A DNA stretch of 64,000 nt. Source: Prolixibacteraceae bacterium (GTDB lineage Bacteria > Bacteroidota > Bacteroidia > Bacteroidales > Prolixibacteraceae). The stretch is taken from assembly GCA_019163175.1 (NCBI GenBank), contig JAFLKN010000030.1, forward strand, positions 1 through 64,000. The letters run 5' to 3'. Below are positions 1 through 64,000 of this stretch, piece by piece (position 1 is the stretch's first letter; the number at the start of each line of letters is the position of its first letter). A program made the position numbers and the translations under genes. A model generated the notes under the pieces. That model worked only from the letters and a program-made list of their open reading frames with translations, had not been told where the DNA came from and ran no database searches.

Positions 1-163
1 GGTGTTCCATGCCTTCGAGGTCCTCTTTGGTGTAAACTGGTTTCACCGGAATCTGTTCCGGAGTGATCCAGTTCTTTTCGATCTTATTGGCTGCATTCCA
101 CTCAGCTGTATTTGGCTGGGCTGCTGCCGTTTTGATGTTTATCTTTTGAAAATTAGGTTTCAT
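1..163 (-). CDS. mutB: Methylmalonyl-CoA mutase large subunit, N-terminal fragment
   Basis: This gene runs off the left edge, so only about 54 N-terminal codons are present. The translated start, MKPNFQKINIK, followed by WITPEQIPVKPVYTKEDL, matches the known N-terminus of the catalytic (adenosylcobalamin-binding) subunit of methylmalonyl-CoA mutase. The enzyme interconverts succinyl-CoA and methylmalonyl-CoA in propionate metabolism in the cytoplasm. The start at 161-163 is preceded by an A-rich ribosome-binding stretch (AAAAAG). It lies downstream of mutA on the same strand and should be co-transcribed with it, but an extra small gene separates the two. Identity is secure although the catalytic and B12-binding regions are outside the window. 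Confidence 0.9.
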   Translation of the reverse strand, partial: MKPNFQKINIKTAAAQPNTAEWNAANKIEKNWITPEQIPVKPVYTKEDLEGMEH

Positions 164-177
164 CTTTTTATGTTTTT

Positions 178-209
178 GTATCAAGATTCAAGTATCAAGT
201 ATCAAGAGC
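178..209. repeat. Left flank of IVP cassette: tandem caagtat-type units
   Basis: The stretch gtatcaagattcaagtatcaagtatcaagagc contains about three overlapping copies of a 7-9 bp unit (tatcaag / caagtat). It overlaps the 3' end of the IVP-family gene. Its 12-bp core is repeated in inverse orientation at 569-580. Confidence 0.7.
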
Positions 210-558
210 TTTTCAATTGTTGTTTGAAGCGAAAGATCATTCGTTGTATTTCCTGAATTTTAATCAGAAAGTCATTGAGTTCCGTTTCTGAAATATAATT
301 GAGATCAAAACACAAATAAAGTTGGGTTTCTACTTCGAATGCTGACCCATTGGCGATGGCCAGAAAGTGAGCAAATTCCTTTTCAGATTCCCGACCGGCC
401 CCTTCTGCAATGTTTGAAGGTATTGAAACTACAGCCCGACACAATTGAGAGGTAATCCCAAATTGCTCTTTTGCAGGGAATTTTGTTGTCAAAGCATAAA
501 CTTCTTTAACAATCTCTCTGCTCTTTTGCCATATTTTCAGTTCCTTGTAATTATGCAT
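202..558 (-). CDS. Four-helix-bundle protein, 23S rRNA IVP family
   Basis: This 118-residue all-helical protein has the hallmark motif SNIAEGAGR of the four-helix-bundle family first found as the protein encoded by intervening sequences in 23S rRNA genes; the accessory variability determinant (Avd) of diversity-generating retroelements has the same fold. The biochemical role of stand-alone copies is unknown. It sits 44 bp after mutA and 38 bp before mutB, all on one strand, so it is probably transcribed with them. Its stop codon overlaps a short tandem repeat (caagtatcaaga) whose inverted copy lies just upstream of its start. That layout suggests a small inserted unit, not an original operon member. 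No rRNA, reverse transcriptase or variable repeat is nearby. Family assignment is confident; mobility is inference. Confidence 0.88.
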   Translation of the reverse strand: MHNYKELKIWQKSREIVKEVYALTTKFPAKEQFGITSQLCRAVVSIPSNIAEGAGRESEKEFAHFLAIANGSAFEVETQLYLCFDLNYISETELNDFLIKIQEIQRMIFRFKQQLKSS

Positions 559-567
559 TTTGGCTTT

Positions 568-602
568 GTCTTGATACTTGTATCCTGATACTTGTGTCCG
601 TA
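568..602. repeat. Right flank of IVP cassette: inverted tandem units
   Basis: This stretch begins gtcttgatacttgtatcc and continues gatacttgtgtccgta. It holds the reverse complement of the left flank (12 bp perfect, then imperfect). It abuts the mutA stop codon at 603-605. Confidence 0.7.
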
Positions 603-2474
603 TTAAATTCCCAATGTTGACTGGTACGCTTTAAGTTCAGCGAGCAAATTGCTTTTTACATTGATGTAATTGGCAATGCCTTTGGCTTTCAATTCTTCGG
701 TACAGGCAGGAGCACCGGCAACCACGAAGATGGCTTTTCCGGCAACTGCTTCGAATGCGGCAGGAGCAAGTTCAGCATATTCGTCGTCGGAGCTACAAAT
801 AACCACGATTTGAGCGCCAGCTTCCTGAGCAGCTTTCCAGCCTTCTTCAACAGTCTTGAAACCATTGTTGTCGAGTACATCAAAACCAGCCACAGCAAAG
901 AAGTTGCAGGCAAATTGTGCACGGGCTTTGCGCATAGCAAGGTTACCAACCGGCATCATGAAAGCCAGCGGACGTTTGTTGCTTTTGGCGTAAACATCGG
1001 TTTTGTAACGAAGCGCTTCGAAAGCCTGGGCACCACGGTAAGGTTTCAGTGTTTCAATTTCAGCTTCTTCCGAAGTCAGATCAGCCGCAGCAAAAACAGA
1101 AGCGTCAACATCACCTTCAATCTTTTCTGTGAAATTCGGGAACTGGTTTACACCCAACAGATTTTCGCGACGGGTAGCGATGTTCATATCGCGTTTGGCC
1201 GCCATTTTTTTAATTTCAGCCTGAATGAATCCTTCGCGCAATGCGGCAAGGAATCCACCTTTATCCTGAACTTCTAGGAACAGTTTCCATGCCTGATCGG
1301 CAATAGAAGCAGTTAGTTCTTCAATGTAATAGGAACCTGCAGCAGGGTCGGCAATTTTCGAGAAATGCGATTCTTCTTTCAGCAACAACTGTTGGTTGCG
1401 GGCAATACGGTCAGAAAACTCGTTGCTTTCTTCGTAAGCGGCGTTGAAAGGAAGAACAGTGATTGAATCAGCACCTCCCAGAGAAGCACTCATCGCTTCG
1501 GTCTGTGTGCGGAGCATATTCACATAAGCATCGTAAACGGTTTTGTTCCAGCTTCCGGTTTCGGCGTGAATGGTCATTTTTGCTGAGCAATCGCATTTTG
1601 GTTCGTAAGCTTTCACGATTTGTGCCCATAGCAAACGGGCAGCACGCAGTTTAGCTATTTCGAGGAAATAGTTAGCGCTAACCGATAAGTTGAATTTCAT
1701 TTTTTTAGCCACTGTGTCCACTTCAGTGCCTTTTTCGGTCAAAACAGTCAGGTATTCAGCACCCAGAGCCAGTGAGTAAGCCAATTCCTGAACGATTGAT
1801 GATCCGGCGTTTCCGAAGTTTTTGCCATTCACGGCCAAAGTTTTGAACTTAGTCAGTTCAGAGGTTGAGTTGATCAATTTGATCGCATTCTCAATCACGT
1901 GTTCTGCGCCATTGCGGAGAACTCCGGTCAAAGCATATTTTCCAAATGGATCGTATTCAACTGACGCGCGGATCGTTTTCGGATCCCAACCACCTTGTTT
2001 CACGAACGCAGTGAAAGCTTCAGAAGCCCTGCGTGAGCAGCAGCCCACAAAGTTTACTTCAACGGCATCGAGACTAACATCTTTCAGCAAAACATCCAAA
2101 TCGGCAACCGACAATTCGGTCGATGCTTTAAATACGAAAGCCAACGAATCAACCCCTCTCATCAGATAATTCAGGGCTTTTTTGTTGGCTTCAGCGAGGT
2201 CGTTTACTACGATGCTCTGTCGAACTAACCATTCGTTGTTGTTCTTTTTGGTTCCGCGAACGTAAGGAAACTCTCCGGGAAGGCTGTTTAGATAATTCAG
2301 GCTTTCCAGGTCTTCGGCCCGGTAAAACGGCTGAACATCGATGCCTTCGTTTGTTTTCCATACCAATTTCCGGTTGAAATCGGCTCCTTTCAGGTCAGCA
2401 GTAACTTTGTCCATCCACTGCTGGGTGCTGACTGGCGGAAATTCTTCAAATAGGTTGTTATATTTTTCTGCCAT
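603..2474 (-). CDS. mutA: Methylmalonyl-CoA mutase small subunit
   Basis: This is the non-catalytic beta subunit of the heterodimeric methylmalonyl-CoA mutase, about 623 residues from the chosen start. It has the TIM-barrel half first and a cobalamin-binding-like fold at the C-terminus. The DxHxxG cobalamin-ligand motif is not visible there, which is normal for this subunit. The ORF can extend upstream, but the start MAEKYNNLFEEFPPVS at 2472-2474 matches family N-termini and lies about 25 nt after a good promoter. The upstream extension (MPRFSKQLHYI) would overlap that promoter region. The gene is followed by the IVP-family gene and then mutB. Together the subunits serve the succinate-propionate pathway common in Bacteroidota. 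Confidence 0.93.
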   Translation of the reverse strand: MAEKYNNLFEEFPPVSTQQWMDKVTADLKGADFNRKLVWKTNEGIDVQPFYRAEDLESLNYLNSLPGEFPYVRGTKKNNNEWLVRQSIVVNDLAEANKKALNYLMRGVDSLAFVFKASTELSVADLDVLLKDVSLDAVEVNFVGCCSRRASEAFTAFVKQGGWDPKTIRASVEYDPFGKYALTGVLRNGAEHVIENAIKLINSTSELTKFKTLAVNGKNFGNAGSSIVQELAYSLALGAEYLTVLTEKGTEVDTVAKKMKFNLSVSANYFLEIAKLRAARLLWAQIVKAYEPKCDCSAKMTIHAETGSWNKTVYDAYVNMLRTQTEAMSASLGGADSITVLPFNAAYEESNEFSDRIARNQQLLLKEESHFSKIADPAAGSYYIEELTASIADQAWKLFLEVQDKGGFLAALREGFIQAEIKKMAAKRDMNIATRRENLLGVNQFPNFTEKIEGDVDASVFAAADLTSEEAEIETLKPYRGAQAFEALRYKTDVYAKSNKRPLAFMMPVGNLAMRKARAQFACNFFAVAGFDVLDNNGFKTVEEGWKAAQEAGAQIVVICSSDDEYAELAPAAFEAVAGKAIFVVAGAPACTEELKAKGIANYINVKSNLLAELKAYQSTLGI

Positions 2475-2504
2475 AATATAATGTAACTGTTTAGAAAATC
2501 GGGG

Positions 2505-2532
2505 CAAAATTAGTGCTTTTAATCAAGGGCAA
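2505..2532 (-). promoter_or_regulatory. Promoter of mutA operon
   Basis: On the minus strand a TTG element (2530-2532) is followed after 17 nt by TAATTTTG (2505-2512), a full match to the Bacteroidota -7 box TAnnTTTG. The predicted start site leaves a leader of about 25 nt before the mutA ATG. Confidence 0.55.
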
Positions 2533-2700
2533 GGACGATTCCTTTAAGTTTTTAATTATTAGGTAACATTTGCAGGTAATGGATATTCAGGTAGTTACAT
2601 ACGTTAATACTTAAATTCGGCAATTGTTGTTAAAAAGAGTGATTTATGTCATCAAAATCGACCGAATTGGAGTCGTTCGTACAAAAAGGCAAGTGTTATT

Positions 2701-3087
2701 CTATTTGTTGACAACCAACTCAAATGACAAGGCCTGAACTGTGATTCCGGGTGGGTTAGCAATATCAACAAGCTTATAGTTTACATGGTAATTCCCTGAC
2801 GTTAGTTTTCCAATCTCAATTGTATCGTTCTGAATCACACACGGCCATTTCATCATGCCATTGAATCGTTTTTCGATATCGATATTACGACCCGTTTGGG
2901 TAACACCGGAAAGTTTATTGTAGGTACAATCGTCATAAACAACCAATTTGATTTTGTCGTTGCTGGTTGGTTTTTCAGGAATAATTTTCATGTTGTACTT
3001 CGCAAGATCGTTCAATTGAACTTCAACTACCTGATCAGAGCAAGCAAACAAAAAGATAGCGAAAATAAGTAGAATAAGCGGTTTCAT
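2701..3087 (-). CDS. Small lipoprotein of unknown function
   Basis: The product has 128 residues and begins with a lipoprotein signal peptide, MKPLILLIFAIFLFACSDQ, with Cys16 as the likely lipidated residue. The mature part is a single small, beta-rich domain of about 110 residues with no family I recognise. It should sit in the periplasm, attached to the inner or outer membrane. The gene lies 63 bp downstream of the beta-helix protein gene on the same strand and may belong to the same transcript. I cannot assign a function. Confidence 0.75.
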   Translation of the reverse strand: MKPLILLIFAIFLFACSDQVVEVQLNDLAKYNMKIIPEKPTSNDKIKLVVYDDCTYNKLSGVTQTGRNIDIEKRFNGMMKWPCVIQNDTIEIGKLTSGNYHVNYKLVDIANPPGITVQALSFELVVNK

Positions 3088-3150
3088 TATTCCTGATTTT
3101 AGAATATAGACTATTTTTCAAGCTAAAAGGTTGCGTAACGAACCTCTACT

Positions 3151-4404
3151 TTATTTTCCCGATTCGACCGCCCCTGGACTTCTCAAAGGCATAAACGAAC
3201 GATTATAAAAATCGGTTACCGGTTCTCCGGAAAATTTTATTTTCCTCTGGGTCGCGCTATCCCTCTTCAACCTGAAGTTTCCATTCTCTGCATCAACAAA
3301 TCCGGGATTCAGCCCGAAACTAATCGTTGAATCTTTGACAGGAATTAAAGGCGGGCGGGGCTGTGAAGCTGCAAAATCGAACCAAAAATTGTTGGCAAAC
3401 CTGAAGGTCTCCGGACGGGTATTTGCTCCAACATTGGTTTCTGTGCGCAGGTTTTCGTAATAAATCAGGTTATTGCTGAAGGTATTTTCACCGCACTGCG
3501 AAAATCGGGGATTGCTATTTTCCTGAAGAATTCGAACCACCCATCTTCCGGGTTTGTAAATGGTGTTGTTGACAACCATCGAGTTGACGCAACCTACAAA
3601 AGCAACGGGCGAATCGGAGCCTACAAAAATATTGGCATAAACTTCCAGGTTAGCAGCTTCAAAAGTTGCATCGATAGGCCTGAAAAATGGCAGCCCGGTG
3701 CTTCCGCCTAAATTAACTGAACGCTGACCGCCGTTTACAAACTTGTTCCGGATGATACGAATGTGTTGCGAACCGCCCTTTGCCTGAACCGAATTGCTTC
3801 CCAGATTTTTGAATTCGCAGGATTCGATGGTTCCCTGATGACAGCCAACCATATCGATTCCGCTGCCACCGGGCGAACCATTCCTGAATTGGCAACCGCT
3901 AATTTCGAAATGATCGAGTCCTGAAAGTTTCAGCAAATCGTTATTTCCGGTAGCTTTTATATTTCTGAATGTGCAGTTTTTAATCAACAGGTGATGTGCA
4001 GGTGTTGAATAGTCTCCACCATCGTCGATGTTCATTCCGTTGGCTGTTTGTTCTTCAAAAATAAAACCTTCGATCTGCAGATAAGCAGGGTCGGTGAATT
4101 GCCACGAAGTCGATCCTCCACGAATAATTACCGAATCGGAAACTGAAGCATACAAAGTAATCCAGCCCTTCTCTGTGCCCTTTAAGTCCTTTATAATTTG
4201 TCCTCCCGAATAAATTCCCTTTTGAAAACGAATGGTATCGCCCGGGACAGCAAGCGCAATTGCTTCAGCCAGATTTTTATTTGGCAATTCCGATCCGACC
4301 AAAATCGTTTTAGCCGAAAGCAGATTGCTATTCAGCAAGATCAAACAATAAATAAGAACAGGAATGCTAATTTTCAGAAATAGTACTGGTCGCAAGTTTA
4401 TCAT
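3151..4404 (-). CDS. Secreted right-handed parallel beta-helix protein (PL6-like)
   Basis: This 417-residue protein starts with a long hydrophobic signal peptide ending near LLSAKT. The N-terminal part, with LAEAIALAVPGDTIRF followed by GIYSGGQI, is typical of right-handed beta-helix polysaccharide lyases and related proteins of the PL6/chondroitinase B group. The body is rich in coil repeats such as LLIKNCTFRNI, FEISGCQFRNG and IESCEFKNLG. I could not identify lyase catalytic residues with certainty, so substrate and activity are open. The start lies 38 bp inside the end of the upstream dipeptidase gene, indicating co-expression. No better internal start retains the signal peptide. Confidence 0.8.
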   Translation of the reverse strand: MINLRPVLFLKISIPVLIYCLILLNSNLLSAKTILVGSELPNKNLAEAIALAVPGDTIRFQKGIYSGGQIIKDLKGTEKGWITLYASVSDSVIIRGGSTSWQFTDPAYLQIEGFIFEEQTANGMNIDDGGDYSTPAHHLLIKNCTFRNIKATGNNDLLKLSGLDHFEISGCQFRNGSPGGSGIDMVGCHQGTIESCEFKNLGSNSVQAKGGSQHIRIIRNKFVNGGQRSVNLGGSTGLPFFRPIDATFEAANLEVYANIFVGSDSPVAFVGCVNSMVVNNTIYKPGRWVVRILQENSNPRFSQCGENTFSNNLIYYENLRTETNVGANTRPETFRFANNFWFDFAASQPRPPLIPVKDSTISFGLNPGFVDAENGNFRLKRDSATQRKIKFSGEPVTDFYNRSFMPLRSPGAVESGK

Positions 4405-5635
4405 GATTGGTCGTTATTTTTCCGGCACATTTTTCAACTTCACCGAATACCCTCAACAGATTTCCTCCCCATATTTTGCGAATCTCCTTTTCCGAGTAAC
4501 CACGACGAACTAATTCACGGGTGATGTTGGGAAACTGGGCGACATCGACACAATCCAATAATCCACCGCCGCCATCAAAGTCACTGCCAATACCCACATA
4601 ATCTACCCCAACCAGATTCTTTACATGATCGATATGATCGACCAGATTTTTAACAGTTGGCATGTCAGGTGTATTAAGTGCCTGCACTTCTTCCCATTTC
4701 TGCGAAAAAGCTTCCTTTTCCTTTTCGTTCATTTGGTTGAAGGTAGTCCGGTATATTTTTCGCAGCTTCTTCATCTCCTGAAATTTCACCGCAGTAGTGT
4801 CGGGTTCTTTAATGTAATCATCTAAAAGGCAAATCTGAATAACACCTCCCTTTTCGGCAAGTTTCTTAATCATTTCGTCAGTCATGTTGCGGTTGTGTTT
4901 GGCCACCGCCCGAACCGAGCTGTGCGAAGCAATGACCGGAGCTTTGCTCAGTTCAACAACATCAAAAAATGATTTATCGGAAGCATGCGAAACATCGATC
5001 ATCATACCCAGTCGGTTCATTTCGGCAATTACCTGTTTCCCAAAATTGCTAACTCCGTCGTGCTCGGCAGGTTTGGCATCACTCGACGAATCGCAAATAT
5101 CGTTGTGGTACGAATGGCAAAGCGTGATATAACGAACACCTTTCTTATAAAATTCTTCAACGCGTGACAAGTCTTTAGCCAACGGAAATCCATTTTCCAT
5201 ACCGATATAAATGGCGCGTTTCTCTGTCTTTTCAATTTGGGCCAGATCGCCGCTTCTCAAGGCCAGTGTTGCGATATCGCTATCTTTCTTCAACATGGCA
5301 TGAATGGAGTCGAGCATTTGGTTTGCCAAAGCATACGTTTTCTGGAAATTTTCTTCGGTACGTGGTTTTTGCCCGGTAAAAACCGCAAAAAACATCGCAT
5401 CCAAACCGCCCTTTTTCATTCGGGGTAAATCGACTCGACTTTTAGGTGCCTGGTGTTCTTCACGAATGTTGAATCCGGGCTTTATCATCTGCATCGGTGT
5501 ATCGCAATGTGTGTCAACTGTAAGGCATTTATCGTGAATTCGCTGTACTTTCTTTTCCAGCTTCGATTCTTTTTCGGTAGTAAAACTCATCAATATTCCT
5601 GAGATCAGGCAAAAAAACAGGGTTCTGGTCATCAT
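4367..5635 (-). CDS. Membrane dipeptidase, peptidase family M19
   Basis: This is a zinc-dependent dipeptidase of the renal dipeptidase family, about 422 residues from the chosen start. Family metal-site motifs are visible in order: DTHCD, the Glu in GMENG, the His in SHSSVRA, and GIGSDFDG near the C-terminus. A short signal peptide (MMTRTLFFCLISGILMSF) indicates export. The enzyme would hydrolyse dipeptides, including those with D-residues, in the periplasm. The longer ORF start at 5683 is rejected because a strong promoter lies at 5656-5683; starts at 5635 or 5632 fit. Its 3' end overlaps the beta-helix gene by 38 bp, so the two are coupled. Confidence 0.9.
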   Translation of the reverse strand: MMTRTLFFCLISGILMSFTTEKESKLEKKVQRIHDKCLTVDTHCDTPMQMIKPGFNIREEHQAPKSRVDLPRMKKGGLDAMFFAVFTGQKPRTEENFQKTYALANQMLDSIHAMLKKDSDIATLALRSGDLAQIEKTEKRAIYIGMENGFPLAKDLSRVEEFYKKGVRYITLCHSYHNDICDSSSDAKPAEHDGVSNFGKQVIAEMNRLGMMIDVSHASDKSFFDVVELSKAPVIASHSSVRAVAKHNRNMTDEMIKKLAEKGGVIQICLLDDYIKEPDTTAVKFQEMKKLRKIYRTTFNQMNEKEKEAFSQKWEEVQALNTPDMPTVKNLVDHIDHVKNLVGVDYVGIGSDFDGGGGLLDCVDVAQFPNITRELVRRGYSEKEIRKIWGGNLLRVFGEVEKCAGKITTNHDKLATSTISEN

Positions 5636-5655
5636 TGGTATATATTTTAGGAAGC

Positions 5656-5683
5656 CAAATGTAATGAAAAACAGAAAAACCAA
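5656..5683 (-). promoter_or_regulatory. Promoter of the M19 dipeptidase gene
   Basis: On the minus strand a TTG element at 5681-5683 (within GATTTGG) is followed after 17 nt by TACATTTG at 5656-5663, a perfect TAnnTTTG box. The leader would be about 15 nt, which supports the shorter dipeptidase start. Confidence 0.55.
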
Positions 5684-5875
5684 ATCAATTCCCTTTTCAG
5701 AATAGCAAATGGCTTAAGGAATTGATCATGAAAGTTGATTTGGTAAAATATACAACATGCTTTATTGCTCCGGTGCAATCCAAAAAGTCAAAAAAAAGAC
5801 GAATTATCTGATTTTATCCGTATAAAACCGTATGAAATTAAGACAAATTCATCTTAATCTACGACTTTTATCGTA

Positions 5876-5906
5876 TTGAACACCGTCAATCTGCCCAATA
5901 TCTTTG
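5876..5906 (+). promoter_or_regulatory. Promoter of the 5941-7200 gene pair
   Basis: TTG at 5876-5878 and TATCTTTG at 5899-5906, separated by 20 nt, match the Bacteroidota housekeeping promoter. The first downstream ATG is at 5941, giving a leader of about 28 nt. Confidence 0.55.
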
Positions 5907-5940
5907 GATCATAGAAATCACCTAAAAAAAAAACAATTCT

Positions 5941-6672
5941 ATGACAACCAAAAGAAAAAAAACCGGAGTGTTGATTCTCCTTTTGTTCTCGCTTGTTACA
6001 TTCAATTCGTGCGAGGATGCAGGTGAAACACCTGAAGCAAACAAAGTATCAACCACCCCAGCTATTAAAGGCTCTGCTGGAGTTTGTTGGGCACTGCGAA
6101 CAGTAACAACTGTAAATACAGGTGGAGTAAACATTGGCACCGACCTTACCATTGATGTAGGTACAGGTGTTGGAATTTTTATGGATAACGGGAAAAGTGT
6201 TGATGTGGGTACTGTTACACTCAATGGTCTGCCACTCGGAAAAGTGTCGAACAACTACATGACTACCGTGTCGGTGACCCAACCAACAGGAGTTGACTTT
6301 TCGAAAGGCATCAAATGGGCTATTACCGGAGGAAATGGCTTTGCAGCTTTCAATCATACGGTAACAAACTCCTTTCCTTACACCGGCACCTTTACCAGTG
6401 CTAAGACCTTAACTAAGGCTGATGGATACACCCTTGGCTTTTCAAGTGTTTCAGGAGCGGATTCCATCATTTTTGCCATTAATGATGTAGTTAAAACAGT
6501 TCCCGGAAACATAAAATCGTACACATTTACTGCAGCGCAACTAAGCAAATTGGCCAAAGGACCAGGAGTTGTTCAGGCAGTTCCGTACAACTACAAAATT
6601 GTAAACTACGGTGGCAAACCTATTGCCTTCGGAAACCAGGTCTCCTATTCACAAACAATCACAATCAATTAA
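5941..6672 (+). CDS. Exported lipoprotein, function unknown
   Basis: The 243-residue product has a basic N-terminus and a lipoprotein signal ending FNSC, with Cys near residue 24. The mature protein is rich in Gly, Thr, Val and Ser and looks all-beta, as in cell-surface or periplasmic binding proteins. I recognise no known domain. It is followed after 18 bp by an outer-membrane barrel gene and the two are probably one transcript driven by the promoter at 5876-5906 and ended by the hairpin at 7304. A surface lipoprotein working with that barrel is possible but is inference only. Confidence 0.75.
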   Translation: MTTKRKKTGVLILLLFSLVTFNSCEDAGETPEANKVSTTPAIKGSAGVCWALRTVTTVNTGGVNIGTDLTIDVGTGVGIFMDNGKSVDVGTVTLNGLPLGKVSNNYMTTVSVTQPTGVDFSKGIKWAITGGNGFAAFNHTVTNSFPYTGTFTSAKTLTKADGYTLGFSSVSGADSIIFAINDVVKTVPGNIKSYTFTAAQLSKLAKGPGVVQAVPYNYKIVNYGGKPIAFGNQVSYSQTITIN

Positions 6673-6690
6673 TAATCAAATTATCAACCT

Positions 6691-7200
6691 ATGAAAAAGT
6701 TATTTTTACTATTTGCATTTGCCTTATTTTCAGCTGGAATCGTTTCAGCACAAGTTTACACTGAAGACTCAAAACTAGTCAATATCGGCATTGGGTTTGG
6801 TGGTGGTTACACTACCGGTAAAGTCGGAATTCCGCCAATTTCAGCTTCATTCGAAAAAGGAATTACCGAAAAAATAAGTGTAGGCGGTATTGCAGGATAC
6901 GCCGCTTCTAAATACGAGTTGATGGGTTTCAAATCAGAATATTCTTACATTCTGCTTGGAGCACGCGGTAGCTACCATTTCTACAACACCGATAAAATTG
7001 ATGGATATGCCGGAGCTATGCTTGGGTACAACATTGTAAGTGCAAAAGTAACCGGCCTGGGAGCAGCAGCTTCTTCAAGCGGTTTGGCCTATTCCGGGTT
7101 TGTTGGTGGCCGCTATTACTTTTCTGAAAAACTTGCTGCTTTTGCCGAAATCGGTTACGGAATCTCAGTGTTAACCTTTGGTGTATCATTCAAACTTTAA
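6691..7200 (+). CDS. Small outer-membrane beta-barrel protein
   Basis: This 169-residue protein has a clear Sec signal peptide cleaved after SAGIVSA. The mature part alternates hydrophobic and polar residues with Gly-rich turns and ends in VLTFGVSFKL, whose strand-like, hydrophobic-ended C-terminus is typical of outer-membrane barrels. The length suits an eight-strand barrel of the OmpA/OmpX-like class. The ligand or role is unknown. It forms a two-gene unit with the upstream lipoprotein and is closed by a strong terminator. Confidence 0.8.
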   Translation: MKKLFLLFAFALFSAGIVSAQVYTEDSKLVNIGIGFGGGYTTGKVGIPPISASFEKGITEKISVGGIAGYAASKYELMGFKSEYSYILLGARGSYHFYNTDKIDGYAGAMLGYNIVSAKVTGLGAAASSSGLAYSGFVGGRYYFSEKLAAFAEIGYGISVLTFGVSFKL

Positions 7201-7303
7201 TCAATCGAAACATTCTATATAGAGAATTTCCACCCCAAATTCAAAATAAACGAAGTTCGCAAATCCTGATTCTTGATTCAAACAAATCTTTGGGTTTAAC
7301 ATT

Positions 7304-7353
7304 AAACCGGGCGAATATCCTTAGAGGGAAGGATATTTTGCCCGGTTTCTATT
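7304..7353 (+). terminator. Rho-independent terminator after the barrel gene
   Basis: The arms aaaccgggcgaatatcctt and aaggatattttgcccggttt form a stem of about 18 bp with one small irregularity, followed by ctatttt. It closes the 5941-7200 transcription unit. Confidence 0.75.
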
Positions 7354-7477
7354 TTCCGGGAAGTCCGGATAAGAGCCATTTTACTTCCCCATCGAAAAAA
7401 CAGGGAGTTTCATCGAAAAATGTTTCGGGTCGGTTGTATTCAGTCTATCTTCGGTTCAGGAATTAAAACCCACGATT

Positions 7478-8194
7478 ATGAAACTGAGAAAACTACTGAT
7501 CGTCTTCGGAATCCTCTTGTTTATTTCAGGATGTTCCGATTTTATCATGATTTGCTCGCTAAACCCCTACTACCTCGAAAAAGACATTACGCTTTCTCCT
7601 GAAATTGAAGGAAGTTGGTCAGCTAAAGCCATTCAATGTAAATCTGATTCGACCGACAAAAACAGCAGCCATTGGGAATTGGCCGACACAACATCTGTCT
7701 GGCAAATCAAACAATTCATATCCGAAGAAAAAGTGAAGACCAAACAGGGCAAAGACTCAACGGTTTTCAAGCCACAAAATCATTATGTGGTAAAACTTGT
7801 TGGTAATAATCCGGATTCAGCACAATACCAGTTTCGATTAGTCCTCTTTCGTGTAAAAAATGTGCTTTATGCCGATTTCAGTCCGCGCGAAACTCTCGCC
7901 ATTAAGAACAGCCGGATGGCAAAGGAGAACTATTTTACGGTTCACACCCTTGCCCGAATTACTTTTGACAACAAACAGATGAAAGTATCGTGGCTTGGCT
8001 CCGACTACATGAAAGGGATGATTGAAGAAAAACGGGTCAGGATCAAATACCGGTACGTACCTGATGCCGGCAGATTGCTACTTACGGCTTCGTCTGAAGA
8101 ATTGACTAAAATGATTGAACGCTATGCCTGCGAAAAACGATTTATCGACTGGGATGATCAGCAAGCTATGCTAAAATTAACCCGACTAAATTAA
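7478..8194 (+). CDS. Lipoprotein preceding a LytS-type kinase
   Basis: The 238-residue product has a lipoprotein signal MKLRKLLIVFGILLFISGCS with the lipidated Cys at position 19. The mature region is mixed alpha/beta and carries no family motif known to me. The gene ends 5 bp before the start of the histidine kinase gene, so the two are translationally close and likely co-transcribed. A role as an accessory or sensed component of that kinase is reasonable from context but unproven. A near-consensus -7 box (tatcttcg, one mismatch) lies about 25 bp upstream of its ATG. Confidence 0.75.
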   Translation: MKLRKLLIVFGILLFISGCSDFIMICSLNPYYLEKDITLSPEIEGSWSAKAIQCKSDSTDKNSSHWELADTTSVWQIKQFISEEKVKTKQGKDSTVFKPQNHYVVKLVGNNPDSAQYQFRLVLFRVKNVLYADFSPRETLAIKNSRMAKENYFTVHTLARITFDNKQMKVSWLGSDYMKGMIEEKRVRIKYRYVPDAGRLLLTASSEELTKMIERYACEKRFIDWDDQQAMLKLTRLN

Positions 8195-8199
8195 CTGCC

Positions 8200-9453
8200 A
8201 TGAAAATACTGCAATTAAAAAAACAGCTTATTCCCTCTTTGAATCTGCTTTTTTGGTTTGTTTCATTTAATTTCTGGAATGTCATTTTTAATCCGGGCGT
8301 CGAATCAACCAGTGTTATTAGGGGATTTGAGGTGGGGTGGGATTTAATTCTGTTGGTCAATTTTCTCTTTCTGCTTTACTGTTCTCTTCCATTCGTTTGG
8401 TTGATCAGGAAAAAATGGCTTTGGGTTAAAATACCAGTTTCAGTGCTATTTATAGTGCCATTAGGATACGTTATCCTGCAAGGAATTAAACCCGATGGAA
8501 ACAATGAAGATGTAGCAGTCTTTGTTGAATACTTTGTAAAAAGCTTCCTTTATGTGCTTGTTTTTCACCTGACTATTGTTGCTGCAGTTTACTTAAACCT
8601 GAAAGTTTTGATTGTTCGATTTCTGAATAAAAGCAGATTTTCATTGTACTTGCTCTACGTGATTGGAATAACTGTTTTATCAGCGACACTTAATTTTACC
8701 CTGTTCGATTTTTTCATCGACAAACTATTTCCCTCCCTGTTTTTCATTTCCTATTTCAGGATTTGGGAGCTTATTCTGATTGTTGCCGCCTACCTTATCT
8801 TCACCAGCGTTTTGTTCCTGATCTGGCAATATGCGTTGGTGCTGGTGGCCAATCGTGATGCCGCACGCAACGAATTGTCGGCACTGAAAGCACAAATAAA
8901 CCCGCACTTTCTGTTCAACAACCTAAATACGATTTATTCGATGGCCTCACAAAAAGACGAACGTACAACCGAAGTGATCCTGAAGCTTTCTGATTTTCTG
9001 CGGTATGTGCTTTACGATACCAGCTGCGAAACCATTCCACTTGAAAAAGAGGTTGAGATTATCCAAACTTATGTGGGTCTACAGAAAGAGCGCGTTAATC
9101 CAGAACTTATTCAGGTAAGTCTTACTATTGAAGGTGATTTTTCAGGAGCAACTATTAGTCCTCTGCTTTTGCTCCCTCTGGCCGAAAACTGTTTCAAGCA
9201 CGGCATAGGAAAAGGCCAGAGCAAAATTGAGATTTTAATACGTTTTGATAGGAAACAACTACTTTTTAAAACGGTGAACAACATTGCCAAACGCGAAAAA
9301 ACTGACACTGAAAAGAATGGTGGAATTGGCATAAAAAACGTAGAAACAAGATTAAATTTGATATATCCTGATCGCCATTCCCTTAGTTATAGAGAAAAAG
9401 ACGGTAATTTCCAGTTAGAAATGAAAGTTGAACTCGCGAATAACAAGGGTTAA
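8200..9453 (+). CDS. LytS-family sensor histidine kinase
   Basis: This 417-residue membrane kinase has about six hydrophobic segments in the first 215 residues. The His_kinase domain follows, with the signature LKAQINPHFLFNNLN that carries the phosphorylated His, and then a HATPase region with ENCFKHG and GIGIKNVETRL motifs. Such kinases normally signal to LytTR-type response regulators. No regulator directly follows. The nearest is the LytTR gene at 10231, on the same strand but beyond the oppositely oriented nth gene. The 3' end overlaps the nth stop by 4 bp. The sensed signal is unknown; the upstream lipoprotein may contribute. Confidence 0.9.
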   Translation: MKILQLKKQLIPSLNLLFWFVSFNFWNVIFNPGVESTSVIRGFEVGWDLILLVNFLFLLYCSLPFVWLIRKKWLWVKIPVSVLFIVPLGYVILQGIKPDGNNEDVAVFVEYFVKSFLYVLVFHLTIVAAVYLNLKVLIVRFLNKSRFSLYLLYVIGITVLSATLNFTLFDFFIDKLFPSLFFISYFRIWELILIVAAYLIFTSVLFLIWQYALVLVANRDAARNELSALKAQINPHFLFNNLNTIYSMASQKDERTTEVILKLSDFLRYVLYDTSCETIPLEKEVEIIQTYVGLQKERVNPELIQVSLTIEGDFSGATISPLLLLPLAENCFKHGIGKGQSKIEILIRFDRKQLLFKTVNNIAKREKTDTEKNGGIGIKNVETRLNLIYPDRHSLSYREKDGNFQLEMKVELANNKG

Positions 9454-10088
9454 TGTTTCAGGCTTTCATAATACAGGCAAACGGTGTTCATTGGGCAAAT
9501 ACCGCATTTTGGATTGGTGGGCCGGCAAAGTTCTCGTCCAAGAAACGAAATCGCCATTCCGGCCTCGTTCCAATATTCTTTTGGAACTACTGCCATGAAT
9601 TGTTTTTCAACTTTTTCTGGCTTTGCGGCATCAGCTTCGGCAGCAATCCCCAAACGCGGAGCCACGCGTAAAACGTGCAGGTCAACAATCACACCTTCAG
9701 CCTCATCACCCGATTCGCGGATAATCACATTGGCGGATTTTCTTCCAAGTCCGGGTAATTTGGTCAATTGATCCATTGTTCTTGGAATATTTTCGTCTTC
9801 GCCAATAGTCTGTGCCAACTTGACCAGCCATTTGGCTTTATTACCCCAGTTCCTGACCGAACCAATATGATGCTGAAGATCCGCCTCAGTCGCATGAGAA
9901 AGCGAATTCATTGTTGGATACGCCGCGAAGATGTCCGGAGCCAGTTCATTGATATGCTTATCCGAATCCTGAGCTGAAAGGATAACCATAACGACCAATT
10001 GGTAACGATTTTGATAGTCGAGCGGATGTTTGCGCTTTCCGTATTGCTGAAATAAGGGTTGAAGCGCCTGTGTCCAATTTGTTTCCAT
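9450..10088 (-). CDS. nth: Endonuclease III, DNA glycosylase/AP lyase
   Basis: This 212-residue protein is the base-excision-repair enzyme that removes oxidised pyrimidines and nicks abasic sites. The helix-hairpin-helix segment LPGLGRKSANVI includes the catalytic Lys. The catalytic Asp follows in GVIVDLHVLRV (VDTHV in most homologues). The C-terminal 4Fe-4S cluster motif is complete: CRPTNPKCGICPMNTVC gives Cys spacing 6-2-5. The length is normal for the family. It is transcribed against both neighbours and interrupts what may be a kinase-regulator pair. Confidence 0.95.
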   Translation of the reverse strand: METNWTQALQPLFQQYGKRKHPLDYQNRYQLVVMVILSAQDSDKHINELAPDIFAAYPTMNSLSHATEADLQHHIGSVRNWGNKAKWLVKLAQTIGEDENIPRTMDQLTKLPGLGRKSANVIIRESGDEAEGVIVDLHVLRVAPRLGIAAEADAAKPEKVEKQFMAVVPKEYWNEAGMAISFLGRELCRPTNPKCGICPMNTVCLYYESLKH

Positions 10089-10121
10089 GATTTAATTATT
10101 TTTGATTAAACTTAAAATTAC

Positions 10122-10129
10122 CAAATTTA
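10122..10129 (-). promoter_or_regulatory. Probable -7 box of nth
   Basis: TAAATTTG on the minus strand is a perfect TAnnTTTG match about 34 bp upstream of the nth ATG. No convincing TTG element is seen at the right distance, so confidence is moderate. Confidence 0.4.
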
Positions 10130-10164
10130 TTGATTCGATATCATTCTTTTTAGTAAATGCTTAT

Positions 10165-10194
10165 TGCAGAACGAACTAAATCGCGTATCTTGTA
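10165..10194 (+). promoter_or_regulatory. Weak candidate promoter of the LytTR regulator gene
   Basis: TTG at 10165-10167 is followed after 19 nt by TATCTTGT, an imperfect version of TAnnTTTG. It lies 36 bp before the ATG at 10231. Confidence 0.3.
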
Positions 10195-10230
10195 TATCAA
10201 TAGGGACCAGAACCTGGAAATCGAAACTTT

Positions 10231-10917
10231 ATGAACTGTATCATTATCGAAGATGAACCTGCTGCGCAATCCATTCTGGAGCATTACATAGAACTTTGCC
10301 CCGGACTGACCAGTGTCGGAACTTTTCGTGATGTGTTTTCTGCGCAGGCATTTCTTGATAACAATAACATTGACCTAATGTTTTTAGATATCAATCTGCC
10401 TGAAATGTCCGGGGTGAGTTTCCTTCGTTCCCTGGTACATCCACCGCTTGTCATATTTACAACCGCTTATTCGCAATATGCAGTTGATGGTTTCGATCTC
10501 GAAGCCGTCGATTTTCTGCTGAAACCCTTTTCTTTTGAACGGTTCTGTAAGGCCGTGAATAAGGCCAAAGACCGTTTCAATGCTAACCCTACCAAGCCTG
10601 TAAACGGAAAAATTACAGTAAAATCTGATCGTCGCATTTACCAGATTAACATGGGCGACATACTGTTCGTTGAATCCTGTGGCGATTATGTCACCATCCA
10701 TTGTACCGATAAAAAACTGGTGGTACACGGAACCATGAAAAGCTGGGACGAGAAACTGCAAAGCTCTTTGTTCCTGAAGGTTCACCGGACAATCATTGTA
10801 AATCTCCAAAAAATTGATCACATCGAAGGTAACCAGGTTCACATTGGCACACATAAATTACCTTTAGCCGAACCCTTTAAATCGCAGTTGCTCGAAAAAA
10901 TGTACAACACACAATAA
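10231..10917 (+). CDS. LytTR-family response regulator
   Basis: This 228-residue protein has an N-terminal receiver domain with acidic residues in IIEDEP and the phospho-acceptor Asp53 in LMFLDINLPEMSG. The C-terminal LytTR DNA-binding domain (about residues 125-225) shows the usual pattern VESCGDYVTIHC, then FLKVHRTIIVNL. It likely partners the LytS-type kinase at 8200-9453, because both are on the plus strand and no other kinase is near. The two are separated by nth. It is followed by a bidirectional terminator. Confidence 0.9.
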   Translation: MNCIIIEDEPAAQSILEHYIELCPGLTSVGTFRDVFSAQAFLDNNNIDLMFLDINLPEMSGVSFLRSLVHPPLVIFTTAYSQYAVDGFDLEAVDFLLKPFSFERFCKAVNKAKDRFNANPTKPVNGKITVKSDRRIYQINMGDILFVESCGDYVTIHCTDKKLVVHGTMKSWDEKLQSSLFLKVHRTIIVNLQKIDHIEGNQVHIGTHKLPLAEPFKSQLLEKMYNTQ

Positions 10918-10965
10918 GAAAGTCAATAAATTGACCCACACCCAAAACTGCACACTTAACCACAA

Positions 10966-11009
10966 AAAAAAGACTCTGCTGAACTGGAATGGTTCAACAG
11001 AGTCTTTCA
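10966..11009. terminator. Bidirectional terminator between convergent genes
   Basis: The arms aaagactctgctgaac and gttcaacagagtcttt pair over 16 bp with one G-T pair and a short loop. An A-run on the left and tttcaattt on the right allow it to serve both the LytTR gene (plus) and the lipoprotein gene at 11031 (minus). Confidence 0.75.
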
Positions 11010-11030
11010 ATTTAAATCCGATGATTGAGC

Positions 11031-11768
11031 CTATTTTACAAGCTTGGCGTCTTCCATAATTAATTCATAGAAATAGCCGTAGCCGAAATCCTTTTTCAGG
11101 GAAATTGTTCCTTCAAAAGTAACGACATCGTCTAATTTCACCTTGTCAAGAGTAGTAATAGTCAGATCAAAGTTTTCGCCATCTTTGGTTCCATCCTGAA
11201 TGTGAATCCAGTTTTTACCCATTACCTCATCGTTGATTTTTACAACCTGACCCTTCATTTTGATTTTTTTCCCACCAAAATCATTTCTGGATGCAAACAA
11301 TTGAGCAATAGAAACGCTTCCCTCAGCCGGTGCAACCGAAATATCTGCGTTCTGGGCATCGGTAGCTTTGCCAGTGTGCCCGGCAGCCATTCCACCACCC
11401 ATAGCACCACCCATTGCACCACCTGCAGCGTCGGCAGCACCAATAGGTTGTTTACTTAAACCCTGAACAAAATAGATGGTTTCGAATGTACGATCGAGCT
11501 CTTTACTTTTGAAATTTTTCATTTCAAGCGCTTGATCATAGTAATAAACTTCTCCGGCAGCAGCTTCCTGACTGGTTACTGCAATCCAGTTTTCGGTACC
11601 GTTATCGCTCACTTTCAGGTAAGTGTAGTTCGAAGTCTGAATAACTTCATTTACTTTTACCTCATGCATAGCTGGATTAGCAACATTCTGGGCTGTTGGT
11701 ACTTTGTTCTTTTTAACACAACCAGAAAAACCCACCAAAAGGACAAGAATAACAAAAAATGATCTCAT
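11031..11768 (-). CDS. Lipoprotein with C-terminal OB-fold domain
   Basis: The 245-residue product has a lipoprotein signal, MRSFFVILVLLVGFSGC. The first part, about residues 30-105, has an SH3-like or GW-like pattern (IQTSNYTYLKV, NWIAVT) as seen in NrfJ-related proteins. A low-complexity Gly/Ala/Met linker, GGAMGGAMGGGMAAGH, follows. The C-terminal 90 residues look like an OB-fold: IKMKGQVVKINDEVMGKNW, then IHIQDGT and VVTFEGTIS. The protein is exported and could bind a small ligand or assist a redox or metal partner, but no partner gene is adjacent. It shares the terminator at 10966. Confidence 0.78.
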   Translation of the reverse strand: MRSFFVILVLLVGFSGCVKKNKVPTAQNVANPAMHEVKVNEVIQTSNYTYLKVSDNGTENWIAVTSQEAAAGEVYYYDQALEMKNFKSKELDRTFETIYFVQGLSKQPIGAADAAGGAMGGAMGGGMAAGHTGKATDAQNADISVAPAEGSVSIAQLFASRNDFGGKKIKMKGQVVKINDEVMGKNWIHIQDGTKDGENFDLTITTLDKVKLDDVVTFEGTISLKKDFGYGYFYELIMEDAKLVK

Positions 11769-11952
11769 GACTTATAAATTTTTATAATTTTTGACTTTAC
11801 TATTGTGCGAAATTGCTGAATTCAAAAACTTTAGCTCTCAAACAATTTTCGGCACAATTAGTTGTAATTTTAGTTGATTTTTCAATGCATCCCAAACTCA
11901 ATGACATAAATCAATACTGAACCGGTACTTAATTTACAATTTAACTACACGT

Positions 11953-12510
11953 TTAAAATATCCGTTTCCTGCTGGCACTGGCTGCAATCAATTTTTCGAG
12001 TCGTGCATTCTGCGTAGCTTGCTGCTTGGCACTCATCACCCAAAAAAAAATGGTTTTCTTGTATGATGTTGACTGCGAATTGAAAAAATCCCACGCCTGT
12101 TCATCCTCTTTGAAGCGGATTTCCATCTCTTCAGCAAGCTTCTCAGGCTTATTCTCGTAACTGTAAATGGCCGACCGGTCTTCCCTACGTTTCTCAAAGG
12201 CCGCCAAACCTGCCGGTGTCATTTTCCCCACCCGAATCAGCTCTTCCACTTTTTTGATGTTTATGGCACTCCAATTGCTTTTCGGATTACGCGGCGTGAA
12301 CCTGTTGCAATAGCTTTCATTGTCAATTGAGCGCCGGATACCGTCGATCCATCCAAAGCAAAGCGCTTCATCAACCGATTCCGACCAGGTCATGGTAGGT
12401 TTCCCAGTTCCCACTTTGTAATAACCCACCAGAACCTCTTTTTCGCTTTTATAATGGACTTCGAGCCATCTGCGGAAACTTAAAGCCGAATCAAAAAATA
12501 TTGGACTCAT
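11953..12510 (-). CDS. YdeI-family protein
   Basis: This 185-residue cytoplasmic protein has the recognisable YdeI/OmpD-associated family pattern: TWSESVDEALCFGWIDG, then NRFTPRNPKSNWSAIN, and a C-terminal region rich in basic and aromatic residues (KKTIFFWV). Members have been linked to resistance to antimicrobial peptides or bacteriocins in some species, but the biochemical role is not settled. It has no signal peptide. It ends the minus-strand run 12.0-15.2 kb, 25 bp downstream of the alpha/beta hydrolase gene, so co-transcription is possible. Confidence 0.82.
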   Translation of the reverse strand: MSPIFFDSALSFRRWLEVHYKSEKEVLVGYYKVGTGKPTMTWSESVDEALCFGWIDGIRRSIDNESYCNRFTPRNPKSNWSAINIKKVEELIRVGKMTPAGLAAFEKRREDRSAIYSYENKPEKLAEEMEIRFKEDEQAWDFFNSQSTSYKKTIFFWVMSAKQQATQNARLEKLIAASASRKRIF

Positions 12511-12535
12511 TTTGGTTTGGATAATCAGTAAACTA

Positions 12536-13309
12536 CTATAAATGCTGTTTAAACATCCAGTTCAGCAACTCAGGTTCCTGGTAGGCATTGGTCCACGAAT
12601 CGTGTTTTACTCCCTTATACTCCGTATAAATTGGTGAGCCGCCATGTTTTTTTAGAACCTTGACCAGATTTCTGGAGTATTCAACCGAATTTATATCGTC
12701 GCTGTCGCCATGAAAAATCCACAGTGGAGTACTTTTCATTAAATCGACTTTGCTGGTGTCGGCAATTCCGCATACCGGAACTGCTGCTGCAAAAAAATGA
12801 GGTCTGCGGGTAATAATATCGAAAGTTCCCTCGCCACCCAGCGATAATCCGGTTACGTAGATTCGGGTTCTATCAATTTTCAGTTTACCAGCAAGTAAAT
12901 CAATGAGTTCCAAAGTTAATCTGCTGGCTTTACTTGGATCTTTTGCTGTCAGGCATAGCGGATATTGCGGAAACCAGGCCCAGGCATCGTCTCTGGGACA
13001 CTGCGGAGCCAGAACAAAACAGGCCTGTTTCTCACCCGCTGCTGCACGCTCCAACACTTGGGGCACCTCACTCAAGTGACTTTCATTGTCGTCACCCTGT
13101 GATCCGGCTCCGTGCAAAAACAAAACCAACGGATAGCTTTTGCTGGAATCATAACCTTTGGGATACAACAGCCGGTAGGGTAGTTTTTCCTTAATCCGGT
13201 TCGTAAATATTTCCTTTGTGTATTGCCCGACAGGCAAAGATTTTTGCTGCCCACAACACAGAAAACAAATTAAGCTAATACCAACCAACAGTAATGAAAG
13301 TTTAAACAT
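12536..13309 (-). CDS. Exported alpha/beta hydrolase (esterase/peptidase-like)
   Basis: About 257 residues from the chosen start. A signal segment ends in ICFLCCGQ, consistent with a lipoprotein. The core is an alpha/beta hydrolase of the LpqC/poly(3-hydroxybutyrate) depolymerase or prolyl-oligopeptidase-like type: LVLFLHGAGSQGDD forms the oxyanion region, GLSLGGEG carries the nucleophile Ser, GDSDD the Asp, and GVKHDSW the His. Start MFKLSLL at 13309 is preferred because AGGA lies 8 nt upstream. An alternative ATG at 13327 overlaps the upstream stop as TAATG. It probably follows the beta-lactamase-like gene in one transcript. The substrate is unknown. Confidence 0.85.
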   Translation of the reverse strand: MFKLSLLLVGISLICFLCCGQQKSLPVGQYTKEIFTNRIKEKLPYRLLYPKGYDSSKSYPLVLFLHGAGSQGDDNESHLSEVPQVLERAAAGEKQACFVLAPQCPRDDAWAWFPQYPLCLTAKDPSKASRLTLELIDLLAGKLKIDRTRIYVTGLSLGGEGTFDIITRRPHFFAAAVPVCGIADTSKVDLMKSTPLWIFHGDSDDINSVEYSRNLVKVLKKHGGSPIYTEYKGVKHDSWTNAYQEPELLNWMFKQHL

Positions 13310-13326
13310 GACAATTCCTGATTTCA

Positions 13327-14898
13327 TTATTTGTTGACTTGCTCATTTCGTTTAAAATCCAGATCGTGAAAATCGTAACTGAAATCTGTGAGTGGCGAAA
13401 TGGCTTTCATCGTAAACCCGACAGCTTTTCCTTCCGGATCGAGGCTAAACAGCACAAAGGCATCCGCTTTCATGCTTCGGCTAATCCATTTTACGGCAAA
13501 TGTATTTCCTTTATAAAAACTCATTTCACCTTTAAGCTGGGGTGATCGAACTGCCTGAAACCAAAGTTTGCCATTTCTTTCAGAGATAGTTACTTTTCCC
13601 AGCCAATTATCTGAATATTCGCCAATAAATAATCCGGATTCGGGTTGGTTGCCTGCCACTTGAAGCGCCTTTTCTGTTTCGCTTTGAATTTTTGTAGAAA
13701 GTTCGAGTTCTTCCTTTTCGTTTTTATACAAACGCTCTTTGTAGAAAGCAATCCAATCTTCATTGGGCAATCCGAGGTAAGCATCCTTAATGGTATTCGT
13801 AACCGAGCTGAAAGCTGCTCCGTTCTCCTGATTCGTCAAAACTACAATTCCGAGTTTCATTTCAGGCAATAGAGTTACCTGAGTAACCATTCCTTCCATT
13901 CCACCTGTATGCGAAACCTGTTTGGTACCTTTCACATCGGTCAATCCCCAGCCCAACCCATAGGCGCTGAAATGACTGTTGTACTTGTCGGATCGTACTG
14001 GCATATTGGTTTGCGGGCTCCACATTTCCCGTTGTGCCAAAGCACTGAAAATTTGCTTATCCAGCTTCGAACCATATTTACCATTTTCGAGCTGACAGAT
14101 CATCCATTTGCTCATATCGCTTATGCTAGAATAGATTCCGCCAGCCGAACATTGTCCGGTTTTCAGATCATGGCGTGGTACAACCTGGAGCTTCCCGTCA
14201 ACAACCGTATGTCCATCAATCACATTAGCTTTATCTTTCATCCGTGCAAACGATGCTGCCGAACGATTCATTTCAAGTGGTTTCATAATCTGATCTTCCA
14301 CTACCTGCTCCCAAATTTTTCCTGAAACACGCGTCACTACTTCGCCAGCTACCATATACAACAGGTTGTCGTAGTCATATTTGGTGCGAAAAGGTGAGGT
14401 CTGCTTTAGGAACCGCAAATTGTAAATGATGTCTTTGATCTCAAAATTTGCAGAGTCAGGCCAGATCATCAGGTCGCCGGCACCAAGCCCCATGCCACTT
14501 CGGTGAGTCAACAAATCGCGTATGGTAAAATCTTCGGTAACATACGAATTATACAACCTGAATTCAGGAATATACTGGATTACCTTGTCATCCCACTTGA
14601 TCTTTCTGGCATCGACCAACTGGGCTAGTGTGGCCGAGGTAAATGCCTTGCTGTTGGAGGCAATTCCGAACAGCGTATTATCATCTACTTTAGATTGTGT
14701 CTTTAGCGAGCTTACGCCATAACCTTTGGAGTGGATTACTTTGCCATCTTTAACCAGCGCAACTGCCATTCCCGGAACCTGAAAGGTTTTCATGGTTCGT
14801 TCAACGAGTTTATCGATTTCAGCCGAGGAGAGGGATTGTGAAAACCCCGACAACCCAATGCAAAGCAGCATCAGAAACAGAATAAAAAACCTTTTCAT
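13327..14898 (-). CDS. Exported class C beta-lactamase-fold serine hydrolase
   Basis: About 523 residues from start MKRFFILFLMLL, which begins a Sec signal peptide ending GFSQ. The beta-lactamase/penicillin-binding fold shows the SxxK motif in GIASNSKAFTSA, a Tyr-x-Asn motif in YDYDNLLYM, and HTGGMEG in place of KTG. A C-terminal domain of about 100 residues, typical of Bacteroidota members (DUF3471-like), follows. Such proteins act as esterases, D-aminopeptidases or cell-wall carboxypeptidases; true antibiotic resistance is less likely. The ORF-track start 13 codons earlier would precede the signal peptide and is rejected. It is adjacent to another exported hydrolase. Confidence 0.88.
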   Translation of the reverse strand: MKRFFILFLMLLCIGLSGFSQSLSSAEIDKLVERTMKTFQVPGMAVALVKDGKVIHSKGYGVSSLKTQSKVDDNTLFGIASNSKAFTSATLAQLVDARKIKWDDKVIQYIPEFRLYNSYVTEDFTIRDLLTHRSGMGLGAGDLMIWPDSANFEIKDIIYNLRFLKQTSPFRTKYDYDNLLYMVAGEVVTRVSGKIWEQVVEDQIMKPLEMNRSAASFARMKDKANVIDGHTVVDGKLQVVPRHDLKTGQCSAGGIYSSISDMSKWMICQLENGKYGSKLDKQIFSALAQREMWSPQTNMPVRSDKYNSHFSAYGLGWGLTDVKGTKQVSHTGGMEGMVTQVTLLPEMKLGIVVLTNQENGAAFSSVTNTIKDAYLGLPNEDWIAFYKERLYKNEKEELELSTKIQSETEKALQVAGNQPESGLFIGEYSDNWLGKVTISERNGKLWFQAVRSPQLKGEMSFYKGNTFAVKWISRSMKADAFVLFSLDPEGKAVGFTMKAISPLTDFSYDFHDLDFKRNEQVNK

Positions 14899-14954
14899 AT
14901 CAGCGGTTTTGAGGTGAGAAAATCCGGACAAATGCAATAATTTAACAGAAATGA

Positions 14955-15206
14955 TTAGTGTTTGAGTTTGCTAAATGCTCGTTTAATCAGTCGACCAACC
15001 AAAATTAATCCTAGCCCGGCGACCAAAAATGGCATCATCATTCCAATAAGGAAATCGTTCTTTCCCCAATTAATGAGGAGATACCCAAATGAGCCAACTA
15101 AAACCATAACTCCCAAAATTTGAAGGAACTGGCTGGCTCTTTCAGCAACCTGACGGTGTTTATTGTTTTCGTTATTCTGGTTACGAAGGAATCCTTTTTC
15201 AAGCAT
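14955..15206 (-). CDS. Small two-helix membrane protein
   Basis: The 83-residue product has a charged, Asn-rich N-terminus (NQNNENNKHRQ) and two predicted membrane spans, about residues 29-45 and 54-71, then a basic tail (KRAFSKLKH). No family is recognised. It lies 56 bp upstream of the beta-lactamase-like gene on the same strand. Codon use and spacing look genuine, but the role is unknown. Confidence 0.6.
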   Translation of the reverse strand: MLEKGFLRNQNNENNKHRQVAERASQFLQILGVMVLVGSFGYLLINWGKNDFLIGMMMPFLVAGLGLILVGRLIKRAFSKLKH

Positions 15207-15295
15207 AATCGTTGATTTTATGAATTTGCAGCTAAATTAAACCAATTATCTGAATCTGTGAATGTGATAATATCGCCAATATCATATACTTTCTG

Positions 15296-15335
15296 CAAAA
15301 AAAGACCCTCTGCTCTTTCGAACAGAAGGTCTTGG
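15296..15335 (-). terminator. Terminator of the HEAT-DUF1080 gene
   Basis: On the minus strand the arms AAGACCTTCTG and CAGAGGGTCTT pair with one mismatch and are followed by TTTTTTTGC. It lies about 30 bp after the stop codon at 15366. Confidence 0.7.
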
Positions 15336-15365
15336 CTTATTTGATTTACTTCGTTTGGGTTTCTG

Positions 15366-18300
15366 TTATAAATCTTTAATGCGCAAATTCCTGAATTTCA
15401 GATTAGAGCCATGCCCGAGGAATCCGAGATATCCTTTGTTGCGCTGCAATCCCGGGTGATCTTTATGATCGAGTGTCCCATTTTTGCTGGCCTTTTTCAT
15501 GTTTCCTTCCAGAATGACAGTTCCGTTCAAAGTCACTTTCACGTCATCTCCCTTTATAACAACTTCTTCGTAGTTCCATTCGCCCACAGGTTTCAGGAAC
15601 CCACGTTTGGCCGGGATAATTCCATATACCGAACCATGATATTGATATGGTTCCAGATCCTTGTAAATATCAGCTTCATTATCCAAAATCTGAAGTTCCT
15701 TGCCCACATAGGCGGCATCGCCCTGAAGTGGTGCATGAATACCGAGACCGTTGTTGGCTCCGGGAGTCAATTGGAATTCGAAACGCATAATGAAGTTGGA
15801 GTATTCTCTTTCAGTGAAAATGTTACCATGAGCGCCTTCTTTTGGGCTAACTACGATCTCTCCATCGATGGCCGTGTAATCAACTTTATTACCTTGCCAG
15901 TTATCCAGATTTTTACCGTTGAAAAGTAGTTTAAATCCTTCGGCTTCTTCCTCAGCACTCAGTTTCACATCTTCCAGATTTAGTTCTTTCACAAAAATGT
16001 TGCGGAAAGCCAAATCAGTTCCGTGAGCCTGAAGTTCGATAGCATCTTTTACAAAAATCGGCATTGTGCGATCCCAGTAGTTTTCCATCACCACATTGTC
16101 AACTACAAGCACACCATTCAGGTAAACAGTTACGCGGTCGCCTTCCATTTTAATGCGGAAGGTATTCCAGTCGCCAATAGCATTGTCAGCCAAAACAAGC
16201 GGTTTGCTTTGATTTTTCTGGTTGTTGTACAAACCTCCAGACCCAACCTGGGCGCCAACATCAACACGGGCTGTATCCCAAATCTGAACCTGGGGAGTTC
16301 CGCGCAGATAAATACCACTGTCGCCGTTTTTACTGATTTTCCAGTCAACCAGCATTTCGAAATCGCCGTACATTTTTTTAGAACAAAGGTTGTCGCCTTT
16401 GCCGTTGAAAACAATACAGCCATCTTTTACCGACCAGTTATTTGCCACTTTGGCGTCGGCTTCAACCTGCGCTTTGGCAAGTTCTGCCGGAGTCATTTTT
16501 GCACGGGCAACCGGGTTTTTAACCAGACCCTGCCAGCCACTCAAATCTTTCCCATTGAAAATGCTGACCAGGCCTTTACTCTTTGGAATTTTCTCAAGAT
16601 ATTCGCGGATATCGATAATATCATACTGACTATCCTGGCCACTAATTTTACTCATCACCTTAGTCAAAACTTCGGTAACATATTCGCCAGTCATCCCATT
16701 CTTTTTTCCTGAAGAAGGCAAAGCTAATGCTTTGGCGGCAGCAGCGGCAGTAGCACTCAGGTCTGCATTGTCAAGATAAGCTGAAACAAACACCAGCGAC
16801 AGGAAAGTTTTTACATTGCGGGCAGCCTGAATGATCTGAATTTTTTCGGGTGCTGAAGCACATTCCGGCATAAGCTTTTCTATCATCAGTAATTTCTGGT
16901 CATCCGGAAGTTCAGATTCGAGCGTAATCCGGATGTATGATTTCAGCGCCTCCGAGCGGAATTGTTTCAGCTCTGCATTGGCAAAAACGCTGAACAAATG
17001 AGGTGCAGCTTTGGCATTCTTCCAATTGGCGAGCGATACAAATGCAGCTTCACGTTCAGCCGAATTGCTGCTTTTCAACAAACCAACCACGGTTTTCAGC
17101 GCTTTCGGATCGTTTAATGAAGACAATACCGGTATCAGCTTTTCGGTCATACCTCCGCTTTGAATTTCTTTCAATACCAAACCTGCATCTGGTTTTTCTG
17201 TTCCTGAATAAATATTAATCAAGGCGTTTTGCAGATTAGCGGCGGCCTTTTTATCGGATACCTGTTTGAGCATTCCGATCAAATCAACAGCATTTTCTGA
17301 TTTGGCAACAGTTTCGAGAGCGATAAACGCAGCTGCACTAACTTCAGGATTCGGTGAAGAACTCTGCTTTTTGATGAGTGGATAAGCTTCTGTAGCACGA
17401 CGGGCTCCGAGTACATTCATCAACACAATCTTACCGGCATCATTCATACCCTCCAGTTGAGCGGTGAGCAAACCGCTTTCTTTTACTGAAGTAGAAATCC
17501 GGAGAGCCTGTTCTATTTCGGCAACTTCAGCAGGGCTTTTTGCCTTTTTCAACTGATCAATCAGCGCAGGAACTGCATTGGCCTTTTGATTTAAAGCCAA
17601 TGAACGAATAGCTTCCAGACGTACAACTTCTTCTTTTGCTTTTAAAGCCGGAAGAATAGCCTTTTGCAGAACTACGGGTTCGCTGCGTTTTGCCAGAAAA
17701 TGCAAAATTTCAGCTTTCGTTTCGGCAGGAGCTTTTTTGGTGGCAGCAATCCAGCTTTCCACATTCCCACTGTTAAGTTGAGCCGAAGCGTTGTTCAATA
17801 CGGCATTCCGGTAGACCTTATTGCTGTTTTTAATTTCTTTCAGGAAAAGCTCATTGTTTCCAAATCCGGTAACTGCCAACGCTTCTGAGCGGTAGATCAT
17901 CTGATTTTCGTTGGTGCAATTTTTTAATACTACAGCACACAACTGATTACTTAAGCTGGTTTCGCCTTGTGCAGCCAATCGCTTAGCGAGTTGCATATAC
18001 GAAGCCATTGTTCCGGCCACATCAGGTTGGTATCCGACAGCCAACGCAGCAGCCTCGAAAGTAGGTACCGAAGCTTTTCCGCCGATGTTTGCCAATGCGG
18101 TATAGGTGTGTTGGAGCAATTCACCTTTAGCGGTTTTGGTCAGTTTAATTAACGAACTTTCAGCAGGCTGATATTTCAGCTGACCGAGTGTTTTAACCAT
18201 AGCCAATTGTTGCACTCCGGTTTTATTCGAGAGATTTTTCAGAACTAATGCGCCTGATTCTGGTTTTCCGATGCTGGTTAAAGCAGCTAGAGCTGGTGCA

Positions 18301-18749
18301 TACAATTCAGCCGAATTCAGGTATTTTTCCAATTTCGTAACCGACTCAGCTCCTCCACAATATTGCAGACGACGGATAAAAAATGCTTTTACATCCTTGT
18401 CAGGAGCTTTATCAATAGCCGCAAGCAAAGCACCTTCAACCACTTTTCTGTCTTTTTCGTGATTTGGGCCGCCAGCAAATTGAGCCAGACTTTCCAATGC
18501 CATTCGGGCCTGGGTATCATCACCGGTTCCGGGAGCCACAACTTTGTCGCAGAACTGAGCAATTCCGGGTGCTCCGGTTTCGAGTATCTCAACCATCAGT
18601 TTGGCAGTATGCTCAATACTTTGTGCCGGAAACTGAGCCAGCACATCGGCCACTTTGGTTTCCAACCGACGGTTGTCCTGCGCAAAAGCAGGAGTCATCA
18701 GGAAAAGGGCCAGTAAAACGGTCAGTATTTTTGATGTAACTTTTATCAT
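15366..18749 (-). CDS. HEAT-repeat protein with two DUF1080 (3-keto-glycoside hydrolase) domains
   Basis: About 1127 residues from start MIKVTSKILTVLLALF, which begins a signal peptide ending TPAFAQ. Residues up to about 690 are Ala/Leu-rich helical repeats of HEAT type. Two DUF1080 (PF06439) domains follow: the first opens GLVSIFNGKDLSGWQG, with DFEMLVDWKISKNGDSGIYL; the second opens FKLLFNGKNLDNWQG and ends RNLRIKDL. DUF1080 proteins have a concanavalin-like jelly roll, and characterised members cleave 3-keto-glycosides. The protein should act in the periplasm. The Gfo/Idh oxidoreductase gene lies immediately upstream on the same strand, which fits an oxidative glycoside pathway. Confidence 0.88.
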   Translation of the reverse strand: MIKVTSKILTVLLALFLMTPAFAQDNRRLETKVADVLAQFPAQSIEHTAKLMVEILETGAPGIAQFCDKVVAPGTGDDTQARMALESLAQFAGGPNHEKDRKVVEGALLAAIDKAPDKDVKAFFIRRLQYCGGAESVTKLEKYLNSAELYAPALAALTSIGKPESGALVLKNLSNKTGVQQLAMVKTLGQLKYQPAESSLIKLTKTAKGELLQHTYTALANIGGKASVPTFEAAALAVGYQPDVAGTMASYMQLAKRLAAQGETSLSNQLCAVVLKNCTNENQMIYRSEALAVTGFGNNELFLKEIKNSNKVYRNAVLNNASAQLNSGNVESWIAATKKAPAETKAEILHFLAKRSEPVVLQKAILPALKAKEEVVRLEAIRSLALNQKANAVPALIDQLKKAKSPAEVAEIEQALRISTSVKESGLLTAQLEGMNDAGKIVLMNVLGARRATEAYPLIKKQSSSPNPEVSAAAFIALETVAKSENAVDLIGMLKQVSDKKAAANLQNALINIYSGTEKPDAGLVLKEIQSGGMTEKLIPVLSSLNDPKALKTVVGLLKSSNSAEREAAFVSLANWKNAKAAPHLFSVFANAELKQFRSEALKSYIRITLESELPDDQKLLMIEKLMPECASAPEKIQIIQAARNVKTFLSLVFVSAYLDNADLSATAAAAAKALALPSSGKKNGMTGEYVTEVLTKVMSKISGQDSQYDIIDIREYLEKIPKSKGLVSIFNGKDLSGWQGLVKNPVARAKMTPAELAKAQVEADAKVANNWSVKDGCIVFNGKGDNLCSKKMYGDFEMLVDWKISKNGDSGIYLRGTPQVQIWDTARVDVGAQVGSGGLYNNQKNQSKPLVLADNAIGDWNTFRIKMEGDRVTVYLNGVLVVDNVVMENYWDRTMPIFVKDAIELQAHGTDLAFRNIFVKELNLEDVKLSAEEEAEGFKLLFNGKNLDNWQGNKVDYTAIDGEIVVSPKEGAHGNIFTEREYSNFIMRFEFQLTPGANNGLGIHAPLQGDAAYVGKELQILDNEADIYKDLEPYQYHGSVYGIIPAKRGFLKPVGEWNYEEVVIKGDDVKVTLNGTVILEGNMKKASKNGTLDHKDHPGLQRNKGYLGFLGHGSNLKFRNLRIKDL

Positions 18750-18826
18750 TTGGTATATTTTTATATTCTCATTTTCAATCATTTTTGCTATTTCGTCCGA
18801 AAGTGAATTTTATCTCTAAAATTTGT

Positions 18827-18888
18827 CCCGGGGTTTCGTTCGTTCCTCACTACGCCCCGGGTTATTTAGATTCAGCTCCTTCAGAGCT
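18827..18888. repeat. Palindromic intergenic repeat (REP-like), two hairpins
   Basis: A 7-bp stem cccgggg (18827-18833) / ccccggg (18855-18861) encloses tttcgttcgttcctcactacg. A second hairpin, agctc-cttca-gagct (18874-18888), follows. Neither has a T-tract, so this is not a standard terminator. Its form resembles dispersed palindromes in other Bacteroidota genomes, from memory. It lies between the Gfo/Idh gene and the DUF1080 gene. Confidence 0.5.
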
Positions 18889-18921
18889 AACTTGGAACTT
18901 GAAAACCGAAACTTGGAGCTC

Positions 18922-20190
18922 TTAAATCCTCCATTCTCCTCTCATCGGCTGATCGATCAGCTTATTGGCTTCGTCGTCATTGATGAAAGTTTGAGAAACA
19001 GGATCGAATTCGAGTGTGCGGCCAAGTCGCAAAGCAATAACGCCCATGTTGACAATGGTTGCCGAGCGATGTCCGTTCATTTCGTTCAGGGCAAATTTCT
19101 GGCGGGTTTTAACCGATTCGCTAAATAAACCAATTTGTGGTTCCGGATCTGGCAAGGTATCGATTAACGATTTCAGGTTTGGAATGTCGGATTTAAATCC
19201 GCGGTAGATCTTGCCTTTTGGTCCTTCGATGTAAGCCGCACTCTGATCTTTATTTTCTCCATCGAGAATAATCTGGCAACCGTCGGCATACGTGTAGGTT
19301 ATTTTACGCCATGTTCCGATGGCATCGTAATCTTGCTGTGGAGCGTCAATTTCCACTTTTACCGGACTGGTATTGTCTTTTCCGAGCATATACTGAACCG
19401 GGTCAATGTAATGTTGTCCCATATCGCCCAATCCGCCACCATCGTAATCCCAGTATCCGCGGAATGTTTGGTGAACACGATGTGGATGGTATGGTTTTTC
19501 GGGGGCCGGCCCGAGCCACATGTTGTAATCCAGTTCTGTCGGAACAGGAGTCGGAGTCAGGTTGGATTTGCCTACCCAGTAGAATTTCCAGTCGAACCCA
19601 GTTACCCCGCTGATGGTTACTTTGAGCGGCCAGCCCAAAACACCGCTGTCGATCACTTTTTTCAGCGGTTTTACCGGAGTTCCCAATCCGTAAAAATTGT
19701 CTTTAAACCGGAACCAGGTATTCAGGCGGAACATTTTACCGGTAGCATTGATGGCTTCCACCACACGTTTTCCTTCGCCAATGGTTCGGGTCATGGGTTT
19801 TTCGCACCACACATCTTTTCCGGCCTGAGCAGCCATTACCGACATAATTCCGTGCCAATGAGGAGGTGTGGCAATGTGTACAATGTCAATTTCCGGACGA
19901 AGCAGCAATTCCCTGAAATCGGAATATCCTTTTACTTCGTTTCCTACTTTTTGGAGGGTGCTGCTGAGGTGATTTTTGTCCACATCGCAGATGGCAAGCA
20001 GGCGTGTACCTTCGTAAACGATGTGCCCCTGCCCCATTCCACCAACTCCGATAATGGCTTTGGTTAATTGATCACTTGGAGCGAGGAACCCGTTTCCACC
20101 CAAAACATGCCGCGGAATGATCGTGATCCCTGCAGCAGCTACCAGCGACTTCTTCAGAAAGTCACGGCGATTGTTCATTTTTTCAGTCAT
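18922..20190 (-). CDS. Tat-exported Gfo/Idh/MocA-family oxidoreductase
   Basis: The 422-residue product begins with a twin-arginine signal, NNRRDFLKKSLVAAAG, so it folds with its cofactor before export. The Rossmann segment KAIIGVGGMGQGHI binds NAD(P), and the family EKP motif is present in DVWCEKPMTRT. Members oxidise or reduce sugars and cyclitols, and some make 3-keto-sugars. Together with the DUF1080 hydrolase gene downstream it may form a periplasmic route that oxidises a glycoside and then cleaves it. The start could also be the second Met, at 20178. A 172-bp gap containing a palindromic repeat separates the two genes. Confidence 0.88.
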   Translation of the reverse strand: MTEKMNNRRDFLKKSLVAAAGITIIPRHVLGGNGFLAPSDQLTKAIIGVGGMGQGHIVYEGTRLLAICDVDKNHLSSTLQKVGNEVKGYSDFRELLLRPEIDIVHIATPPHWHGIMSVMAAQAGKDVWCEKPMTRTIGEGKRVVEAINATGKMFRLNTWFRFKDNFYGLGTPVKPLKKVIDSGVLGWPLKVTISGVTGFDWKFYWVGKSNLTPTPVPTELDYNMWLGPAPEKPYHPHRVHQTFRGYWDYDGGGLGDMGQHYIDPVQYMLGKDNTSPVKVEIDAPQQDYDAIGTWRKITYTYADGCQIILDGENKDQSAAYIEGPKGKIYRGFKSDIPNLKSLIDTLPDPEPQIGLFSESVKTRQKFALNEMNGHRSATIVNMGVIALRLGRTLEFDPVSQTFINDDEANKLIDQPMRGEWRI

Positions 20191-20350
20191 ATATACATTG
20201 ATTTAGCAGTGTTCTGGTTTGAACTGATGAATTTACAGCAAATTAAGCATCCGATGTATAAAATGAGGGGTAATAAATGGGGTAATGCCAAAAAAAAGTC
20301 GGTTATGAAAGTTGAACTGGCTTTTTTTGTTTAAAAATGGTGTTCTACAG

Positions 20351-20379
20351 TTGCTTCTCCACAATAATCGATAGTTTTC
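20351..20379 (+). promoter_or_regulatory. Weak candidate promoter of the 20429 gene
   Basis: TTG at 20351-20353, then 18 nt, then TAGTTTTC (20372-20379), one base from TAnnTTTG. It lies 50 bp before the ATG. Confidence 0.3.
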
Positions 20380-20428
20380 ATAAGTTATAGAGAAAAACCC
20401 AAACCTTGAACTACAAGCCTGACCAACC

Positions 20429-21679
20429 ATGAGAAAACCTTCTTTTTTACTACTATTCTGCATCATTTTACTTACCATACCTTACATTGGCTTTTCACAG
20501 GATAAAACAAATCAAGACCGGAACCAGCTTAACTTCTTTTTCGATTGTGAGGATTGTGATCTGACTTTTGTGCGTCAGAAGCTACCATTTGTTTCATTTG
20601 TCAGAGATCCGAAATTAGCTGACATACATGTTTTGGTTTCAGATTCACCCATGGGAAGTGGTGGCCGGAAATATTTCATGCATTTTATTGGAATCGGGAG
20701 TCAGGCAGAGCAAAATTTCGAACTTGAGTTTTTATCCAATCCGTCGGATACCGAAGATGATCTCCGGAAAGGTTTGTTGAAAATATTTAAGGTCGGAATG
20801 CTATCAGTTATGGCACAGGCAGGAAGTCTGGACAATCTGAAGCTTGACATTCAGGAAGTCAATGGTACAAAAGCCGATGAGATGACCAATGATCCTTGGA
20901 AAAAATGGGTCTTTCAAATTGAGTCGGGAGGCGAATTTCAGAAGGAGGAAAGTCAGAATGAATATTCGTTGCGAACTGAAATTAGGGGCGATAAAATTAC
21001 CAATGCATGGAAGACAAGGATGGAAGCCAGTTACGAGCTTAATCGTGAGAATTACTATGACGATGGCGAACGCTTTACGAACAAACAGAATGAGCAGCAA
21101 ATAAAGGCCGATTTCATTAAAAGTTTAAGTTCGCATTTGTCATTGGGTTTGTTTGGCGAATATTCGGCCAATACCTACATGAACATTTCAAATTCCTTTA
21201 GTTTTGACGGTGCTGTTGAATATAACTTCTTCGACTGGGATGAAAGTAACAGACGGGTATTCTCGCTGTCGTGGGCCGCTGGCCTGCGTACTTTCGATTA
21301 CAAGGAAGAAACCATTTACAGCAAAATGAATGAAAAACTACCCTTTGAAGCAGCCAGAATAAAACTCGAACTTGTTCAACCGTGGGGTACCGTGGAAACA
21401 AGCCTTGAAGGTCGACATTTTTTTAACGATTTTTCGAAATACCGCATTACCCTCGATTCTGAATTCGCCATTCGCCTGACCAAACAACTTTCGGTATACA
21501 GCGAGATCGAGTCAGAAATCATACACGACCAGCTCTACCTTCCTAAAGGAGATTCATCAGTTGAAGATTTATTATTGAAGCGCCGAAAGTTGGCAACCAC
21601 CTACGAAATAAGTGGCGAGATGGGTATCCGTTTTACTTTCGGATCGGCTTTTAACAATGTGGTTAACGAACGTTTTTAA
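20429..21679 (+). CDS. Outer-membrane barrel-like protein with periplasmic N-terminal domain
   Basis: The 416-residue product has a Sec signal ending GFSQ. An N-terminal soluble domain of about 150 residues begins with FFFDCEDCDLTFVRQKL and may bind or assemble something. From about residue 160 onward the sequence alternates as in DUF481-like barrels (ASYELNRENYYDDGERF, SLGLFGEYSANTYMNIS), ending in MGIRFTFGSAFNN. The first part contains a CEDC pair that could form a disulphide or bind metal. Function is unknown. It is a single plus-strand gene, divergent from the Gfo/Idh gene. Confidence 0.7.
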   Translation: MRKPSFLLLFCIILLTIPYIGFSQDKTNQDRNQLNFFFDCEDCDLTFVRQKLPFVSFVRDPKLADIHVLVSDSPMGSGGRKYFMHFIGIGSQAEQNFELEFLSNPSDTEDDLRKGLLKIFKVGMLSVMAQAGSLDNLKLDIQEVNGTKADEMTNDPWKKWVFQIESGGEFQKEESQNEYSLRTEIRGDKITNAWKTRMEASYELNRENYYDDGERFTNKQNEQQIKADFIKSLSSHLSLGLFGEYSANTYMNISNSFSFDGAVEYNFFDWDESNRRVFSLSWAAGLRTFDYKEETIYSKMNEKLPFEAARIKLELVQPWGTVETSLEGRHFFNDFSKYRITLDSEFAIRLTKQLSVYSEIESEIIHDQLYLPKGDSSVEDLLLKRRKLATTYEISGEMGIRFTFGSAFNNVVNERF

Positions 21680-21861
21680 TGATGAGTCCTATATTTTACA
21701 GATTTTCGCTTTGTTATTCAAACACAGTCAATCGTTGCAATTAATAAGCAGATGATTCAATTTATAGCTAAAAAATAAGCAAAATCAATGTTTTATGAAT
21801 CATTCATTAGTTCATGTGAGATTTTTTGCATTATTTTAAGAACCCAAAAATCTCTTAAAAA

Positions 21862-23070
21862 ATGAACAAATCGACTAACAAACAAGGTTGGATCATCACC
21901 TTTGCCGCATTGGGCATAAATCTGGTCATGGGCGTTCTCTATTCGTGGGGCGTCATCAAAAAAGCTTTGGTAAGCGACTGGGGCTGGACCAACACCGATG
22001 CCGCACTTCCATTTACCGTTTCAGCCGCAGTTTTTGCAGTAACCATGATTTTTGCCGGACGCGCCCAGGATAAATTCGGGCCACGGCCAGTAACTATTTT
22101 CAGTGGGTTGATGCTTGGCAGCGGATTGATCGCTTCCGGCTTTGCAACCAGTCTTGCCATGATGGTTTTTACCTTTGGAGTAGTTAGTGCAATCGGAATC
22201 GGTCTGGGATATTCGGCCGCCACGCCATGCGCCATGAAATGGTTTGAATCATCGAAAAAGGGAATGATCGCCGGAATCGTGGTTGCCGGAGTAGGACTTT
22301 CGCCTGTTTACATTACCCCAATTACCGCCAGTTTATTGAAAACTTACGGAATCAGCAATACCTTCATTATTTTGGGTGTATTTGCTATTGTAGCAGTGGT
22401 ATTCTTTGCCATGTTCCTGAAAAATCCACCTGAAGTTGAAGTGCCAAAAGCGGCTAACAATCAGGCTGCGCCAGCTCCTAAAGGGAATAATTTTACCTGG
22501 GACGAAGTGGCCAAAACACCTCAATTCTATTTGTTGTGGATCATGTATTTGCTGGCGGCTACTGCCGGACTAATGCTGATTGCGCACCTTCCGAGTATTG
22601 CTGTAGTACAGGCCGACTGGAAAACTGCCGGGTTTTTGCTGGTTGTTATCCTCTCCGTTTTCAATGCGCTTGGACGCCTTGGAGCAGGAGTTTTATCTGA
22701 TAAAGTTGGACGTACCCGCGCCATGATGATTATCTTTTTGCTTCAGGCCATCAATATGTTCCTTTTTGCATTCTATACCACCTTACCAACGCTCATTATC
22801 GGTTCAGCTGTTGCCGGTTTGGCTTACGGAGCGGTTTTTTCATTGTTCCCAACCACTACCGCCGAATTCTTTGGCATGAAAAACCTGGGAGTGAACTATG
22901 GAATGATCTTTACCGGATGGGGAATTGCCGGAGTGATTGGCCCAATGCTGGGCGGCATGGTAGCCGATAAAACGGGAGCATACAGCAATGGATACCTCGT
23001 AGCTGCTGTATTCCTTGTTATTGCAACCATTTTGGTGGGTATCCTGAAAGCGCCTACTGTAAGAAAGTAG
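21862..23070 (+). CDS. MFS transporter, oxalate/formate antiporter (OFA) type
   Basis: This 402-residue protein has 12 predicted membrane helices and the OFA pattern: GWIITFAALGINLVMGVLYSWG at the N-terminus, FAGRAQDKFGPRPV in the first cytoplasmic loop, and SDKVGRTRAMM in the loop of the second half. OFA carriers move small carboxylates across the inner membrane, often in exchange; this one could carry formate, lactate, pyruvate or a similar acid. No enzyme gene next to it narrows the substrate. It is a single-gene unit closed by a strong terminator at 23109. Confidence 0.88.
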   Translation: MNKSTNKQGWIITFAALGINLVMGVLYSWGVIKKALVSDWGWTNTDAALPFTVSAAVFAVTMIFAGRAQDKFGPRPVTIFSGLMLGSGLIASGFATSLAMMVFTFGVVSAIGIGLGYSAATPCAMKWFESSKKGMIAGIVVAGVGLSPVYITPITASLLKTYGISNTFIILGVFAIVAVVFFAMFLKNPPEVEVPKAANNQAAPAPKGNNFTWDEVAKTPQFYLLWIMYLLAATAGLMLIAHLPSIAVVQADWKTAGFLLVVILSVFNALGRLGAGVLSDKVGRTRAMMIIFLLQAINMFLFAFYTTLPTLIIGSAVAGLAYGAVFSLFPTTTAEFFGMKNLGVNYGMIFTGWGIAGVIGPMLGGMVADKTGAYSNGYLVAAVFLVIATILVGILKAPTVRK

Positions 23071-23071
23071 G

Positions 23072-23109
23072 CAGTCGCAATTTTCAGTCACAGTCGCAGT
23101 TTTCAGTTA
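23072..23109. repeat. 19-bp tandem duplication
   Basis: Two adjacent 19-bp units, cagtcgcaattttcagtca and cagtcgcagttttcagtta, differ at two positions. They lie directly behind the MFS stop codon and run into the terminator stem. Confidence 0.7.
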
Positions 23110-23150
23110 AAACAGCAGTTCGGATGGATTTCCGGGCTGCTGTTTTTTTA
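23109..23150 (+). terminator. Terminator of the OFA transporter gene
   Basis: The arms aaaacagcag and ctgctgtttt form a 10-bp stem, extended by partial pairing in the loop, followed by TTTTTTTA. It closes the MFS gene. Confidence 0.8.
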
Positions 23151-23251
23151 TTCATTTATGAAATAACTTTTTGCAATCGGCTTTTTAAGTCGTCCAAAGA
23201 TGACTATCTCATTTCTTAACCCAAGTCAATGAGATTGGAAAACCTCAGAAG

Positions 23252-23259
23252 TAATTTTG
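23252..23259 (+). promoter_or_regulatory. Probable -7 box of the DUF4386/CPBP unit
   Basis: TAATTTTG is a perfect TAnnTTTG match 35 bp before the ATG at 23295. A TTG at 23235 is slightly too close (14 nt), so the upstream element is uncertain. Confidence 0.42.
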
Positions 23260-23294
23260 CCCTATCAAATTCATTTAATTAACAATCAAAAACA

Positions 23295-23972
23295 ATGAAC
23301 TCAAACAAAATTGCCGCAAGATCTTTTGGGATAGCCTTTCTGATAGGATATATTTCCTACGGACTGGGGTTTGGACTTTTAAATTCTGTTATTAATTCTC
23401 CGGGTGGACTCGCTACTATTTATGCAAATAAAAATCAGGTGATTTTTGAAGCTGCAATCATGATGGCTGTATTTGCTACTATCAATATCGGTTTGGGGAT
23501 AATAATGACTCCTGTTTTAAAACCATATAACAAAACACTGACTTACGGTTACTTAAGTGCGGCAATAGCTTCAACGGTAATGCTTATTGTTGGTGCCATT
23601 TTCCTGCTATTGTTAGTTCCGTTAAGCGAAGAATTTGTAACCGCTGGCGCAGGTGATACGACCTATTTTCAAACCTTAGGCATACTATGTAAGAAAGCAA
23701 ATTTCTTTTCTTATCAAATTGGGATGGTTATCTGGGGTCTTGGCGGATTACTTTTTTGTTATTTGCTATACTTGTCGAAACTGGTTCCTCGATGGATGTC
23801 GGTTTGGGGTTTCATCGGGTATATCATTTTTATATCAGGCGCCTTTTTTGCACTTTTCGGAATAAGTATTGATGTTATTTTGGATATTCCCGGAGGTCTG
23901 TTTGAGATATTTCTAAGCTTCTGGTTAATATTCAAAGGCTTTAATGGTAAAGCTGCTGAACTTTCTAAATAG
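23295..23972 (+). CDS. DUF4386-family membrane protein
   Basis: The 225-residue product has about six membrane helices and the DUF4386 pattern: an N-terminal Asn/Ala-Arg stretch before the first helix (KIAARSFGIAFLIGY), a central long loop, and LVPRWMSVWGFIGYI near the end. The biochemical role of the family is unknown; members are often found near stress or transport genes. It precedes the CPBP protease gene by 27 bp on the same strand, so the two are probably co-transcribed. A Crp/Fnr regulator is encoded convergently just beyond. Confidence 0.83.
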   Translation: MNSNKIAARSFGIAFLIGYISYGLGFGLLNSVINSPGGLATIYANKNQVIFEAAIMMAVFATINIGLGIIMTPVLKPYNKTLTYGYLSAAIASTVMLIVGAIFLLLLVPLSEEFVTAGAGDTTYFQTLGILCKKANFFSYQIGMVIWGLGGLLFCYLLYLSKLVPRWMSVWGFIGYIIFISGAFFALFGISIDVILDIPGGLFEIFLSFWLIFKGFNGKAAELSK

Positions 23973-23999
23973 TGTTTAAATTTTAAAATCTCATCCGAA

Positions 24000-24857
24000 A
24001 TGGCAATACATGTATTTGTAACTCCCTATAACAAAATCAGAAATGTCTGGTGGGTGGTGATATTTTTCCTGATCCTCACTTCTTTTCTATTTCCGTTGAT
24101 CATTTTGGCTGATCGCTTTTCGTTCGAAATAACCATGTTGCATCAGCTTTTCTTGATTTTAGTCGTTTCAATAATCTGCCAACTCTTAAGGCGTAAACCA
24201 ATAAGTGATTTAACTGGAAAATTTAATTTTGATTGGATAAAACAACTTTACACCGGACTCATGATTGGGGCTGTGCTAATGGGTTTACCGGTTTTGCTAC
24301 TAACCATTTTGGGATACATTCATTGGCAGGTAGATGTTTTTTCCTTTTCAACTCTCGCTTCAGGAATTCAATTGTTTCTGTTTGCTGCAATAGCCGAAGA
24401 GCTATTATTCAGAGGGTTTATGTTTCAGCGGCTGATTCATGCATTTGGGAATTGGCCGGCTCAAATACTGGTAGCGGGGTTGTTTTTATTAACCCATATC
24501 AATAATCCCGGCATGACAGGAATTGTAAAAACATTGGCAGGTATTAATATTTTTACGGCTTCCATCCTTTTTGGAATTGCATTTATCAAGACTAAAAGTC
24601 TGGCAATGCCTTTGGGACTTCATTTTATGGCAAATTTTATGCAGGGAACCGTTCTTGGCTTTGGAGTGAGTGGGGGGAAAGACCCTGGTTTATTGAAACC
24701 GGGTTTCGATAATGCACCTGTTTGGCTTAGTGGCGGAGATTTTGGAATAGAAGCTAGTCTCTTTGGATTGACTTTTGTAATCCTGATTTCAGTTTTTCTC
24801 TACTTGTGGAATCCCCAAAAAGATAAAACAAAAGTAGAAACATTAAAAATGGAATAA
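24000..24857 (+). CDS. CPBP-family intramembrane metalloprotease
   Basis: This 285-residue inner-membrane protein has 7-8 hydrophobic segments and the full CPBP/Abi (Rce1-like) signature: the glutamate pair and Arg in AEELLFRGFMFQRL, His in LFLLTHINNPG, and His in LGLHFMANFMQG. These residues form the intramembrane metal-dependent active site. In bacteria such proteases process bacteriocin-related peptides or prenylated or membrane substrates. The target here is unknown. It follows DUF4386 closely and ends 9 bp from the end of the convergent Crp/Fnr gene. Confidence 0.88.
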   Translation: MAIHVFVTPYNKIRNVWWVVIFFLILTSFLFPLIILADRFSFEITMLHQLFLILVVSIICQLLRRKPISDLTGKFNFDWIKQLYTGLMIGAVLMGLPVLLLTILGYIHWQVDVFSFSTLASGIQLFLFAAIAEELLFRGFMFQRLIHAFGNWPAQILVAGLFLLTHINNPGMTGIVKTLAGINIFTASILFGIAFIKTKSLAMPLGLHFMANFMQGTVLGFGVSGGKDPGLLKPGFDNAPVWLSGGDFGIEASLFGLTFVILISVFLYLWNPQKDKTKVETLKME

Positions 24858-24866
24858 CCGAAAAAC

Positions 24867-25451
24867 CTAACTGGCACCATTACGGATAATTCTTTTCCTT
24901 ATCCTGCTCAAGGATTCAGGTTTAACTCCAATATAACTTGCCAATTGATATTGTGGAATCCGTTGAAATAAATCGGGTCTGGATTTTAATAATTTCAGAT
25001 AACGTTGCTCCGGTGAGTCAGTAAGATAGGACGTCAACAATTTCTTCTGCTCGACAAAATCAGCTTCTACAATAGCTCTGGCTATTGTTTCAAATCTTGG
25101 AAAACTTTTAAACATGATCTGAGCTTGTTCTTCATTTCCTACACTTACCGTTGTGTCTTCGACACAGACCAAATTGCTTTCTGAACGGGTTCGGGAACCA
25201 AAGTTGTTAAGAGAAATGACCCATTGTTCTTCTGCGAAAAAATTAGTCGTTTTTTCTTCTCCGTCAATTACAATATATTCTCTCACTAATCCTTCCAGAA
25301 TAAAATAAGTATCAATTGAAACCTGACCTTCTTTCAATAAAAAAGCACCTTTCTGAAAAGTCTTGACACACATATTTTCCGCAATAGCATTTGATTCTGC
25401 TTCGGTAAGAGGCGATATCCTTGAAAAATAATTTACAAATTTGTTGTCCAT
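24867..25451 (-). CDS. Crp/Fnr-family transcription regulator
   Basis: About 194 residues from the preferred start MDNKFVNYFSRI. The longer ORF starts 29 codons earlier with a hydrophobic stretch that does not belong to the family. An N-terminal cyclic-nucleotide-binding-like barrel (KGAFLLKEGQVSIDTYFIL) is followed by the dimer helix and a C-terminal winged helix with QLASYIGVKPESLSRIRKR as recognition region. No iron-sulphur Cys cluster of Fnr type is seen. It may regulate the convergent membrane-protein pair, but that is only positional. The effector is unknown. Confidence 0.86.
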   Translation of the reverse strand: MDNKFVNYFSRISPLTEAESNAIAENMCVKTFQKGAFLLKEGQVSIDTYFILEGLVREYIVIDGEEKTTNFFAEEQWVISLNNFGSRTRSESNLVCVEDTTVSVGNEEQAQIMFKSFPRFETIARAIVEADFVEQKKLLTSYLTDSPEQRYLKLLKSRPDLFQRIPQYQLASYIGVKPESLSRIRKRIIRNGAS

Positions 25452-25626
25452 TCTTAGCTTTGTTGCTTTTAAGCTGCCGTATAAATTGAATATCGATCTG
25501 ATAAGATCAGCTATTATTAACATAGGTCTGACGATCATCAGTCTTTATTTCCTTGATAAATATAAAACATTCTAATCATACAATCTTAGTGACTGAAAAC
25601 AATCTCCTTTTTTGAGGGGAATGCAG

Positions 25627-25634
25627 TATATTTG
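25627..25634 (+). promoter_or_regulatory. Probable -7 box of the helicase gene
   Basis: TATATTTG is a perfect TAnnTTTG match 30 bp before the ATG at 25665. No TTG lies at ideal spacing. Confidence 0.42.
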
Positions 25635-25664
25635 TTCAAGATAAATAATTGACGTAAGACCTCC

Positions 25665-28139
25665 ATGCAATACCAATCCAACCCTCAACTCGAGCTCGCT
25701 TTTGACTTTTTGCAATATACCAATCAGAATATTTTTCTAACCGGAAAAGCCGGAACCGGGAAAACCACTTTTTTGCGGAACCTGAAGAAGTTGTCGCCCA
25801 AACGAATGGTGGTGGTTGCACCAACCGGTGTGGCAGCTATTAATGCGGGCGGGGCTACTATTCATTCGTTTTTCCAGATGTCGTTTGGTCCTCAAATACC
25901 GGTCGATCCCGATCATCAGCGGCAAGTGGCAGTGCCTGCCGATGGCAATGTGGCTGCCGGAATCAAACGTTTCAGCCGTGAGAAAATCAATATTATCCGG
26001 AGTTTGGATTTGTTGGTGATCGACGAAATTTCGATGGTTCGCACCGATATTCTGGATGGGATTGACGAAGTTTTACGTCGCTATAAAAACCGCTACCAGC
26101 CTTTTGGTGGCGTGCAGTTGCTCATGATTGGCGATTTGCAGCAATTGGCTCCGGTGGTGAAAGATGATGAATGGCAAATTCTGAAACCCTATTACGACAC
26201 CTGTTTTTTCTTTAGCAGTCACGCGCTAAAACGCTCCAAATTCATCGGGATTGAGCTGACCCACATCTTCCGGCAAAGCGATCAACGGTTTATCGATTTG
26301 CTGAACAAAGTGCGCGAAAACCGCATGGACGAAGCCACTCTTCAGGAACTCAACCAGCGCTACATTCCGAATTTTGATCCGGATGAGAAAGAAGGATACA
26401 TCACGCTGACCACGCACAATTACCAGTCGCAGCAAATTAATGAAGCCAAATTGGGCAAGTTGGGCACCCGTTCGCACCGTTTTAGAGCTGAAGTGCAGGG
26501 CGAATTTCCGGAGTATTCTTACCCTACCGATCAAGAGTTGGAACTGAAAGTTGGCGCGCAGGTCATGTTTGTAAAAAACGACATCTCGCTCGAAAAGCGA
26601 TTCTACAATGGCAAAATCGGTAAAATTACAGGCATTGGTGACGATGAAATTGAAGTGCTTTGCCCCGGCGACAGCGAATCGATTGAGGTGGAAAAAGCCG
26701 AATGGCAAAATGCCAAATACACCCTGAACGAAACCACGCAGGAAATTGAAGAAGAGGTAATCGGACAGTTCACGCAGTTTCCGCTCAAATTGGCCTGGGC
26801 CATTACCATTCACAAAAGCCAGGGATTGACCTTTGAAAAAGCGATTATAGATGCACGCGCATCGTTTGCACACGGTCAGGTCTACGTTGCGCTTAGCCGC
26901 TGCAAAACATTGGAAGGACTGGTTTTAAGTTCGTCAATTGCTTCGCACAGCGTTAAAAACGACACAACCGTTATTCAATTTTCTGATGATGTGGAGCGGA
27001 ATCAGCCCGGACAGGCCGAACTGGAAAAATCGCGCAAAGAATACGTTCAGTACCTGCTCGCCGAACTTTTCGATTTTAAACCCATGCAGCGCCAGATTCA
27101 TTACCTGCAAAAACTGTGTGAAGAACATTCGGCACAATTGCTTGGCACGCTAAAAACCCAGTTGCACAGCATGACTCAGCCTCTCCAGACCGAACTAATT
27201 GAGGTGGCCGACAAATTTGGGAATCAGCTCAGGCAAATCATATCGGCAGAGGCCAGCGCCGAAGAGAACCAACAACTTCAGGAGCGGGTAAAAAAGGCTT
27301 CCGATTATTTCTCCGGAAAGTTTTTTTCAATTATCGAACAGCCTTTTTCAGCGGCTTCGTTTGATACCGACAACAAAGCCATTCGTAAAAGTTTTAACGA
27401 AGCTGCCGACAAGCTCCGGAAAGAAATCAACACCAAAAAGGTTTGTCTCGAGTTGTGCAAAAACGGATTTTCGATCAAAACTTATCTCGAAACCAAATCG
27501 AAGGCAGCCATCGAAGTTCCGGAGTCCGGAAGCAAAGGTCATTCTACCGGCAGTTCATCGTCATTCACCATGTATCCCGAATTCTATTCGCTCCTGAAGA
27601 AGTGGCGCGACGAAAAAGCCGATTTGCTTAATGTAGAGATTCGGCGGGTACTTCCGCAAAAAACACTGCACGAAATTGTGCAGACCTTGCCCGCATCGAG
27701 AACCGAACTAAAAGCTGTAAAAGGCATGGGCGGCACCCGAATGCAGCAATTTGGTAAGGAAATTCTGGAACTTGTGTTTGCTTTCCGCCGCCAGAAAAGT
27801 ATGGATTTGCCGGTAGAAGCCGAAAAGGAAGTCAAACAAGCGGGACTCAGTACCCAGGAAGCCAGTTTTGAACTTTTTAAAAGTGGCAAAACTATTCCAG
27901 AAATTGCACACGGGCGGGGCATGGCTGTTTCGACTATTGAAGGACATTTGGCACATTTTGTTGGGACCGGCGAACTGCAACTTAATCAGGTGGTTGATCC
28001 GAAAAAATCAAAAGCAATTTTGGATTATATGGAGAAGCACAAAACGCGTGGAATGAACGAAATACGCGCTGGTTTAGGCAACGATTACAGCTATTCAGAA
28101 ATCAGATTCGTGATTAAACATTTGGAGGCTAGCCGGTAA
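25665..28139 (+). CDS. Pif1-like superfamily 1 helicase with HRDC-like and HTH C-terminal domains
   Basis: The 824-residue protein has Walker A GKAGTGKT (residues 27-34), Walker B LLVIDEISMV, and downstream helicase motifs including WAITIHKSQGLTF and GQVYVALSRCKTL, as in Pif1/RecD-type 5'-3' DNA helicases. A middle helical region follows. From about residue 640 an HRDC-like segment appears (KKWRDEKADLLNVEIRRVLP, LKAVKGMGGTRMQQFG), then a helix-turn-helix domain (FELFKSGKTIPEIAHGRGMA). It is probably a nucleic-acid remodeller in replication or repair. It is a single gene with its own promoter. Confidence 0.88.
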   Translation: MQYQSNPQLELAFDFLQYTNQNIFLTGKAGTGKTTFLRNLKKLSPKRMVVVAPTGVAAINAGGATIHSFFQMSFGPQIPVDPDHQRQVAVPADGNVAAGIKRFSREKINIIRSLDLLVIDEISMVRTDILDGIDEVLRRYKNRYQPFGGVQLLMIGDLQQLAPVVKDDEWQILKPYYDTCFFFSSHALKRSKFIGIELTHIFRQSDQRFIDLLNKVRENRMDEATLQELNQRYIPNFDPDEKEGYITLTTHNYQSQQINEAKLGKLGTRSHRFRAEVQGEFPEYSYPTDQELELKVGAQVMFVKNDISLEKRFYNGKIGKITGIGDDEIEVLCPGDSESIEVEKAEWQNAKYTLNETTQEIEEEVIGQFTQFPLKLAWAITIHKSQGLTFEKAIIDARASFAHGQVYVALSRCKTLEGLVLSSSIASHSVKNDTTVIQFSDDVERNQPGQAELEKSRKEYVQYLLAELFDFKPMQRQIHYLQKLCEEHSAQLLGTLKTQLHSMTQPLQTELIEVADKFGNQLRQIISAEASAEENQQLQERVKKASDYFSGKFFSIIEQPFSAASFDTDNKAIRKSFNEAADKLRKEINTKKVCLELCKNGFSIKTYLETKSKAAIEVPESGSKGHSTGSSSSFTMYPEFYSLLKKWRDEKADLLNVEIRRVLPQKTLHEIVQTLPASRTELKAVKGMGGTRMQQFGKEILELVFAFRRQKSMDLPVEAEKEVKQAGLSTQEASFELFKSGKTIPEIAHGRGMAVSTIEGHLAHFVGTGELQLNQVVDPKKSKAILDYMEKHKTRGMNEIRAGLGNDYSYSEIRFVIKHLEASR

Positions 28140-28185
28140 AGACTTTAGGTAACTATTTGCGTTATTACCTTTAAACTCTGAGCAG

Positions 28186-30006
28186 TTACTTGCTGAAATA
28201 CTTTTCAATTAATCTTCGTAATTCGGCATTTTTGATTGGTTTTGCAATATAATCATTGCATCCTGCTTCTATGGCCTTTTCTCTATCACCCGACAATCCA
28301 AAAGCGGTTTGTGCAATGATAACAACTTCTTTATTCATCTGCCGGATTTGACGTGTTGCCTCATATCCGTCCATTCCGGGCATTTGAATATCCATTAGGA
28401 TTAAATCAATGTCGGGATTATTACGAAAAGCTACAACTGCTTCAAATCCTGTTCTAACTCTTATAATTTCTTTGCTAAGCTTTTTTACTTCTATGCCCAA
28501 TAACCTTTCCGATGCTTCATCATCCTCCGCAATCAGAACTTTTAATCGCAGTACTTCAGAAGGAATAACATTCTCTGAATTTTCAGCTCTATCTTTTTGA
28601 ATTGCAATTTTTTCAGGCCCGATATTGTATGGCAAAGAAAAATAAAATGTTGAGCCATTTCCCAGTTCACTTTCTACCCATAATCTTCCACCAAGCATTT
28701 CAATATATGCTTTCGATATGGAGAGACCCAATCCGGCTCCCTGCCTTGCCTGTAAATCGGCAATGTCGGCCTGAACAAATCGTTCAAAAATGGCTTCCTG
28801 CCTGTCTTTTGCAATCCCAATTCCGTCATCTTTCACATAAAATTCGAGGAAATCACCCTTTTTTAAATACCCAAATTCTATTGCACCCTTATGGCTGTAT
28901 TTTATGGCATTTTTAACAAGATTGGTTAAAATGGCATACGTTTTTTCGCGATCTGTATAAACAATAGATTCTTCTGTGGGCAATGAATTTCTATAAGAGA
29001 GCATCATTCCTTTAGCTTCAACTTCAGGCTTAAAAAAGGTAAAAATATACTTGATCTGCTCATTGATATTCGATTCCCTTATATCAAGCTTTACCAGGCC
29101 AGCTTCAATTTTTGAAATGTCGACAATATCGTTGATGATGTTGAGCATACGAGCCCCACTTTTTTCTATAATACTTAAATACTCTTGTTGCTGGTCACTG
29201 GTCAGATCAGGTTCTTTCAAAATCTCTGCAAAACCCAGTATTCCGTTCATTGGTGTGCGGATTTCGTGACTCATATTGGCAAGAAAAGCTGATTTGAGCC
29301 GGTCGCTTTCTTCTGCACGTTCCTTGGCTCTTTGAAGCTCATTGGTCCGCTCTTCTATCGTTTTTTCAAGGTTTTTATTAATATCTTCAATAAGTAACTT
29401 CTCATGGTCAAGTTCATAGTTCAGGAAGAAGTTGCGACGTGCATAATACTCTATGTTGTATGCGGCAAACATTCCGATGATGTTTGCACTTACAAAAAAG
29501 AAATTGTTGTTAATGATTAAAATAATGGGGGTCTGTGCATAATATATCGCTCCGATATTGTAGATAAGAAGTGTGGCCCAACCTGCAATTGAAGCCAAAA
29601 AGAAACGGAGTTTAATAAAAAAGTAACCTGCAGAAAAGATCAACATCATACCGGCATAATAGGTATAATTTTCAGGCACAAGCATTGTCATAATGCTGAT
29701 GCCGAACGCACCTATAATAAAACTGATGAGCAACAATGCTTGCCAGATTTTCTGAAATACTTTAGTAAATGATAATAGAAATACCAGGGAAAGAAAAGGA
29801 ACAACAAATAAATAGCGGATAATATGGAAAACTCTTGCATACTCCGGAAACATTATTGAATCGAGAATTCCAAATATTCCATAAAGGAATGTGACCAATA
29901 CAAAAGACACTCTAACCTGGAAAAGAGAATCAAAAAAATATTTTTGCAGAAATAGCTTTTCCTCTTTTTCAGGAAAGGCAAGGGTAATTTTATTATATAT
30001 CATCAT
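28186..30006 (-). CDS. Hybrid sensor histidine kinase/response regulator
   Basis: The 606-residue protein has about six membrane helices in the first 190 residues, a coiled-coil linker (LEKTIEERTNELQRAKERA), and a HisKA domain with the phosphorylated His in FLANMSHEIRTPMNG. The HATPase domain follows with N-box and G-box motifs (LVKNAIKYS, GAGLGLSI). A C-terminal receiver domain has LKVLIAEDDEAS and phospho-acceptor Asp in LILMDIQMPGMDG. No output domain is attached and no separate regulator gene is adjacent, so phosphotransfer to a distant partner is likely. The ligand is unknown. Confidence 0.9.
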   Translation of the reverse strand: MMIYNKITLAFPEKEEKLFLQKYFFDSLFQVRVSFVLVTFLYGIFGILDSIMFPEYARVFHIIRYLFVVPFLSLVFLLSFTKVFQKIWQALLLISFIIGAFGISIMTMLVPENYTYYAGMMLIFSAGYFFIKLRFFLASIAGWATLLIYNIGAIYYAQTPIILIINNNFFFVSANIIGMFAAYNIEYYARRNFFLNYELDHEKLLIEDINKNLEKTIEERTNELQRAKERAEESDRLKSAFLANMSHEIRTPMNGILGFAEILKEPDLTSDQQQEYLSIIEKSGARMLNIINDIVDISKIEAGLVKLDIRESNINEQIKYIFTFFKPEVEAKGMMLSYRNSLPTEESIVYTDREKTYAILTNLVKNAIKYSHKGAIEFGYLKKGDFLEFYVKDDGIGIAKDRQEAIFERFVQADIADLQARQGAGLGLSISKAYIEMLGGRLWVESELGNGSTFYFSLPYNIGPEKIAIQKDRAENSENVIPSEVLRLKVLIAEDDEASERLLGIEVKKLSKEIIRVRTGFEAVVAFRNNPDIDLILMDIQMPGMDGYEATRQIRQMNKEVVIIAQTAFGLSGDREKAIEAGCNDYIAKPIKNAELRRLIEKYFSK

Positions 30007-30349
30007 TCACTAAATAACAAACCAATATCACTATCTGCAGACTGGATATTTTTTCATATTGAACCAGATAAATCCCCCAACTACATTTGATACAAAAACC
30101 AAATGTAATAAAAATATAAGCCAAAGCTATTTTAGAACAAATTGAAAAGCTTCAGATTTACTGAAATAAGGAAATCCAAACTCACCCTGTGAAATTACTT
30201 CCGTAATTCTGAAAACAGGGTAATATTTAAGCATCTGGAAGCAACCCACTAAAAATATTTCTCATTTTGCTGATTTTTCGAAAAAGTTGCTGAAATTAAC
30301 GGTCTGATTTTGAACTGAACCAAACGACCAACAACCCAAGCTAACTAAC
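30007..30349. other. Intergenic region with divergent promoter signals
   Basis: This 343-bp AT-rich stretch separates the divergent hybrid kinase and DoxX-fusion genes. It contains no ORF of note. The visible signal is the paired -7 dyad at 30082-30107, and nothing else stands out. Confidence 0.6.
30059..30107. promoter_or_regulatory. Dyad of two opposed TAnnTTTG boxes
   Basis: TTG (30059-30061), 20 nt, TACATTTG (30082-30089) reads as a plus-strand promoter for the DoxX fusion. Ten bases further, CAAATGTA (30100-30107) is its exact reverse complement and reads as a minus-strand TACATTTG box for the hybrid kinase. The 8-bp arms form a palindrome, so a regulator site is an alternative reading. 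Confidence 0.4.
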
Positions 30350-31906
30350 ATGGAACCTCAGCAAAAAACATTTTACAACCGATTATTTATTACCATTCTC
30401 CGCGTTGCCATTGGCTGGCACTTTCTGTACGAAGGCTTATCAAAAATCCTTCAGGGCAACTGGACCGCTTCCGGATTTCTCCTGAACACTTCCGGATTTT
30501 TCTCCGGATTTTATCACTGGGTAGCCAGTTCTCCGGCAATTCTTCATGCAAGTGATTTCCTGAATATGTATGGATTACTCCTGATTGGATTGGCCCTTTT
30601 TATTGGACTTTTCAGCCGAATTGCTTCCTTGTGCGGAGCTTTGCTGCTTACGCTGTATTATTTTGCCTATCCGCCATTTGGCAGTCCGCTGATGAATGCT
30701 TCGGAAGGACATTTGTTCATTGTCGATAAACTGTTTATCGAAGCCGCAGCACTTATTTTCCTGTTCTTTTATCCTGAAAAAGGATTCAGCCTCGATACCC
30801 TGCTCGAAATCTTTCGCCAACGGAAAAAGGCTGTTATTCCTGAACCGGAAGGGAGTTCGTCGCGCCGCGAAGTCTTAAAAAACCTAGCCACGTTACCCGT
30901 TTTGGGCGCAATGGGTTGGGGTGCGGTAAGTAACATTAAAACCTATGGCGTTGATGTGATGTCGGGCGCAACCATTCAGGTAAAACAAATGTCCCTAAAT
31001 GAATTGAAAGGCGAACTTCCGAAAGGAAAAATTGGCAAACACGAGATCAGCCGGTTAATTGCCGGTGGAAACCTGATTGGTGGCTGGGCTCACTCCCGCG
31101 ACTTGATCTATGTTTCAACCTTATTTAAAGCCTACAATACCGAGCAAAAAGTATACGAAACCTTGATGCTGGGCGAACAAGCCGGAATAAACACCATCAA
31201 TATTGGGTTTGCCTCGAACCCGCTTTTGGCGAAATACAAAAAGATGACCGGAAGCAAAATCAAGGTGATTACGCAGGTTGCACCAAACCTGAACAATAAA
31301 GAACTCTCGAAAGTGGGACCAGGCACCGACAAAAAATTGTTTTTTGAAAATATCGACAAGGCTATCGATTTTGGAGTGGATATCATTCAGGTGCAGGGAA
31401 ACTGGTGCGACTGGCTGGTGCGCGACAATAAACTTGAGGTGATACATGAAATGCTGGAACACATCCGGCAGCAAGGTTATACCGCCGGTCTTGGCGCTCA
31501 CTCGGTTGAATCATTGATTGCCTGTGCTGATCAGGGAATCATTCCCGATTATTACATGAAAACCATGCATCATGATCAGTATTGGTCGGCTCACCCGCGC
31601 GAAAACCGGTTTCCGTTTGAAGTGGATGGCAAAGAATACCTCGACCACAACCGGTTCCACAACAACATGTTCTGCCTATTCCCCGAACGCACTGTTGAGT
31701 TTGTAAGTAAAGCCAAAGTTCCGGTTATGGGATTCAAAGTACTGGCTGCCGGGGCCATCGAACCCAAAGACGGATTTCAATGGGCTTACGACAATGGCGC
31801 TGATTTTATTTGTGTGGGTATGTTCGATTTTCAGGTGGTCAGCAATGTGAATACTGCCATCAATTGTTTAAATAAAACCAACCGGACACGGGAGTGGGTT
31901 GGGTAA
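30350..31906 (+). CDS. DoxX-like membrane domain fused to aldo-keto-reductase-like barrel
   Basis: The first 145 residues of this 518-residue protein have four hydrophobic helices and the DoxX pattern (ILRVAIGWHFLYEGLSKI). Residues 170-193 contain SSRREVLKNLATLPVLGA, which resembles an internal twin-arginine signal. From about residue 205 the sequence looks like a TIM barrel related to aldo-keto reductases (EISRLIAGGNLIGGWAHSRD, LMLGEQAGINTINIGF), though I cannot point to a certain catalytic Tyr-Lys pair. The protein may couple membrane electron carriers to exported sugar or aldehyde redox. The downstream amidohydrolase gene starts 26 bp later and is probably co-transcribed. Confidence 0.8.
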   Translation: MEPQQKTFYNRLFITILRVAIGWHFLYEGLSKILQGNWTASGFLLNTSGFFSGFYHWVASSPAILHASDFLNMYGLLLIGLALFIGLFSRIASLCGALLLTLYYFAYPPFGSPLMNASEGHLFIVDKLFIEAAALIFLFFYPEKGFSLDTLLEIFRQRKKAVIPEPEGSSSRREVLKNLATLPVLGAMGWGAVSNIKTYGVDVMSGATIQVKQMSLNELKGELPKGKIGKHEISRLIAGGNLIGGWAHSRDLIYVSTLFKAYNTEQKVYETLMLGEQAGINTINIGFASNPLLAKYKKMTGSKIKVITQVAPNLNNKELSKVGPGTDKKLFFENIDKAIDFGVDIIQVQGNWCDWLVRDNKLEVIHEMLEHIRQQGYTAGLGAHSVESLIACADQGIIPDYYMKTMHHDQYWSAHPRENRFPFEVDGKEYLDHNRFHNNMFCLFPERTVEFVSKAKVPVMGFKVLAAGAIEPKDGFQWAYDNGADFICVGMFDFQVVSNVNTAINCLNKTNRTREWVG

Positions 31907-31932
31907 TTGGTTATCCAAAAAATTAAATCTAA

Positions 31933-33027
31933 ATGAAAAAACAGTCTTTCTACTCTTGTATACTTGCTAAACTTTTGGGTGGAATCTTTTTTCTTGCAAT
32001 TTACTCCTGTAAATCCGAATATTACACCGAAGCCGATTATTTTAAAGTGCCTAAAATTGATGCACACGTTCATTTTCTCACTACCGATGCTTCGATCTTT
32101 GAACAGGCCGCTAAGGAAAATCTGACGTTTATAACCATTAATGTGAATGCCGGCGAAAACGTATCTAGGCAGCGGGACACAGCCAAGGCGTTGACGAAAA
32201 AATTTCCCCGCCAGATAAATTACCTCGCCACTTTTGCTTTCGACACAGCCGTTTGGAATGGCGACAATTGGGAAGAGAAAACCATTGCTGAACTCGAAAA
32301 TAACATTTCGGGCGGAGCTGTGGGCGTAAAACTCTGGAAAAACATTGGCATGACCGAAAAGGACAGAGCCGGAAATTTCATCATGGTGAGCAACGGCCGT
32401 TTTGATCCGGTGATTTCATTCATCGAACAGAAAGGGCTTCCTGTAACAGGACATTTGGGTGAACCCCGGAACTGCTGGTTACCCACCGATTCGATGACGG
32501 TTAATAACGACAAAAGCTATTTTACCCGACATCCGGAATACCACATGTACCTGCATCCGGAATATCCAAGTTATCAGGAGCAACTTGCTGCACGCGACAG
32601 TATGCTGACGAAACATCCAAACCTGAAGTTTATTGGATGCCATTTGGGAAGTCTGGAATGGAGCGTGGACGAATTGGCCAAAACACTTGACCGCTTTCCG
32701 AACATGGCGGTTGATTTGGCTGCACGCATTTGTCATTTGCAATACCAAAGTGCCAAAGACAAGAACAAGGTTCGCGATTTCCTGATTAAATACCAGGATC
32801 GGATTTTGTATGGAACCGATATTTCGTATTCGGAAAGTAAACTGGACAGCAGCTTTTTTGCCGGTATTCAAGCCACCAGAATCAAAGACTGGAATTACTT
32901 TTCCGGCGAAATGGAATTAAAATCGCGCGACGTAGATGGTGCATTTACCGGACTCCATCTTCCGAAACAAGTAGTTGACAAGATTTTTTACCTAAATACC
33001 GTAAAGTGGTACAAGCTGGAGGAATAG
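31933..33027 (+). CDS. Amidohydrolase-superfamily lipoprotein
   Basis: The 364-residue product has a lipoprotein signal ending LAIYSCKS. The mature part is a metal-dependent amidohydrolase (amidohydrolase-2 type): the HxH pair in KIDAHVHF, His in TGHLGEPRN and GCHLGSLEW, and the catalytic Asp in LYGTDISYSE. Related enzymes act on lactones, aromatic acids or decarboxylation substrates. It is located 26 bp behind the DoxX-barrel fusion, so the pair may process one exported substrate, for instance an oxidised sugar lactone; that is speculative. It ends 13 bp before the end of a convergent barrel gene. Confidence 0.85.
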   Translation: MKKQSFYSCILAKLLGGIFFLAIYSCKSEYYTEADYFKVPKIDAHVHFLTTDASIFEQAAKENLTFITINVNAGENVSRQRDTAKALTKKFPRQINYLATFAFDTAVWNGDNWEEKTIAELENNISGGAVGVKLWKNIGMTEKDRAGNFIMVSNGRFDPVISFIEQKGLPVTGHLGEPRNCWLPTDSMTVNNDKSYFTRHPEYHMYLHPEYPSYQEQLAARDSMLTKHPNLKFIGCHLGSLEWSVDELAKTLDRFPNMAVDLAARICHLQYQSAKDKNKVRDFLIKYQDRILYGTDISYSESKLDSSFFAGIQATRIKDWNYFSGEMELKSRDVDGAFTGLHLPKQVVDKIFYLNTVKWYKLEE

Positions 33028-33040
33028 CCTTGAAAAAAAA

Positions 33041-33751
33041 TCAATCTTTGTTTTTCAGATTGAAAAAATAGCTGAAAGATAGGACCAGAGCCGAATCAAA
33101 ATTTAAAGTTCTGATTTGGTTTGTAGTAAAATCCGATTTATCACTAAATCTTTCTCTGGTATGCTGAACCTTTGCAAAAAGATTAACCTTTAGGCTTTTA
33201 ATAATTGAATAGGAGGCGCCTACTGATCCGGATAAATAGAATAGATTTTTCTTTTCCGTAAATGTATAAGTTCCTCCTCCAGAAGAAGATTCCAAACCGC
33301 TCTTGCTCGTTGAAAATCCAAAGCCTGTTCCAGCTTCAATGAAAGGTATTATTCTTTTGTTTCCCAGATACTCCCGCATAAAAATACCATATTGGCATGT
33401 AGTATATTTTGGAAAATCATCTGATGCATATTTTATAGTATTCATCCGATATTTTATATCTGTACCAACCGCCAGATTTCTGAAAAGAAAGTATCCAATC
33501 CTTGGTGCAACGGCAAAATTCATTCGTTGATCGAAACTCCAGTACTTTTCAATTTTGGTTGAGTAATCTTGGACAAAAAGATCACTTCTTCCAAATGATA
33601 CCCCAAAGCCTTCGGTAAAAGGTTTTGAATCATAAGCCCAATTTCCACCAAGATTAATCCCTCCTTCTATCATTAAAGCGCCTTTCTGTATCTGCGCTGT
33701 CAAACTTAGAGAAACCACTAAAAATAAGGAAAACAATAGGAATCGTTTCAT
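33041..33751 (-). CDS. Outer-membrane beta-barrel protein
   Basis: The 236-residue product has a Sec signal ending LTAQIQ. The mature sequence alternates as in a small barrel: MIEGGINLGGNWAYDSK, YFLFRNLAVGTDIKYRM, IKSLKVNLFAKVQHT, ending LSFSYFFNLKNKD. It resembles the PorT/OMP_b-brl families widespread in Bacteroidota. The function is unknown. It is a single minus-strand gene with a perfect -7 box 22 bp upstream of its ATG. Confidence 0.8.
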   Translation of the reverse strand: MKRFLLFSLFLVVSLSLTAQIQKGALMIEGGINLGGNWAYDSKPFTEGFGVSFGRSDLFVQDYSTKIEKYWSFDQRMNFAVAPRIGYFLFRNLAVGTDIKYRMNTIKYASDDFPKYTTCQYGIFMREYLGNKRIIPFIEAGTGFGFSTSKSGLESSSGGGTYTFTEKKNLFYLSGSVGASYSIIKSLKVNLFAKVQHTRERFSDKSDFTTNQIRTLNFDSALVLSFSYFFNLKNKD

Positions 33752-33772
33752 AGCTTATGAATTAGACTTTCC

Positions 33773-33780
33773 CAAAATTA
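33773..33780 (-). promoter_or_regulatory. Probable -7 box of the barrel gene
   Basis: TAATTTTG on the minus strand is a perfect TAnnTTTG match 22 bp upstream of the ATG at 33751. The upstream TTG element is not evident. Confidence 0.4.
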
Positions 33781-33847
33781 AACATAAACAATCGGATTAC
33801 TTGAAAAAGAGAAAGAATAATAGCAATGCGAAAAAAGAATCCTGAAT

Positions 33848-35518
33848 TTATTTTGTAGCCACTTTTGGAAGCGCCAGCACCTGACCACGTTCCAGCAGTT
33901 TTTCTTTCAAGGCTTCGTAAGGAATATCCTGAACGGCATGGTCAATATCAATGGCTTTACAGGCAGCAATGGCAGCCGATTGCCCCAAAATCATAAATAC
34001 AGGTTCCATGCGGATAGAACCGTATGCAATGTGGCTCGACGACACACAAACCGGAACCAACAAATTCTGGCATTCATCGCGCTTTGGAATGATTGAGCCA
34101 TACGAAATAGCATAAGGAGCTTCCGGATGAACGCCAACATCGCCTTCATTCTGCACAAAACCCTCAGAAGTTACGTAGCGCTGAATATTGTGCGAGTCCA
34201 TGGCGTACGAACCCATTCCTACCGAACCTGGAACCTCGCTTTTGGCCAGCACATCATTTTCGGTGGTTACATACACACCCAGCAAACGACGTGCTTCGCG
34301 CACATAAATCTGTCGCGACCAGTTTCCATTGTCATGAAATTCATCTTTCGCCAAGCCCCAGGTTTGCATTTCCTGCTGAATTTCTTTTGGAACATGTGGA
34401 TCGTTCGAAACAAAGTATAGCAAGCCCTTCTGGTAATCTTCGTGCGCTTTGATAATTTCTTTCCGGCGTTCGTACGATGCTTCCGGGTAATCGTAATTCA
34501 TTCCAATGAAATCGCTGCTGAACGGGCCGTGGTTGTTGGTGTCGGTTTTCCGGTTCGGAATCAGGTCGAACTTACCAAACCATTCGCGCCAGCCGGCATC
34601 AAACACACGACCAAGCAATTCATAGTTCTCCGGATTATAATTTTCAGGCTTTGGGAAAGGCACACGATTATCGGGGTGATTGCTCATGCACAACCTGAAA
34701 CAATAGGCTTGAATCTTGTTATCGCCGGTGCAGTTGGCGGCTATCGGATCAGGAGAAATACCATACAGTAAGCCGCTTTCGGGCTTTCCGGGAATTTTAT
34801 ACGGATCAATTTTATCCTTGAAAAAGTGACCATGATGCCGGGCATCAGCCTGAACTCCGTTCCAGGTTTCGTTATATTCCGAACAGGCTTCGCGCCCAAC
34901 ACGATAGGAAACTCCGGCCGCAGCCATCAAATCGCCTTCGTAGGTGGCATCAATAAACATTTTTCCGGAGAAAGTTTTTCCTGAAAGGGTTTTAAATGAT
35001 TCGATCTTTTCGTCTTTCTTGATTACGCCCGAAGAGCGATCGAGCCATTCGTTGCGCAAAACGGTAATTTTATTTTCTGAAATAAAGTCTTCGAAAACCT
35101 GCTCGGCTACATGCGGTTCGAATATCCACATGGTTCGGTTTTCTCCATCCATCGCCACCGTTCCCTGACCTTTATTGCCGTATTCCGAATGCTTTTGCCA
35201 TTTCCATGCAGCCGAATCACTATAGTGCTGCCAAACGCGATGATAGAATTCGCGAGAAAGTCCGCCGATGGTCGATTTATTGCCCGTATCGGTGTAACCC
35301 AATCCTCCTGATGAAAGTCCGCCAAGATGGGTGTCGGGAGAGACAACAAGCACGGTTTTGCCCGACTGAACGGCCTCAACAGCAGCGGTTACCGCAGCCG
35401 AAGTTCCACCATAAATAATGATATCAGCTGAATATTCGTTGGGATTTTTGGGTTGACTGGCGCAGCTACTTAGCAAAATGCCAGTAGACAGACACAGAAA
35501 AAGAAAAAGTTTGATCAT
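33848..35518 (-). CDS. FAD-dependent oxidoreductase lipoprotein (FAD_oxidored family)
   Basis: The 556-residue product has a lipoprotein signal ending LLSSCAS. The mature N-terminus ADIIIYGGTSAAVTAAVEAV is the dinucleotide fold of the PF12831 FAD-dependent oxidoreductases, followed by LGGLSSGGLGYTDTGN, a strong family signature. These secreted flavoproteins often sit in polysaccharide loci, but few have known activities; oxidation of a sugar product is possible. It is last in the minus-strand run that begins at the SusC/SusD genes, 92 bp below the SGNH hydrolase gene, and is probably part of the locus. Confidence 0.88.
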   Translation of the reverse strand: MIKLFLFLCLSTGILLSSCASQPKNPNEYSADIIIYGGTSAAVTAAVEAVQSGKTVLVVSPDTHLGGLSSGGLGYTDTGNKSTIGGLSREFYHRVWQHYSDSAAWKWQKHSEYGNKGQGTVAMDGENRTMWIFEPHVAEQVFEDFISENKITVLRNEWLDRSSGVIKKDEKIESFKTLSGKTFSGKMFIDATYEGDLMAAAGVSYRVGREACSEYNETWNGVQADARHHGHFFKDKIDPYKIPGKPESGLLYGISPDPIAANCTGDNKIQAYCFRLCMSNHPDNRVPFPKPENYNPENYELLGRVFDAGWREWFGKFDLIPNRKTDTNNHGPFSSDFIGMNYDYPEASYERRKEIIKAHEDYQKGLLYFVSNDPHVPKEIQQEMQTWGLAKDEFHDNGNWSRQIYVREARRLLGVYVTTENDVLAKSEVPGSVGMGSYAMDSHNIQRYVTSEGFVQNEGDVGVHPEAPYAISYGSIIPKRDECQNLLVPVCVSSSHIAYGSIRMEPVFMILGQSAAIAACKAIDIDHAVQDIPYEALKEKLLERGQVLALPKVATK

Positions 35519-35610
35519 GCTTTTCGGTTGAAGGTTCAGGTTAAAACTGCTTAAAGATAAAAATAAACTGTTGATCGCTCCGACCTTTTCAGCAAAGTAG
35601 ATTCCTTCTT

Positions 35611-36378
35611 TTAAAACTTGATCCTTTTTTCAACCTGTTTCAACCATTCTCTTGCCATAAGTTCATGCCCGGCAACAGTCGGATGAACGCCATCCCAAAT
35701 CCAGTAATCGGCAGGCGCTTTTTCACAAGCTTTATCGAAAACTTCCTGAAAACTCACAAACACCGCATTGTATTTTGCTGCCAGTTTGCGAACTACTGTC
35801 TGACGCTGAACAATATCGGTATGATATTTTTGCCAGTTTTCCTTTACCCGGCCAACCTGAAGAATAAATGGCTCACACAATACAAAAAGGATGGTCGGAA
35901 ATGTAGCCTTGGTTTGTTCAAGCAGAGAAGTGTAAATTTCTTCATATTTTTCTACTGAAATAAACGGCTCTCTTTTGAGAACAACCGAACTCGAATCATT
36001 TACACCAACCAGGATGCTCAATACGTCTGGTTTCAAATCAAGGGTTTCAGCCTGCCAGCGTTTCTCGAGATCGTTCACCTTATTACCGCTGATTCCGCGA
36101 TTGTAGAACTGATATCGCTTTTCAGGATAATCTGCACCTACTCTACTGGCGATACTGAATGCGTAACCATGCCCCATAATGTGATTGGGATCGGTATTTC
36201 TACCACGGTTTCCATCGGTAATCGAATCGCCCTGAAATAAAATAGCAGCGCCACTTTTTAAGCTTTGATTCCGCACTTGCACAGCTGCTGCAAAGGACTC
36301 TGATGACGGCAGGCAATAGGCAGCAATACTGGTCAAAGCTGCTCCCTTTATAAATTTCCGGCGCGAATTGGTTTCCAT
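35611..36378 (-). CDS. Tat-exported SGNH/GDSL esterase
   Basis: About 255 residues from start METNSRRKFIKGAALTS, a twin-arginine signal; the ORF-track start 14 codons earlier overlaps the upstream gene and is rejected. SGNH blocks are clear: LFQGDSITDGNRG (Ser nucleophile), GNKVND (Gly), SILVGVNDS (Asn), and WDGVHPTVAGH (Asp-His). The enzyme likely removes acetyl or other acyl groups from a glycan. It starts 8 bp after the stop of the propeller glycosidase gene, so the two are coupled. It belongs to the polysaccharide locus. Confidence 0.9.
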   Translation of the reverse strand: METNSRRKFIKGAALTSIAAYCLPSSESFAAAVQVRNQSLKSGAAILFQGDSITDGNRGRNTDPNHIMGHGYAFSIASRVGADYPEKRYQFYNRGISGNKVNDLEKRWQAETLDLKPDVLSILVGVNDSSSVVLKREPFISVEKYEEIYTSLLEQTKATFPTILFVLCEPFILQVGRVKENWQKYHTDIVQRQTVVRKLAAKYNAVFVSFQEVFDKACEKAPADYWIWDGVHPTVAGHELMAREWLKQVEKRIKF

Positions 36379-36385
36379 AATCTGA

Positions 36386-38077
36386 TTACTTAACTGGTGT
36401 GAGTTTCCCATGCAGCACAACCGGCTGTTTAGTATCCGGATTAACCGTTACTTTGAAAGTATACTCAACACCCGTATCGAAAAACTTTCCACAGCTAAGT
36501 GTAACCGTTGTTTTTTCGTACGGTTTAAGTGCAGGAATAGCGCCTGAGGCAAGATCAATTTCATTGTTATCTTTCATGTAGGCTACTTTCAGTTTTGCCT
36601 TTTTTGATGCTACCTGACCAAAGTTCTGGACTTCAACTTTCAAGTTGAATCCGCTGTTGCTGGCAGTGATTACAGGCATTAGAGGTGAAAGAACAGGCTC
36701 AATAAATTCGACTCCCGGCAGACGGGCATACCCAAAAAGAAGCTTTCCAGTGGTAGTTTTACCTAACATTTTTGCGGCAAATTCATCCTCCGGAAATTGG
36801 GTCGCTGTGGCATCAAAAGTCACAATCAGATCGGCTCCCGACTTTTCAGTTTTAAGCACTTTACCTCCTTTGCCAAAATTTACAGCTTCGGGTTCGCCAA
36901 ATTGCAACGCGTTCAGATCAATATCGGTTTGAGGATTAAAATCAGCTTCGGCAGCAATTTTTACCCGGATCGTTTTTGTGCTCGCCGTAATTGGTTTTTT
37001 GTCGAGAATAGTTAGCAAACGCCCCACCGTAAGCGGAATGCCAATGTTCTTCGAGCTGTGACTGTCACTGGCTTTATCGAATTTCTTCTCCACATCAATT
37101 ACTGCGAAATTGCCTTGTGTTGCCCGTCCGTATTTATCCTGAAAGATTTTCAAGCGTTCATATTTCCACCAGCCTTCAACCGATCCATCCTGACGCAAAG
37201 AAACGCCGGGTAAGTAGGCTTCTCCAGACTCTACTTTCCAGTTTACACCATCTTTTGAGCGTTCGTAAACGGCGATGCGCCCCAACCAGTCGTTCACAAT
37301 CAGGTTGTACTGCACGTTATCGCGCCAAACTACCGGATCTTCGAAATTTCCGGGCCTTTGCGGATAGGCTCGCATTGGAATTACTTTATTTCCCTCGAGC
37401 CGCGTTCCGGTAACCTGGTTGTATGCAGAAAGTCCGGTCTGGCTGAACCATTGACCGCCTCCACGGCAAATCATCAGGTACGAACCATCTTCGCGTTGGG
37501 CAAAAGTGAAATTCGAATTGCCTTCGATCAAACGCCGGTCGCGGTTATTGAATTCGAATTTTCCATACTTCCACGGGCCATTCGCACCATCGGCGATATA
37601 ATAACCATCAATAACATACAGCACGTATCGGCCGTCTTTTAGCCTGAAAATTTCAGGATTATGGCCTTTCCCAATGGTATCTTTTACGACATAAGGCCCG
37701 ATTGAATTATCGGAAACAGCATGAAATACAGTTGAATTAGGCCATTCGTTGTGACCTTTTGGCGAACTTTCGAGCCAGCCACAGACATAAAAATGATATT
37801 TGCCATCTTCGCCCAGTTTAATGTTTCCTCCCCAGAAAGACCACTTTCGGCTTTCGATACCATTGTCGGTATAACGGGGCAACACATTATCGGCACCCCA
37901 GGTATCGCGTGTTAGTTGACCAACATTGGGCATCGGAAGAAAACGATCCATAAACCGGCCACCAAAAACCAGGTTATTCCACTCTGCCGGACGTGGGCGC
38001 TCAGTGGTTTGAGCAGTTGTTTCAAAGACTGAAATGGAAGAAATTAGCAAGGCAAAAAATAAGTTTTTAAATCTCAT
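36386..38077 (-). CDS. Secreted five-bladed-propeller glycosidase-like protein
   Basis: About 563 residues from MRFKNLFFALLISS, which begins a signal peptide ending TTAQ. The 63-codon ORF-track extension before it is repeat-derived (SPLNPPNGGLG) and rejected. The N-terminal 340 residues look like a five-bladed beta-propeller of the GH43/GH117-like kind: YTDNGIESRKWSFWGGNIK, GKYHFYVCGW, KGHNPEIFRLKDGRYVLYV, NFEDPVVWRDN. The final 220 residues are beta-sandwich-like. The GH family and substrate cannot be fixed here. It lies between the esterase and SGNH genes in the locus. Confidence 0.8.
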   Translation of the reverse strand: MRFKNLFFALLISSISVFETTAQTTERPRPAEWNNLVFGGRFMDRFLPMPNVGQLTRDTWGADNVLPRYTDNGIESRKWSFWGGNIKLGEDGKYHFYVCGWLESSPKGHNEWPNSTVFHAVSDNSIGPYVVKDTIGKGHNPEIFRLKDGRYVLYVIDGYYIADGANGPWKYGKFEFNNRDRRLIEGNSNFTFAQREDGSYLMICRGGGQWFSQTGLSAYNQVTGTRLEGNKVIPMRAYPQRPGNFEDPVVWRDNVQYNLIVNDWLGRIAVYERSKDGVNWKVESGEAYLPGVSLRQDGSVEGWWKYERLKIFQDKYGRATQGNFAVIDVEKKFDKASDSHSSKNIGIPLTVGRLLTILDKKPITASTKTIRVKIAAEADFNPQTDIDLNALQFGEPEAVNFGKGGKVLKTEKSGADLIVTFDATATQFPEDEFAAKMLGKTTTGKLLFGYARLPGVEFIEPVLSPLMPVITASNSGFNLKVEVQNFGQVASKKAKLKVAYMKDNNEIDLASGAIPALKPYEKTTVTLSCGKFFDTGVEYTFKVTVNPDTKQPVVLHGKLTPVK

Positions 38078-38108
38078 GGTATTGTAAGTTATTCGGTTTT
38101 GTGTAATG

Positions 38109-38153
38109 GCCCCATCCCCAACCCTTCCCCAAAATAGGGAAGGGAGGCTGGGA
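38109..38153. repeat. Dispersed Bacteroidota-type repeat (ccccatccccaaccc form)
   Basis: A C-rich block, gccccatccccaaccc then ttccccaaaatagggaaggg, can fold back on itself. Similar blocks are scattered in Bacteroidota genomes, by recall. It lies in the 189-bp gap upstream of the propeller gene and produces the spurious ORF extension. Confidence 0.45.
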
Positions 38154-38210
38154 AACGCAGATTCTGAAAATATGTCAATTAGTGAAAATACATTTAGAAC
38201 TTGCAGGAAC

Positions 38211-38242
38211 CCAAGTCCCCCGTTAGGGGGATTTAGGGGGCT
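38211..38242. repeat. Dispersed repeat (cccccgttaggggg form)
   Basis: The stretch ccaagtcccccgttaggggg, then atttagggggct, contains a short palindrome (ccccc-gtta-ggggg) and a repeated aggggg. It matches, from memory, a repeat type common between genes in Bacteroidota, and sits close to the end of the esterase gene. Confidence 0.45.
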
Positions 38243-38266
38243 GGTTGTTAGGCATCTGAAATACAA

Positions 38267-39499
38267 CTATCTAAAAATCTGCTGAGCGAAATAATACAAA
38301 TCACTTTTCCATACATTAAAGTCGTGAACACCGGGTTCAACATGCCAGATATGCGGTACTGTATTTTCTTTGCAGTACTGATGAAGCTTTTGGCTGAAGA
38401 TAATCAGACCATCTTTATCGCCGCACGAAATCCAGAGCAGTTTAAGTTTCGAAGCCGTTTCGGCTGGATTCGGCACCAGTAATTCAGGAGATTTGGTATT
38501 CGGAGCTGATGAAAATCCACCTACCCAGGCAAATATGTCGAGATTGCCCAAGCCGAAGTTGAGCGATTGACCGCCGCCCATTGAAAGACCAGCCAATGCG
38601 CGGTTTTCGCGATTCTTGATTACGGGATACTTCGATTCGATAAAAGGAATCAGATCGTTGACCAGATCTTTTTCGAAGGTAGCGAATGAGGCCGCTTTTT
38701 CAGGATCGAAGACATTTCCTTCCGCGCGGTCGTTTTTCATTGCTCGCCCGTTGGGAAGTACGACAATCATCGGTGCAATTTTCTTTTCGGCATACAAATT
38801 ATCGAGAATGATTTCGGGATGACCATTGCGCAACCATTCAAACTCGTCGCCACCAATGCCATGCAAGAGATACAAAACCGGATATTTTTTGTTTTTGTTG
38901 TAAGCCGGAGGCAGGTAAATCAATGTGGTTCGGGTTGTGCCAACTGTTGTAGATTGGTATTGAATGGTGTCAAGATTTCCGCGCTTAATGTTTTCGCGCT
39001 GTTGATCGTAGCCAGATGGCGCCACAGGAAAGGCTGGCTTATCATCTTCCGCCAGAACAATGGGGCGAGACAGATTTCTCCGGGCTTCCTGAACGGAGTG
39101 ATCTTCGGGATTAGCTCGTTTGGCAACTACTTGTTCGGTAGCAAAATCGCCAACCTGACGGGTAAATTTAATTTCGTTCCCGATCTGATTTCCGGTGTAG
39201 GTAATCTTAATCTGCTGGTCATTCATGGAAAGATTTTCAGCAAATGAAATTGACCCATCTTTAATCTTTCCTTCGATTAAATCAAGTTCGGTTTTCTCGC
39301 CATCTTTTTCACGAATAATTTTTCCGGTGATAATTTCGCCTGCCTGCTGAATAAGATATGTGTATTTAAACAAGCCAACCGGAGTCTCGATTTCGGTTTT
39401 CCATGTTCCTGAAGCATTTACAGGCTGAGCCGATAGCCTCGAATTGAAGCTATCGAAAAGCATGGCAATCATAACTAAAAGAAGAAGTCTTGCTTTCAT
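38267..39499 (-). CDS. Secreted CE1-like esterase (enterochelin-esterase/feruloyl-esterase fold)
   Basis: About 410 residues from MKARLLLLVMIAML, with a signal ending RLSAQ. Residues 25-125 form a small beta-rich domain (GTWKTEIETPVGLFKY). The rest is an alpha/beta hydrolase of the esterase D / CE1 group: YLLHGIGGDEFEWLRNG, nucleophile Ser in LAGLSMGGGQS, acid in WISCGDKDGL, His in EPGVHDFNVW. In polysaccharide loci such enzymes remove feruloyl or acetyl groups. It is downstream of SusD, after a terminator-like hairpin, so it may need read-through or its own promoter. Confidence 0.88.
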   Translation of the reverse strand: MKARLLLLVMIAMLFDSFNSRLSAQPVNASGTWKTEIETPVGLFKYTYLIQQAGEIITGKIIREKDGEKTELDLIEGKIKDGSISFAENLSMNDQQIKITYTGNQIGNEIKFTRQVGDFATEQVVAKRANPEDHSVQEARRNLSRPIVLAEDDKPAFPVAPSGYDQQRENIKRGNLDTIQYQSTTVGTTRTTLIYLPPAYNKNKKYPVLYLLHGIGGDEFEWLRNGHPEIILDNLYAEKKIAPMIVVLPNGRAMKNDRAEGNVFDPEKAASFATFEKDLVNDLIPFIESKYPVIKNRENRALAGLSMGGGQSLNFGLGNLDIFAWVGGFSSAPNTKSPELLVPNPAETASKLKLLWISCGDKDGLIIFSQKLHQYCKENTVPHIWHVEPGVHDFNVWKSDLYYFAQQIFR

Positions 39500-39706
39500 A
39501 GGTTTGATATAAATATATGTGAACATTACAAAACTCAACAATCAAAACCAGATTATCAATAGACGTTTATACTGACATGAGCCGCAAAGCATTGTGCAAA
39601 GCTTTGCGAACCTGGTAAATATGTTGCGAAACAGATAGATTCTGGCATAAACCAATTTTGATGGTTTCGTTCTTTATAAAAAAAAGAAAAAAGACACCTG
39701 TACGAT

Positions 39707-39742
39707 AAAAAAAGGGGAAATACTTATTGGTATTCCCCCTTT
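39707..39742 (-). terminator. Terminator after susD homologue
   Basis: On the minus strand the arms AAAGGGGGAATAC and GTATTTCCCCTTT pair over about 12 bp and are followed by a run of seven T. It lies 64 bp beyond the SusD stop and should separate the SusC/D transcript from the esterase. Confidence 0.7.
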
Positions 39743-39805
39743 CGTTTTTCATAGAATTATCAAGATAATACTTGATTACAAAAAATGTAATCTAATGTCT
39801 TAGCA

Positions 39806-41638
39806 TTATTTATAAGCCTCATTTTGATCGCACAATTTGTTTTTCAACAACTCATCAGTTGGAATGGGCATATCCATCCTTTTGAGGTTGAAATCAAAAT
39901 TGCGGTATGTTTGCCATGCATCTTGAATTTTAGGGTCATTCATCGGATAACCTACCCCTTTTGGATAATTGATTTTAATATGATCTTCCATAAAACCAGA
40001 ACGAATCAAATCCTGTGCAAGACACCATTCAGCATTGAATTCCTTACGACGTTCCTGACCCAGAGCTACCAACCATACCGGAGAAGTAAAACCTTTAGTA
40101 GATTTTAATGAGGTATAATAAGTCTTGGCATCAGGCACATTTACTGTTTTTGTATTGAATGGAAGAGGATAAGTAGTTGGCTTTACGATATCTGTAGCGC
40201 CATTACCGATAAAGAATTGCGCCATGTTTTGATAATAAGGAAGGTAAGTAGCAGTTAAAGTTGCTTCTTTACCAACTTCCATATTGCCCCAGGCACGTTC
40301 ACGAATTTGATTAATATATCCCCAGGCAGTTGCATCATTTTCACCATTCAAATGGAAAAGACATTCTGCATAGTCTAACAAAACATTTGCATAACGTTTA
40401 TAATAAATCTGTTGAGGAGCCCACGGAGCCTGATAGTTTGCACGGGTTGTACGGAAATACTTTAAAGTCCAGATAGAAGGAGCTGCTTCACCACCCATGG
40501 AGAAATGATAATGAGTATTTAATGAATCACCAACTGAATATTTTACCTGATTGTATGGATTGTAACCATAGTTAGTGGCAGATTTCCATGCAGGATCAAT
40601 TTTTGTTACTTTACCTGTTACAGCTGAAGCTTCACGACGTTTATCGCCAGGTTCGTAACAACTCCACCATTCCCATGAAAGATACAAAGTACCCCATCCA
40701 CCGACAGATGGAGGAGCTACAAAATGAACCATCCAGTTGTGGGCTTGGGATAAATTTGACCATTGGTTCCATTGTGAACCTTCGTCAAGAACTTCTTCCC
40801 AAATACATTCTTTTGTCCATACAGCTCCTGGATCAAACAAAGTGGTGAAAGATGGATTTAATTCATATTTTCCACTTTGGATAACTTTCAACAAAGCGTC
40901 TTTAGCTAAAGTATAGTTCTCAGTTGCTTTTTCCGGAACACGATAGGCTTTCCACATATAAGCTTCGCCCAGGTATGAAAGAGCGAACCCTTTAGTGCAG
41001 CGTCCATACTGGCCTGACATTGGATCCCAGTCAAGTTCATCAACTGCTGCTTTCAAATCAGCAATAATGAAATCCCACATTTCTGTGAATGTTGCAGCCC
41101 TGGCTTTGTCCGGAGTGTTAATATAGGTTTCGCCTGTTGCCAACATTGGTACACGGCCAAAAGCTTTTGCTAACCACATATAGTAGAAAGCACGGATGCA
41201 TCTGGCTTGACCATCGAGTGAAGTTTTTACTCCAGCAGAAACTTTATCTGCTTTAGCAAGACCAGCAAGAAAATCATTGCAACGAGAGATTGCTGTATAG
41301 GCCTGTTTCCAACCGCCTAATAGTTCCGGACTTCCAGGAGTCCAATTTTGCGTGTTCCAGTCTTTGTCCCATCCTGTTGCCTGAGTATCCATGGTTGGGT
41401 GACCACCAATAAACAGGTTTGGTTTAATACCCCAGTCTCCGTCTATATCTGTCGGAAGCATCATTGTGTAGCATCCAACAAGACCAGCCTTGGCATCATC
41501 GTCAGACTTAAACATTTGATCGGCAGCCAAAATGGAATAGTGATCCACTGTCAAAAAGTCCTCATTGTTGCAGGAACTTATTCCTAGCAGGAATAAAACA
41601 CTCGCAAGTGTAAATAATGTTTTTGATATATTTTTCAT
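39806..41638 (-). CDS. SusD/RagB-family glycan-binding lipoprotein
   Basis: The 610-residue product has a lipoprotein signal ending LLGISSCNN, with the lipidated Cys near residue 23. The mature protein is the mostly helical SusD fold: an N-terminal TPR-like region (CNDFLAGL, ARCIRAFYYMWLAKAFGRVPM) and a C-terminal region with QERRKEFNAEWCLAQDLIRSG. SusD proteins sit on the cell surface and form the lid of the SusC channel, binding oligosaccharides. It directly follows susC by 28 bp. The substrate cannot be inferred from sequence by eye. Confidence 0.95.
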   Translation of the reverse strand: MKNISKTLFTLASVLFLLGISSCNNEDFLTVDHYSILAADQMFKSDDDAKAGLVGCYTMMLPTDIDGDWGIKPNLFIGGHPTMDTQATGWDKDWNTQNWTPGSPELLGGWKQAYTAISRCNDFLAGLAKADKVSAGVKTSLDGQARCIRAFYYMWLAKAFGRVPMLATGETYINTPDKARAATFTEMWDFIIADLKAAVDELDWDPMSGQYGRCTKGFALSYLGEAYMWKAYRVPEKATENYTLAKDALLKVIQSGKYELNPSFTTLFDPGAVWTKECIWEEVLDEGSQWNQWSNLSQAHNWMVHFVAPPSVGGWGTLYLSWEWWSCYEPGDKRREASAVTGKVTKIDPAWKSATNYGYNPYNQVKYSVGDSLNTHYHFSMGGEAAPSIWTLKYFRTTRANYQAPWAPQQIYYKRYANVLLDYAECLFHLNGENDATAWGYINQIRERAWGNMEVGKEATLTATYLPYYQNMAQFFIGNGATDIVKPTTYPLPFNTKTVNVPDAKTYYTSLKSTKGFTSPVWLVALGQERRKEFNAEWCLAQDLIRSGFMEDHIKINYPKGVGYPMNDPKIQDAWQTYRNFDFNLKRMDMPIPTDELLKNKLCDQNEAYK

Positions 41639-41666
41639 AGTATTAATCTATATTTAAGTGGAACAA

Positions 41667-44600
41667 TTAGAATTGTATGTTCAAACCAATGGCATAAGTG
41701 CGTGAGTTAGGGTAACGGCCCGTATCTAACCCGGTATAGAGCACACTTCCCTGTCCCGCTTCAGGATCACCATATTTGTTGTAGCTAGAGATGCAGAGCA
41801 AGTTTTGGATAGAAAAGTTAACCCGTGCACCTTCAACATGAATTACCTTCAACAGGTTCTTGTCAAAATTATAACCAACCTGAAGATTACTGATTTTCAA
41901 GAAATCACCATTTTTAACCCATGCGTCAGAACCACGCATGTTGTAATTCAAATCCAGGAATGACAATCTTGGCACTGTGGTGCTGGGATTAGTAGCAGTC
42001 CAGGCATTTTGTGCAACCTCTTTTAACACGTTAGGAGTGGTACCATTATCACTCGGGAACATGTTCGATAATGTCATTGCAGAGTAAGAATAGATTTGTG
42101 CTCCAAGTACTCCATAGGAGTATATTGAGAAATCCCAATTCTTATATGAAGCGTTTAAGGTTAAACCGTAATTTAACTTAGGGAAACCATTTCCTAATAT
42201 CGTCATATCCTTATCACTAAGATATCCATCTCCATCAAGGTCTTTGAACTTAAAATCACCGGGAACAGTCTTTGACCCATTATTGTATCCACCTGAGTGA
42301 CCAGCAGCTATTGCTGCAGCGTTGGCAGCATTGATTTCTGCCTGAGATTGGTATATACCCTCTACCTGGTAACCGTAGAATGAACCCACTGCATAGCCTT
42401 CACGGCAAATTGAGTGACCATTCCAGTGTGTTCCGGCAGGAGCGCCTACTGCACCCTGGTTAGAACCATCATTGGTAGTGCTTGTGTTTTCACTGAATAA
42501 ATCAGAGCCCATTTTTACAACCTTATTTTTTAAGGTTGAACCAGTTAATGAAGCGCTGAAATTCCAATCCTGATTAATTTGCTTCTTATAATTTGCAGAG
42601 AACTCAAGACCTTTATTCTCAATTTCGCCATAGTTAGTATATACCTGGGTGTAACCCGATGAAGGGCGTATTGACTGATAAAGTAACAAATCTTTAGATT
42701 TCCGGATGAAATAATCCATGGTAAAATTCAGGTTATTATTGAATAGTCCCAGGTCAATCCCGATGTTACTTTGTTCATTGGTCTCCCATTTCAATCTCGG
42801 ATCAGTTAATGTAGGAGCATATCCGGTAGCTAATTGCCGTGTAGTATTCATACCTGATTGTCCATTCTGCCCGTAATAAAAATATTGAATTTTATTCGTA
42901 GTCAATGCCGTAACAGATAAATCTGTTGGACCACCGGAGTTACCTGTTTGTCCCCAACCCAGACGAAGTTTCAAATTACTGATAGTAGGAATTGTTTTCA
43001 GGAAATTTTCTTCTGAAATACGCCAAGCGGCGGCAGCTGATGGGAAATTACCCCAACGGTTCTCCGAGCCAAAGTTTGAAGAACCATCACGACGCATTGT
43101 CCCTGTTAAGATATAACGATCCTTCAAGCTATATTGAAGGCGACCAAAATAAGATAATCCACGAGATTCAAGATTATAAGCGCCAAGACCAGTTCTTGCA
43201 ACAGGATCATTAGTCAAACTAATATCACGGATATTATCCCCGGGGAAACCATTCCCGGAAGCATTACTCCAGTTTCCGAAGCCTTTGCTTACAGAATTAC
43301 CTGCCATTACAGTCAAATTGTGAATATCATTCTTCCAATTGTAAGTCAAATAATTTTCAATGGCAAGGTTGTTATAATTACTATTATTAATTCCTAAATA
43401 ATACTTGGCATCGTAATTATACAACTTAACGAGTGTTCCGTCAGGGAAGTAACGTTTTTTGTTGCCCCAGAAGTTATACCAATTACCTGCGGTAAAATTA
43501 TATGATGCTATTGACTTGAAAGTTAATCCTTTATATAATTTAATATTGGCATAAGCGCTGAGAAGTACCTGGTTATTTTTGTTTATCCCAGTATTCTCCA
43601 TCTGTTCAGCATAAATGTTATTTCCCAAATTCGAATCGTTTGAACCAACATCGCCTTGTTCAGGAGAACCATAAGTTCCGTTCGGGTTTTTAACTTTAGG
43701 ACTTACAATTTTATTCGTTACCGGGTCTACATAATCCATCGTAGGAGCTGTGAAAGCCCAGTCGCGGATAGAAGAAAGGTTACCGTTATTGCCGAGACCA
43801 GCATTGCTACCGTGTGATTCTGTATGAGAAAAACTGAGGTCGCTACCAAGCTCAAGGAAATTAGACATTTTGGTAACTACATTAGCACGTGCGGTCAAAC
43901 GGTTATAATTTGAATTGATAACAATTCCATCGTTATTCAAGTAACTTAATGAGAAGTTCGACTGAGTCTTTTCAGTACCGCCTGAAGCAGAAAGATTGTA
44001 TTGTTGTTTAAGGGAAGTACGTGTCATTTCCTTTTGCCAATCAATGTTGTTTCTTTTACCGTCATATTGTGTAGCGAAAATTTGATTAGCCAGAATTCCA
44101 CCATCATTAGCACGTGCCTGACGAATATTTGCTGCATACTGATCTACATTTCCAACATCCAATGTTGAAGATAAAGTTTGGACACCATAATCTGCGGAAA
44201 AAGTAATATGAGTTGAACCTACCCTACCCTTTTTAGTTGTAATCATGATAACGCCATTAGCTCCGGCCGAACCATAAATAGCCGTAGCAGAAGCATCTTT
44301 CAATATTTCAATGCTCTCTATATCGCTAGGATTAACAAAATTGGCATTTAAAGCTACTTGCTTACCATCTACGATAGTACTTGTACGTAACTGTACACCA
44401 TCAATGACATAAAGCGGATCGGCAATACCATTTATAGTTGCAACACCACGAATACGAATAGCTGCATTTGCATCAGGTGCTCCGTCTTGTGCTGAAACAA
44501 TTACACCGGCTGCTGATCCTTGTAAGCCTTGCAGAATGTTGGTAGGAGCTTTTTTCATCATTTCCTCTCTGTTAACTGAAACAACAGATCCAGAAATATC

Positions 44601-45269
44601 GCTTTTTCTGGAAGTACCATAACCAATCGCTACTACTTCTTCAATTCCAATTGCATCTTCAGTAAGTGTAACATTGATAACGGTTTTTCCTCCAATTAAT
44701 ACCTCTTCCATTTTCATTCCTACAAACGAAAACTGCAAAGTTGCATCAGCAGGGGTATCAGACACTTTATAGTTTCCATTGACATCGGTAATCGCCCCAT
44801 TGGTAGTACCTTTTACGACAACTGAAACACCAGGTAGCGCTGCTCCCGTGGAATCGGTGACTTTTCCTGAAACGGATTTCTGCTGTTGCAATAAAGCATT
44901 GCTCTGATTTTCATTAAAAAGTAAAATCTGACGATTTACCACCTTGTAATTCGTTTCTGTTCCTTCAAAAAGCTTCTCAAGAACCTGATCGATAGTAGTG
45001 GACTCCATCTTCAGGCTGACTTTGCGTTCAACATCCACCTGATTGTTGTCGTACATGAAAAAGAATTCACTCTGGTTTTCAATCTCGTTCAAAACTTCTT
45101 TTACCTGAGAATTTTGAACCATAAGATTCAACTTGGTTTTCTGTGCATAGCTGCTCGAGAAAGCACTTAATACACTCATTACCATTAGGAAAAGTGTTAG
45201 TCGCATAACTAAAAGAATTTTTTGTGCGAGCAGATTGACCCGCCACACGTGCATTAATTTTTTTTTCAT
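41667..45269 (-). CDS. SusC/RagA-family TonB-linked transporter with STN domain
   Basis: About 1200 residues from MKKKLMHVWRVNLLAQ, with a signal ending SSYAQ. The first mature domain is a STN (secretin/TonB N-terminal) signalling module: LMVQNSQVKEVLNEIENQSEF. It is followed by a carboxypeptidase-regulatory-like domain (SVSGKVTDSTGAALPGVSV), the plug with VVAIGYGTSRKSDISGSVV and AIYGSAGANGVIMITTKKG, and the C-terminal barrel. The STN domain implies that substrate transport is reported to a FecR anti-sigma protein; that protein is encoded next door. No TAnnTTTG box is seen in the 140 bp before the start, in keeping with ECF-sigma control. Confidence 0.95.
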   Translation of the reverse strand: MKKKLMHVWRVNLLAQKILLVMRLTLFLMVMSVLSAFSSSYAQKTKLNLMVQNSQVKEVLNEIENQSEFFFMYDNNQVDVERKVSLKMESTTIDQVLEKLFEGTETNYKVVNRQILLFNENQSNALLQQQKSVSGKVTDSTGAALPGVSVVVKGTTNGAITDVNGNYKVSDTPADATLQFSFVGMKMEEVLIGGKTVINVTLTEDAIGIEEVVAIGYGTSRKSDISGSVVSVNREEMMKKAPTNILQGLQGSAAGVIVSAQDGAPDANAAIRIRGVATINGIADPLYVIDGVQLRTSTIVDGKQVALNANFVNPSDIESIEILKDASATAIYGSAGANGVIMITTKKGRVGSTHITFSADYGVQTLSSTLDVGNVDQYAANIRQARANDGGILANQIFATQYDGKRNNIDWQKEMTRTSLKQQYNLSASGGTEKTQSNFSLSYLNNDGIVINSNYNRLTARANVVTKMSNFLELGSDLSFSHTESHGSNAGLGNNGNLSSIRDWAFTAPTMDYVDPVTNKIVSPKVKNPNGTYGSPEQGDVGSNDSNLGNNIYAEQMENTGINKNNQVLLSAYANIKLYKGLTFKSIASYNFTAGNWYNFWGNKKRYFPDGTLVKLYNYDAKYYLGINNSNYNNLAIENYLTYNWKNDIHNLTVMAGNSVSKGFGNWSNASGNGFPGDNIRDISLTNDPVARTGLGAYNLESRGLSYFGRLQYSLKDRYILTGTMRRDGSSNFGSENRWGNFPSAAAAWRISEENFLKTIPTISNLKLRLGWGQTGNSGGPTDLSVTALTTNKIQYFYYGQNGQSGMNTTRQLATGYAPTLTDPRLKWETNEQSNIGIDLGLFNNNLNFTMDYFIRKSKDLLLYQSIRPSSGYTQVYTNYGEIENKGLEFSANYKKQINQDWNFSASLTGSTLKNKVVKMGSDLFSENTSTTNDGSNQGAVGAPAGTHWNGHSICREGYAVGSFYGYQVEGIYQSQAEINAANAAAIAAGHSGGYNNGSKTVPGDFKFKDLDGDGYLSDKDMTILGNGFPKLNYGLTLNASYKNWDFSIYSYGVLGAQIYSYSAMTLSNMFPSDNGTTPNVLKEVAQNAWTATNPSTTVPRLSFLDLNYNMRGSDAWVKNGDFLKISNLQVGYNFDKNLLKVIHVEGARVNFSIQNLLCISSYNKYGDPEAGQGSVLYTGLDTGRYPNSRTYAIGLNIQF

Positions 45270-45366
45270 AATTTTGAATGATTTAGTTTTTGAATTTATG
45301 ATGCAGTACTTTTTCTCAGGAAGCCATTTGCATCGCAAATTCGGTTCAACAATAAAACTAACTTAG

Positions 45367-45398
45367 AAACAGGGAGCCTCGAACGCTTCCTGTTTTTT
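45367..45398. terminator. Hairpin between fecR and susC homologues
   Basis: The arms aaacaggga and ttcctgttt form a 9-bp stem with one G-T pair. The T-run (ttttttt) follows only on the plus strand, where there is no gene, so on the minus strand it may be a processing or attenuation hairpin, not a clean terminator. Confidence 0.4.
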
Positions 45399-45412
45399 TA
45401 AACCGTATTACT

Positions 45413-46411
45413 TCATCTTTTTTTGTATTTAATGGTTACTTGTTCTCCTTCAATTTTATACTGAATTGGTGTAATTACCGAAATCAGTTCCATAACTTCT
45501 CTCAGGCTTTCGGTTTTTACTTTAAACGTATAGTTGTGGCTATAGTATAATTCGTGATCGAGCTGGATTTTTACCCCGTACCATTTTTCAAGATAATGAA
45601 TAACTTCCTCGAAAGGTTGGTTGTCAAATATCAGCATGTTATTCAGCCATGCAGTCAGGGCTTCAAGATTTTCAGCCTGTTGTAAATGGCACTTCCCGTC
45701 ACGACAAACAAATTGTTGCCCTGGATTTAGTTCCGAAATCAGTTTGTCCTGAAGATTGAGAACCTGAACTTTTCCGGAAACTAAGGTTACATCAGCCATA
45801 TTTTTGGCCATGTCTTCGTTCACATTAAAACGGGTACCAAAAACCTTAACCTGAAACTTTGAGCCTTTTACTACAAACGGATGCTTTGGGTCTTTCACCA
45901 CATCAAAAAAACATTCACCCTTCATTAGTACTTCACGCTTTTGAGCTGAATAATCTGAAGCGTATTGTAATTCGGAACCTGAGTTAAGCCAAACATAGGT
46001 ACTGTCGGGCAAAACAATTTGCGTTTTATTACCTTCAGGAGCAATAATCTTGGTGTAACTTACCGAATTGGATTGTTTCAAAAAACCATCACCTAATCCC
46101 AGCCCAGCCAGAAAAACGAGTACCAGAATTGCTGCAGCAGCAGCCCAGCGAAGATAAATTGCCTTCTGATTTTTATGTTTTTCGCGGTAATCAATTCTAC
46201 TCATTAGTTTTTCCCAGTTCAAATCCATATCCGGCTGGTAAAATTCAGTCTTACGTTGGGTAATTGTCCAGGTATTTACGATTTCTGACAGAATCAACTG
46301 ATGTTCCGGCGAACTATCCAGCCAATCCTGAATTTGTTTGATCTGCTCCTCATCAGCTATGTTTTTTAACTTAGCCGAAATAGCCTCCCACGGTATGTTT
46401 TGTTGTTGCAT
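45413..46411 (-). CDS. FecR-family anti-sigma factor
   Basis: The 332-residue product has a cytoplasmic N-terminal region of about 85 residues that would hold the sigma factor, one membrane span (RWAAAAAILVLVFLAGLG), and a periplasmic FecR domain (IIAPEGNKTQIVLPDSTYVWLNSGS, VKVFGTRFNV). The C-terminal DUF4974 domain (FEEVIHYLEKWYGVKIQLD) is the likely contact for the STN domain of SusC. It regulates the locus by releasing the ECF sigma factor on substrate sensing. Unusually, the sigma gene is not adjacent: GH3 lies between. Confidence 0.94.
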   Translation of the reverse strand: MQQQNIPWEAISAKLKNIADEEQIKQIQDWLDSSPEHQLILSEIVNTWTITQRKTEFYQPDMDLNWEKLMSRIDYREKHKNQKAIYLRWAAAAAILVLVFLAGLGLGDGFLKQSNSVSYTKIIAPEGNKTQIVLPDSTYVWLNSGSELQYASDYSAQKREVLMKGECFFDVVKDPKHPFVVKGSKFQVKVFGTRFNVNEDMAKNMADVTLVSGKVQVLNLQDKLISELNPGQQFVCRDGKCHLQQAENLEALTAWLNNMLIFDNQPFEEVIHYLEKWYGVKIQLDHELYYSHNYTFKVKTESLREVMELISVITPIQYKIEGEQVTIKYKKR

Positions 46412-46445
46412 AATTTGGTCTTACGTGTATATGTCGTAATAAATG

Positions 46446-46478
46446 AAAAAATCCCTCAATCGAAATTAGGGGATTTTT
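46446..46478 (-). terminator. Terminator after GH3 / hairpin in fecR leader
   Basis: On the minus strand the arms AAAAATCCC and GGGATTTTT make a 9-bp stem (14-nt loop) followed by another T. It lies 40 bp after the GH3 stop and only 35 bp before the FecR start, so it can end GH3 transcription and could also attenuate fecR expression. Confidence 0.65.
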
Positions 46479-46518
46479 AAACTTTTTTATTATTCTGGAA
46501 ATAAAAACTGAAAATCAA

Positions 46519-48621
46519 CTATTTATATCTCAATCCCTCGTTATAATTGAAAAGTGAATAGCCCTTCTCTTCCAGATAACCGGGCACATCTTCCTTTTGA
46601 TTGGTAACTGCTTCATCAGAAATAGGTGTAGAGAATGGCATTTTCCCGCTTGGGTTAAACTTTCCGGTTACCACATCCAAAAGGGCATCGGTGGTAGTTC
46701 CAAATGTTGCCAACACAGCTTCAATATTGCCTTTGGTTTTGTCATTGTAAATCTCATTAATGACCCACGGATTGGTATAATTAACTACTAAAACTGTTGG
46801 TTTTTTAGCCGTTAAGTTGTTCACATAGTCCACATCCACCGAGCATTTTGACAATGAAATGGAGACAGGTGCACCGGTAGAACCAAACAATGAATTTCCG
46901 GTAGGAACAAGCCATAAAAGCACCACATCTGCTTCTTCAGGTGTATTCACAAATGTTACAGGATACTTGTTGTCATTTGCGCTATAAATAATTCCCGGAT
47001 CAGACAGTTTATCTTTTGAACCTTTCGAATACGTCTCAAAATAGATTTTGGTTTTCGGTTGAACAGGCAATGTCTTGTTTTCATTTTGCAACAAAACAAT
47101 TGATTTGCGCAGCGCTAAATCGGCCCTTTCTTTAAACTTCGCATTGTTGACTATTTTTTCCGCTGCATTTTCATCAACATATGGATTTTCAAACAATCCC
47201 AATTCAAATTTTTCTTTCAACAGACGAACCACAGAGTTGTCGATGTAACTCATATCAACCATGCCTTTATTGATAACTTCGAGCAGCATAGCAGGATCGG
47301 ATTCTCCTGAAAAGAGGTTTACTCCTGCTTCTATTGCTTTTTTGTAGCGTTCCTGCTTGGTCAGTTTTTCAACTCCCCAAGGCATCCCGGTAAGTGGTCC
47401 GGTATCGGAGTTAATGATTCCTTTGAAACCCATTTCATTCCGGAGCAAATCGGTGATAGCGCCTTTATTGAAAGCAAAACCAACCTCTTCGTATTTGGTG
47501 CCCGAAGGAAGTGAATAATAAGGCATCATTGACGAAGTGCCGGCTTTGATGGCCGCTTTGAAAGGAATCAGATTATTTTCAAACATACCACCCGGGTAGA
47601 CTTCTTTTTTGCCCCACTCAAAGTGCGAATCCTGCCCATCTTCACCCGAGCCACCGCCCGGAAAGTGTTTGGTTGTTAATGCAACCGAACTGGCGCTTAA
47701 TTTTTCTCCCTGAAAACCATAAATCACTTCGATGATCATTTTAGCAACCCATTCTGCATCTTCGCCAAATGTTCCGTTCACCCTTGACCATCTTGGTTCT
47801 GTAGCCAGATCGGCCATATACATATATCCTTTTCGCAATCCTACTGCCAGCCACTCCTGACGGGCCATATCAGCAAATTCCCTTGTTAATTTCAGGTCGC
47901 GCATAGCCGATAGGCCCAGTTCTCCGGGCCAGGCTGAAAAAACAGATGTTCCGGCACTGGTGCCGAGCGATGCATTCATGGTAACATTATTCCGAGGATT
48001 TGACGCAATAATTGCCGGAATTCCCAAAGGCTGGCTTTCGCAAAGCGCCTGTAACTTATTCGTCCATTCAGCAGTATTTCTTACACTTTCGTTCATCCGG
48101 TAGATAAAATGACGATTGTTATACTCCTTAACAAATTTGGTTACACCTCCGCCTCCACTCATATTTGCAAGTACTCCGGCAACACCTGTTGCACCGGTTG
48201 TTGTTTGAGTTCTACCTTCTGCTCGATTTGTTGGTTCGCCCCCAAAACCACCACGGCCCTGCCCTCCTGTTTCATTAAAATCGCTGGCCACTAGACCTTC
48301 AGCTGCAGCTTTCCTAGCTCCAATCATGGATACCGTGTTGATGAGCATGAAACCAGCTTTTTCTTCTACTGACATTTTTGAAAGCAGATCAGCACTTCTT
48401 TCTTCTGGCGATAACCGCCAATCTTCGTATTTGTCGAGTTGGTGATTTTTATTGAGGTCTTTAAATTCCAGATTTCCTATTTTCAGGATATCGACACTCC
48501 GATGACCTAAAACGGGTTGTGCTACTTTTTGGCCAAATGAATCAGGTGAGAATACTAGAATCAATAAAACAAGATGCCCCATCAATCTAAAAACGATTGA
48601 AAATGGATTAACAGTTTTCAT
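46519..48621 (-). CDS. Secreted glycoside hydrolase family 3 enzyme
   Basis: The 700-residue protein has a Sec signal ending DSFGQ. The family 3 barrel shows GWPGE-like SAWPGELGLSA, KHFPGGGSGEDGQDSH, and the candidate nucleophile Asp in GIINSDTGPL, where most members read SDW. The C-terminal alpha/beta sandwich includes LRKSIVLLQNENKTLPV. A Gly-rich insertion (GGQGRGGFGGEP) near residues 118-130 is unusual. The enzyme should release terminal sugars from oligosaccharides in the periplasm or at the surface. It lies between the ECF sigma and FecR genes and carries its own promoter and terminator. Confidence 0.9.
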   Translation of the reverse strand: MKTVNPFSIVFRLMGHLVLLILVFSPDSFGQKVAQPVLGHRSVDILKIGNLEFKDLNKNHQLDKYEDWRLSPEERSADLLSKMSVEEKAGFMLINTVSMIGARKAAAEGLVASDFNETGGQGRGGFGGEPTNRAEGRTQTTTGATGVAGVLANMSGGGGVTKFVKEYNNRHFIYRMNESVRNTAEWTNKLQALCESQPLGIPAIIASNPRNNVTMNASLGTSAGTSVFSAWPGELGLSAMRDLKLTREFADMARQEWLAVGLRKGYMYMADLATEPRWSRVNGTFGEDAEWVAKMIIEVIYGFQGEKLSASSVALTTKHFPGGGSGEDGQDSHFEWGKKEVYPGGMFENNLIPFKAAIKAGTSSMMPYYSLPSGTKYEEVGFAFNKGAITDLLRNEMGFKGIINSDTGPLTGMPWGVEKLTKQERYKKAIEAGVNLFSGESDPAMLLEVINKGMVDMSYIDNSVVRLLKEKFELGLFENPYVDENAAEKIVNNAKFKERADLALRKSIVLLQNENKTLPVQPKTKIYFETYSKGSKDKLSDPGIIYSANDNKYPVTFVNTPEEADVVLLWLVPTGNSLFGSTGAPVSISLSKCSVDVDYVNNLTAKKPTVLVVNYTNPWVINEIYNDKTKGNIEAVLATFGTTTDALLDVVTGKFNPSGKMPFSTPISDEAVTNQKEDVPGYLEEKGYSLFNYNEGLRYK

Positions 48622-48685
48622 ATGCTTAGCGAATTAGTTAGTGAATAAAGCCGCCCCAATTTACCTTATTTTCTGCACTTTCACT

Positions 48686-48716
48686 CAAAAATATTTCCAG
48701 ATTTAGATCGACTCAA
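48686..48716 (-). promoter_or_regulatory. Promoter of the GH3 gene
   Basis: On the minus strand TTG (48714-48716, within TTTTGAG) is followed after 20 nt by TATTTTTG (48686-48693), a perfect -7 box. It lies just downstream of the sigma gene and about 65 bp before the GH3 ATG. Confidence 0.55.
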
Positions 48717-48733
48717 AACTGAAGTTCTGATCG

Positions 48734-49330
48734 CTATTTCATCAATAGCTGAGCTACACAGATCATAAATATCTGTTTGTAATACGGTTTTAGCAATTCG
48801 CGAAGTTTGCGCAGAGCAATGCCTACATGGTTTTCTACAGTTTTTGGGGTAATTCCGAGTTGCTCGGCAATCTCTTTGTGCGATAGGTTTTCTTCCCAGG
48901 CCAATTGGTAAATCTGTCGGCTTTTCTCCGGGAGTTTGCTTATAGCGTCATCAATAATTTCGCGCAATTCATTGTTCTCCATAAACTGATGCGCACCCGA
49001 AACATCTGGCATCAAATAGTCGCCCACCTGAAGCGAAGTGAACACCGTTTTGTGCTCTTTCCGGTAATGACTAATCGCTTTGTTTTTTGCCGAAGCAAAC
49101 AGGAAGGATTTAAAGTTCGATTTGATCTGAAGAGTTTCACGCTTTTCCCAAATGTAGGTAAACAGTTCAAGGGCAATTTCTTCGGAAAGTTCTTTGGAAT
49201 GGAGGTAAATCAGCAGAAAATTGCACAAATCGGCAAAATGAGTATCGAACAAGAACCGATAGGCAGTAATGTTTCCATCCGCCATTTGCAGCAATGCTTC
49301 CGTATCGTTCATGAAATTTTGCTTCGACAT
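48734..49330 (-). CDS. ECF-type RNA polymerase sigma factor
   Basis: The 198-residue product has sigma region 2 (YRFLFDTHFADLCNFLLIYL, FKSFLFASAKNKAISHYR) and region 4 with the helix-turn-helix LPEKSRQIYQLAWEENLSHKEIAEQLGITPKTVENHV. It belongs to the ECF family often paired with FecR in Bacteroidota. It would drive the SusC/D genes when released by FecR. A second ATG six codons in is possible as start. It is the first gene of the sigma/GH3/FecR/SusC/SusD series. Confidence 0.93.
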   Translation of the reverse strand: MSKQNFMNDTEALLQMADGNITAYRFLFDTHFADLCNFLLIYLHSKELSEEIALELFTYIWEKRETLQIKSNFKSFLFASAKNKAISHYRKEHKTVFTSLQVGDYLMPDVSGAHQFMENNELREIIDDAISKLPEKSRQIYQLAWEENLSHKEIAEQLGITPKTVENHVGIALRKLRELLKPYYKQIFMICVAQLLMK

Positions 49331-49365
49331 ACCTTATTCGTTGATCCTGAACTGTTGGATGTTGG

Positions 49366-49373
49366 CAAATATA
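49366..49373 (-). promoter_or_regulatory. Probable -7 box of the ECF sigma gene
   Basis: TATATTTG on the minus strand is a perfect TAnnTTTG match 36 bp before the ATG at 49330. No TTG is found at the standard distance. Confidence 0.4.
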
Positions 49374-49449
49374 GCAATTCGAGACTTATAACGGTATTTC
49401 TTCAATCTTACCTACACGCGTTACCTGTTAACAATTCCGCTTGCCAAAG

Positions 49450-51714
49450 TTAATCGTTATCTATCAACGATTTAAAGTCACCCGAATACTTTTCCTGATA
49501 CAACTCGAGGTACAATTTGGTAAAATTATCGAAAACGGAATGGGCCAGACTTAACTTACCTTGCCGGGTTAGAATACTTATTTTTTTACGAAGGGCTGGC
49601 TCATTCAGCGAATCATTTAAGCTGAGTACCTCAGCAACTTCGAGGAGCAATGAACCATGTTTTTCTTCATTGAGCAACCTAAAAACATTTAGACCAAATT
49701 CAAGAATGCGGTTGCTCATGGCATTGATGTACGGATCGACCCACGATTCGCTCATGTTGGGAAAAAGCGTACCTTTTTTGAGAATCGGCAGTAGGTCAGC
49801 GAGTTCTTCAACCAGCTTTTCCTCATCCGTGTTCGACTCCAATTCAATTAGTTTAGCTTCGGCAAAAGCATAATCAACAAAATAGTTTTCGGCAAATTCA
49901 AGCAGCCAAAGTTTATCCTGAAAGACCAGCTTCATTCCGGCACACGGTGCCAGCAATGCTTTCAGGTTCTGAATGTTGGTACCCCGTATATTCTTGGCAT
50001 TTTGCGGACTTACTCCCGGCCATAAACAGTCAGACAATTTGTTGGAGCTTATACCTTTTCGTCCACCAACACTGTGCAATAAAATAAGTACAAACAATTG
50101 CTTGATTTTAGGCGAAAACTTCAGGCTGATGTCTTTTCCTTCCGGTGTAAAAACCTTTAGCCCTCCAAAACAAGAGATTTGTTCCGCCACCACTTTGGGT
50201 TTGCCTGGTTCCGGAGCAGTTAATTTTTTAGGATGATTTTCTGTCTCTTTAGGCAATAACCTGCGCCGAAGCAAAAAGCCCAGAGCCAGCAGAAAAAGGA
50301 AAATACCCAGAAGCCAGCCTCTGCTCAGGCTAAAATGTGAATCATTTCTTTTGGTGAATTCGTTCCTGATTTCCTCATCGTTCAGTTCGCGTTCCCATAT
50401 TTTAATTTCAGACATGTAGCCTTTGAAAAATTCTTCCCAAAGGTTACTACCAATTAGCATGGTATAGTCGGATGCGTTGTATGGAGTTAGCAATTGAACC
50501 TGCTCGGTTAGTTCGCCGTTCAGGTAAAAACGAATGTGGTTATCGGCTTCCGAATGCACCAAACTGACGAACGACCAGCGATTAACCGGAATCATTGTTC
50601 GCGCCGAACGATAATCTTTAACTCCCTGAACCGTAAATGTCAATTCTCCCTGATGAATTTTCAATACAAAATCTTTCCCTTTAGCCAGTATACAATTGTT
50701 GTTTCCCAGCTCTGTCGGCTTTATCCAGGCCGTAATGCTGAAATTGGATTTCAGCGCTGTACAACTTTTCAAACCGCCATCCAAATAAGCTTTTCCGGCA
50801 AAAAAAGCACAATTTCCACGCTCTGCATCTTTTGCGAAATCGAGCCCGTACAGAATTATTTCGTTGTCGTTTTTCCGGTAAAGGTTCCTGACTTTTCCTG
50901 AAAAAGTGAACCGGTCAGTCAGCCCAAAATCAGGATCAAGTGGCAGCGCATTGAATACTTTCAGGTTTTGAAGGTTCTCGGGCGAAGGAAGGATAATGTC
51001 GGGTGAAAATCGATAGCCTGACTTGTAGGGAGCCAGCGCAAAATGATTGTCGGAACCAATCGGGAAACTGAAGAACCCGCTTGTTTTACGCCCGGGGTAT
51101 TCTTTCCACGACACATCAGTCAGCAATTGATCTCCATTGCGAACCACCCCGAAAATCCTTGAATGGCTATTCAATGCCTTTACTATGGCTATGGTTTGCT
51201 GAATCTTGTCGTTAGGAGGAGATACAAAATTTGGCATCCTGCCATTTTGCTCCCATATCTCAATAAATCTACCAATTTGCCACATAGAATCGGGTAGCGT
51301 TTCAATCCAAAGGAAAGACGATTGTTGAAGTTGCCTTTCAGGTCCGAATCGTTGCAATTCAGCTAAATCCAAAACCAGTAATTTCTTATTTGTCCGATTC
51401 GGAAAATTGTGATTATCTGCTGAAATAATTACTAAAGGTAGCACATTACGATGCATTCGATCAGTCAATTTGTTGGCCCATTCACTTGATTTTCCGGTTG
51501 ACTCCAAAGCTAAAGGAACACGACTTTTCAGCAAAGAATCAATTAATTCAGAAGGCATTTCATCTGGCTGAATAAGCAGGTGCGTTCTAAATAAAATGGA
51601 CTGCCTGATACTGTCTCCAGTATCTAAAACCTCCTGACTTTCAGCCTGAAATTCAATCAGAAAAAAGAAAATCAGAAAAACCCAACCAAGTTTATATGTT
51701 TTCAGATCAACCAA
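49450..51714 (-). CDS. Membrane-spanning LamG / SARP-like transcription regulator
   Basis: The 754-residue protein has an N-terminal signal or anchor (VFLIFFFLIEFQAES), an unassigned region to about residue 280, and a LamG/concanavalin-like jelly roll at about 285-445 (SITAWIKPTELGNNNCILAKG, NRWSFVSLVHSEADNHIRFYLNG). One membrane span (about 463-482) follows, then a basic stop (RRRLLPK). The cytoplasmic part has a winged-helix region (ISCFGGLKVFTPEGKDISL, SSNKLSDCLWPGVSPQNAKNI) and BTAD-like helical repeats, as in SARP-type regulators. It would read an external carbohydrate-like signal and bind DNA directly. It lies 119 bp upstream of the ECF sigma gene. Confidence 0.8.
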   Translation of the reverse strand: MVDLKTYKLGWVFLIFFFLIEFQAESQEVLDTGDSIRQSILFRTHLLIQPDEMPSELIDSLLKSRVPLALESTGKSSEWANKLTDRMHRNVLPLVIISADNHNFPNRTNKKLLVLDLAELQRFGPERQLQQSSFLWIETLPDSMWQIGRFIEIWEQNGRMPNFVSPPNDKIQQTIAIVKALNSHSRIFGVVRNGDQLLTDVSWKEYPGRKTSGFFSFPIGSDNHFALAPYKSGYRFSPDIILPSPENLQNLKVFNALPLDPDFGLTDRFTFSGKVRNLYRKNDNEIILYGLDFAKDAERGNCAFFAGKAYLDGGLKSCTALKSNFSITAWIKPTELGNNNCILAKGKDFVLKIHQGELTFTVQGVKDYRSARTMIPVNRWSFVSLVHSEADNHIRFYLNGELTEQVQLLTPYNASDYTMLIGSNLWEEFFKGYMSEIKIWERELNDEEIRNEFTKRNDSHFSLSRGWLLGIFLFLLALGFLLRRRLLPKETENHPKKLTAPEPGKPKVVAEQISCFGGLKVFTPEGKDISLKFSPKIKQLFVLILLHSVGGRKGISSNKLSDCLWPGVSPQNAKNIRGTNIQNLKALLAPCAGMKLVFQDKLWLLEFAENYFVDYAFAEAKLIELESNTDEEKLVEELADLLPILKKGTLFPNMSESWVDPYINAMSNRILEFGLNVFRLLNEEKHGSLLLEVAEVLSLNDSLNEPALRKKISILTRQGKLSLAHSVFDNFTKLYLELYQEKYSGDFKSLIDND

Positions 51715-51760
51715 ATTACCGAAATTTAAAATATATGTTCATTGATCGAATTTTTGAAGC

Positions 51761-52930
51761 ATGAAAAATAGGCAAAAAAACCGATTATTGTCAGCCAAAA
51801 ATCCTGATCTTCGCTTGCGGAATTTTTTAAAAGTTATGGCAAAAAACACATTCAGAACAACCCTTTTCGGCAGAGCAGCCTTACCAGTTTGGTTGGCGTT
51901 GATAACCTTTGGATTGACTGAACTTTTTTCAAGCTATCCTCAATTAACCGAAACGGTTTATTCACAGACACTTTATCCGCTGTTTGCATCCGTGCTTTCA
52001 TTCATCAGCAAATGGGTTTCCTTCTCGCTCGACGATGTATTTTATGCCCTGTTAACTGTCTTCCTGATTTCACTGCTCATCCTCCCGCTTTTTACCAAAC
52101 TCAAATGGGGAAAATCATTGTTCCTTTTCCTTCAAACAGCAGCAATTTGTTATGCTTTATTTTATTGGTTTTGGGGGTTCAATTATTACCGAAGCGGGAT
52201 TAACGAACGACTTTCGATAGCCAAATCGAAACCCGATACCCTGCAATTGGTTCGGGTTTTTGAAAAGCTGATTGCTGAAACGAATGCCTCGTATTGTTCG
52301 TTAGACAGTATTTCGAAACCTGAAATGGTTGGTATGGTCGAATCGTCGTATAAACAACATGCCTCTTTCTTGAAAATCAATTATCCGCAAGGGACACGTG
52401 TTCCAAAGCCAATAACCTTGAGCTCATTTTTTGCCAAAGCTTCCATTGCAGGTTACTATGGGCCATTTTTTGGCGAGGCACACGTAAACGACAGTTTACT
52501 GATGATGGAATACCCGGCAGTGCTTGCCCATGAATTCGCACACCAATTTGGCGTAACCAGCGAAGCCGAAGCCAATTTTTACAGTTGGTTAGTTTGCTCG
52601 CACAGCAATTCGAAACATCTACGCTACAGCTCCAATCTGGGCACGATCAACTATTTTCTTTCTCAATCCAGGCATCTGCATAATTTTGCTGATTTGGTTC
52701 ATCAAATCGACAAACCTGTAATTGACGACATCCGGAAAGTACAGAAACACTGGGCTGACATGCGAAATGAGCAAATAGACAAAGCTGCCGGAAAGGTGAA
52801 TGATGTGTACCTGAAAACCCACAAAATTGAAAAAGGTATTGAAGATTATTTTGGCGTAGTTCAGTTTGTGATGGACTTTGAAACTGATTCGGTGGCACAA
52901 AAGAGAGTGTTCAGTAGCAGTTTGCAGTGA
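51761..52930 (+). CDS. DUF3810 membrane metalloprotease-like protein
   Basis: The 389-residue product has about three membrane spans in the first 150 residues and a C-terminal domain with VLAHEFAHQFGVTSEAEANF. This is an HExxH zinc motif with a downstream Glu, the arrangement of gluzincin-type metallopeptidases. It matches the DUF3810 family of Bacteroidota. The role is unknown; a membrane-anchored protease is the best guess. The start could be the second ATG at 51836 (MAKNTFRTTLF), which has fewer charged residues before the first helix. It is divergent from the SARP-like regulator. Confidence 0.82.
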   Translation: MKNRQKNRLLSAKNPDLRLRNFLKVMAKNTFRTTLFGRAALPVWLALITFGLTELFSSYPQLTETVYSQTLYPLFASVLSFISKWVSFSLDDVFYALLTVFLISLLILPLFTKLKWGKSLFLFLQTAAICYALFYWFWGFNYYRSGINERLSIAKSKPDTLQLVRVFEKLIAETNASYCSLDSISKPEMVGMVESSYKQHASFLKINYPQGTRVPKPITLSSFFAKASIAGYYGPFFGEAHVNDSLLMMEYPAVLAHEFAHQFGVTSEAEANFYSWLVCSHSNSKHLRYSSNLGTINYFLSQSRHLHNFADLVHQIDKPVIDDIRKVQKHWADMRNEQIDKAAGKVNDVYLKTHKIEKGIEDYFGVVQFVMDFETDSVAQKRVFSSSLQ

Positions 52931-52990
52931 TCAAAAAGCGACAATTGTTTGTTCTCCTGAATACTGAGACTGACCACTGTTAACTTTTTC

Positions 52991-52998
52991 TATTTTTG
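52991..52998 (+). promoter_or_regulatory. Probable -7 box of the MBL-fold gene
   Basis: TATTTTTG is a perfect TAnnTTTG match 22 bp before the ATG at 53021. A weak TTA element lies near 52980. Confidence 0.42.
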
Positions 52999-53020
52999 TC
53001 CCAATTAAAATTTCAGACCC

Positions 53021-53845
53021 ATGCAATTACACCCAATATATGCCGGAAACTTTAGCTGCGATGGAGGCTCGCTGTTCAGCGTTATCCCCAAGGCCATGTG
53101 GAGCAAAGTTTATCCGGCTGACGAAAATAATGTGACCAAACTAAGCCTGCGCTGTTTGTTGGCTGATTTAGGTAAGCAAAAAATCCTGATAGAGGCCGGA
53201 GTTGGAAATCACTATCCGGAGAAAGTACGTAAAAATAGCGGGCACGAAGATACCGACGCGATTGAAAAATCGTTGGCTGAAAAAGGCTATCGTGCCGAAG
53301 ATATTACCGATGTACTTTTCACCCACCTGCATTGGGACCACTGCAATGGCGCTGTGCTCAACGAAAATGGAAAACTCAAACTTCAGTTTCCGAATGCCAC
53401 ACACTGGTGCAGCCGGAAGCAATGGGAACATTCTAAAATCTCGAACATCCGTGAGCGGGCTGCTTACTATCCTGAAATTCTGAACTTTCTGAAAACCGAG
53501 GGAAATATGCAGTTGGTTAACGGAGAATGTGAACTGTTTCCCGGAATTTCAGTCCGCATGTTCGATGGGCACACACCCGGACAAATGATTCCCTTCATTA
53601 AGTATGAAGCGAAAACCTACGTTTACATGTCAGATTTAATTCCCACGGCAGCCAATATTCCGATTGTGTGGCTGGCTTCGTACGATTTATATCCGGTGAC
53701 TGCGCTGGAAGAAAAAGAAATCTTCCTGAAAGAAGTAGCAGAAAAGGAATACATTCTCTTTTTTGAACACGACTTTTACACCGAATGTGCCACGGTTGAA
53801 TGGGGAGAAAAAGGTCCGAAGGTGAAAGAAAGGTTAAGGTTTTAG
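53021..53845 (+). CDS. Metallo-beta-lactamase-fold hydrolase
   Basis: The 274-residue cytoplasmic protein has the metal motif TDVLFTHLHWDHCNGA (HxHxDH), a following His in FDGHTPGQM and a final His in LFFEHDFYTE. The active site is therefore complete for a binuclear hydrolase. Family members cleave thioesters, lactones, phosphodiesters or similar bonds; the length and motifs fit the lactonase/glyoxalase II-like branch, without a firm substrate. It is a single gene that ends 2 bp before the end of a convergent lipoprotein gene. Confidence 0.9.
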   Translation: MQLHPIYAGNFSCDGGSLFSVIPKAMWSKVYPADENNVTKLSLRCLLADLGKQKILIEAGVGNHYPEKVRKNSGHEDTDAIEKSLAEKGYRAEDITDVLFTHLHWDHCNGAVLNENGKLKLQFPNATHWCSRKQWEHSKISNIRERAAYYPEILNFLKTEGNMQLVNGECELFPGISVRMFDGHTPGQMIPFIKYEAKTYVYMSDLIPTAANIPIVWLASYDLYPVTALEEKEIFLKEVAEKEYILFFEHDFYTECATVEWGEKGPKVKERLRF

Positions 53846-53847
53846 CG

Positions 53848-54261
53848 CTATTCAACCAATTCCAGCTCAATATATCCCCATTGCGGAACATTCAGTTTTA
53901 AGGTTTTCCCTTCAATATCGAATGAAGTAACTCTCGAAATTGTCAATGCCAGCTTTTCGGAGAATTTACTGTCACAACAAGCTTCGGTGCAGGCTGGCGA
54001 TACTATTAAAAGCTGGTTGTCGTTGCCTGAAGTAAAAGCTCCGCCGCAATTATTAATGTCCAACTTCAAACTGTAAGTCCCATCTTTTCTAAAAGTCACC
54101 AGAATGGGTTTGTTCTCGTTTTTTGGATAAGCAACCGATTCAAGCGACATAAAATTTTTTGCCTCCCAAGTCTGGCAAAGGTTGTTTATTGAATCTTCAT
54201 CTTCCTTACAGGAAGTCAGAGTTAAAAGTAGAATCAGGATGGACAGAAATGATGTTTTCAT
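53848..54261 (-). CDS. Small lipoprotein, lipocalin-like
   Basis: The 137-residue product has a lipoprotein signal ending LTLTSCKED. The mature domain starts LCQTWEAKNF and continues with alternating strands (LVTFRKDGTYSLKLDIN), a pattern of the lipocalin-like/META-type lipoproteins common in Bacteroidota. Four Cys residues in the middle (NNCGG, PACTEACC) could form disulphides or bind a metal. The function is unknown. It follows the LytTR gene by 62 bp on the same strand. Confidence 0.72.
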   Translation of the reverse strand: MKTSFLSILILLLTLTSCKEDEDSINNLCQTWEAKNFMSLESVAYPKNENKPILVTFRKDGTYSLKLDINNCGGAFTSGNDNQLLIVSPACTEACCDSKFSEKLALTISRVTSFDIEGKTLKLNVPQWGYIELELVE

Positions 54262-54323
54262 ACATAGATTTTCTTAAAGATGCAAAATGTTGAGGTAAAG
54301 TTGCGTTCAAAATCCATTATTTT

Positions 54324-55091
54324 TCAGCTGTTTAGCCAATTCTTAAAATCGGAAACACGTTCGCGGCTGACAAGCACATCGGTTTCAGGATCCGGACGAA
54401 GCTGCAATTTTAGCCGATTGTTGAAATAGGTATGTATTTTCTCTATCGCCTCAGGCCTGACAATAAATTTTCGGTTGATCCTATAAAACATTTTGGGATC
54501 GAACATTTGCTCAATTTCGTCAAGTGAATAATCAACAGGCAAACGGTTTTTGGCAAAGGTAACCGCCCAGCACATGCCCTCGTTAAATAAAAAGTAAGCA
54601 ATATCTTCCGTATTTACCTGCTTCAACTGTTCTCCAATCTTAACAAGTAGCCTTTTTTTATACTGACTATTTTGAATTAGCCGCGAATAAACCTGGTCGT
54701 AAATCTGTTCGGGATTAAAAGTTCTCTTCTTCCCTTGTTTCCTGAACTTTTCGAATGCCAGCTTTAATTCCTGAAAATCGATTGGTTTAAGTAGATAGTC
54801 AATACTGTTCACCTTAAAAGCCTGAACAGCATATTCGTTATAGGCAGTGGTAAAAATTACCGGGATATCCTGGCTGATTTGCTTAAAGAGCTCAAAGCAA
54901 GAGCCATCCGAAAGCTGAATATCCATTAAAAGCAGGTCAGGTTCCGGATGATTGTTAAGCCATTCCACTCCTTGTTTTACTGATTCCATGATCCCCTGTA
55001 TTTCAACGGAAGAGTCATAGCGGTTGATCAGGTTCACCAGGTGTTCAGCCGATAGGCTTTCATCTTCAAATATCAATAGTTTTAAGCTCAC
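54324..55091 (-). CDS. LytTR-family response regulator (partner of the adjacent kinase)
   Basis: The 255-residue protein has a receiver domain with LIFEDESLS and phospho-acceptor Asp57 in LLLMDIQLSDGS. The C-terminal LytTR domain includes DIAYFLFNEGMCWAVTF and FYRINRKFIVRPEAI. The start overlaps the kinase gene by 26 bp, so translation is coupled and the pairing is near certain. It closes the six-gene run that starts with the START-domain gene. It may regulate that run or a distant locus. Confidence 0.92.
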   Translation of the reverse strand: MSLKLLIFEDESLSAEHLVNLINRYDSSVEIQGIMESVKQGVEWLNNHPEPDLLLMDIQLSDGSCFELFKQISQDIPVIFTTAYNEYAVQAFKVNSIDYLLKPIDFQELKLAFEKFRKQGKKRTFNPEQIYDQVYSRLIQNSQYKKRLLVKIGEQLKQVNTEDIAYFLFNEGMCWAVTFAKNRLPVDYSLDEIEQMFDPKMFYRINRKFIVRPEAIEKIHTYFNNRLKLQLRPDPETDVLVSRERVSDFKNWLNS

Positions 55092-56154
55092 TTTTTTCGA
55101 GTTTAGGTAGTTTTACACAAAAAGTCAATGATGTTTCCTGAATCTCAATTGCTTTGTCCGAGATCAATTCATAGCGCTTACGGATGTTTTCAAGGCCAAT
55201 TCCTGATGATCCTTCAATTAGTTCCCGGCGATCTAAATTATTTAGTACCCTGACATAATTGTCTTCTTCAGAAATTCTTACCAGTAAGGGTTTTTCTTTA
55301 GAAAATCGATTGTGTTTGATGACATTTTCGGCCAGTAGTTGCAATGAGTTTTTTGGAATATAAGTGTATTTTCGGCTTTCGTCGCTAATTTCAATGATAA
55401 AACGGATACTATCGTTGTGCCTCATAGTCATTAAAAAAATGTACGCATTCAGAAATTCGAGTTCCTGTTCGAGAGGTACTACAGTCTGATCTTTACCATC
55501 GAGAATGTAACGATACATTTTCGACAGTTGTGCGATGTATGAGGCCGATAAATCTGCATCTTTATAGACCAGCGAAGTCAATACGCTCAAACTGTTAAAG
55601 AAAAAATGAGGTTCAATCTGATGTTTCAGTGCCTCAAACTGCGAACGGATATTCTCTTTTTGTAAACGTTCTGCCGTTAACTCAGCATCCTGCCAACTTT
55701 TGAAATAGTAAATAAATGAATTAAACCCGAGAATGAGCATAAAAAGAATGAACATCATTATTGTAAAATCCCTGTCAAGCAAATGATAATCGGGCCAGGC
55801 ACTTTCCAGATTAAAGCAGACAAAGAAAAGCCGATAGTACACTTCACCATAGAGGGTTGAAAAAGCAATACCATAAATAACTAACATCAAACCCAAAACC
55901 ACAAAACGAAGGTTTTGTCTAAAATGCTTGCCAAGTTTTTTATACGTTGACTGGGTTAAGGCGATTCCTGTTACCCAAATGATTAAACCATAAACCACAA
56001 AAAATAAATGAAATAAGATTCCCCTTTCGTTATACTCCAAAATGGATTCAAATGAACGGTCGTAAAACTTAAACAGGTAATGCATCAAGTTCAACACCAC
56101 AAACATTGAAATGTATTTTACCAATACATTGGGGAATCTTTTTAACTGCTTCAT
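55066..56154 (-). CDS. LytS-family sensor histidine kinase
   Basis: The 362-residue product has about four membrane helices in the first 155 residues. The His_kinase domain has the phospho-His in ALKHQIEPHFFFNSLSVLTSL, where canonical members read NPHFLFN. The ATPase part has LLAENVIKHNRFS and GIGLENIRKRYEL. It overlaps the LytTR gene at its 3' end. The epimerase gene lies 40 bp upstream, so kinase expression may depend on the lipid or envelope genes. The signal is unknown. Confidence 0.9.
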   Translation of the reverse strand: MKQLKRFPNVLVKYISMFVVLNLMHYLFKFYDRSFESILEYNERGILFHLFFVVYGLIIWVTGIALTQSTYKKLGKHFRQNLRFVVLGLMLVIYGIAFSTLYGEVYYRLFFVCFNLESAWPDYHLLDRDFTIMMFILFMLILGFNSFIYYFKSWQDAELTAERLQKENIRSQFEALKHQIEPHFFFNSLSVLTSLVYKDADLSASYIAQLSKMYRYILDGKDQTVVPLEQELEFLNAYIFLMTMRHNDSIRFIIEISDESRKYTYIPKNSLQLLAENVIKHNRFSKEKPLLVRISEEDNYVRVLNNLDRRELIEGSSGIGLENIRKRYELISDKAIEIQETSLTFCVKLPKLEKSELKTIDI

Positions 56155-56194
56155 ACTGGTTGTTTTCTACGAAAGTACAAAAAAAGATTCCTTT

Positions 56195-57175
56195 TCACAG
56201 GTAACCATACTGGCTAAACCATTCCATCGCATCTTCTATTGCCTGCGAAACAGGTGTTTGCGCTAAATTCAGGTTCTGCACTGCTTTTTGTGATGAATAA
56301 TAATTGTCGGTACAAAGCAGCTGGGCATTCACCGAGTTCAGCTTAGCGGGTTTTCCTGAAAGGTTTTCATATAAACTGCCCAAATTTCCGGCCAGACGAA
56401 TCGCTGCACGAGGTATCCGCGCCAGCCTTTGGGGATGGCCGTGGACCAAGCGCAATTTTTCAAAGAACTCGCGATAGCTAAGATTTTCTCCTGCCAGTAA
56501 ATAACATTCGCCTGGGATTCCCAACGAAATAGCATTCGCGATACCACGGGCCACATCGGCCACATGCACAAAATTTTTACCTCCCGGCGGATAAATCATC
56601 ATCTTCTTTTGCTGCGCCATAAGGATAATCTGGCCCGAACTGGGTTTCGCATCGTATTTCCCCAGCATAAATGTTGGGTTTACCACTACTGTCGGAAGCC
56701 CACTTCTGCGAAATTCACCCAACACTAGTTCTTGCGCCACTTGTTTGCTCAGCATATAGCCTGATTTCCCTTTCATACTGAAAGGCGATTCTTCGGTGCC
56801 GGGATTTGCTTTGGTTCCCGAATCGAACGCATTGGCCGAACTTACAAAAATGAACTTTTCAATTCCCCTGCGAACGGCTTCGTCCAAAAGCAATTGGGTG
56901 ACATCGACATTTGTTTTTTTGTAAGCTTCGTAGTTTGTTGGCCATTGACTGGTGTTTGCTGCAGCATGAACAACTGCTTCGCAGCCTGCAAAAGCTTTTC
57001 GAATATCAGCAGTGTTCGTAATTTCACCTTTTAAAAGCTCCACATCTACATGCTTAAGAGCAAGTAAGTTGCTGTTCTCACGAACCATTCCGCGCACTTC
57101 ATATCCTGAATAGAGCAATTCACGAACCAGATTGCTTGCCAAAAGTCCGTTTGCTCCGGTGACTAGTACTTTCAT
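56195..57175 (-). CDS. NAD-dependent epimerase/dehydratase (extended SDR)
   Basis: About 326 residues from MKVLVTGANGLLASNLV. The Rossmann motif GANGLLA is a TGxxGxxG variant, and the catalytic Tyr-Lys pair is in SGYMLSKQVAQ. The architecture resembles extended SDRs such as 3-beta-hydroxysteroid dehydrogenase/dihydroflavonol reductase types, which act on lipids, sterols or sugar nucleotides. The ORF-track start 18 codons earlier lies before the Rossmann strand and is rejected. It follows the second SDR gene by 31 bp and precedes the kinase gene by 40 bp. Confidence 0.9.
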   Translation of the reverse strand: MKVLVTGANGLLASNLVRELLYSGYEVRGMVRENSNLLALKHVDVELLKGEITNTADIRKAFAGCEAVVHAAANTSQWPTNYEAYKKTNVDVTQLLLDEAVRRGIEKFIFVSSANAFDSGTKANPGTEESPFSMKGKSGYMLSKQVAQELVLGEFRRSGLPTVVVNPTFMLGKYDAKPSSGQIILMAQQKKMMIYPPGGKNFVHVADVARGIANAISLGIPGECYLLAGENLSYREFFEKLRLVHGHPQRLARIPRAAIRLAGNLGSLYENLSGKPAKLNSVNAQLLCTDNYYSSQKAVQNLNLAQTPVSQAIEDAMEWFSQYGYL

Positions 57176-57206
57176 TTTCCTGAGTTTAAATGTTAGTTGA
57201 AGTTGA

Positions 57207-58001
57207 TTACTGTAGTTCTCGCTGAACAACCCGGACGCTAAGCGAAAGCTTTATTCCGGAAGGAATAAGGTTCATCAGGAAAACATTAATTTGATTCAGA
57301 AAGCCGGGAATAATCACAGCTTTACCTTTAATTAGATTCTTCACCGAAATTCGGGCTATGGATGATGCAGAGACAAGCGCAAGTTGCCCGAGTTTTCCTT
57401 GTTTCAGTATTCGGCTTGTTACATCTGCATTGGTCATGATCGGACCGGGGTTAACCACGCTCACTTTAATATTTGTGTTCCGAAGTTCAGCTTTTAAACC
57501 GCGGGTGAAGTGGTAAATGAATGCCTTTGATGCCGGATAAACAGTTTTATAGGGAAGTGGAGAGAATGCTGCCATGCTCGACACATTCAAGATGTATGCT
57601 TTTCGGTGCATCTTAAGTTCAGGAATCAATAGCCTGGTAATTAACGTAGTAGCCCGAATATTGAGTTGAATAAGCCGGTCGAGGTATTCGGTTGGTGTCG
57701 TTTCGAATGAACGTGTTCCACCGATACCGGCATTGTTGATAAGTACATTTACCGAAAAATTGGCAACGACCCATTCAGTCAGTCGCTCTACCTGTTTCAT
57801 ATCTGTCAGATCAGCTTCGTAATGGAAAGCAGAAACCTGATAATTCTCGGACAGATTAAAGCATAATTCGGGCAGGTTTTCGCCCGGAAGAGAAACCAGG
57901 ATCAGATTCATTTTCCTGCGGGCACATTCAATGGCAAGTTCTTTTCCTAGTCCAGTGCTTGCTCCGGTAATTAAAGTGTATAGACATTGTTTTGTTTTCA
58001 T
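57207..58001 (-). CDS. Short-chain dehydrogenase/reductase
   Basis: About 264 residues from MKTKQCLYTLITGAST; the 27-codon extension upstream is not family-like. Classical SDR motifs are complete: TGASTGLGKELA for cofactor binding, NVLINNAGIGG, the Ser in LNVSSMAAFSPL, and YPASK with the catalytic Tyr and Lys. It is probably NADP-dependent on a carbonyl or hydroxyl of a lipid or small metabolite. It is 13 bp downstream of the DUF2062 gene and in the same operon as START-domain and epimerase genes. Confidence 0.92.
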   Translation of the reverse strand: MKTKQCLYTLITGASTGLGKELAIECARRKMNLILVSLPGENLPELCFNLSENYQVSAFHYEADLTDMKQVERLTEWVVANFSVNVLINNAGIGGTRSFETTPTEYLDRLIQLNIRATTLITRLLIPELKMHRKAYILNVSSMAAFSPLPYKTVYPASKAFIYHFTRGLKAELRNTNIKVSVVNPGPIMTNADVTSRILKQGKLGQLALVSASSIARISVKNLIKGKAVIIPGFLNQINVFLMNLIPSGIKLSLSVRVVQRELQ

Positions 58002-58014
58002 GGCTGTTTTGTTT

Positions 58015-58476
58015 TTAGTTTCTGTATTTCTTAATGGTACGATAAGTAAGTTGATAAGCGAAAAAGGCAAATGGAATTCCAAGTATAAGACCTCCTATGG
58101 CCAAAGTCATCAGAACTTCAGAGCTATTCAGGAAAAGTTCTTTTAAGAAGTTGAAGGTGAGCTCTTCAGGAAACGTAAAAGGATGACTGCAACCTGTAAT
58201 TTGTTTGCCAACCAGATAATTTAGCCCGAAGAAGAAAGGAGCTGTTAGCGGATTGATGTTGAATACCCCGATTCCGGCAGCCAGTTTGTTCCACTTGAAA
58301 AACGAGGCAATAGCTACTGCAATGAAGGCTTTTACACCAACCAAAGGCATCATCCCGATGAAAATACCAAGTGAATAACCACTGGCAATATTCTTAGGAT
58401 CACCTTCCATTTTCCGGATTAGATTGCCAACACTAAACTTGCTGGCAAACCATCCTTTTACTGACTTTGCATTCAT
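58015..58476 (-). CDS. DUF2062 membrane protein
   Basis: The 153-residue product has the DUF2062 pattern: MEGDPKNIASGYSLGIFIGMMPLVGVKAFIA, followed by NINPLTAPFFFGLNYLVG, and two or three membrane helices. The biochemical role of the family is unknown; in some genomes it neighbours glycosyltransferases or lipid enzymes. Its start overlaps the stop of the START-domain gene by 4 bp (ATGA), showing translational coupling. Confidence 0.88.
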   Translation of the reverse strand: MNAKSVKGWFASKFSVGNLIRKMEGDPKNIASGYSLGIFIGMMPLVGVKAFIAVAIASFFKWNKLAAGIGVFNINPLTAPFFFGLNYLVGKQITGCSHPFTFPEELTFNFLKELFLNSSEVLMTLAIGGLILGIPFAFFAYQLTYRTIKKYRN

Positions 58477-59237
58477 GAATTCTCTGCCAGTTGTTTCACA
58501 TTTACCACGCAGTTTTTCAGTTCTCCAAAAACAAACGGATCGGTCATCCAGCGAGGTAAAAAGGGTTTGGTTTTCGAAAACATGTAATACCGAATGCGGG
58601 TGTGATTGTTATCGGTTGGTGTAAATTCCCATTGCCCGTCGAAATGCGAAAGTCTCCTGTATTTTTCTTCTTCAGGTAAATAATCTGGCACACCGGAGAT
58701 TCCAATCGTGACCGTCTGGGTTGCTGCATTTACCTTCATTTCATTTCGTGTAACAAGATCGAACCGTAGGGCAGGTAGAAAATCGAATTTGGAATAAGCA
58801 TACCATTCCTGCTCAGAACTCTGCTTCAGGACTTTGTATTCATCGGCAATCGACAACCATTTGGTTCCGTACTTTTCGTCACGAATAATTTGAGATAATT
58901 CTTCTGGTTTTGCGGCTACAACCAGCTCAGCATAGAGTTCTCGGGCTTTTCGGCCAGGTTCAGCTTCTATCCATCGCTGGTAAATATAAACCTCATCCTC
59001 ATGCTTGCATAATTCCCAATTACTGGATTCAGAAGATGCTTCAACAGTTTTTTCTTCAGATGCTTCTTCAAAAGAATCATTGTTTAATTCTAGATAAGAA
59101 TCTTCAGTTATTACTGTCTGCATTTCGGCAGTTACTTCAACCGGATTTCCGGCAAATTCAATTTTTGCTGCTTTTTCGGCATGTGCATGTCCGAAATGAC
59201 GTAGGAGCAACACTAATAAAATAATCATGGCTTTCAT
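58473..59237 (-). CDS. Secreted START-domain (lipid-binding) protein
   Basis: About 254 residues from MKAMIILLVLLLRHFGHAHA, a signal peptide. The START-like fold (PF01852 or SRPBCC type) covers about residues 70-250: NWELCKHEDEVYIYQRWIE, then DEYKVLKQSSEQEWYAY, and WEFTPTDNNHTRIRYYMFSKT. START domains enclose a hydrophobic ligand. An acidic, Glu-rich region (residues 45-70) precedes it. It is the first gene of the operon with DUF2062 and two SDR enzymes, so it may carry or present a lipid to them. The ligand is unknown. Confidence 0.82.
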   Translation of the reverse strand: MKAMIILLVLLLRHFGHAHAEKAAKIEFAGNPVEVTAEMQTVITEDSYLELNNDSFEEASEEKTVEASSESSNWELCKHEDEVYIYQRWIEAEPGRKARELYAELVVAAKPEELSQIIRDEKYGTKWLSIADEYKVLKQSSEQEWYAYSKFDFLPALRFDLVTRNEMKVNAATQTVTIGISGVPDYLPEEEKYRRLSHFDGQWEFTPTDNNHTRIRYYMFSKTKPFLPRWMTDPFVFGELKNCVVNVKQLAENS

Positions 59238-59726
59238 TGTTTTTTGTTTACTGAATAAAATTGTTTCAGCAAAGCAAATCACAATTAATTGGTCTTTAAA
59301 GCGATAAAAAATGAACCGTAGTTCGGATTATTTGAAGTGTTGTATTTTGGGGTTGAGTTGTAAAAAGGAATTGAGAAAAATGTGGAATTTCAGGATATTT
59401 GTTTTTAATCCATTAAAATCACAATTCTTGATTTCCTGAAAGAAGGTTGAAAGATTTTCCGGTTCAGATAGATTAAATCAATCCCCACTTTCCAGCATAT
59501 TGCACTGTATCAGTCTTATTAGTTACATTCTGTTAATAATCTGTTGACACTGCAAAATCATTTCAGGCAGGCGAAATCAATGATAAAACTGGGCTTCCTG
59601 AGAAAAAATTTGACCGGATTTTAGTTCCAAATCTGAGTTATAAAATTGAGTTTTGAACCAAGCTAAAAAAAACTGACTGGGTGACTTGAAGTCACCCAGT
59701 CAGTAAAATTATATGCGAATATTCGA
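59238..59726. other. Intergenic region with hexokinase terminator
   Basis: This 489-bp AT-rich stretch has no ORF with coding character on either strand. The only clear element is the hairpin at 59665-59704. I see no tRNA or repeat in it. Confidence 0.6.
59665..59704 (-). terminator. Terminator of the hexokinase gene
   Basis: The arms actgactgggtgac and gtcacccagtcagt form a perfect 14-bp stem with a 5-nt loop, followed on the minus strand by a run of eight T. Confidence 0.85.
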
Positions 59727-60926
59727 TTACGACAATACCGACATTGCAGCGCCGATCAGGTTAGCGTTTTCAATACGCGAAATTGCAACAGTAGATTCGA
59801 TACCAGCTTCAGCTAGCAATTCTTTCAAAGTTGCATTTACGATATCAACATAAGCGGCATTGTTGGTTTTTACCTTACTCCAGAATAAACTTCCTTCTGC
59901 CAAAACCTGAACGGTTTTCACCGATGGATAAGCCGAATTCAGGTTTAAAACCAAACCGGCGATTGATCCGGCAACCAGTTTTGCTGAACGTTCGTAAATC
60001 TGGAAAGCGGTTTCAACATATTCGGCTTTGTAATCGGCCGGATTGTTCATCATGCGGCTCAATGCTGCTGCGTCGAGGCTTTCGTCAAAGCCATCGTTCG
60101 GATAAACAGCACGGAAAACGCGACCGAGGTACATACCCGAAATCGACTTTTCGAAACGCTGAAATCCCTTATTGTCGGACTCTTCATCCACTTTGGCATC
60201 AAAAGCGGTAAGGTGTGGTGGATTGTGGTTTCCTGATTCGAGGTTAACCGGAGTTTCGCCGCTCCAACCTTCCATTCCGGCGATTTTCGGAATATAGTCG
60301 GATGGGAAGAAAGTAGCCATGTTGGTTCCAGTTCCAACGATCAGGCCAATGTAAGCATCGTAGCCAGGATTGGCCAAACCTGCAAATAAGCTGGTGATGG
60401 TATCGTTTACCACAGCAATTTTACCGTTGAACCCGGCATTCAAAGTATCGTTCAGGTATTTTACCATTGGTGCCCCAATTGGTTTTCCGGCCATTCCCGG
60501 AATATTTACGCCTTTTGTCCAAACAATCAGTTCGGCATCGCCATTTAGCATGGGTTGTGCCGGATAGGAGAAACAATATCCGATTGACGAGTCAGCCGGT
60601 AGATTAAGCTGTTTGATGACTTCTGCTTCGGAGTTGTACAGATCTGTTTCTGTAAATCCGTCGTTTTTCATTTCGGTAATGTTCTTTTCGGCCAAACCGG
60701 TAATGGTTGTTTCCTGATCGACTGAAATAACGGCAGCCCGGAAATTGGTCCCGCCCAAATCGAAAACAGTAGCCTGACCTTTGATCCCATCTTTCTTAGG
60801 ATGAATATAGGTTGGTAAACATTTGATTTCAGTTCCGTCAGTCTGAAGTCCGGTTTCAATTTTTTGACGCAAGTCGTTGGCAATGTCGAGCAATTGGCTC
60901 GTTGTTAAAGCAAATGGATTACTCAT
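59727..60926 (-). CDS. Hexokinase of the eukaryotic-like (HK_1/HK_2) family
   Basis: The 399-residue cytoplasmic enzyme phosphorylates glucose and related hexoses with ATP. Motifs are VFDLGGTNFRAAVIS (phosphate loop), FSYPAQPMLNGDAELIVWTKG (sugar-binding side), AVVNDTITSLFAG (catalytic Asp region), and IGLIVGTGTNM. This arrangement is that of the larger eukaryotic-type hexokinases, found in Bacteroidota, in contrast to the smaller ROK or Glk kinases of other bacteria. It is a single gene with a perfect terminator. It would feed sugars from the polysaccharide locus into glycolysis. Confidence 0.93.
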   Translation of the reverse strand: MSNPFALTTSQLLDIANDLRQKIETGLQTDGTEIKCLPTYIHPKKDGIKGQATVFDLGGTNFRAAVISVDQETTITGLAEKNITEMKNDGFTETDLYNSEAEVIKQLNLPADSSIGYCFSYPAQPMLNGDAELIVWTKGVNIPGMAGKPIGAPMVKYLNDTLNAGFNGKIAVVNDTITSLFAGLANPGYDAYIGLIVGTGTNMATFFPSDYIPKIAGMEGWSGETPVNLESGNHNPPHLTAFDAKVDEESDNKGFQRFEKSISGMYLGRVFRAVYPNDGFDESLDAAALSRMMNNPADYKAEYVETAFQIYERSAKLVAGSIAGLVLNLNSAYPSVKTVQVLAEGSLFWSKVKTNNAAYVDIVNATLKELLAEAGIESTVAISRIENANLIGAAMSVLS

Positions 60927-61101
60927 GTTATATGTATTAGGTTTAATGAACGTTTATGATCGGATAAAAATAGAAAATCCTCCTGCAACTGCAAAAGGAT
61001 TTTCGGGTAGTAAAAGAAGTTTTATGAGGATTCGTATCGCGCCATATTTTCAAAATGAGTCAATATGTTGCAGTAAGGATATTCAATAGAGTTATATTTG
61101 A

Positions 61102-63732
61102 TCATCGACCAAGCCGGAATGACATTTTCAGGAGAAATACATTGTAGGGTTTATTATCAAACAAATCAGTAAGATCATTTCTGAAATTAAAGTTCCCACT
61201 GGTAATGGAATGATTGCGTGTCTGCGACCAAACCAGGAATATGGTTGAGCCGGGTTTATATTCCCACCGGACCACCATATTAGAGAGAAACTCCTTCACA
61301 TTAAAATCGGGCTGATCAAAAGAGTAGAGTAAATTTCCGCCTTGGGAAGAAACCGCGTATGATTCATTCGAGGCCTGATAAGTCAGGTCGCTGCTGTTCA
61401 AAATGCTAAATCTGTCGGAATAATGGTCGGCTCGACCATTGGTTATTCGTTTAAATTCGGTGTATTTCCCGCTGGCCAAAAATGGTTGCCCCCAGTATTG
61501 AATGCTTAAATCGGGCGTAATGTTGTAATTAACCCGCACCGATGCACTTAATGTTTTCTGATTAATCCGGGCAAAAATATAGTCGGTTTTGTTGGCATAA
61601 TCCTGCTGGGTTACATATTGAAGCTCGTCGTTATTGTGTGTAAAATCAGGAGAAAGTGTAATTTTTAGACTTTTTGATGGCCGGTATCCAAGGCTGATTC
61701 CACAGTTGATCATGCTTTTCGAATTTTCAACGTTCCCACCCAAGGTCATAAATTGCATTTCTCCGGTAATCTTTTTCTGTTCATTTGATCCGAAAGCAAA
61801 CCAGATATTTTTAGTGCCGGAATAGCGAAGAGCCGGGCCTCCTCTCAATTCGGTGGTCGAAAGCCCAGCCCCGTTTATATTTCCTCCCAAATGTAAATTC
61901 CAATAATTTTTTAGCTGGGCATGCAGGTTAATATTTCCTCCGGGGCCGGTTAAATCACCGGCAAAATTCCACTCTGTCCATTGGTTAAAATTCAGATTCA
62001 GATTCCGGAATATCGAGAAAGGTTCATAAATCCGGTAGCCAACCCAAATCACTTCCAGTATGTTATCAGCCTGACGCATGTAGCCCAAATCATTCAATTC
62101 CAATCCGGGCGACTTCCAGGTTGTTGCGGCCATAAATTTTAATTTTCCACCTATCTTCGACAGTACAATTTTTCCGCCTTGACCAGATAAACTAGTGCGG
62201 GTTGTATCAAGCTGAACATGTGTTGCATCGGGCCGCTGAAATCCATGAATCCACGATTGTTGTGTATTGGTTATGGCTTCGGCGCTACCCTCTACCCTGC
62301 TAAAATAGCTGCTCAGGTCAAATTCCCAGTCTTTGTTATGCCATTTATGCACAAAATCAAAACCGCCCGTTAAGGCTGTTTTATGCAGATAATTAAGTTG
62401 TTCTTCTTCTACATTCCGGTTTACCATGGTAAACATACCTCCCAAAATCGTATTCCCTTTATCGAAATCTTTTTGTACACGTCCGATGGAATAATTGGTA
62501 AAAGGTTCAATCATTTCTGTTCGCCGATGGCCATTGCTTATGTCTGCAAATTCTTCTGAAGTCAGGCTTTCCAAAATTCCAAGCGACCAGCCTTTTTTAG
62601 TTTTTCCGGTAATTTTAGCAGCACCCAAAATGCTTGTAAATTCAGGAGCATCAAGATATTCGTTATCATTTAATTCGGGACTATTGTGTGGCCGACGACC
62701 AATACGGCGCGAATAAAACAGATTTTCAGCAGCTAAATCTCCATCACCAAACATCAGCGGGAAACTCAGAATGTTTTTCCCTTCGATAAAGAACGGGCGC
62801 TTTTCCTGAAAAAATGTTTCAAACGAAGTCAGATTTACTTCTGAAGGATCGGCCTCAACCTGTCCGAAATCCGGATTAATTGTGAAATCGAGCGTGAGAT
62901 TATTCGTTAGCCCAATCTTGCCATCGAGTCCAACATCGAGCTGATTTTTTTTGCCCGATTGTTTGAATGGATTGCCCTGTTCCTTCTCGTAACGGTCGGT
63001 CCGGGCCACTACATACGGTGTTAAATCGGCAATTTTTCTCGACTTCAGATTTTTCAGTCCTTTCAATTCGCCAAATTGCGATGCCCAGCCTGCTGTTTTT
63101 TTTGATGATGGCTGCCAAAGACTTACCTCCTGTTTTCTGAAAAGCGAACGTCCAACCTGCAAGCCCCAGGTTTGTTCACTGTTTCCTTCAAACCGCAGCT
63201 GTGTAAGTGGAATACGCATCTCGGCATACCAACCCGACTGATCGCGACTGGTTTTGACCAACCAAATTGGATCCCAGGTTGTATCCTCATTTCCGCCGTC
63301 GTTGCTCGATATAAAATCATATTTGGTTCCTGCAGCATTTACAAAAAACGAAAAGGCAGTTCGCTTGTCGAAATACGAATCGAATTGAACCAATACCAGG
63401 TCGCCGTCTATTTCGTCACGTCGGGTGAGGCGTTGCACAATGCTATCGGCACTGGTATCCCAGGCTTTAAAACCAACATAGATGTAATTTTCGTCGAGCA
63501 AAATAGCAAACTCAGTTTTTTGCCCGGGCTTTTTTCCTTCTGAAGGTTCAAACTGGATAAAATCATCTTGCCAGACGGCTTTTTGCCAGGCAGTTTCGTT
63601 TAAACTTCCGTCTATCGAAAGTTCATTTTTGCTGCATTCGCCTGCATAATATTCTTTTTTAGGCTGAGCTTGGGCAAATGAATAAGTAGTAGTGAATAAA
63701 TATACACTAAGCGCGAGGAATCTTGTTTTCAT
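61102..63732 (-). CDS. DUF5916 outer-membrane protein with CBM9-like domain
   Basis: About 876 residues from MKTRFLALSVYLFTTT, a signal ending SFAQA. Residues 25-220 form a carbohydrate-binding-family-9-like beta-sandwich (LSIDGSLNETAWQKA, ENYIYVGFKAWD, YAEMRIPLTQLRF). The rest is the DUF5916 region, mostly an outer-membrane barrel: LTLDFTINPDFGQVEADPSEVNLTSFE, FFQEKRPFFIEGK, ending NVFLLKMSFRLGR. The motif set is classic for DUF5916 in Bacteroidota, but the function is unknown. It may start at the ATG at 63738 two codons earlier. It is a single gene separated from hexokinase by 175 bp. Confidence 0.9.
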   Translation of the reverse strand: MKTRFLALSVYLFTTTYSFAQAQPKKEYYAGECSKNELSIDGSLNETAWQKAVWQDDFIQFEPSEGKKPGQKTEFAILLDENYIYVGFKAWDTSADSIVQRLTRRDEIDGDLVLVQFDSYFDKRTAFSFFVNAAGTKYDFISSNDGGNEDTTWDPIWLVKTSRDQSGWYAEMRIPLTQLRFEGNSEQTWGLQVGRSLFRKQEVSLWQPSSKKTAGWASQFGELKGLKNLKSRKIADLTPYVVARTDRYEKEQGNPFKQSGKKNQLDVGLDGKIGLTNNLTLDFTINPDFGQVEADPSEVNLTSFETFFQEKRPFFIEGKNILSFPLMFGDGDLAAENLFYSRRIGRRPHNSPELNDNEYLDAPEFTSILGAAKITGKTKKGWSLGILESLTSEEFADISNGHRRTEMIEPFTNYSIGRVQKDFDKGNTILGGMFTMVNRNVEEEQLNYLHKTALTGGFDFVHKWHNKDWEFDLSSYFSRVEGSAEAITNTQQSWIHGFQRPDATHVQLDTTRTSLSGQGGKIVLSKIGGKLKFMAATTWKSPGLELNDLGYMRQADNILEVIWVGYRIYEPFSIFRNLNLNFNQWTEWNFAGDLTGPGGNINLHAQLKNYWNLHLGGNINGAGLSTTELRGGPALRYSGTKNIWFAFGSNEQKKITGEMQFMTLGGNVENSKSMINCGISLGYRPSKSLKITLSPDFTHNNDELQYVTQQDYANKTDYIFARINQKTLSASVRVNYNITPDLSIQYWGQPFLASGKYTEFKRITNGRADHYSDRFSILNSSDLTYQASNESYAVSSQGGNLLYSFDQPDFNVKEFLSNMVVRWEYKPGSTIFLVWSQTRNHSITSGNFNFRNDLTDLFDNKPYNVFLLKMSFRLGR

Positions 63733-63855
63733 GAACATCGTTTAATAACCTACAAGACTCCCGAAAATTAGTTTCGTTACAACAATTTTTGATTTTTTTG
63801 AAAAAAGATGGAAGTTGGCTCTGACGGAAATGCAATCAATCTCTACCTATTGTCT

Positions 63856-64000
63856 TCATTTCAACTTACTTCCTTCTATAATCAATATCCAATCTTCCAT
63901 TCCGCTATGGTTCATTCCCGGGGTAGAAATAAGTACCGATTTTTTCTTTTTCTTCGGAAACCTCATGTCGATAGGGCTGTATTTTCCTGTGATTGGATCG
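63856..64000 (-). CDS. Possible C-terminal fragment of a gene running off the window
   Basis: An open frame of 47 codons on the minus strand enters from the right edge and ends with TGA at 63856-63858: it reads DPITGKYSPIDMRFPK, a basic stretch of five Lys, and ISTPGMNHSGMEDWILIIEG. It has no recognised domain. A second frame on the same strand is also open for 31 codons (IGTYFYPGNEP), so the correct reading is uncertain. Coding status is weak. Confidence 0.3.
   Translation of the reverse strand, partial: DPITGKYSPIDMRFPKKKKKSVLISTPGMNHSGMEDWILIIEGSKLK

Follow-up and report, generated by a model that had tools for sequence, protein, structure and literature searches.

The window, as we call the whole 64,000-nucleotide stretch of Prolixibacteraceae DNA analysed here, carries at 49450-51714 a gene for a regulator in which a LamG ectodomain is joined through one membrane helix to a SARP half. 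From its sequence, its predicted structure and the arrangement of genes in its relatives, we think it probable that this protein is a membrane-anchored one-component SARP, which binds tandem heptamers and most likely activates, from 30 kb away, an operon encoding a Gfo/Idh/MocA oxidoreductase together with a protein that combines HEAT repeats and 3-keto-disaccharide hydrolase domains. A previous sequence-only reading had proposed a transmembrane one-component regulator of this kind, and structure models, fold searches and gene neighbourhoods bear out that description, including a genuine SARP half and a link of the family to glycan genes.

Architecture of the regulator

The features of the regulator gene, all on the minus strand, are as follows.

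49450-51714, minus strand: LamG-SARP regulator gene, 754 aa, TTG start; homologues were found
51640-51714, minus strand: signal peptide or N-terminal hydrophobic segment, aa 1-25; modelled helix 4-41 of low confidence, hydrophobicity conserved
50860-51627, minus strand: N-terminal extracytoplasmic domain, aa about 30-285, alpha/beta in the model, then beta strands
50368-50856, minus strand: LamG or concanavalin-A-like jelly roll, aa about 287-449; Pfam PF13385, E = 1e-21
50257-50322, minus strand: single transmembrane helix in the model, aa 465-486, then RRR; N-out, C-in
49894-50184, minus strand: winged-helix (ODB-like) DNA-binding domain, aa 511-607, from the model, PDB fold matches and hhalign
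49951-50007, minus strand: recognition helix, aa 570-588 (PQNAKNIRGTNIQNLKALL), aligned to alpha3 of AfsR
49462-49875, minus strand: all-helical BTA domain, aa 614-751, from the model, PDB fold matches and hhalign

The model of the full-length protein had a mean pLDDT of 83 and placed, in order, an N-terminal hydrophobic helix, an alpha/beta and then a beta-rich part, the jelly roll, a membrane helix and an all-alpha/winged-helix C-terminus. The signal or anchor proposed earlier for the N-terminus is seen both as the hydrophobic helix of the model and as a segment conserved among homologues. The single membrane span, previously put at about aa 463-482, appears in the model as one helix at about aa 463-486 with RRR on its C-terminal side, from which, by the positive-inside rule, we infer an N-out/C-in topology. 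The LamG domain, read at about aa 285-445, was recovered as a match to Laminin_G_3 at aa 322-449 (78.2 bits against a curated cut-off of 27.6). It is the sole Pfam domain above cut-off in the regulator, and the match is common to all of the 27 aligned homologues. Foldseek with the full-length model returned LamG-fold matches only, and the best PDB neighbour of the jelly roll was domain 4 of the arabinanase AbnA. Neurotoxin binding domains were also among the matches; they share the jelly-roll fold alone, and no functional meaning was drawn from them.

The N-terminal domain (aa about 30-285) is conserved, and was absent from the earlier description. The N-termini of paralogues match PF25506 (TIM-barrel_MTC6) weakly, in 7 of 12 cases with a best value of 3e-6, and comparison of the A3 and A4 alignments, which share members, gave a probability of 100%. 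Against the PDB the N-terminal profile gave chance matches only. The domain is possibly a derived remnant of a PLC-like TIM barrel followed by beta strands, which we offer as a suggestion because it draws on the weak PF25506 matches and on a reading of the alignment. The N-termini of the L002/L041-type paralogues resemble a PLC-like TIM barrel, possibly an inactive enzyme serving as a sensor.

The TTG start (51712-51714) is conserved in the close orthologues inspected (L004, L010, L029, L053 and L055-L066). In the window gene and these orthologues it lies about 6-7 codons ahead of a conserved Tyr, an in-frame ATG is generally absent upstream of the signal peptide, and the distant paralogues start with ATG. 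The conserved TTG may hold down regulator expression. At about 51715-51742 of the window, a short reading frame out of frame with the gene (ATG AAC ATA TAT TTT AAA TTT CGG TAA) stops just ahead of the TTG, and in the same area L010, L055 and L056 have ATGAATTAA.

The C-terminal half

When PDB sequences were searched with the C-terminal profile (hmmsearch), nothing was found, and a fold search was therefore required. Modelled alone from a 28-sequence alignment, aa 511-754 gave a pLDDT of 94.3 and a pTM of 0.89. Six PDB entries matched this model at E < 1e-3, and all were chains of AfsR (8hvr, 8k60) or EmbR (2fez, 2ff4), with E from 6e-7 to 2.5e-5 and TM from 0.55 to 0.65. Aligned by hhalign to AfsR plus EmbR, the family covered 205 columns across both sub-domains, at a probability of only 72% and P = 3e-5. 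Searches of the C-terminal half with Pfam and NCBIfam gave no direct match, including no BTAD for the window protein, and among homologues BTAD was matched weakly in 3 of 27 (best E 0.008). Since the fold is that of a SARP, the missing BTAD match is read as sequence divergence; the term SARP is used here for fold plus operator geometry. By its model the C-terminal half is a SARP fold despite having no Pfam match of its own, and the winged-helix and helical cytoplasmic half of the sequence-only reading is upheld.

The DNA contacts of AfsR have been published (PMC10936776), and an AfsR sequence for comparison was retrieved from the PDB with a generic SARP consensus peptide as the query. The position of AfsR S46 is S534 in the regulator, kept in 26 of 28 family sequences, and that of W74 is W565, kept in all 28. 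Two positions lie in the recognition helix: T88 corresponds to T579 (25/28) and R94 to K585, which is K or R throughout (28/28). The P79 position is mixed and the Q48 position is K/R, while those of K95 and of the base-reading R92 vary (A/E/T and N/R/K, respectively). The earlier claim had been made to depend on a DNA-binding helix in this half, and it is not refuted, since the SARP fold and DNA-contact positions are kept.

A predicted operator ahead of a keto-sugar operon

The regulator gene is followed, in the majority of the other orthologues (to identities of about 30%, Seonamhaeicola L012 among them), by a gene for a Gfo/Idh/MocA oxidoreductase and then by one for a protein of about 1130 aa with HEAT repeats and 3-keto-disaccharide hydrolase domains. 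In relatives, tandem heptamers of the form TTACCCC-N5-TTACCCC-N5-TTxxxCx lie between the regulator and this operon. The corresponding features of the window are listed below.

20255-20285, minus strand: predicted operator, three direct heptamers TTACCCC attta TTACCCC tcatt TTATACA with a period of 12, conserved in relatives
20239-20246, minus strand: -7-like promoter element TTAATTTG, 8 bp past the third repeat
18922-20190, minus strand: Gfo/Idh/MocA oxidoreductase, predicted target gene 1 (PF01408 and PF19051)
15366-18782, minus strand: HEAT-repeat protein with 3-keto-disaccharide hydrolase domains, predicted target gene 2 (PF06439 in two stretches, PF13646)

The Gfo/Idh/MocA protein of the window is 96% identical to the one encoded immediately after the SARP gene in L057. 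TTACCCC-N5-TTACCCC occurs without mismatch only once in the 5.92-Mb genome (G000), at 20267-20285 of the window on the minus strand, and this pair of heptamers lies 76 bp upstream of the gene at 18922-20190. Because this sole perfect repeat precedes the orthologous Gfo/HEAT-hydrolase genes, operon and operator are taken to be present in the window, 30 kb from the regulator. On these grounds of sequence the likely target of the regulator is the operon at 15366-20190, with the predicted operator at 20255-20285. Proteins with the PF06439/DUF1080 domain include the 3-ketotrehalose hydrolase BT2157 (PMC9007349), and, judged from its enzymes, the operon should act on 3-ketoglycosides. Divergent from it, at 20429-21679, where relatives have the regulator, is a gene for a 416-aa protein without a Pfam match, which also occurs in G004 and G006, both without the regulator.

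The three-repeat score was compared with dinucleotide shuffles in 14 LamG-type intervals, namely those preceding the keto-sugar operon or other SARP-adjacent targets. It beat 200 of 200 shuffles in every one, that of Seonamhaeicola (L012) included. A -7-like element, defined as TAnnTTTG with at most two mismatches and mostly one mismatch off, was found 8 or 9 bp past the third repeat in all 14 intervals and in the window (15 promoters). The published rule for SARP promoters is one of direct repeats at a spacing of 11 or 22 bp, the 3' repeat being 8 bp from the -10 element (PMC10936776). The promoters described here resemble that AfsR/EmbR type in their tandem direct repeats and in the 8 or 9 bp between the 3' copy and the -7-like element; the period is 12 in the LamG type, compared with the canonical 11, and 11-12 in the L002 type. 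Paralogues of the L002 type, including L073 of the same genome, have TTAACCC repeats with a period of 11-12 ahead of their own targets, and 7 of 7 beat all shuffles. By eye, the series in L073 and L079 continues at period 11 to 8 bp ahead of a perfect TAnnTTTG. In L066, L067 and L069 the operator remains beside the regulator though the target gene differs. Three more TTACCCC-type repeats with a period of 12 were seen at G124:C241:155448-155478, away from both the regulator and the Gfo gene, and could mark a second target.

Proposed mechanism

From the anatomy of the protein, the model and the positive-inside rule, the N-terminal domain and LamG would face the periplasm, one helix would cross the inner membrane, and the SARP half would be cytoplasmic. 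The LamG/N-terminal part probably senses a periplasmic glycoside or oligosaccharide. The SARP half probably binds two or three heptamers, as the co-occurrence described below, the conserved geometry and the conserved DNA-contact residues suggest. Binding of SARP halves to the heptamers may be cooperative, and the bound SARP half would most likely contact RNA polymerase and activate the operon at 15366-20190. In G000 the regulator gene would act from beside an ECF polysaccharide locus on an operon 30 kb off; in most relatives it is directly upstream of the operon.

The same regulator and operator could instead serve repression, or the SARP half could first be freed from the membrane by proteolysis, a membrane tether being topologically awkward for a distant operator. 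We consider this variant unlikely. AfsR is an activator, and the repeats lie upstream of and beside the -7 box, where an activator replaces the -33 contact, and not over the start. SusR, a comparable regulator of Bacteroidota, binds periplasmic maltose and activates operons (PMC3878776).

Co-occurrence of regulator and operator

A Gfo orthologue was found in 96 genomes of the family, 29 with a LamG-SARP (match at E < 1e-70) and 67 without. An operator was counted when the pattern occurred with at most one mismatch within 300 bp upstream of Gfo. It was found in 27 of the 29 genomes with the regulator, at 62-142 bp, versus 2 of the 67 without it (Fisher 3e-19, uncorrected for relatedness). In G108 and G115, which have the regulator and no operator at the Gfo gene, the operator adjoins the regulator, ahead of another gene. 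G125 and G129 have the operator and no detected regulator, the assembly of G129 being 71% complete; absences are uncertain because most of the genomes are draft assemblies.

Within the genus the operator was present in 14/14 genomes with the regulator versus 0/4 without, and on the Gfo codon tree the four negatives occupy three distinct positions. The genus shows about three joint losses of regulator and repeats, with the operon retained. Upstream of Gfo, remnants of the repeats are seen at the expected distance in G004 and G006 and none in G016 and G021, and -7-like boxes are kept in at least two of these four genomes with decayed repeats. The repeats do not form a 3' element of the regulator gene, since in some ten genomes (among them G000, G001, G007, G009, G012, G014, G015 and G096) 25-51 kb separates the operator from the regulator or the two lie on different contigs. 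Nor are the repeats simply a feature of the operon, since they vanish on loss of the regulator while the operon stays.

These data bear on whether some other transcription factor binds the repeats, or whether they are intrinsic to the Gfo operon, the LamG-SARP being merely a frequent neighbour. G125 and G129, with an operator and no detected regulator, would fit such an account, which we nevertheless hold to be quite improbable given the joint losses with the operon retained, the persistence of regulator and operator together even when unlinked, the operator that accompanies the regulator to different targets in L066, L067 and L069, and a repeat geometry which is that of SARP promoters.

The adjacent ECF sigma locus

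48734-49330, minus strand: ECF sigma factor gene, next after the regulator gene; a neighbour whose role as a target is not supported

The ECF sigma gene reported next to the regulator is real. It had been taken to indicate double control of an adjacent polysaccharide locus through the interval 49331-49449, and this part of the sequence-only reading was not supported: repeats in that interval were at chance level, with 145 of 200 shuffles as good, and an operator there was rejected. In the shuffle test the ECF- or GH3-linked intervals of L054, L055, L056 and L058 were likewise at chance; the ECF interval of L053 was too short and was left out. Control of the adjacent ECF sigma/FecR/SusCD locus, instead of or besides the distant operon, is suggested by the order of genes, as the regulator precedes the ECF gene in the window (by 119 bp), L053, L055, L056 and L058, with GH3, FecR and SusC in varying combinations. 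Such control seems doubtful to us all the same, because no repeat above chance was found in the intervals tested, those of the window, L055, L056 and L058 own a full TAnnTTTG element, and no ECF locus lies beside the regulator in most other orthologues. At 45413-49330 of the window a GH3 gene lies between the genes for the ECF sigma and a FecR-type anti-sigma factor, an order also seen in L055, L056 and L058; L053 is without GH3.

That the C-terminal half is a degenerate SARP which does not bind DNA and works through protein contacts might be argued from the failure of Pfam to recognise a DNA-binding domain in the regulator, but is hardly credible with the helix-turn-helix contact residues S534, W565, T579 and K585 almost invariant and with a SARP-like operator co-occurring.

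Distribution and paralogues

The protein was matched in 92 of 140 genomes of its family, and the profile of the SARP half (A2) in 7 of 297 genomes of the phylum sample, G000 itself included. Two paralogues occur in the same genome. One (L002/L073) has the same architecture at 28% identity. The other (L003/L074) has a kelch propeller with the same membrane helix and SARP half, is 29% identical to the regulator over aa 460-751 and lies directly upstream of SusC/SusD.

In L073 (G000:C1), L076-L080 and L082, a LamG-SARP paralogue is followed by a gene for a NapC/NirT cytochrome-FGE-sulfatase fusion, with TTAACCC repeats between; Gfo/Idh/MocA proteins, a GT2-like protein and a 690-aa membrane protein are also encoded after these paralogues. 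Kelch-SARP paralogues, both that of the same genome and others elsewhere in the phylum (L045, L046, L048, L051), have the membrane helix and SARP half in common with the regulator. They differ in having a kelch propeller as sensor, and the family members inspected are often beside or divergent from SusC/SusD, not the keto-sugar operon; this holds for several among L074 (G000:C5), L087-L092, L045, L046, L048 and L051. When kelch-type SusC intervals were checked for the same geometry, the result was suggestive in L090 and L092 only, where TTAA repeats at period 11 are possible.

Relation to known systems

The cytoplasmic half is like AfsR of Streptomyces and EmbR of Mycobacterium in its winged-helix ODB domain, all-helical BTA domain and conserved DNA contacts. 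AfsR and EmbR carry the SARP half at the N-terminus and have no membrane anchor; the present protein has it at the C-terminus, following a LamG ectodomain and a single transmembrane helix, in a member of the Bacteroidota and with repeats of period 12.

As a one-component regulator of sugar operons, the protein also resembles SusR, an activator of sugar operons that binds its ligand maltose on the periplasmic side (PMC3878776). SusR-like regulators of Bacteroides include BT3705 and BT2160 (SusR4) (PMC3878776), and the locus number of BT2160 is near that of the 3-ketotrehalose hydrolase BT2157 (PMC3878776, PMC9007349). The DNA-binding domain of SusR has been described as unlike known ones, and its motifs consist of two sites separated by 67 or 77 bp (PMC3878776), unlike the predicted heptamers of the regulator, which are 11-12 bp apart. 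The regulator is like the hybrid two-component systems (HTCS) of Bacteroidota in coupling a periplasmic glycan sensor across the membrane to a DNA-binding half in the cytoplasm. The kinase, receiver and AraC-type output of HTCS were not found in the regulator, where Pfam detects LamG only and the cytoplasmic half has the SARP fold.

SARPs are already known, as are one-component sugar regulators which sense in the periplasm (SusR, PMC3878776). For a membrane-anchored, lectin-fused SARP of Bacteroidota with an operator of SARP geometry, nothing was found in the open-access papers that were searched. We incline to the view that the membrane-anchored SARPs of Bacteroidota are a class of one-component glycan sensors in which ectodomains can be exchanged (LamG plus a PLC-like N-terminus, or kelch), heptamers (TTACCCC, TTAACCC) and carbohydrate operons are specific to each branch, and the promoter geometry is that of actinobacterial SARPs.

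A regulator, an operator and a target are now predicted for a 3-ketoglycoside operon. If they are right, a regulator need not act on the gene cluster closest to it: here the operon most likely under its control is 30 kb off. If the proposal is true, SARPs, which have been studied as activators of antibiotic synthesis, would also exist in Bacteroidota as membrane-bound sugar sensors with the same promoter geometry.
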